NCBI GenBank assembly: GCA_020430865.1
Contig: JAGQIY010000272.1
Span: 1 to 24,783, forward strand
Reading direction: 5' to 3'
DNA length: 24,783 bases
Source: Myxococcales bacterium
Lineage (GTDB): Bacteria; Myxococcota; Polyangia; Polyangiales; Polyangiaceae
The notes beneath the pieces are model-generated. The model saw only the letters and a program-made list of their open reading frames with translations, ran no database searches and had not been told where the DNA came from. Below are positions 1 to 24,783 of this stretch, one piece after another; positions within the stretch are counted from its first letter, which is position 1; each line of letters starts with the position of its first letter. Made by a program: the position numbers and the translations under genes.

Positions 1-1
1 C

Positions 2-1888
2 AACCCGATTCTTGATGCCTCGGGGAAACCATACAAGGTAGTCAAGTATGCCGTGGACGTCACGAAGCAGGTGCAAGAGCGTCGCGAGTCGGCGAAGGTC
101 AAGTCGATCGTCGACAACATGCCGCGTCCAGTGATGATGATCGACCCCAAGACGGCGGAGGTCACTTACGCCAACCAGGCCTCGAAGGACCTGCTCAAGG
201 GCGTCGCCCAGTACCTGCCGATCGATCCCAACCAGATCGTCGGAACGTGCATCGACGTCTTCCACAAGGTGCCGGGTCGCATTCGGGCGATCGTCGAGGA
301 CCCGAGCAAGCTGCCCCACAGCGCGCGCATCCCGATCGGTCCAGAATGGTCGGATCTCAATGTGTTCGGTACGTTCGACAACAACGGCAAGTTTGCTGGG
401 GCGGCCCTTGCCTGGGAACTCGTCACCGACAAGGTGCGCCTCGAGGAGCACGAGAAGGCGGCCAAGCTGGCGGTGGCTCAGGTGCAGGCGGCACTCGGCG
501 AGCTCGCCCAGGGCAACTGGAACGTCGCCATCACCGACACCTTCGAGGGTGACCTCGAAGAGATGAAGCAGAACGTCAACAACATCGCGAGCGTCCTGCA
601 GAGCTTCCTGCACGAGATCGGGACGCTGCTCTCCGCCGCCAAGGATGGTCAGCTGTCGGTGCGGGCGTCGGCCGAAGGCTTCTCGGGCTCGTACCACGAG
701 ATGATCGTGGGAGTGAACCAGATGGTGGAGGCGCTACTCTCCCCCATGAACGCTCTGCAGCGTTCCCTCGGGGCAATGGCGGACGGTGATCTGACGAGCT
801 ATGTCCACGAGGCGTACCGTGGCGATCACGCCGCGCTCAAGGAGGCGCTCAACAACAGCCTGGACGGATTGAACAACCTGCTGTCCCAGGTGTCGGACTC
901 GTCCAACATGATCTCGCGCAGCAGCACCGAGGTCGCGGCTTCGGCGCAGGGCCTGTCTCAAGGCGCCAGCGAGCAGGCGGCGACGGTGGAGGAGATCTCT
1001 TCGCAGATCACCCAGATCACCGAGCAGACCCGACAGAACGCCGAGAACGCGACTCAGGCCAACGCCCTGGCGCGTGCCGCCCGCGACGGTGCCCAGGAAG
1101 GTGACAAGCAGATGACCCAGATGGTGGAAGCCATGGGGGGCATCGAGGAAGCCAGCAACAACATCTCGAAGATCATCAAGGTGATCGACGAGATCGCCTT
1201 CCAGACCAACCTGCTCGCCCTGAACGCGGCTGTCGAAGCGGCGCGCGCGGGAGTCCACGGGCGCGGCTTCGCGGTGGTCGCCGAAGAGGTGCGCAACCTG
1301 GCGGCTCGTAGCGCCAGCGCCGCCAAGGAGACCACGGAGCTCATCGAAGGCTCGATCAAGAAGGTAAGCTCGGGCACCGTGATCGCCAACCAGACGGCCA
1401 CCGCCCTCGCCTCCATCGTGCGAGACGTCGGCAAGGTGAGCGATCTGGTCGCTGAGATCGCCGCGGCGAGCAATGAGCAGGCGGACGCCATCACTCAGGC
1501 GAACGTTGGTCTCGACCAGATCAACGCCGTCACCCAGCGCAACAGCGCGACGGCCGAGGAGAGCGCCGCCGCGTCTCAAGAGATGCTCGGTCAGGTCGAG
1601 AAGATGCAGCAGATGCTCGGCGAGTTCACGCTGGCCAAGGCCAACGCCTCCAAGGGCGGAGAGCTACCCGCGGAGATCACCCCCGAGCTGCTCGAGGCGC
1701 TCAAGGCCTTCATGGCCTCGGGAGGTGGCGGGTTCCAGGCTCAGAAGACCAACGGGTCCAACGGGCATGGCTACGGCCACTCCAGCGGGAGCAACGGCCA
1801 CTCGAACGGGAGCAATGGTCACGGCCGCGCGAACGGGAACGGGGCACCCTCCATCGTCCTCGACGCGAGCGAGTTCGGAAAGTACTGA
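2..1888 (+). CDS. Soluble PAS / poly-HAMP methyl-accepting chemotaxis protein (5' truncated by window)
   Basis: The reading frame is open to the window's left edge. The codons before the GTG at 53 read as the end of a PAS domain ([12 protein letters not shown], then [11 protein letters not shown]), so the gene starts upstream and 53 is not a real start. In visible-fragment numbering there is the tail of one PAS, a second PAS at about 40-145, three HAMP-like segments at about 160-300, and a methyl-accepting signalling domain whose conserved hairpin tip ([17 protein letters not shown]) begins at residue 397. No membrane segment is visible, so this is likely a cytoplasmic receptor that signals through CheA/CheW. 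The C-terminal 50 or so residues form a flexible Gly/Asn/Ser/His-rich tail ending in EFGKY. That ending fits the consensus x-[HFYW]-x-x-[HFYW] of CheR/CheB-tethering pentapeptides. The receptor assignment is firm; the ligand sensed by the PAS domains is unknown. Confidence 0.95.
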
Positions 1889-1913
1889 CCGAACTTAGCC
1901 GTGTGGATATTGA

Positions 1914-1947
1914 GCAAGCCGCCGCGAGTCTCCCTCCGGCGGCTTGC
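1914..1947 (+). terminator. Perfect 11-bp inverted repeat between receptor gene and cheR
   Basis: GCAAGCCGCCG (1914-1924) is an exact reverse complement of CGGCGGCTTGC (1937-1947), with a 12-nt loop. The hairpin lies 26 bp after the receptor stop and is followed by CCTGTTT, a poor U-tract. It may act as a terminator or partial attenuator that lowers cheR expression relative to the receptor, or as a 3' stabilising hairpin. Termination itself cannot be shown from sequence. Confidence 0.5.
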
Positions 1948-1951
1948 CCTG

Positions 1952-2026
1952 TTTCGCGGAGTTGGGTTTCGCGGAGTTGGGTTTCGCGGAGTTGGGTTGC
2001 GAGGAGCTAGGTTTCAAGGAGCTGGC
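1952..2026 (+). repeat. Five 15-bp tandem repeats in the cheR leader
   Basis: Three identical copies of TTTCGCGGAGTTGGG (1952-1966, 1967-1981, 1982-1996) are followed by two diverged copies (1997-2011 and 2012-2026). Every unit keeps a GGAG core, and the last supplies the cheR ribosome-binding site. The unit is a multiple of three, so the upstream frame stays open and encodes a five-residue repeat if translation starts further upstream. Confidence 0.9.
2016..2021 (+). promoter_or_regulatory. Ribosome-binding site that sets the cheR start
   Basis: AAGGAG lies 6 nt before the ATG at 2028. This is near-ideal spacing and favours that ATG over a TTG at 1944, which would add 28 repetitive residues and sits inside the hairpin stem. 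Confidence 0.75.
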
Positions 2027-2027
2027 G

Positions 2028-2873
2028 ATGGAAGCTGAGCTGAGTGTAGGCGGCCCTGAGTTGGGGCTCGAGGAGTTCCGGTACCTCCAGACGTTCATTC
2101 ACAAGAACTTCGGTATTTCCCTGGCGGACCACAAGCGGGGCATGCTCGCGAGCCGCCTGCGCAAGGTGCTCGATCGGCATCGGCTCGGGTCGTTCCGTGA
2201 GTACGTCGACACACGGCTCAAGCAGCCGACGCCAGACGTGCTCGAGGAACTGATGAACGTCGTCTCGACGAATCACACGTACTTCAACCGCGAGCCCGCG
2301 CACTACGACTTCTTCTCACGGGTGCTGCCTGAGTTGAGCCAGCGAGCTGAGAAGCGAGCGGGTCGCAAGGAGCTCCGGGGCTGGTGCGCGGCCGCGTCCT
2401 ATGGCCACGAGCCCTACACCCTCGCGATGCTGCTGAGAGAACACTTCGGTTCGCGCTATGCGGAGTGGGACGCAGGTCTGCTCGGTACCGATATCTCTGC
2501 CCAGGCGCTGGCGGTCGCCCAGAAGGGTGAATACGCAGACGAGCAAGTCGATGCAATGCCGGCGCACCTGCGAGAACGCTACCTCGAGCGCGTCGGTCGC
2601 GACGTTTGGCGGGTGAAGGAGGCTGTGCGCGGGGACGTACTGTTCAGGCGCTTCAATCTCATGAACGCGATCCCGTTCAAGAAGCCCTTCGACTACGTCT
2701 TCATTCGCAACGTGATGATCTACTTCGATACCGAGACTCGCATCGAGCTCGTGAAGCGCATCGCGCAGTTCATCCACCCTGGGGGGTACCTCGTGGTCGG
2801 ACTCTCCGAGTCGCTACCGCGCGGAATTCCAGGGATCCAGAGCGTCTCTTCGGGCGTGTACCAGCGGAGGTAG
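2028..2873 (+). CDS. cheR: Chemoreceptor glutamate methyltransferase CheR
   Basis: Transfers methyl groups from S-adenosylmethionine to glutamates of the receptor signalling domain. The 281-residue protein has the usual CheR length. It shows the N-terminal helical domain with the TYFNREPAHYDFF segment, an AdoMet-binding motif I of the form WCAAASYGHEPY (more usually WSAGCSTGEEPY), the LGTDIS acidic strand, and the C-terminal IRNVMIYFD motif. The loop of the beta-subdomain (YLERVGRDVWRV) is three residues shorter than the Salmonella CheR loop as I remember it, a feature reported for methyltransferases that do not need a receptor pentapeptide. The start is chosen from the AAGGAG site. The stop is 1 bp before cheB, so the two are almost certainly co-translated. 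Confidence 0.95.
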   Translation: MEAELSVGGPELGLEEFRYLQTFIHKNFGISLADHKRGMLASRLRKVLDRHRLGSFREYVDTRLKQPTPDVLEELMNVVSTNHTYFNREPAHYDFFSRVLPELSQRAEKRAGRKELRGWCAAASYGHEPYTLAMLLREHFGSRYAEWDAGLLGTDISAQALAVAQKGEYADEQVDAMPAHLRERYLERVGRDVWRVKEAVRGDVLFRRFNLMNAIPFKKPFDYVFIRNVMIYFDTETRIELVKRIAQFIHPGGYLVVGLSESLPRGIPGIQSVSSGVYQRR

Positions 2874-2874
2874 T

Positions 2875-3957
2875 GTGAGCAAGATTCGAGTACTTGTCGT
2901 GGACGACTCGGCGTTGATCCGTCAGCTCTTGAGCAGGGGACTGGCGATGGATCCGGAGATCGAGGTCGTCGGGACCGCCAACGATCCTTACGTGGCTCGA
3001 GACCTGATCGTGAAGCTGAACCCCGATGTCTTGACGCTGGACGTCGAGATGCCGCGCATGACGGGAGTCGAGTTTCTCAAGCGCCTGATGCCTCAGCACC
3101 CGATGCCGGTGGTGATGGTGAGTTCGCTCACGAGTCGCTCCGCGGAGACGACCATGGAGGCGCTCTCGGCAGGAGCCGTGGACTTCGTGTTGAAGCCCGC
3201 TGCGAACGTCCACAACGGGGTCGAGCTGCTGCTGACGGAGCTGATCGCGAAGGTGAAAGCAGCCTCACGAGTGTCGGTGAGTCACCTCAGGCGAGACGCC
3301 ACCGCCGTGCGTCAGGTCGTCGTCACCAAAGCGGCTACGCCGATGGCTGCGTCCACTGACAAGATCCTCGCCATCGGCGCGTCCACGGGTGGCACCGAGG
3401 CGGTGCGTGACGTCCTGGTGGGTCTGCCCGTCGATGGTCCTGGCGTCGTCGTGGTCCAGCACATGCCGCCGGTGTTCACGCGTATGTACGCCGAGCGCCT
3501 CGACCGCGAGTGCCCGCTCAGCGTCAAGGAGGCCAAGGACGGTGACCGCGTGATCGCAGGACGGGTGCTCCTCGCTCCGGGTGGGATCCAGTGTCGGGTA
3601 GTGCGCAGCGGTGGCCACTACGTGGTCCGGTGTGAGGGCACGGAGCCTGTCTCCCGCCACTGCCCCTCGGTGGACGTGATGTTCGAGTCCGTGGCCAAGC
3701 ACGCGGGCAAGCACGCAGTCGGTGTGATCCTCACAGGGATGGGGAGTGACGGTGCCGCGGGCATGCTTTCCATGCACAAAACCGGCGCTCACACCATTGC
3801 GCAAGATCAAGACACATGTGTTGTTTATGGAATGCCAAAAGTTGCCGTTGAAATGGGTGGAGTGACGGAAGTCCTGCCACTCCCCAAGATCGCGCAAGCA
3901 GCCGTAGCCGCACTCACCGCGGGGGATAGGCATGTTCGGAAAGTTTCTAATGGATGA
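2875..3957 (+). CDS. cheB: Chemotaxis response-regulator methylesterase/glutaminase CheB
   Basis: Removes receptor methyl groups (and deamidates glutamines) when phosphorylated by CheA. The 360-residue protein has an N-terminal receiver domain with acidic pair D10/D11, phospho-acceptor D56 in DVEMP and K107 in FVLKP. A linker leads to the C-terminal esterase with catalytic triad S170 (GASTGGT), H196 (QHMPP) and D292 (GMGSDGA), each exactly six residues later than in the Salmonella enzyme (S164/H190/D286). Both domains look fully active. It starts at GTG 2875 with AGCGGAGG just upstream. The 3' end overlaps the next gene by 26 bp. Codons 310-329 (3802-3861) have strikingly low third-position GC (4 of 20), unlike the rest of the operon, although they encode the best-conserved stretch of the domain. 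Confidence 0.96.
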   Translation: MSKIRVLVVDDSALIRQLLSRGLAMDPEIEVVGTANDPYVARDLIVKLNPDVLTLDVEMPRMTGVEFLKRLMPQHPMPVVMVSSLTSRSAETTMEALSAGAVDFVLKPAANVHNGVELLLTELIAKVKAASRVSVSHLRRDATAVRQVVVTKAATPMAASTDKILAIGASTGGTEAVRDVLVGLPVDGPGVVVVQHMPPVFTRMYAERLDRECPLSVKEAKDGDRVIAGRVLLAPGGIQCRVVRSGGHYVVRCEGTEPVSRHCPSVDVMFESVAKHAGKHAVGVILTGMGSDGAAGMLSMHKTGAHTIAQDQDTCVVYGMPKVAVEMGGVTEVLPLPKIAQAAVAALTAGDRHVRKVSNG

Positions 3958-4393
3958 AGGCGTGGCGACGGCAGAGCAGATAGTCGCCGCTCTGGACGAG
4001 CAACTCGCTCGCACGCCGCAGTTCGGCAAACTGGCGCTCTCTCAGAAGGTGCTGAGCGTCCCGCAGATCTGGAGGATCTTGAATCGTCAGGCCGATCACG
4101 GCGGGCGGTTCGGGGAGATCGCCGTCCAGCTGGGCTACCTCGAGGAGGAGCAGGTTCAGCGCCTTCTCGTCATCCAGCTCCAGTCGCGTCCCAAGCTGGG
4201 CGAGCTACTGGTGGAGGCAGGCGTGGTTTCCCCCACCCAGCTCGAGGGTCTGCTGGAGAAGTACCACATCCATCGTTTGACCGACGAACTCGGCCCCGTT
4301 CCGGAGGCCGAGTCAGACGAGTGGCCCGACGATGCCCACAGCCACGCACGCATCGTCTCTGCTCCCCCCGCCAAGCGCGGCGTTGGTGGCTGA
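3932..4393 (+). CDS. Small protein of four MshEN-like 24-residue repeats (possible c-di-GMP-binding chemotaxis adaptor)
   Basis: The 153-residue soluble protein has residues 1-111 built from four 24-residue repeats (1-24, 30-53, 59-82, 88-111) separated by exactly five residues each. G3, Q16 and L21 are kept in all four, Q24 in three, G10 in three, and residue 2 is F/F/F/L. This matches the spacing of the MshEN domain (the GspE/PilB N-terminal family), in which two 24-residue motifs with a 5-residue spacer bind cyclic di-GMP. Position 1, normally Arg, is M, Q, R and K, so ligand binding is uncertain. The 42-residue C-terminal tail is acidic, then proline/alanine-rich. No ATPase domain follows, unlike GspE. 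The start at 3932 puts M1 at repeat position 1; an ATG at 3950 with GGAAAG upstream is an alternative. Its place between cheB and cheD suggests a chemosensory role, which is inference. Confidence 0.85.
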   Translation: MFGKFLMDEGVATAEQIVAALDEQLARTPQFGKLALSQKVLSVPQIWRILNRQADHGGRFGEIAVQLGYLEEEQVQRLLVIQLQSRPKLGELLVEAGVVSPTQLEGLLEKYHIHRLTDELGPVPEAESDEWPDDAHSHARIVSAPPAKRGVGG

Positions 4394-4422
4394 GGTCTCC
4401 GAAATTACCTTGAGGAAAACCT

Positions 4423-4908
4423 GTGAGCGCAGCACAACAGATGAAGGCCCACCAACTCGTCGTGCGGGTGGGGGAGCTCCGCGTGGGTCAGGCTGACGAT
4501 GTGATCGTGACCTACGGGCTGGGGAGTGGAGTCGCCCTCGTGCTCTACGATCCAGCCCTGCGTATCGGCGGCGTGCTCCACGCCATGTTGTCCGGTCCCG
4601 GCTCCAGCGACAGTCCAGGGAAGTTCGTCGACGCTGGAGCAGACGCCCTGCTCAAGGAGTTCTACTCCGCGGGCACGGTGCGCTCCCGCCTCGTCGCAGT
4701 GGTGGCGGGCGGCGCGTCGCCTGGCGGCGCGTTCATTCAGACGGGCAGCCGAAACCTGACTGTGCTGAAGAAGGTGCTGTGGAAGCACGGCATCTCCCCC
4801 AGGGCGAACGACGTCGGGGGCAAGTCCGTGCGCACCGTGACGCTCGAGTGCGACAGTGGTCGTTGCGTGACCTCATCTCGCGACTCACGCCTGGTGCTGA
4901 TGCCCTGA
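4423..4908 (+). CDS. cheD: CheD-family protein lacking the catalytic cysteine
   Basis: CheD normally deamidates receptor glutamines and, in many bacteria, partners with CheC or the receptors. This 161-residue protein has the family length and fold signature, with VTYGLGSGVALVLYDP followed by GGVLHAML. The Thr (T30) and His (H53) sit at the spacing of the Thermotoga maritima Thr21-Cys27-His44 site, but the Cys position is Gly36 (codon GGA at 4528-4530). Deamidase activity should therefore be lost, and the protein is probably a binding or regulatory relative. It starts at GTG 4423 with TTGAGGAAA upstream and follows the repeat protein by 29 bp, probably as the last gene of the operon. The family assignment is confident; its job is not. 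Confidence 0.9.
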   Translation: MSAAQQMKAHQLVVRVGELRVGQADDVIVTYGLGSGVALVLYDPALRIGGVLHAMLSGPGSSDSPGKFVDAGADALLKEFYSAGTVRSRLVAVVAGGASPGGAFIQTGSRNLTVLKKVLWKHGISPRANDVGGKSVRTVTLECDSGRCVTSSRDSRLVLMP

Positions 4909-4909
4909 G

Positions 4910-4929
4910 CGTCGCTGCGCCCAGCGACG
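4910..4929 (+). terminator. Hairpin directly after cheD
   Basis: CGTCGCTG (4910-4917) pairs perfectly with CAGCGACG (4922-4929) around a 4-nt loop, starting 2 bp after the cheD stop. There is no U-tract, so it could be a GC-rich terminator or a 3'-end stabiliser. It marks the likely end of the che operon. Confidence 0.5.
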
Positions 4930-5027
4930 GGTGCAGCAGCGGTCCTTGCCCTGGGGATAAGCCTCGGACGGAAAGCCCTGCACGCGTGCGGCGAACGTCT
5001 GGAGCAGGCCCGGTTGGCCTGCACTGC

Positions 5028-5144
5028 TCAGCGGTTCGAGTCGACGCGATTGCGACGGCCGCGATTCTTCGCCTTGTTCTTGGCGTTCTTGCGGTTGCAG
5101 CGCTTGCGGTCGGTCTTGCGGGGCTTCTTCGTGAACAAGTACAT
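5028..5144 (-). CDS. Possible 38-residue, very basic small protein
   Basis: On the - strand an ATG at 5144 opens a 38-codon frame ending at TGA (5028-5030). The product has 8 Lys and 9 Arg against 2 Asp (net about +15), one Cys and six Asn. 35 of 38 codons end in G or C, which matches genuine genes in this window and is the main support. Against it, no clear ribosome-binding site precedes the ATG, and the frame is open further upstream with GTG and TTG codons. The composition resembles small ribosomal or nucleic-acid-binding proteins, but I do not recognise the family. It lies between cheD and mglA, on the same strand as mglA, beyond a hairpin. Confidence 0.35.
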   Translation of the reverse strand: MYLFTKKPRKTDRKRCNRKNAKNKAKNRGRRNRVDSNR

Positions 5145-5304
5145 GGGGTCGGGAGGGCTACGCTCGAACCGCACCGCGTTCAAGCAATTTCGCGCTCCGT
5201 GGGACGAGATGGGTCAGCGCTTCCCTCTCCCCCAAAAATCCTCGAACGGCGGCACGCTGGTAAATCTGCGAGATCGCGCGGTTTTCGTCGAGTGGGCAAG
5301 CGAA

Positions 5305-5340
5305 ACCCCCAATCCCGCTGGAGCCTCGTGGGTTGGGGGT
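5305..5340 (-). terminator. Inverted repeat downstream of mglA
   Basis: ACCCCCAA (5305-5312) pairs with TTGGGGGT (5333-5340), and three further C:G pairs form if the single T at 5313 is bulged. Read on the - strand the stem is followed by TTTCG. It lies 56 bp after the mglA stop and is a weak terminator candidate for the mglBA operon. Confidence 0.4.
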
Positions 5341-5395
5341 GAGGTGCGCTGGCTGCTGACCAGCTACGCCGGGAAGGTGGCGTCCGCGCTGCGGT

Positions 5396-5983
5396 TCAGC
5401 CGCCGCGCTTGAGCTCGGTGAGGACGAGCTTCGACACCGCCTTCAGCGTGTCGAAGACACCGACGCCCGTACGCGCCACGGCTTCGTAGTCCGGGACGTT
5501 CATCGGGTTGATCAGCGAGCGGAGTTCTTCCACTTCGACGGCGTTGGGAAGGTCTCGCTTGTTGTACTGGATGACGTACGGGATCTTCTCCAGGGAGTAC
5601 CCCTGCTCTGCGAGGTTCGTACGCAGGTTGTCGACGCTCTCCTGGTTTGCCTCCAGGCGCTCGATCTGGGAGTCGGCCACGAAGATCACGCCGTCGACCC
5701 CCTTCAGAATCAGCTTGCGGCTCGCGTCGTAGAAGACCTGGCCAGGGACCGTGTACAGATGGAAGCGAGTCTTGAAGCCACGGATCTCACCGAGGGACAG
5801 CGGCAAGAAGTCGAAGAAGAGCGTTCGCTCGGTCTCCGTCGCGAGGCTGATCATCTTGCCCTTCGCGTCGGGATTGGTGCGCTCGTAGATGTACTGGAGA
5901 TTGGTCGTCTTTCCGCAGAGACCAGGCCCGTAGTAGACGATCTTGCAGTTGATCTCCCGAGCCATGTAGTTGATGAAGCTCAT
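5396..5983 (-). CDS. mglA: MglA, small Ras-like GTPase controlling cell polarity and gliding
   Basis: The 195-residue protein has the length of Myxococcus xanthus MglA and is close to it throughout. MglA-GTP marks the leading pole and drives both gliding and type IV pilus motility and their reversals. Visible motifs are the P-loop GPGLCGKTT (19-27), the MglA-type switch II TVPGQ (78-82) with Thr78 in place of the usual Asp, R53 and Q82 (reported to act in GTP hydrolysis), and NKRD (141-144) for guanine recognition. The C terminus [10 protein letters not shown] is conserved. Translation starts at ATG 5983 after GAGGAAA. It lies 184 bp downstream of mglB on the same strand, the same order as the M. 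xanthus mglBA operon. Polarity switching in Myxococcus is set by Frz chemosensory signalling; any link to the nearby che genes here is inference. Confidence 0.97.
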
Positions 5984-6167
5984 CGCAGTTTCCTCACCCT
6001 GTGAGTTCCCGAGCTGGCTTTGGGTGGTGCAGCGGCCTGGCCCGAGAGCTCAGGTTCAGTCGATTGGGGCTCCAGCCGGGCAAGCCCAGCACCAATACTT
6101 CTGATCGATTCGTTGCACGCGTGGATGCTGCCATCGACTCGGTTCATCGACCCTCGCACTCAGTTGC

Positions 6168-6650
6168 TTAGTCGTTGAACAGGTTGTCGATGTCTTCGTC
6201 GGTGATCTCCGCGAAGGGCGAGTCGCCCCCGGGCTCCTGAACCTTGCTCAGGAGCGCCTCGAAGATCCGATTGAGCTCGTCGCTGGCCTTGCGGACGCGT
6301 AGACGCACCAACCCCAAGCTGGACTTGGAGTCGAAGATCACCACCAGGATGACTCGATTGCCAACCAGCTGGATGTGGATGTTCGCGTTCTCACCTTCGT
6401 GGAACTGGGTCGCGAACTCGTTTTCCCGTAGCAGCTTGGCGATGCCGCCGGTTGCGGCGATGTTGCCGGCAGTGAGTGACGCCAGCGACGTCGTGTCGAT
6501 GTTGTCGACCTCACCGCTTGCCGCGATGAGCTGACCATTCTTGTCGACGATGAAGACGACCTTGGCGTTCGCTTCCCGAACCAGACGATCGACGACCGCC
6601 TGGATCTGATTGAACTCCTCCTCGTACATCACCATCTGAGGGTTGACCAT
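6168..6650 (-). CDS. mglB: MglB, Roadblock/LC7 GTPase-activating protein for MglA
   Basis: The 160-residue protein has the Roadblock/LC7 fold and is close to M. xanthus MglB, including VMYEEEF near the N terminus, VDKNGQLIAASG, the NIDTTSLASLTAGN segment, NQFHEG-like ATQFHEG, and SLGLVRLRVRKASDEL. MglB dimers bind MglA and stimulate GTP hydrolysis, and they mark the lagging pole. The C-terminal helix SPFAEITDEDIDNLF is the region known to contact MglA and is retained. Translation starts at ATG 6650, five bases after GGAGG. It is transcribed first, with mglA 184 bp downstream, an unusually long gap for co-translated partners. Upstream is the large divergent intergenic region. Confidence 0.97.
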   Translation of the reverse strand: MVNPQMVMYEEEFNQIQAVVDRLVREANAKVVFIVDKNGQLIAASGEVDNIDTTSLASLTAGNIAATGGIAKLLRENEFATQFHEGENANIHIQLVGNRVILVVIFDSKSSLGLVRLRVRKASDELNRIFEALLSKVQEPGGDSPFAEITDEDIDNLFND

Positions 6651-6855
6651 CAGAGCCTCCAGATTGCCCGCGAGCTGTGCTCGTTGACCAAGTCGCGCAT
6701 TCCGTTGCGCAGTAGAACCTCACGCGGCGCTGCACTGACCGAAAGCGGTGCCGCGCCAAACCCGAACCGTTGATGACTCGCAGCCGCGAGCACCGAGCCT
6801 CGTCCACTCTTCGTCGCGCGCTCGCGCATCGTCCCGCTCCCGCGCAGGCTCCGCC

Positions 6856-6898
6856 CGGCACCGCCGCCCACGCTGTGCACACGTGGTCCCCGGTGCCG
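6856..6898. promoter_or_regulatory. Symmetric interrupted stem-loop upstream of mglB
   Basis: An outer 8-bp arm CGGCACCG (6856-6863) pairs with CGGTGCCG (6891-6898). After a symmetric 4 x 4 internal loop, CCACG (6868-6872) pairs with CGTGG (6882-6886) around a 9-nt loop. It lies about 205 bp upstream of mglB and could be an operator or a leader RNA structure. Function is not shown. Confidence 0.4.
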
Positions 6899-7119
6899 CT
6901 GTGCTTGCCGTGCTAGCAAGCTGCGGCGACGCGCTGGGGAATGTTCGGGGTGGCTGGTGTGCGATCCCATGTGGGGGGCAAGCCTGCCGAGGGGCAGGTG
7001 ACTCAGAGAAGTGTAGTTCGTTCGCGCGTCCTTGGGCGCGGATTGTGGTTCACGGCAAAGCGAGTGAACGGTCACGGTCCGCGCCGACGCGTCCGAAGAC
7101 CCTATCTGACCCCTTCACC

Positions 7120-7175
7120 GCCAGCAAGCGGCTTGATTGTGAGAAGCGCATGTCCCCGACGGCCTGCTTGCTGGC
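7120..7175. promoter_or_regulatory. 10-bp inverted repeat containing GCAAGC/GCTTGC words
   Basis: GCCAGCAAGC (7120-7129) is the exact reverse complement of GCTTGCTGGC (7166-7175), with a 36-nt spacer. The left arm overlaps a small palindrome, CAAGCGGCTTG (7125-7135). It may be a paired operator for a dimeric regulator, or a large stem-loop in the DUF3857 leader. Confidence 0.4.
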
Positions 7176-7427
7176 CGAGGACCACTCGAGGGACCGGGTC
7201 GTGCCGGAAGCCCTGCGAGGCCGGTTCTCCCAGGGCTCGGCCAGTCAGGCTCGGTGGCGGCTGCGGTCTCTGTCCGGAGCGACGCGTCCTACCCCCACGG
7301 TTGCCCGAGAGCCCCACGAGGTCCGATCGCGGTGAATTTCGCCGGTGAGCGTTCCCAGGCAGTGACGCGTTCGCGCTCGAGCCGTCGTGGATCGACATCA
7401 CCCAGGGACGGGAGTAGGACGCTGGAC

Positions 7428-10400
7428 GTGAAGCATCGCCACCCTCTCACCGGTGTGTGCCAGAGCACCGCGCACGCCGGAAATCATCCTCATGGCCTGC
7501 CCCGTATCGCGCTGCTCGTCGGCACCTTGGCGCTGACGCTCTTCAGCGGCGGTTCCGCCAGCGCAGAGTGGTTCCACCCCGACCTAGAGCGAGGCGCGAG
7601 CGAGGTGGAACGCGCCAGGGGGCCGGAGGGTTACGCAGCCTTGCGTCGCGTTTGGTCCACCTGGGATCGCGCCAACCCAGATCAGGTCGAGCAGGTGCTG
7701 CGTCTGGCCTCCGAGAACCCGAAGCTCTCTCCGTCGGTGCGGGCATATGCCGGGATGCTGGTGGCCTACGCGCGGGGACGTCGTGGCGACCTGACCGCCA
7801 ATCGCAGGCAGCTGCGTCACCTGGGGTTCATCGACCGCTGGCTCGTGGTCGGGCCCTTCGACAACGAGGGCAAATCTGGCCTCGCGCAGGCTTTCCAGCC
7901 GGAAACGGAGTTCGCGTCCGAGATCGTTCTCGGTCGCGCGTACAGCGGGAAGGAGCGACCGGTGCGCTGGCGGGAGGCGCCCAACGTGTTCTCCTACGGA
8001 TTCGTCGACCTGGGTTCCTTGGTGCGGCCCGAGCAGAAGGTTTGCGGATACCTGACGACGTTCGTGAAGAGCAAGGCCGGAAAGCCCAAGAACGTCTCGG
8101 CGTGGGTGGGCGCGAGCGGCGCGTTCAAGCTCTTCTGGAACGGTCGCCAGGTGCTGGAAGACACGGCATATCGTGGCCATGACGCCGAGCGCTTTGCCAC
8201 GCGAGTCAAGCTCGAGAGTGGCTACAACAACCTGACCATCAAGGTCTGCGGCGAGGCAAGCGCACCAGCCGCGACGGTTCGCCTCGCCGATGCCGCAGGG
8301 AAGCCAGACGAAGACCTGGAGTTCTCCAATTCGGTCGAACACAGCAAGCTGGCCATCAAGAACGCAGCCAAGAAGGTGGAGGTCGTCGCGCCGACGGGTG
8401 TGCAGGGCGCCGTGCAAGCGTTCGAGAAGAGCGTCGAGGGCAAGAAGCCATCCGCCGCAGCTCTCTACGCCTACGCGGACTACCTGGTCGAGACTGGCGG
8501 CGACGACCCCAAGGAGCACTGGGCGAGGGACTACGCGAAGCGCGCGGCCGATCAGGAGCCCACGGTGAAGCGCTTGCTCCTGGCGGGCGATCTTTCCGAA
8601 GACCGCAACAAGTACGCGGCGTGGGTCAAGAAGGCCGAGGCCCTGGCCAAGCCAGACGACGTTCAGGTGCTCCTGGCGCGGGCGCGCCTGGCGCGGAGCA
8701 GCCCGGCGTGGCGCGACGCGATCCCGTTCTATGACAAGGTGCTGGCTCTGGATCCGGACAACCTCGAAGGTATCGAGGGGCGGGTCGAGCTCTACAACGA
8801 AGCCGGACTGCGTCGAACGGCGCTGGAAGCGCTCGAGCGCGCGGTGCTGAAGAACCCCGAGTCGGTGACGCTCCTGAACATGTACGCCTCGCAGCTGCGC
8901 GCGCTGGGCCGATCCACGGAGGCCGAGGAAGTGGAGAGCCGCTACGCGGCGCGGCGCTTCGACGACCGCAGCTACCTGAGTCAGAAGATCGATCTGGCGG
9001 TCGCGCGCCGGAACTCGAAGGCCGCGCAACACTGGACGTCGCGGCTCCTCGAGGCCGACGGCGACAGCCTCTGGGCCTACGCCGTGAGTGCACAGACTCA
9101 GCGCATGCTGGGTCAGCCCCAGCGCGCCATCGCGGAGTACAAGCGCGGCCTGGAGCTCACGCCGGAGGATGTGGGCATGCTCCGTTCAATCGCAGACCTC
9201 CACGCCGAGACTGGCGATCGTGAGGAGCAGCTCGCGCTGCTCAGGCAGATCCTGCAGATCCGTCCCCAAGAGCAAGACGTACGCCAGTACGTCGAGCACA
9301 TCGAGCCACCCAAGCCCCGCTCCGACGAGGCCTATGCCTGGGCGTCTGAACGTTTCCTCAAGGATCGACTGGCCAAGGCCAATGGTCAGAACAAGCGCAC
9401 CTTGGTGGACCTGACGGTCACCACCGTCTACGAGAACGGACTCAGCAGTCAGTTCCGGCAAGTCGTCTTCCAACCCCTGACTGACTCCGCGGCCGCTACC
9501 TCACGGCAGTATGGCTTCGCCTACCAGGCGGACAGCCAGCGGGTTCAGCTGCGCGGCGCGCGGGTCTACCGGGCGGACGGAAGTATCGACGAAGCGATCG
9601 AGAGCGGGGAGGCGGCCGCGGACAACCCTGGCATCGCCATGTACACCTCGAGCCGCACCTACTACGTTCAGTTCCCGCGGCTGGAGCCTGGCGACGTGGT
9701 CGAGCTTCGCTACCGCATCGATGACGTCACTCCGATCAACGAGTTTGCCGACTACTTCGGCGCGGTCGAGTACCTGCAGTCGAGCGAGCCAGTGGGCCAC
9801 GCCGAGTACGTGCTGATCGCGCCCAAGAAGCGCAAGCTGTACATCGACACGGTGCGCTTGCCCGGCCTGAAGAAGAGTCAGGAGACCAAGGGAGACAACA
9901 CGGTCTACCGCTTCGCGATGGACAAGGTTCCGCCGATCGTGCCCGAGCCAGCGATGCCGCCCTGGCCAGAGGTGCTCGGCTTCGTCCACGTCTCGACGTT
10001 CAAGGACTACAAGGCGATGGGCACCTGGTACTGGGGGCTCGCGAAGGACCAGTTCGATCTGGATGACGAGACGCGAAAGCTCGTGCGGGACATCACCAAG
10101 GGCAAGCAGACGACCCTGGAGAAGGTCAAGGCGGTCTACGGCTGGGTGATCGAGAACACCCGCTACGTGGCGCTCGAGTTCGGCATCTACGGCTTCAAGC
10201 CGAGGCGCTGCGTGCAGACGGTGGCCCGTGGCTGGGGAGACTGCAAGGACAAGGCGACGGTGATCGTGTCGATGCTCAAGGAGCTCGGGATCGACTCCAC
10301 CATCGTCATCTTGCGGACGGGGTTGCGTGGGGATTTCGACTCGAAGGTCGCCAGCCTGGCGCCCTTCGACCACGCCATCGCGTACGTTCCGGAGCTCGAC

Positions 10401-11168
10401 CTCTACCTGGATGGTACGGCAGAGTACACCGGCAGCACCGAGCTACCGGCGATGGACCTGGGCGCCCTCGGTTTGTTGGTGAACCAGGGTGACAGCAGGC
10501 TCGTCCACCTGCCGGAGATCGACCCAAAGACCGCGGTGGACACCCGTGACGTCACCGCGGCGGTGGCGCCGGACGGGTCCGCGAAGCTCGAGCTCTCCTA
10601 CGAGACGCGCGGGACCGGAGCCTCCTCCTGGCGCCGGCGCTACCATGCGGAAGCGACCCGCCGCGCGCGCGTGCAGCGCGATCTGGGACAGGAGTTCCCC
10701 GGGATCGAGATCGACGATGGCAAGGACGGCATCGTGACGAACGATCTCGAGGACGTAGAGCAGCCCGTGAGCATGAAGATCAAGGGCAAGGCGCCGAGCT
10801 TCGCGCGCCTCGAGGGCAAGCGTCTGAGCATGGCGGTTACCAGCAACTACCGGCTCACTCCGAGCTTTGCCTCGCTGTCGTCGCGCAAGCTCGACGTGCA
10901 GTTGCCCGCTCTCGGCACGACCAAGAACACCTTCAAGGTCAAGCTGCCTGCGGGGATGAAGGTGGCGGCGCTGCCCGCGGCTGGCGGAGGCAAGTCGAAG
11001 TTCGGTAGCTGGGAGATTCAGGTGCAGCAAACCAAGGGCGAGGTGACGGTGACCAGTACGCTCGTCGTCACTGCCTCCCGCGTGAAGAGCAGCGAGTACT
11101 CAGAGTGGAAGAAGTTCTGTACGCAAGTCGACAGCGCGTTCGCGCAGCGATTGGTGGTGGAGAAATGA
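7428..11168 (+). CDS. Exported TPR / DUF3857 / transglutaminase-like protein with intact catalytic triad
   Basis: The protein has about 1246 residues. A type I signal peptide (hydrophobic core RIALLVGTLALTLFS, cleavage likely after ASA at residue 46) sends it across the inner membrane. In order it has an N-terminal helical part, a beta-rich segment at about 140-300 (begins DRWLVVGPFDNEG), TPR-like repeats at about 425-620, DUF3857 at about 665-806, and a transglutaminase-like domain at about 850-1000 with C939 (GWGDCKDK), H982 (FDHAIAY) and D995 (LYLDGT). A beta-rich C-terminal part follows. The triad looks active, so it may be a protease or crosslinking enzyme of the envelope; the substrate is unknown. 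The start is uncertain: GTG 7428 fits the signal peptide and has AGGAC upstream; GTG 7455 is an alternative, and frames from 7254 add an implausible leader. The stop overlaps the next ATG (ATGA). Confidence 0.88.
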   Translation: MKHRHPLTGVCQSTAHAGNHPHGLPRIALLVGTLALTLFSGGSASAEWFHPDLERGASEVERARGPEGYAALRRVWSTWDRANPDQVEQVLRLASENPKLSPSVRAYAGMLVAYARGRRGDLTANRRQLRHLGFIDRWLVVGPFDNEGKSGLAQAFQPETEFASEIVLGRAYSGKERPVRWREAPNVFSYGFVDLGSLVRPEQKVCGYLTTFVKSKAGKPKNVSAWVGASGAFKLFWNGRQVLEDTAYRGHDAERFATRVKLESGYNNLTIKVCGEASAPAATVRLADAAGKPDEDLEFSNSVEHSKLAIKNAAKKVEVVAPTGVQGAVQAFEKSVEGKKPSAAALYAYADYLVETGGDDPKEHWARDYAKRAADQEPTVKRLLLAGDLSEDRNKYAAWVKKAEALAKPDDVQVLLARARLARSSPAWRDAIPFYDKVLALDPDNLEGIEGRVELYNEAGLRRTALEALERAVLKNPESVTLLNMYASQLRALGRSTEAEEVESRYAARRFDDRSYLSQKIDLAVARRNSKAAQHWTSRLLEADGDSLWAYAVSAQTQRMLGQPQRAIAEYKRGLELTPEDVGMLRSIADLHAETGDREEQLALLRQILQIRPQEQDVRQYVEHIEPPKPRSDEAYAWASERFLKDRLAKANGQNKRTLVDLTVTTVYENGLSSQFRQVVFQPLTDSAAATSRQYGFAYQADSQRVQLRGARVYRADGSIDEAIESGEAAADNPGIAMYTSSRTYYVQFPRLEPGDVVELRYRIDDVTPINEFADYFGAVEYLQSSEPVGHAEYVLIAPKKRKLYIDTVRLPGLKKSQETKGDNTVYRFAMDKVPPIVPEPAMPPWPEVLGFVHVSTFKDYKAMGTWYWGLAKDQFDLDDETRKLVRDITKGKQTTLEKVKAVYGWVIENTRYVALEFGIYGFKPRRCVQTVARGWGDCKDKATVIVSMLKELGIDSTIVILRTGLRGDFDSKVASLAPFDHAIAYVPELDLYLDGTAEYTGSTELPAMDLGALGLLVNQGDSRLVHLPEIDPKTAVDTRDVTAAVAPDGSAKLELSYETRGTGASSWRRRYHAEATRRARVQRDLGQEFPGIEIDDGKDGIVTNDLEDVEQPVSMKIKGKAPSFARLEGKRLSMAVTSNYRLTPSFASLSSRKLDVQLPALGTTKNTFKVKLPAGMKVAALPAAGGGKSKFGSWEIQVQQTKGEVTVTSTLVVTASRVKSSEYSEWKKFCTQVDSAFAQRLVVEK

Positions 11169-14100
11169 GCGCGCGACTGGCTCTCGTCGCTTGCCTGTGC
11201 GGGCTCGCAGCGGTCGGCTGTGGTCACTCGCAGCGTGGCGCGAACTCGAGCCTGGACGAGCTGCGGAAGCTCGGACCCTCGACCAGCGACCCGGGGGTTG
11301 CCGAGCGGTGGTTCTCCGCGGAACTCGTATCTCCAGGCGGAGATCCCGCCAGAGCGCAGAAGGCGCGGGAGGTACTGGACAAGCTGAAGGTCGGATCCGC
11401 GCGCGCGCACCTGCTCCGGGGGCTCGACGACGTCCACCACGGCCACATGCGCAGTGCGTCCGAGCACTACCTCGCGAGTCTGCAGGCTGCTCGCAAGGAG
11501 AACGCGCCCGAGTCCCCGCTGATCGCCTGGTACGCGGCCAACGAAGGCCTTGGTTTTCGGCACCTGGCGGGGCGCGATCTGTGGGCAGACCACCGGCAAG
11601 CGGTGACCACCACCATCGACACACCCGGCTTCATCGGCTGGCGCGCGCGCGCCGAGCTGGTCGACTGGCTCACGGACGAGGCTTGGGCAAGCGCGGACTC
11701 CAACGTCGAGGAGCTCACCCGCAAGCAGTTCGGCTGCATCGGCAACGTGCGGATGGCGGGTCCGTTTGGTCGCCGCGCCGCTTCGGACACCATCCGGCAC
11801 TACCCCGCGGAGAAGCCGGGGCCGTGGCCGCTGTCCTGGGATTCGGTCCCGGGGACCTCGGTGAAGCCCAGGCAACTCAAGGTCGAGACCCGGGGATGCA
11901 ATGTCGCCGTGGATGAACCGGTGTACTCCGGTATTTTCTACGGGGAAACGTTCCTGGACCTGCCTGCCGCCAAGAACCTGATCCTGGTGGTCCAGGGGGC
12001 GGTGGCGATGTGGGTCGATGACGTGCAGGTGTTGGAGCGTGACCCCCGAGAGTGGGGGGCATGGCCTCGCTTCGGCGCGGCGCTCCGCCTGGAGGCTGGA
12101 AGGCACCGGGTGCTGGCGCGGCTCACCGACGGCTACACGTCGGTGCGTGTCCTGGAGCTCGACGGTCGCCCCGCACAGGTGAAGACCTCGAGTGACGCCA
12201 GCGCGCCCTACGCCATCGTGCCGCCGCAACAGCTGGCGGACCCCAACGCGTTGATGCCCTTCGTGCAGGCTGCGCGCACGGGCAAGGGTGCGGAGGGACA
12301 CGATGATTTGCTGCGCCTGATCGCCGCCGAGCTCGCCCACGTCGAGGGCCAGGACGACGTGGCGAGCGTGCTGATCCAACCGCTGGTCAAGCAACCCACC
12401 AAGGCCACCGGCGTGGCGCTGGCGACCGCGGCGGTCTTCGCCGCGGACGACCCGGTGTACGACGAATCCAAGGGGGACGACCTCGTGCGCAGCCTGCAGG
12501 AAGCTGCCACCAGGCGAGACCAGAGGCTCTGGGCTCCGCGCATGGCGCTCATCCTGCGGGACGCGAGCACCAAGGGCCTGACGGAAGCGGTCAAGCCGCT
12601 CAAGGCCTTGGCCGCGGAGTTTCCCGAGGTGCCGGGCATCCTGAGCACGCTGGCGTCCCTGTACGGACAGCTGGGCTGGGGCCCTGAGCGCTTGCAGACG
12701 GTCCTGGAGCTCGGAAAGCGTTTCCCGAGGGATCCGGAGACGCTCGAAGTGGTCGCGGCGACGTACGACGATCGCGGAGACTTCGCCAAGTCGGACGAGC
12801 TGGTGAAGCGCATCCTGGAGCTCTCGCCCGACAGCGAGGTCCGCCTGGACCGCGCCCTGGCGCGGCAGGACTACGACGCTGCGCTCGCCGAGCTGAAGCG
12901 CCTCGGCAAGCGTCGTCCCGATCGCAAGGACATCGCGGCTCGTATCGAGGACGTCCTGGTGCGCGCTGGCAACACCGCCGAGACCTGGAAGAAGCTCGAA
13001 GCGGCAATCAAGAAGGAGCCGAAGAGCGGTCGCGCGCGCCTGGAGCTCGCCGACGCCCAGTTTGCGAGTGGAAAGCACGGCGCGCTGCGCAAGGCGCTGA
13101 TCGAGGCGATCGAAGCGGGCGCGGACTACAGCGACATCGCCGACGCCATCGACCTGATCGAGGGCGTCACCGAGCTCGAGCCCTACCGCATCGACGGGCT
13201 GAAGGTGATCAAGGACTACGAGGCGAGCGGTGAGGAGATGGACGGCACCGCGGCGCGCATCCTCGACTACTCGGCGGTGGCTGTGCGAGGCGATGCCTCG
13301 AGCCGCATGTTGAGCCACGAGGTGGTACGCATCCAGAGTCCTGAAGCGATCGGACAGTTTGCCGAGCAGCGCCCCCCCGAGGGCATGGTGCTGCACATGC
13401 GGGTGATCAAGCAGGATGGCAGCATCCTCGAGCCCGAGTTCGTGGCAGGCAAACCGACCGTCACCATGCCGCACCTCGAGGTGGGCGACTACATCGAGAC
13501 CGAGAACATCGTCTCTCGCTACGGCGACGGCCAGAGTGGGCGCGCCTACTACGGGCCTCGCTGGTTTTTCCGAGAGGAAAATATCGCCTACTGGCGGAGC
13601 CAGTTCGTGCTCATCTCGCCCAGCGACAAGGACCTGGTGATCGAGACACGGGGCAACGTGCCGCCGCCGGCGATCGAGAAGGACACGGGGCGTGAGGTAC
13701 GCACCTGGCTGGTCAACAAGAGCCCAGCGGCTCCGGTCGAGCCACTGAGCGCGCCGGTCTCCGAGTTCCTGCCTTCGGTTCACGTCGGCTGGGGGGTCAG
13801 CCTTCAGGATCGGTTGCGCAACCTCAACGACTCCGCAATCGACTTGACCCCGATGGACCCGCGCATCAAGGCCATCGCCGCGAACGTCGTTGGCTCGACC
13901 CGGGCGTCCAGTGAGCAGGTGAAGAAGCTCTACCACTGGGTGATCGCCAACATCGAGGAGGGCGACGAGAGCGACGGACGGCGCGTCATCGTGGGCAAGC
14001 AGGGAAACCGCTGGAAGGCGTTCATCCTGCTCTGTCAGGCACGAGGCATCCCCGCGAAGTACGTGGTCGCCAAGAGCCGCATCACCACCCCAAGCATTGG

Positions 14101-14923
14101 CCCGCTCTCCGAGGCGAGTGACTTCACGACCGCGGTGCTGCGAGTGCAGCCTGCCAAGCAGCAAGACGTGTGGCTCACGCTCGACAGCAAATACACGCCC
14201 TTCGGCTACATCCCCGACTCCGTGCGCGGCATGCCCGGCTACGAGCTGGGTGGAGACTCTCCCGCCAAGGTCGAGCTCCCGAAGGAAGGCGTCCTCGACC
14301 TGATCGAGCACCTCGGGACCGTGAAGCTCGAGAAGAACGGGTCGGCGACCTTGCAGCTCACCCAGCGCTACCACGGCAAGTATGCCGTCGGCTTGCGCGC
14401 CGGGCTGGCCCAGGTACCGGAGGCCCAGCTCAAGGACATCATCGAGTCCAAGTTGCTCGGGAAGGAGCTTCGCGGGGCGCGCTTGATCAAGTTCGAGCTC
14501 AAGCACCTCGATGAAGTAGATTTCCCCTTGGAAATGGTGTTGACGGCGGAGATGAGCGTCTTCGCTCAGCTCTCTGCTGGTGCGTTGGTCATCGATCCTC
14601 CGTTCTCTCCGCGCGTGGCCCAGCTCGCCGCCCTGCCGACGCGGCAGACGCCGCTCTTCTTTGGTGACGCGACTCACATCAAGAGCGAGCTAGCGATTCA
14701 GCTGCCCGAGGGCATGCACGTCGATGGCCAGTTGCCGAAGTTCGATGGCAGCTTCCAGCAGCACCACGGTCGCGTGAGCGACTCGATGGAAGGTTCGACC
14801 TTGAAGCTCTCGCGCGAACTCTACCTGGCCTCTGGTCGGGTTCAGCCGCCGGAGTACTCCAAGTTTCAGGGCTTCGTGCGCCAGCTGGACAACGCCCTGA
14901 ACAGCTCGATTCGGGTGCGCTGA
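11165..14923 (+). CDS. Predicted lipoprotein paralogue: TPR / DUF3857 / catalytically dead transglutaminase-like
   Basis: The 1252-residue protein has the same domain order as the preceding gene: a beta-rich segment at about 190-340 (begins VRMAGPFG), TPR-like repeats at about 460-640, DUF3857 at about 700-845, a transglutaminase-like domain at about 910-1025, and a beta-rich end. The N terminus MSARLALVACLCGLAAVGCG is a lipoprotein signal with likely lipidated Cys19. In the transglutaminase region the GDCKDKA motif is replaced by QGNRWKA and the DHA motif by DFT, so catalytic Cys and His are missing; only the Asp (LTLDSK) remains. It is probably a structural or regulatory partner of the upstream enzyme-like paralogue. 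The start at 11165 overlaps the upstream stop as ATGA with GGAG before it, indicating translational coupling; a frame open from 11105 is not needed. Confidence 0.88.
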   Translation: MSARLALVACLCGLAAVGCGHSQRGANSSLDELRKLGPSTSDPGVAERWFSAELVSPGGDPARAQKAREVLDKLKVGSARAHLLRGLDDVHHGHMRSASEHYLASLQAARKENAPESPLIAWYAANEGLGFRHLAGRDLWADHRQAVTTTIDTPGFIGWRARAELVDWLTDEAWASADSNVEELTRKQFGCIGNVRMAGPFGRRAASDTIRHYPAEKPGPWPLSWDSVPGTSVKPRQLKVETRGCNVAVDEPVYSGIFYGETFLDLPAAKNLILVVQGAVAMWVDDVQVLERDPREWGAWPRFGAALRLEAGRHRVLARLTDGYTSVRVLELDGRPAQVKTSSDASAPYAIVPPQQLADPNALMPFVQAARTGKGAEGHDDLLRLIAAELAHVEGQDDVASVLIQPLVKQPTKATGVALATAAVFAADDPVYDESKGDDLVRSLQEAATRRDQRLWAPRMALILRDASTKGLTEAVKPLKALAAEFPEVPGILSTLASLYGQLGWGPERLQTVLELGKRFPRDPETLEVVAATYDDRGDFAKSDELVKRILELSPDSEVRLDRALARQDYDAALAELKRLGKRRPDRKDIAARIEDVLVRAGNTAETWKKLEAAIKKEPKSGRARLELADAQFASGKHGALRKALIEAIEAGADYSDIADAIDLIEGVTELEPYRIDGLKVIKDYEASGEEMDGTAARILDYSAVAVRGDASSRMLSHEVVRIQSPEAIGQFAEQRPPEGMVLHMRVIKQDGSILEPEFVAGKPTVTMPHLEVGDYIETENIVSRYGDGQSGRAYYGPRWFFREENIAYWRSQFVLISPSDKDLVIETRGNVPPPAIEKDTGREVRTWLVNKSPAAPVEPLSAPVSEFLPSVHVGWGVSLQDRLRNLNDSAIDLTPMDPRIKAIAANVVGSTRASSEQVKKLYHWVIANIEEGDESDGRRVIVGKQGNRWKAFILLCQARGIPAKYVVAKSRITTPSIGPLSEASDFTTAVLRVQPAKQQDVWLTLDSKYTPFGYIPDSVRGMPGYELGGDSPAKVELPKEGVLDLIEHLGTVKLEKNGSATLQLTQRYHGKYAVGLRAGLAQVPEAQLKDIIESKLLGKELRGARLIKFELKHLDEVDFPLEMVLTAEMSVFAQLSAGALVIDPPFSPRVAQLAALPTRQTPLFFGDATHIKSELAIQLPEGMHVDGQLPKFDGSFQQHHGRVSDSMEGSTLKLSRELYLASGRVQPPEYSKFQGFVRQLDNALNSSIRVR

Positions 14924-14954
14924 GCCCGCGAGCTTCCGTCATCGCGCCCCGTCG

Positions 14955-15010
14955 GCCTCGGCGTTCTGCGCCGAGGCACAAACGCCAAGAGGCGACGTCG
15001 CCGTCGCCTC
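14955..15010. terminator. Two consecutive perfect hairpins between convergent genes
   Basis: The first stem is GCCTCGGCG (14955-14963) with CGCCGAGGC (14969-14977) around a 5-nt loop. The second is GAGGCGACG (14989-14997) with CGTCGCCTC (15002-15010) around a 4-nt loop. They sit between the end of the DUF3857 operon and the end of the - strand TPR gene, so they probably terminate or stabilise both transcripts. Neither has a U-tract. Confidence 0.55.
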
Positions 15011-15046
15011 CTGGTGTCGGATCTGGTGTCGGATCTGGTGTCGGAT
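15011..15046. repeat. Three perfect 12-bp tandem repeats
   Basis: CTGGTGTCGGAT is repeated exactly three times (15011-15022, 15023-15034, 15035-15046), immediately next to the second hairpin and 12 bp beyond the stop of the - strand TPR gene. It is non-coding under my annotation. Exact copies suggest recent slippage expansion. Confidence 0.9.
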
Positions 15047-15058
15047 CCTGGTTGCCGA

Positions 15059-15682
15059 CTACTTCTTGTCGTCCTCGGCCAGGCGCTTCGCGATGCGCGC
15101 CTTCACGGCGCCATAGTCCTTCACTAGCTGCTTCCACGTCTCGATGCGCTTCTTCCGCTCCGGGGCGGTCTCTGCGTAGGCCTTGGACTCGGGCTTCGCC
15201 GCCGCGCCCTCGTAGTCCGTCCACTTGGCGATCGCGTCGTCGTACGCCTTCTCCCGCTCCTTCAGATCTGCCATCAGGAACTGGATCTTGGCGCGTAGCG
15301 GTGGGTTGTTACCTGCGTAGCGCAGCGCGTCCGTCAAAGATGCCTCGGCCGCTGGAAGATCTCCCTTGGCGCGCTGAGCCTCCGCCATGCGGTAGTGCCC
15401 AAGCGCATTCTGCGGTTCCTTGGTGATCGCCTCGCGGAACTCGGTGATCGCCTTGTCGTAGTCGCGGGCGATGTAGGCGCTGTTGCCGCGGTTCACCGCC
15501 TCCCAGAACGGGCTGATGCCCTTCAAACCATCGGGATCCTTCTTGACCGCGCCCGAGTCTGCCTTGGCAGGTTTGTCCTGCTTGGCGGTGCCTTGTGCCT
15601 GACTCGTCGTGGCCAGGCTGACGCCGATCAGCAGGCAGGCACAGGTCGCAGCTCGAATGCCCATTCGACTCGTCGTACGCAT
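15059..15682 (-). CDS. Exported TPR-repeat protein
   Basis: The 207-residue protein has an N-terminal signal peptide (core CACLLIGVSLA, likely cleavage after SQA) and is probably periplasmic. After a Lys/Asp-rich linker, TPR-like helices run from about residue 60 to 160 (AVNRGNSAYIARDYDKAITE, then ALGHYRMAEAQRAKGDL). A charged alpha-helical C terminus ends in EDDKK. TPRs mediate protein contacts; the partner is unknown. The start could be ATG 15682 or the second Met at residue 7; neither has a strong ribosome-binding site. It is transcribed alone, divergently from sctQ, with a triple CCACGAG element just upstream. Confidence 0.85.
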   Translation of the reverse strand: MRTTSRMGIRAATCACLLIGVSLATTSQAQGTAKQDKPAKADSGAVKKDPDGLKGISPFWEAVNRGNSAYIARDYDKAITEFREAITKEPQNALGHYRMAEAQRAKGDLPAAEASLTDALRYAGNNPPLRAKIQFLMADLKEREKAYDDAIAKWTDYEGAAAKPESKAYAETAPERKKRIETWKQLVKDYGAVKARIAKRLAEDDKK

Positions 15683-15697
15683 TGGAGCCGCAAGTTA

Positions 15698-15725
15698 CCA
15701 CGAGCCACGAGGCTTTGACTCGTGG
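15698..15725. promoter_or_regulatory. CCACGAG triplet (two direct, one inverted) upstream of the TPR gene
   Basis: CCACGAG occurs at 15698-15704 and 15705-15711, and its reverse complement CTCGTGG at 15719-15725. Together with CACG/CGTG (15699-15702 and 15726-15729) this makes a hairpin with a 7-nt loop and a 2-nt bulge. It lies 15 bp upstream of the TPR gene start and about 190 bp from sctQ. It may be an operator or a leader hairpin. Confidence 0.4.
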
Positions 15726-15917
15726 CGTGCTCCCGGTGCCTTCCCAGGTTCGGCCTGGCGGCAAATTTCTCTGTAATAGCCGTGAGTTGGCCATCTGTCG
15801 CGAGGCCTGGCTCGGCGCCCGCTCCGCAGGCGTCGGCGAGCGCTCCCGTGCTCTTGGCCCGGTTCGCCTGGGAGTCTCGGGCTGTCGCCGATGGCGTGCC
15901 AGTGATAGTGACGCCGG

Positions 15918-17132
15918 GTGAGCCGCGTGGTCCGCGACTATCCGTGGGAAGCCCTGGAGCACCTGGGCCGAGAGGAGATTCGCGCCTGCCGGGGGATGCG
16001 GAGAAACCTCGAGCGGGTCTTTCGCTTCGGCAAGTGGGCGCGCGCGCTGGGGGACCTGCTGGGCGCCGACGTGGACGGTGTGTTTCACGGCGTCGAGCTC
16101 CGCAGCGTGCCCGATTCCCGGCAGCTCGGATTGCGGGATATCGCGCTCTATTTCCGAACGGAACCAGATGTCGCGCGTCTGGGTTTCACCTCCAGCGCCG
16201 AGCTGGGCAGCGTTCTGCTCACGCGTCTCCTCGGGCAGCCCTGGCGCCTGTCCCGATCGGACGCGCCCCTCGATGCCATCGCCCACGGGGCACTGAGCTC
16301 GTTGCTGATCGAGGCCGCGCGCCGAGTGGGTCACGACTCGGTGCTGCTCGCCAGCGGCGCCTGGCACGCGGAGAAGGTCCTGTGGGCGGAGCTGACGCTG
16401 TTGATCGACGGCAGCCCCTACTCCGTCTTCGCCTGGTGTGAGCCGCTGGCGCTGCCCGCGCCGGGACAAGGACGAAGGCTCGCGGAGCTCGGGTGGCTGC
16501 CGCTCACGCTTCCGCTGGTTGTCGGTACCAGCCTGTGTGACCGAGAGCTCCTCACGATGCTCGAGGTCGGCGATGCCTGGATCCCTGGGGATCCGCTATG
16601 GGTTGACGTGCAGGGGACGTCGATCGGGGGTCATGGGGCCGTGACCGGTCCGAGCAGTGATATCGGGGCGCGCGTCGAGTTCGAGTCGGGGGGTGGATTG
16701 CGGGTCGACGGCCGCCAGGTCGCCGTGCCGTTCGACGTCGAGCAGTTCGCTGCTCCCGACGCCGACTTGACTCCGGCGCCCGCCTTCGAGCGCACCGGGT
16801 CCTTCACGGCGCCCTCGTCCAACAAGCAAGAATCGGAGTACGCGATGACGGAAGACAACTCAGGTCACTCCCCCGTGAGCGAATCGGCGCTGGACGCTCC
16901 GCTGGTGATACGTGTCGAGCTGGGTAGCGTGACGATGAGCGCTCGTGAGTGGGCGGATCTCCAGGCAGGCGACGTCATCGAAACCAGCCAGCGCGTGTCG
17001 GGGCCCGTGGTCTTGCGCTGTGCTGGTCGTGAGGTGGCGCGAGGCGAGCTCGTCGAGGTCGAAGGGCAGGTGGGGGTGAGGATCACCGAAATGGTAACCG
17101 GGAACAGCCAGCGAGGAGGCTCTCAGGCATGA
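15918..17132 (+). CDS. sctQ: SctQ-like type III secretion cytoplasmic-ring protein (FliM/FliN/SpoA family)
   Basis: SctQ forms the cytoplasmic sorting platform of type III secretion injectisomes. The 404-residue protein has a FliM/SctQ-like middle region (DAIAHGALSSLLIEAARR), a first SpoA-like region at about 195-275 (LPLVVGTSLCDRELLTMLEV), a Ser/Pro/Glu-rich linker, and a clear C-terminal SpoA domain at about 325-395 (RVELGSVTMSAREWADLQAG, then DVIE). The N terminus lacks the CheY-binding motif expected of flagellar FliM, which favours SctQ. The frame has an in-frame stop at 15909, so GTG 15918 is the earliest start, though its ribosome-binding site is weak. A good internal start at 16845 could produce the C-terminal domain alone. 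No other secretion gene is in the window. It overlaps the following lipoprotein gene by 4 bp (ATGA). Confidence 0.75.
   Translation: MSRVVRDYPWEALEHLGREEIRACRGMRRNLERVFRFGKWARALGDLLGADVDGVFHGVELRSVPDSRQLGLRDIALYFRTEPDVARLGFTSSAELGSVLLTRLLGQPWRLSRSDAPLDAIAHGALSSLLIEAARRVGHDSVLLASGAWHAEKVLWAELTLLIDGSPYSVFAWCEPLALPAPGQGRRLAELGWLPLTLPLVVGTSLCDRELLTMLEVGDAWIPGDPLWVDVQGTSIGGHGAVTGPSSDIGARVEFESGGGLRVDGRQVAVPFDVEQFAAPDADLTPAPAFERTGSFTAPSSNKQESEYAMTEDNSGHSPVSESALDAPLVIRVELGSVTMSAREWADLQAGDVIETSQRVSGPVVLRCAGREVARGELVEVEGQVGVRITEMVTGNSQRGGSQA
16835..16838 (+). promoter_or_regulatory. Internal ribosome-binding site within sctQ
   Basis: GGAG lies 6 nt before an in-frame ATG at 16845 and is better placed than any site before the full-length start. 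It sits in the linker just before the C-terminal SpoA domain. Confidence 0.55.
16845..17132 (+). CDS. Possible short SctQ-C product from an internal start
   Basis: Translation from the ATG at codon 310 of sctQ would give a 95-residue protein with a short acidic leader (MTEDNSGHSPVSE) and the complete C-terminal SpoA domain. Internal initiation giving a short SpoA protein that assembles with full-length SctQ is established for YscQ and SpaO. The well-spaced GGAG and start position right at the domain boundary suggest the same here. It is an alternative product of sctQ, not a separate gene. Confidence 0.55.
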   Translation: MTEDNSGHSPVSESALDAPLVIRVELGSVTMSAREWADLQAGDVIETSQRVSGPVVLRCAGREVARGELVEVEGQVGVRITEMVTGNSQRGGSQA

Positions 17133-17743
17133 GCTCGAAGAAGCAAGCGAACCGGCGTCTCGTCGCCAACGCAGCGGTGCTGCTGTTGCTCGGCATCGCC
17201 GTCAGTGGGTGCAAGGAGGATCCGGCGCCGACCGCGACGCCCAGCGCGAACCCATCGACCCAGGCCAGCGCTGGTCCTCCCCCCAAACCCAAGCCCTGGT
17301 ACGAAGGCACCTGGACCGCGGAGTACGACGCATCCCACTACTTGATCGAGATGGAGGCGAAGGAAGGCGCCGTCCGCAACTGGAAGGATGACGACGGCAA
17401 GACGCAGAGCGGCAAGGGCAAGATCGCCCTCGAGATCGATGAACAGGGGGAGGTCACCGGGAAGCTCAGCGGTGCCCTCGGCGAGATGAGCGCGACGGGC
17501 AACGTCGAGGGCGAGGTGGTCAGCGTGCGGCTCACCCCGGAGGACGAAGAAGCGAAGATCACCACTGCGTTTTTCCTTGCGGACAAGAAAGGAGAGTCGC
17601 TCGAAGGCGCTCTTCAGGCATCGTCGGGGGACAGCCTCGTGGTCCGAGACGCGAAGCTGAAGTTCACCAAGGGCGGAGCTGCCTCTGGCGCAAGTGGGTC
17701 CACGCCAACGCCGAGCGCCGCCCCTGCGGCATCGGCGGAGTAG
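17129..17743 (+). CDS. Predicted lipoprotein of unknown function
   Basis: The 204-residue protein has a lipoprotein signal peptide (core AVLLLLGIAVSGC, lipidated Cys at residue 28). A Pro/Ala/Ser/Thr-rich spacer precedes a beta-rich domain beginning about residue 57 (WYEGTWTAEYDASHYLIEM) with many short Gly/Glu/Lys-containing strands. The C-terminal tail is again Ala/Ser/Pro-rich. I do not recognise the family; the domain looks like a small beta-barrel or sandwich. Its start overlaps the sctQ stop (ATGA), so the two are translationally coupled, and the glycosyltransferase follows after 11 bp. A link to secretion is possible but rests only on position. Confidence 0.85.
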   Translation: MSSKKQANRRLVANAAVLLLLGIAVSGCKEDPAPTATPSANPSTQASAGPPPKPKPWYEGTWTAEYDASHYLIEMEAKEGAVRNWKDDDGKTQSGKGKIALEIDEQGEVTGKLSGALGEMSATGNVEGEVVSVRLTPEDEEAKITTAFFLADKKGESLEGALQASSGDSLVVRDAKLKFTKGGAASGASGSTPTPSAAPAASAE

Positions 17744-17754
17744 CGGAGCAGGGG

Positions 17755-18930
17755 TTGCGGCAGGTCCTCTTCGATCTTTCGGTGCTGCGCACGGGAGCCC
17801 GTACCCGCGGCATTGGCCGCTACGTGGCGAGCCTGGGGGAAGCCCTGGCCAGCGAGGCCCAGGCTTACCCGGGCCTCGAGCTCACGGGCCTCGAGGCGCT
17901 CAGCTACTCCGGAGCCTCCAGCACGAGCGGCGACATGGTGGCGGCGATCGCGCGCCTCGCTTCCGCGCCCCGTGAGTCTCACGCTGCCTGGGCCTACCGC
18001 CTGCGGCTGACCCTGGCGCGAACGACTCGAAAGCTGCGCCCGGACCTGCTGCATCAGGGACACCCCAACGCCACACCGCTCGGGAAGCTGCGCTGTCCAC
18101 GGGTCGTGACCGCGCACGACCTGATCCCGCTGCGCTACCCTGACCGCTACCTCGACTATCGGGACGGCTGGTACCCCGGGCGGTTGCGCCTCGACCATCG
18201 CCGCTATGCATCGGCGGACCACGTGATCGCCATCAGCGAGACCACGGCGAACGATCTGGTGACCTTGCTGGGTATTTCCCCAAAGAAAATTAGCGTCGTT
18301 TACAACGGGGTCGATCTACGGCTGTGGACGCCTGAACCCGAGGGCCAGGATCGCAGCGTCCGAGACAGGTTCGCGCTCTCCGACAAGGTCTATGCGCTGT
18401 ACGTGGGCGCTGGCGACTGGCGCAAGAACTTCGACGGCATGCTGTCCGCGGTCATCCGGGCGCGGCGCCTGGCGCCGGAGCTCGACCTGGTGCTCGCCTG
18501 GGCCGCCGAGCTGGACGAGGGAACCCGGGGGCGAATCGCTGCTCGTCTCGCGGAGGCGGGCGCGCCCGGCGCGGTGCAGCTCCTGGGCTACGTCAGCGAC
18601 GCGGAGCTCGGGTCGTTGATGCGCGGCGCCGCGGCGCAGCTCTTCGTGTCGCGGGCCGAGGGCTTTGGCTATCCGGTGGTCGAGGCCATGGCTGCGGGCT
18701 GTCCGGTGATCACCAGCGATCTCTCGAGCATGGCCGAGGTCGCCGCAGACGCAGCGATCACCGTGGACCCCGAGGATCACGCGGCGATCGCTCGAGCCCT
18801 CGTCACGCTCGCCGACAGCGCGACGGAGCGTCGCCGCTACAGCGCTGCCGGGGTGGCGCGAGCGCGTCATTTCAGCATCCAGCGCATGGCGCGGGGCACC
18901 CTCGACGTCTACGAGAGCCTCACGCGCTGA
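17755..18930 (+). CDS. GT4-family glycosyltransferase
   Basis: The 391-residue cytoplasmic or membrane-associated enzyme has a GT-B fold. The N-terminal half has the glycine-rich acceptor-side loop (TGARTRGIGRYVASLGEAL) and TAHDLIPLRYPDRY. The C-terminal half has LYVGAGDWRKNFDGML and the donor-binding EGFGYPVVEAMAAGCPV with the retaining-enzyme E-x7-E pattern (E302, E310). It probably adds a sugar from a nucleotide donor to a polysaccharide or glycolipid; donor and acceptor cannot be read from sequence. The start is TTG 17755, preceded by GGAGCAGGGG, which fits the usual family N terminus (RQVLFDLSVL). It follows the lipoprotein gene by 11 bp. Confidence 0.93.
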   Translation: MRQVLFDLSVLRTGARTRGIGRYVASLGEALASEAQAYPGLELTGLEALSYSGASSTSGDMVAAIARLASAPRESHAAWAYRLRLTLARTTRKLRPDLLHQGHPNATPLGKLRCPRVVTAHDLIPLRYPDRYLDYRDGWYPGRLRLDHRRYASADHVIAISETTANDLVTLLGISPKKISVVYNGVDLRLWTPEPEGQDRSVRDRFALSDKVYALYVGAGDWRKNFDGMLSAVIRARRLAPELDLVLAWAAELDEGTRGRIAARLAEAGAPGAVQLLGYVSDAELGSLMRGAAAQLFVSRAEGFGYPVVEAMAAGCPVITSDLSSMAEVAADAAITVDPEDHAAIARALVTLADSATERRRYSAAGVARARHFSIQRMARGTLDVYESLTR

Positions 18931-18966
18931 TCGGACGCGGGCGTTGCGGATTGCCTGACGCGCCGG

Positions 18967-19695
18967 ATGGATAACACTGCGAGCCCCATGGGAGACACGT
19001 CGGTTGCATCGAGGCTGTTGGCGGTTCGCGCCCGCATCCAGGAGGCCGCGCAGCGCGCTGGGCGTGATCCCGCTGGCGTGAAGCTCCTGGCGGTCTCCAA
19101 GAAGCAGCCGAGCGCTGCCATTCGCGAAGCCTACGGCGCGGGTCAACGCGACTTTGGTGAGAGCTACGCCCAGGAGCTCGCGAGCAAGGCCGACGAACTC
19201 GGCGACCTGGGTGACATCCGTTGGCACATGATCGGGCACCTCCAGCGCAACAAGGCGAAGCTCGTCGTCCCGCGCGTCGTCAGGGTATGCAGCGTCGACT
19301 CTCCACGCCTGCTGCGGGAGCTCCACAAGCAGGTCGAGGCGATGCGTGATACCGTGTGGAAAAATAAGGTGCTGGAGATCCTGCTGGAGGTGAACCTCGC
19401 CGCCGAGGTGAGCAAATCGGGTGTCGCCCCCGAGCTCGTTCCCGAGCTGCTCTCCGTGGCTGAGACCCTGTCGGGCCTTCGCGTACGTGGCCTGATGGCG
19501 ATCCCTCCCCGCAGCGAGAACTCCGACGAGGCGCGGGCGTCCTTCGAGCGCCTGCGCGCGCTGCGAGACGAGCTCGGAGGGGTGGACCGCTTGCCGGAGC
19601 TCTCCATGGGCATGAGTGGGGATCTGGAGCCGGCCATCGCCGCGGGCTCCACCGAGGTCCGCGTGGGCACGGCGATCTTCGGTGAGAGGCACTGA
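18967..19695 (+). CDS. yggS: YggS/PLPBP-family pyridoxal-phosphate homeostasis protein
   Basis: The 242-residue protein binds pyridoxal 5'-phosphate on a TIM-barrel fold and affects vitamin B6 and amino-acid balance; no catalytic reaction is established for the family. Visible features are the PLP lysine K45 in LLAVSKKQP, HMIGHLQRNK at 87-96, and a phosphate-binding C terminus with SMGMSGDLEPAI and RVGTAIFGE. The usual FGENY-x-QE motif reads FGESYAQE (63-70), an Asn to Ser change next to the cofactor site. The start may be ATG 18967 or the second Met (18988); neither has a strong ribosome-binding site. The stop is directly followed by the rarA ATG. Confidence 0.93.
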   Translation: MDNTASPMGDTSVASRLLAVRARIQEAAQRAGRDPAGVKLLAVSKKQPSAAIREAYGAGQRDFGESYAQELASKADELGDLGDIRWHMIGHLQRNKAKLVVPRVVRVCSVDSPRLLRELHKQVEAMRDTVWKNKVLEILLEVNLAAEVSKSGVAPELVPELLSVAETLSGLRVRGLMAIPPRSENSDEARASFERLRALRDELGGVDRLPELSMGMSGDLEPAIAAGSTEVRVGTAIFGERH

Positions 19696-21036
19696 ATGAA
19701 GGGGCAGCCGAGCTTGCTCGCGGCGAGGCAATCGAGGCAGAGCGGGGAAGCGCCCCTCGCCGATCGCATGCGGCCCCGCACGATCGCAGAGGTGGTCGGG
19801 CAACAGCAGCTGATCGGCGAAGGCAAGCTCCTTGCCCGCGCGATCAAGGACGACCGGCTGCCATCCATGATCCTCTGGGGACCGCCCGGCTCGGGCAAGA
19901 CGACCCTCGCGCACGTGATCAGCGAGGTGACGAGCTCGGAGTTCGTGCCTTTCAGCGCGGTGCTCGGTGGGGTGGCAGAGCTACGCACGATCATCAAGCA
20001 GGCGCGAGAGCGCCGCGACTACCAGGGCAAGAGCACGATCCTCTTCGTCGACGAGATCCACCGCTTCAACAAGAGCCAGCAAGACGCCTTCTTGCCCCAC
20101 GTGGAGAACGGGACCATCCGTCTCATCGGCGCCACCACCGAGAACCCTTCTTTCGCGGTGAACGCCGCCGTGCTCAGTCGTTGTCGCGTGTTCCGCCTCG
20201 AGCAACTCTCGGCAGCGGACATCCTGAACCTGCTGGAGCGCGCGCTGAGTGACGAGCAGCGCGGGCTTGCCGTCAGCGGCTCGCCCCCGAGCGCCTCGCA
20301 TGAGGTGCTCGAGGCGATCGCCGGGGCCGCTCAAGGAGATGCGCGACGCGCCCTGGGTCTCCTGGAGACCGCTGCTTCCCTGAGGAATCCAGAGCAGTCG
20401 GAGATCGACCTCGACCTGGTCGAACAGGCCATCGGGGGTCCGACGCTGCTCTATGACAAGAGCGGTGAAGAACACTACAACGTGGTCAGCGCGCTCATCA
20501 AGTCGATGCGAGGCTCCGACCCCGACGCGGCGATCTACTGGCTCATGCGCATGATCGAGGCGGGCGATGACCCGCTCTTCGTGCTGCGACGGTTACTGAT
20601 ATTCGCCAGCGAAGACGTCGGCAACGCGGACCCCCGCGCGCTGATGGTCGCGGTCAACGCGGATCAGGCTTTCCGACGCATGGGCATGCCCGAGGGGCTG
20701 TACCCGATTGCCCACGCCTGCCTGTACCTGGCCAGCTGCCCCAAGTCGAACTCGGTGGGCCGCGCGTTCACGGCCGCGCGGGAAGCGATCAAGCGTCACG
20801 GTGCGCTGCCAGTGCCCCTGAGCCTACGCAATGCGTCCACCAAGCTGATGAAGCAGGAAGGCTATGGCGCGGGATATCGGTATCCGCACGACCATGCAGG
20901 CAACTGGGTGGACGCCGATTACCTCCCGGAAGCACTCGAGGGAGCGAGCTTCTACGAGCCCAGTGACCAGGGCCTCGAGAAGGCCATCGGTGAGCGCCTG
21001 CAGCGGCTTCGAGAACACCAGAAGCGACGCAGCTGA
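19696..21036 (+). CDS. rarA: RarA/MgsA replication-associated recombination AAA+ ATPase
   Basis: The 446-residue protein is related to clamp-loader subunits and acts at stalled replication forks with single-strand-binding protein. Motifs are Walker A GPPGSGKTT (62-70), Walker B ILFVDE (115-120) followed by IHRFNKSQQD typical of the family, sensor 1 GATTENPSF (145-153), an arginine-finger region LSRCRVF (160-166), and the C-terminal tetramerisation domain (ASEDVGNADPRALMVAVNAD, then GLYPIAHACLYLASCPKSN). Length is typical. It begins immediately after the yggS stop, so the two are co-translated. It converges on the epimerase gene, separated by 114 bp with no strong terminator seen. Confidence 0.96.
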   Translation: MKGQPSLLAARQSRQSGEAPLADRMRPRTIAEVVGQQQLIGEGKLLARAIKDDRLPSMILWGPPGSGKTTLAHVISEVTSSEFVPFSAVLGGVAELRTIIKQARERRDYQGKSTILFVDEIHRFNKSQQDAFLPHVENGTIRLIGATTENPSFAVNAAVLSRCRVFRLEQLSAADILNLLERALSDEQRGLAVSGSPPSASHEVLEAIAGAAQGDARRALGLLETAASLRNPEQSEIDLDLVEQAIGGPTLLYDKSGEEHYNVVSALIKSMRGSDPDAAIYWLMRMIEAGDDPLFVLRRLLIFASEDVGNADPRALMVAVNADQAFRRMGMPEGLYPIAHACLYLASCPKSNSVGRAFTAAREAIKRHGALPVPLSLRNASTKLMKQEGYGAGYRYPHDHAGNWVDADYLPEALEGASFYEPSDQGLEKAIGERLQRLREHQKRRS

Positions 21037-21150
21037 CGCCTCCGAGGCGAGGTTCCTGTCTCCCGAGCTGCGTGTTTGTCGAGCTCGAGCTGCTTGCTCT
21101 GCCCAGGAGTCCCTTCCCGGAGACCAACCACCGGGCACGCTGCAGCGGGC

Positions 21151-22140
21151 TCAGGCGCCGGCGTAGCGCAGCTGGAAGTCTGCCAGCGTGTCCTTCAGGC
21201 CGGTCTCGAAATCGACGCAGGGCGCGTAGCCCAGCGCTCCCCGAGCCCGGCTGATGTCGGCGCACGAGTGGGCGACGTCACCTGCGCGCAGCGGCCCGAA
21301 GGCGGGAGCGACGTCCTTGCCGAGGGTTCGGCACATCGCGCCGAGCAGCTCGAGCAGGCTGGTCCGGCGACCGAGCCCCACATTGAAGACCTCCCCCATG
21401 AAGGTCGTCTCATGAGTTGCCGCGAGGAAATTGGCCAGGACCACGTTGTCCACGTGGGTGAAGTCCCGGGTCTGTGAACCATCTCCGAAGATGGCTGGCT
21501 GAACGCCGGAGATGAGCGCCTTGGCGAAGGCGCTGATCACCGCTGCGTAGGCTGAGTTCGGGTTCTGGCGTGGGCCGTAGACGTTGAAGTAGCGAAGGTT
21601 CACGCTGGAGAGCCCGCTCACCCGGCCCCACGCCTGGCTCATCAGCTCCGCGGCAACCTTGCTCGCGGCGTAGGGAGACCAGCAGTCTGCCAGGTCGCCC
21701 TCTTTGCTCGGCAGGCTCGGGGTCTGCCCGTAGGCGGCGGCGCTCGAGGCGAGCACCACACGCTTGGCCCTGGCGCGGCCGGCGCTCTCCAGCACGTTCT
21801 GGCAACCCAGGTTGTTGATGCTGTAGCAGCGCGAGGGCCGCTCGACGCTCTCGGGCACCGAGACCATCGCGGCCTCGTGGAACACGTAGTCGACGTCCTG
21901 GCTTGCCCGCTCTACCAGTCCAGCGTCCTCCACCGAGCCCTCGAAGAACTCGTAGTCGATGCCCGCCAGGTTCTCGAGGAAGCCTCCGGAGAGGTCATCG
22001 AGGATGCGCACCTCTGCGCCCAGCGCCGTCGCGCGCCGCGCCAGGTGGGAGCCGATGAAGCCGGCTCCCCCCGTGATGAGGACCTGGGCTCCCCGCAGCT
22101 TCGCGAAGGCGGGGACGTGAGGCAGATCGTGGGACTTCAT
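21151..22140 (-). CDS. NAD-dependent sugar-nucleotide epimerase (UDP-hexose 4-epimerase type)
   Basis: The 329-residue extended short-chain dehydrogenase has the NAD-binding motif GGAGFIG (24-30), the SSAAAYG strand with catalytic Ser at 132-133, and Y157-x3-K161. The segment LRYFNVYGPRQNPNSAYAAV resembles the WbpP/TviC branch acting on UDP-GlcNAc or its uronic acid, so a 4-epimerase for surface polysaccharide precursors is likely; the exact substrate is not certain. The start at ATG 22140 has only a poor ribosome-binding site and lies 22 bp after hpt, so it is probably read from the same transcript. An AT-rich stretch, TATATCTAG, immediately precedes the ATG. Confidence 0.9.
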   Translation of the reverse strand: MKSHDLPHVPAFAKLRGAQVLITGGAGFIGSHLARRATALGAEVRILDDLSGGFLENLAGIDYEFFEGSVEDAGLVERASQDVDYVFHEAAMVSVPESVERPSRCYSINNLGCQNVLESAGRARAKRVVLASSAAAYGQTPSLPSKEGDLADCWSPYAASKVAAELMSQAWGRVSGLSSVNLRYFNVYGPRQNPNSAYAAVISAFAKALISGVQPAIFGDGSQTRDFTHVDNVVLANFLAATHETTFMGEVFNVGLGRRTSLLELLGAMCRTLGKDVAPAFGPLRAGDVAHSCADISRARGALGYAPCVDFETGLKDTLADFQLRYAGA

Positions 22141-22162
22141 CTAGATATACCGCAAGGAAACG

Positions 22163-22687
22163 TCAGGGGTTCGTCACCTCGCCGATGAACGGCAGGTTCC
22201 GGTACTTCTGCGCCCAGTCCAGGCCGTAGCCGATGACGAAGCGATCCTCGATGGTGAAGCCGAGGTAGTCGATGGCGACCTTCTTCACTTCGCGCGCGGG
22301 CTTGTGCAGGAGCGAGCAGATACGAACGCTCGCTGGACCGCGGGTCTGGATCTGTTGCAGCAGGTAGTGGAGCGTGAGCCCGGTATCGACGATGTCTTCC
22401 ACGATCAGCACGTCCTCACCCGCGAGGGGTGTGCTCACGTCCTGCGTGATCTGCACGACGCCGGAGCTCTTGGTGTCCTCGCCGTAGCTCGACAGCCCCA
22501 TGAACTCGATGCGCAGCGGTAGCTCGATCGCGCGCGCCAGATCGGCGGCGAAGACGAAGCTCCCCTTGAGGATGCACAGGAGCACCAGGCTGCGCTTCTG
22601 GTAGTCGCGGCTGATCTCCGCCCCCAGCTCCTGGACCCGCGCCTGGATCTGCTCGGCGGTGAAGATGGTCTCGATACCTTCGGTCAT
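22163..22687 (-). CDS. hpt: Hypoxanthine phosphoribosyltransferase
   Basis: Converts hypoxanthine (and usually guanine) with PRPP to the nucleoside monophosphate in purine salvage. The 174-residue protein has normal bacterial length. It shows the KGSF loop (41-44), the flexible-loop [14 protein letters not shown] segment, the PRPP motif [13 protein letters not shown] (93-105), and the base-binding C-terminal [16 protein letters not shown]. All key elements are intact. The ATG at 22687 is preceded by CTGAGGCAC, 9 bp after the comEC stop, indicating co-transcription with comEC. Confidence 0.96.
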
Positions 22688-22696
22688 GTGCCTCAG

Positions 22697-24781
22697 CTAC
22701 CGAGCGCGCGAGCTGCCGTCAAACCCGGCCTGCGACGCTGGGGGTGTGGACCCTGGTTTGGCCGTCTCGGTGGGCGCGCGGGGGAACTCGCGCCGCGCCC
22801 CGCCCAGCGCGAAGCCGGTGTATTCCAGCCGACCCTGGATCAGGTCGAGCTCGAGACTGCCCTGGTCGTCGATGCGCCAGAGCTCCGCGCCGCTCTCGCG
22901 GATGCGCTGCAGTACCTCGAGGTGGGGATGACCGAAGCCGTTGCGCACTCCGCAGGACACACTGACGAGTCGCGGTCGCACCTTTCTCATGAGCTCGTCG
23001 CTGCTGGACGTGCGGCTGCCGTGATGTCCCGCCTTCAGCCAGTCGGCTCGCAGCTCTGCCGGGTGTTGCTCCAGGAGCTGCGCCTCCTGCGCAGCCTCGG
23101 CGTCGCCGGTGAACAGGAAGCGACGCCCGGCGACAGACAGCCGCAAGACGATCGAGTTGTCATTGGCGCCCAGCTCGGTGGAGCCGGGACAGGGACCGAG
23201 CACCTCCAGCGTGTAGCCGTTCTTCGCTTCGCCGCCGGCTGGATGCGCTCGACACAGCTCCGGCGCATGGCGAACCCTGGGTCCGCTCTCGAGCAGGCGC
23301 TCGTAGGCCTTGCCGCCGGGATACGAGCTATCCCAGATCTCGCCGACCTCGGCTGCCTGGAGCACGCTGAACAGGCCACCATAGTGATCGGGGTGAGGGT
23401 GCGTGATGAGCACCACGTCGATGCGCCGCACCCGTCGCGCGCGCAGCACCGGGAGGATCACACGGCGCCCCGGGTCGAACCCGGAGTCGAGCTGGGCGGA
23501 GCCCCCACCGTCGATCAGCATCAAGCGTCCATCCGGCAGATCGACCAGGGCGCTGTCGCCTTGACCCACGTCGAGCTGGGCTACGCGGAGCTCACCCACG
23601 GGCCGCGCGCTGCGGCGAGCGTGCACTTCTGCGGCGACGCTCCCCAGAATCAGGGCAGCGACCCACAGCCAGGTCGCGCGCCAGCGCTTGCGCCAGGCCT
23701 CGAGCAGCGCACCGACGCCGCAGCACCCGAGCACCCACAGATGGAGCGCTGTGGGCGGCGGGACTGCGAACGCCATGCTGCGCGCGGCAGCGCTCCAGTG
23801 AGCGACCTGACGCACCACCAGCAACGCGCCTCCGGCGGCCTTCGCCATTCCCTGCTCGAGCATCGGCACCGGTGCCGCGAGGATATGGGCAAGGCAGAGC
23901 GGGAGCGCGACCACCTCACCCAGGGGCGCCGCCACGACGTTGGCCAGGATGCCCGCCAACGTCAGGTCGGGGCTCAGCACGGCGAGCAACGGGGCGCAGG
24001 GCAGCATCGACCCCACCGTCGCCAGGATCGAGGCGCTCAGGTAGCCGACGACCTTGCTGCGCTTGGTGATGCTCCAGGTCTCCGCCCAGGCCAGGGCGGG
24101 GGAGCCGATGCAAACCAGACCCACGGTGGCGGCCGCGGACAGGAGGAAGGAGACATCGTAGCACACCAGCGGATCGAACAGCGCACCAGCGAGCATTGAC
24201 CACCCGAGGCTTCGTGCAGGACCCGCGCGGCGCCCCAGCGCCCGTGCGGCGAACACGGCACACAGCATGAACGCCGCCCGCCACGCCGAACCGCTGCCTC
24301 CGGCGTAGTCCGCGTAGGCCAGCGCCAACGGGCAGCCGACCCATGCAGCGATCCGAGCGCTATGATACCGGGAGGAAATGAAAGTGAGACGTGTCAGGAG
24401 CGCTTGAAGCGCAGTGATCACGCTCACCACCGCAAACACCAGGTGGGTGCCGCTCACAGCCAGGAGATGAGACAGCCCGCTCTTGCGGAAGGCGCTGTCA
24501 TCCTCTGCGTCCAGATCGTTCTCCCCCAGGACCAGCGCGCGCGCCATGGGCGCGGCCAGCGGATCGAAGGTCTGGATGATGCGGCGTCGCGCTCGCGCCC
24601 GCAGGCGATCGATCCCGTGGGCGACGCCCGTTCCAGCGCGCTCGACGGAGAGCGACAGCACGGACCCGCTCAGGCTGACGCCTCCGCGCGCGGCTCCAGG
24701 GCGAGGATCTGGCAGCTCGAGGTTGCGCAAGATCTGAACGGGAGAGAGCTGGCTCACGACGCGCACCTGGTCACCTCGCCC
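22697..24781 (-). CDS. comEC: ComEC/Rec2 DNA-uptake channel protein (5' truncated by window)
   Basis: ComEC is the inner-membrane channel that brings single-stranded DNA into naturally competent cells. 694 residues are visible and the frame is open to the right window edge (GRGDQVRV before the GTG at 24766, as in the family's N-terminal OB-like domain), so the true start lies outside. Next come the competence domain with several hydrophobic helices and SGLSHLLAVSGTHL, and a C-terminal metallo-beta-lactamase-like domain with LDVGQGDSALVDL, LITHPHPDHYGGL (about visible residue 460), FTGDAE and KAGHHGSRTSSS. The metal-ligand motif is complete. The stop is 9 bp from hpt. Competence itself is not shown by this gene alone. 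Confidence 0.94.
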   Translation of the reverse strand, partial: GRGDQVRVVSQLSPVQILRNLELPDPRPGAARGGVSLSGSVLSLSVERAGTGVAHGIDRLRARARRRIIQTFDPLAAPMARALVLGENDLDAEDDSAFRKSGLSHLLAVSGTHLVFAVVSVITALQALLTRLTFISSRYHSARIAAWVGCPLALAYADYAGGSGSAWRAAFMLCAVFAARALGRRAGPARSLGWSMLAGALFDPLVCYDVSFLLSAAATVGLVCIGSPALAWAETWSITKRSKVVGYLSASILATVGSMLPCAPLLAVLSPDLTLAGILANVVAAPLGEVVALPLCLAHILAAPVPMLEQGMAKAAGGALLVVRQVAHWSAAARSMAFAVPPPTALHLWVLGCCGVGALLEAWRKRWRATWLWVAALILGSVAAEVHARRSARPVGELRVAQLDVGQGDSALVDLPDGRLMLIDGGGSAQLDSGFDPGRRVILPVLRARRVRRIDVVLITHPHPDHYGGLFSVLQAAEVGEIWDSSYPGGKAYERLLESGPRVRHAPELCRAHPAGGEAKNGYTLEVLGPCPGSTELGANDNSIVLRLSVAGRRFLFTGDAEAAQEAQLLEQHPAELRADWLKAGHHGSRTSSSDELMRKVRPRLVSVSCGVRNGFGHPHLEVLQRIRESGAELWRIDDQGSLELDLIQGRLEYTGFALGGARREFPRAPTETAKPGSTPPASQAGFDGSSRAR

Positions 24782-24783
24782 CA

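What the first reader, a model, noticed from the sequence alone, without database searches (positions are those of the whole stretch)
3932..4393. Stand-alone protein of four MshEN-like repeats inside a chemotaxis operon
Residues 1-111 are four 24-residue repeats with exactly 5-residue spacers (24-5-24-5-24-5-24). G3, Q16 and L21 are invariant, and Q24 is present in three of four. The MshEN cyclic-di-GMP receptor domain is two 24-residue motifs with a 5-residue spacer, normally fused to secretion or pilus ATPases. Here two such units form a free protein between cheB and cheD. It could be an adaptor that feeds cyclic di-GMP levels into receptor adaptation. Position 1, normally Arg, is conserved only in repeat 3, so binding may be confined to one unit or lost.
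Basis: partly seen in the sequence, partly recalled or inferred. Interest (0 to 1): 0.75.

Follow-up and report, generated by a model that had tools for sequence, protein, structure and literature searches.

The report
Four-repeat cyclic-di-GMP-receptor-like chemotaxis protein
A small protein built from four copies of a known cyclic-di-GMP-binding motif is encoded inside a chemotaxis gene cluster of a bacterium related to myxobacteria, and relatives of it recur beside chemotaxis genes in several other genomes, which suggests that the signal molecule cyclic di-GMP is wired directly into chemotaxis there.

Summary
ORF 3932-4393 (+), 153 aa, overlaps cheB by 26 nt and has four 24-residue MshEN motifs with 5-residue spacers (z 11.7). 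NCBIfam NF053729 (c-di-GMP_motif) matches at 82 bits, cut-off 38. AlphaFold gives eight confident helices in register with the repeats.

The interpretation needs correction. (1) The canonical MshEN_N bundle is the central pair, repeats 2+3: 9 of 10 MshE/PilF/PilB rows align there, as do all 10 for a second homologue, and Gly3 and Gln24 are kept in repeats 2 and 3 of 8 of 8 chemotaxis-linked copies. Sequence-profile scores favour 3+4 instead. (2) Lack of Arg at position 1 does not imply lost binding (PMC11731258). (3) Relatives sit beside cheA, cheB or an MCP gene in seven other genomes, but 21 of 27 stand-alone copies surveyed do not.

Best reading: a c-di-GMP-responsive adaptor of chemosensory arrays, working like the PilZ adaptor MapZ. 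Binding and partner are untested. New variant of a known kind.

The parts
3932..4393 (+). gene for the four-repeat MshEN-like protein (153 aa), overlapping cheB by 26 nt
   Evidence: NCBIfam NF053729 82 bits vs cut-off 38; AF2 pLDDT per 10-residue block 91-98 over residues 1-110
3921..3925 (+). GGGGG ribosome-binding-like stretch ending six bases before the ATG, also present in L001
   Evidence: sequence only
3932..4003 (+). repeat 1 (residues 1-24), outer repeat, partly degenerate in the family
4019..4090 (+). repeat 2 (residues 30-53), inner repeat, first half of the predicted c-di-GMP site
   Evidence: MshE/PilF chains align to about residues 28-85; G32 and Q53 near-invariant
4106..4177 (+). 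repeat 3 (residues 59-82), inner repeat, second half of the predicted c-di-GMP site
   Evidence: F60, G61, Q82 near-invariant, R59 commonest residue
4193..4264 (+). repeat 4 (residues 88-111), outer repeat ending in an aromatic residue instead of Gln
   Evidence: position 24 is F/Y/W in 25 of 29 rows of the signature set that have a letter there, Gln in 2 of 29
4289..4324 (+). conserved acidic tail block (residues 120-131, LGPVPEAESDEW), mostly predicted disordered; candidate docking peptide (inference)
   Evidence: 8 of 12 columns invariant in six close sequences, one of them 99% identical to the window's; pLDDT under 50 from residue 126
53..1888 (+). chemoreceptor gene (PAS, HAMP_2, MCP signalling domain)
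   Evidence: Pfam
1944..2873 (+). cheR (the true start is probably a later ATG, near 2025; inference)
   Evidence: Pfam
2875..3957 (+). cheB (receiver + methylesterase)
   Evidence: Pfam
4423..4908 (+). cheD-like gene with Gly in place of the Cys of the GLGSC motif
   Evidence: Pfam; alignment to 2f9z

Best explanation
It is a stand-alone receptor-like protein of four MshEN_N motifs (a 'tetra-MshEN' module). Its two inner repeats form one canonical MshEN_N four-helix bundle that most likely binds one c-di-GMP; the outer repeats 1 and 4 flank it, and a conserved acidic tail may dock to a partner. In chemotaxis clusters it most likely works as a c-di-GMP-dependent adaptor: ligand binding changes how it engages the chemosensory core (CheA/CheW/receptor) or the adaptation enzymes, so that cellular c-di-GMP biases kinase output or adaptation. 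Shown by computation: repeats, family match, predicted fold, conserved inner pair, linkage to che genes. Inferred: ligand binding, partner and direction of the effect.
Confidence: 0.55

Rival explanations
1. It keeps the MshEN fold but no longer binds c-di-GMP; it serves as a ligand-free scaffold or adaptor in the chemosensory complex.
For: Outer repeats degenerate; Gln30 and Lys39 in repeat 2; non-binding MshEN relatives exist (Xanthomonas XpsE, PMC5013675 section 12).
Against: The contact residues (G3, hydrophobic 2/17/21, Q24) of repeats 2+3 are kept in nearly all copies while the outer repeats drift; XpsE has lost several of exactly these residues.
Confidence: 0.2
2. Two separate MshEN_N units (repeats 1+2 and 3+4), each binding c-di-GMP.
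For: NF053729 scores piece 3+4 highest in the window protein and its best stretch is 59-110; tandem (MshEN_N)2 proteins are known (PMC5013675 section 12).
Against: 9 of 10 MshE/PilF/PilB rows in one model and 10 of 10 in the other align best to repeats 2+3; repeat 4 lacks Gln24 in 8 of 8 linked copies and repeat 1 lacks Gly3 or Gln24 in some.
Confidence: 0.15
3. A general c-di-GMP effector that happens to lie near che genes, with a target elsewhere (type IV pili, secretion or transcription).
For: 21 of 27 stand-alone copies surveyed are not near the che genes searched, for example beside sulfatase and HAD genes (L084) or EAL-HDOD and MotB-like genes (L087).
Against: Linkage far above random placement; operon overlaps with cheA and cheB; the che label is spread over the tree (four changes in 59 rows; a single origin is not excluded).
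Confidence: 0.1

Closest known systems
MshEN_N domain of V. cholerae MshE (5HTL; PMC5013675)
   Same: 24-5-24 motif pair; predicted four-helix bundle of repeats 2+3 at 1.2 A over 58 residues; same contact residues
   Different: no ATPase and no MshEN_C subdomain; four motifs; Ala instead of a large aliphatic at position 6 of the inner repeats; aromatic in place of the last Gln
Thermus PilF GSPII-B and GSPII-C (PMC11731258, passages)
   Same: MshEN-like binding without Arg at position 1; GSPII-C has three motifs; PilF is the best PDB sequence hit (6f8l)
   Different: part of a pilus ATPase; other context
MapZ, PilZ adaptor that with c-di-GMP inhibits CheR1 in P. aeruginosa (PMC6370697, passages)
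   Same: proposed role: small stand-alone c-di-GMP adaptor acting on chemotaxis
   Different: PilZ domain, a different fold family; partner known (CheR1), here unknown
MshEN proteins associated with CheX and CheA, mentioned by Wang et al. 2016 (PMC5013675 section 12)
   Same: MshEN joined to chemotaxis signalling; a four-repeat CheX fusion was also found here (L041)
   Different: here a free protein in the che cluster

Membership tests
NCBIfam NF053729 c-di-GMP_motif (MshE-related) | score over the curated cut-off of 38 bits | tested here: met
   82 bits, E 1.8e-23
MshEN_N | two 24-residue motifs with a 5-residue spacer | tested here: met
   four motifs, three 5-residue spacers
MshEN_N | four-helix bundle fold | tested here: met
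MshEN_N | contact residues G3, hydrophobic 2/17/21 and Q24 in both motifs of a pair | tested here: met
   met by repeats 2+3, also by 1+2 in this one protein; repeats 3+4 lack the second Gln
MshEN_N | R/K/L at position 1 of each motif (extended consensus of PMC11731258) | tested here: not met
   repeat 1 Met, repeat 2 Gln, repeat 3 Arg, repeat 4 Lys; the position is tolerant (Pro in one motif of GSPII-C)
MshEN_N | binds c-di-GMP | not testable with these tools
   needs purified protein
full MshEN / GspE N-terminal domain with C-terminal subdomain and T2SS/T4P ATPase | MshEN_C subdomain and ATPase in the same protein | tested here: not met
   153 aa; eight helices and a disordered tail; Pfam scan at E up to 10 lists only DUF4388 and FumaraseC_C, both below their cut-offs
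DUF4388 (Pfam PF14332) | score over the gathering cut-off of 25 bits | tested here: not met
   23.2 bits over 43-112
MapZ-type chemotaxis adaptor (function, not homology) | ligand-dependent contact with a Che protein | not testable with these tools
   only gene linkage is shown

The most novel reading that the evidence does not exclude
A previously undescribed class of chemotaxis components, found here in Myxococcota: free tetra-MshEN proteins whose central repeat pair binds one c-di-GMP and whose outer repeats and tail dock on the CheA/receptor array or on CheB, giving a direct second-messenger input to chemotaxis that arose independently of the PilZ adaptor MapZ.
Probability: 0.4. Interest if true: 0.7.

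Novelty: new variant of a known kind. Interest (0 to 1): 0.5.

Why it matters
How c-di-GMP talks to chemotaxis is known in few cases, mostly through PilZ proteins (from general knowledge). A small, free MshEN protein inside che operons would be a second route and an easy biochemical target: one predicted site, two glutamines to change and a short list of partners. The inner-pair/outer-pair signature also warns that longer MshEN arrays should not simply be counted off in consecutive pairs.

Tried and rejected

Limits: the che-linkage statistic uses 27 stand-alone loci that I chose from the hit lists by a short open frame or an obvious start codon just before repeat 1; the zinc-ribbon-like form G085, ambiguous G306, two hits with an internal stop (G320, G326) and partial hits (for example G390:C37, G404:C160, G444:C71, G162:C15) were left out. 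In one search (66 of 377 genomes matched at E <= 1e-9) only 10 candidates per genome were scored, so misses are likely. Expected values assume random placement; many contigs are short. Genes matching only the receiver part of CheB (L046 at about 1.6 kb; L051 and L087 at about 5 kb) were not counted as che genes. G084 lies beside an MCP gene only and is not among the 5 counted; G454 came later and is not in the 27. The 5-of-5 statement for holds at E <= 1e-11; weaker stand-alone copies in genomes (for example G139, E 3e-9) are not linked. The non-redundant set of 42 comes from 63 distinct rows, 5 dropped for incomplete repeats and 16 as over 60% identical, and was aligned to a profile that includes the window protein.

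Full report
Observation. The ORF at 3932-4393 encodes 153 residues in four 24-residue repeats with exact 5-residue spacers. The 29-residue period scores 177 against a shuffle mean of -125 (0 of 20,000). G3, Q16 and L21 are invariant, Q24 occurs in three of four. The gene starts inside the end of cheB (26-nt overlap), and the start codon with its G-rich upstream stretch is kept in the nearest relative with known context, L001, from a Polyangia bin. Upstream lie MCP, cheR and cheB, downstream a cheD-like gene, then mglA- and mglB-like genes on the other strand. In L001 the order cheB - this gene - mglA - mglB is kept but there is no cheD.

Family. NCBIfam NF053729 ('c-di-GMP_motif', MshE-related) matches at 82 bits, cut-off 38. 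phmmer against the PDB puts Thermus PilF (6f8l, 1.3e-9) and V. cholerae MshE (5htl, 2e-4) first. Pfam lists only two sub-threshold matches. Database search finds five close relatives and, with a profile, 63 proteins, some named as planctomycete.

Which repeats bind. In MshEN the ligand contacts are position 1 (stacking), position 2 with 17/21 of the partner motif, the amides of 3 and 4, and Gln24 (PMC5013675 section 6). Over 52 aligned proteins G3 is kept in 51/51 and 51/52 rows of repeats 2 and 3 but in 24/47 and 21/51 of repeats 1 and 4; Q24 in 51/52 and 50/52 against 29/51 and 2/47. Reduced to 29 non-redundant rows the picture holds, and position 6 is Ala in 27/29 and 29/29 of repeats 2 and 3 but Leu in 26/29 and 25/28 of repeats 1 and 4. 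In a second set of 42 non-redundant rows from whole genomes, 33 show this Leu-Ala-Ala-Leu-like pattern, and the last position of repeat 4 is aromatic in 25 of the 29 of these that have a letter there. The outer-repeat difference is weaker in this set: within the 33, G3 is kept in 25/29, 31/33, 30/33 and 26/33 of repeats 1-4, Q24 in 21/33, 30/33, 33/33 and 2/29. So the module has an inner pair and an outer pair. NF053729 scores of cut pieces disagree: 29.9 (1+2), 38.4 (2+3), 45.3 (3+4). The worry about missing Arg is met by Thermus PilF: GSPII-B has Lys and Leu at position 1 and binds at 6 nM, GSPII-C has Pro in one motif and also binds, and changing both Gln residues abolishes binding in GSPII-B (PMC11731258, passages).

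Genome context. In 144 relatives of the L001 genome 55 match at E <= 1e-3, many of them in longer proteins: the four-repeat unit precedes a CheX domain (L041 over the Pfam cut-off, L038 below it) or an HDOD domain (L039), or follows a weak DnaJ-like segment (L048, L052, below cut-off) or a cysteine-rich, zinc-ribbon-like segment (L035, no Pfam match). Chemotaxis-linked stand-alone copies, eight with the window: window and G001 (overlap cheB); G110 (convergent with cheB; cheD, cheA, cheW and MCP in the same stretch); G084 (followed by an MCP gene); G048 (divergent from cheA of a cluster with MCP, cheR, cheD and cheB); G212 (divergent from cheA; cheW, cheR, cheB; a receiver-only gene follows); G232 (10-nt overlap with cheA, stop included); G454 (MCP, cheW, this gene, CheA-like gene with ATGA overlap; the contig ends after its Hpt domain). 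Of 27 stand-alone loci, 5 lie within 2 kb of a CheB or CheW-domain gene; 0.09 would be expected at random (positions). In the order-level search 10 of 183 genomes match at E <= 1e-11; five hits are stand-alone (open frame under 200) and all five lie beside che or MCP genes. Twenty-one of the 27 show none of the che genes searched, so the module also serves elsewhere. The tree of 59 rows does not resolve whether the link arose once.

All eight linked copies keep G3, a small residue at 6, hydrophobic 2 and 21, and Q24 in repeats 2 and 3; repeat 4 never has Q24; in G454 both outer repeats have lost G3 and Q24 while the inner pair is intact. The six linked genomes searched (not G454) carry 10-22 GGDEF, 3-5 flagellin-domain and 7-13 T2SSE-type ATPase matches each, so enzymes for the ligand and motility genes are present.

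Mechanism. The best reading is a c-di-GMP-responsive adaptor of the chemosensory system. MapZ, a PilZ adaptor, is a precedent in function: with c-di-GMP it inhibits CheR1 (PMC6370697, passages). Which Che protein is contacted is open: cheA is the nearest che gene in four of eight linked loci, cheB in three, an MCP gene in one. The close orthologues share a conserved acidic tail block (residues 120-131), mostly predicted disordered, that could dock a partner (inference). The cheD-like neighbour has Gly in place of Cys in the GLGSC motif, while the CheD or CheR-CheD proteins of L033, L036 and L097 keep the Cys; the catalytic role of that Cys is recalled, not from a call.

Prior knowledge. Wang et al. 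2016 already list MshEN associated with CheA and CheX and note a (MshEN_N)2 form (PMC5013675 sections 12 and 13 part 1); its supplements were not looked at (cap of zero). Papers holding both 'MshEN' and 'CheB': five; three are unrelated by title and in the other two 'MshEN' stands only in the reference list. 'MshEN' with 'Polyangi': none. 'MshEN' with 'c-di-GMP' and 'chemotaxis': 34 papers, 25 listed, of which I looked into five (PMC5013675, PMC12943098, PMC8316039, PMC5812497, PMC7288161). No description of a free MshEN protein in a che operon was found in these searches of one open-access library.

Noticed in passing
window 4423-4908: The CheD-like protein has GLGSG where T. maritima CheD (2f9z) has GLGSC, so the presumed catalytic Cys is lost; L001 has no cheD at the same place.
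   Followed up: partly
window 1951-2025: Five copies of a 15-bp tandem repeat at the start of the mechanical cheR ORF, translated as repeated FAELG-like units; the true cheR start is probably a later ATG.
   Followed up: no
window 5028-5183 (-): A 51-aa basic ORF (with MYLFTKKPRKTDR inside) lies in a 169-nt stretch that is 89% identical to L001 between this gene and mglA; no Pfam match.
   Followed up: partly
window 5396-6650 (-): mglA- and mglB-like genes lie tail-to-tail with the chemotaxis cluster, as in L001 (MglA 98% identical); a link between this che cluster and polarity control is untested. A more distant stand-alone copy (L087) also has mglB-mglA about 3 kb away.
   Followed up: partly
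window 7254-11168 and 11105-14923: Two adjacent, overlapping, very large proteins with TPRs, DUF3857 and a transglutaminase-like core (the second below the Pfam cut-offs for the last two), both conserved in L001 and detectably similar to each other.
   Followed up: partly
L105:5581-9309: G454 cluster with a protoglobin-MCP, a CheW-CZB protein, the four-repeat protein and a CheA-like gene cut by the contig end: possibly a gas-sensing chemosensory cluster with an MshEN component.
   Followed up: no
L038, L040-L042, L045, L047: Frequent four-repeat MshEN proteins of about 290-320 aa; the C-terminal region is CheX by Pfam in L041 (over the cut-off) and weakly in L038, the others were not scanned; L041, L042 and L044 have MCP and receiver-like genes next to them.
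   Followed up: partly
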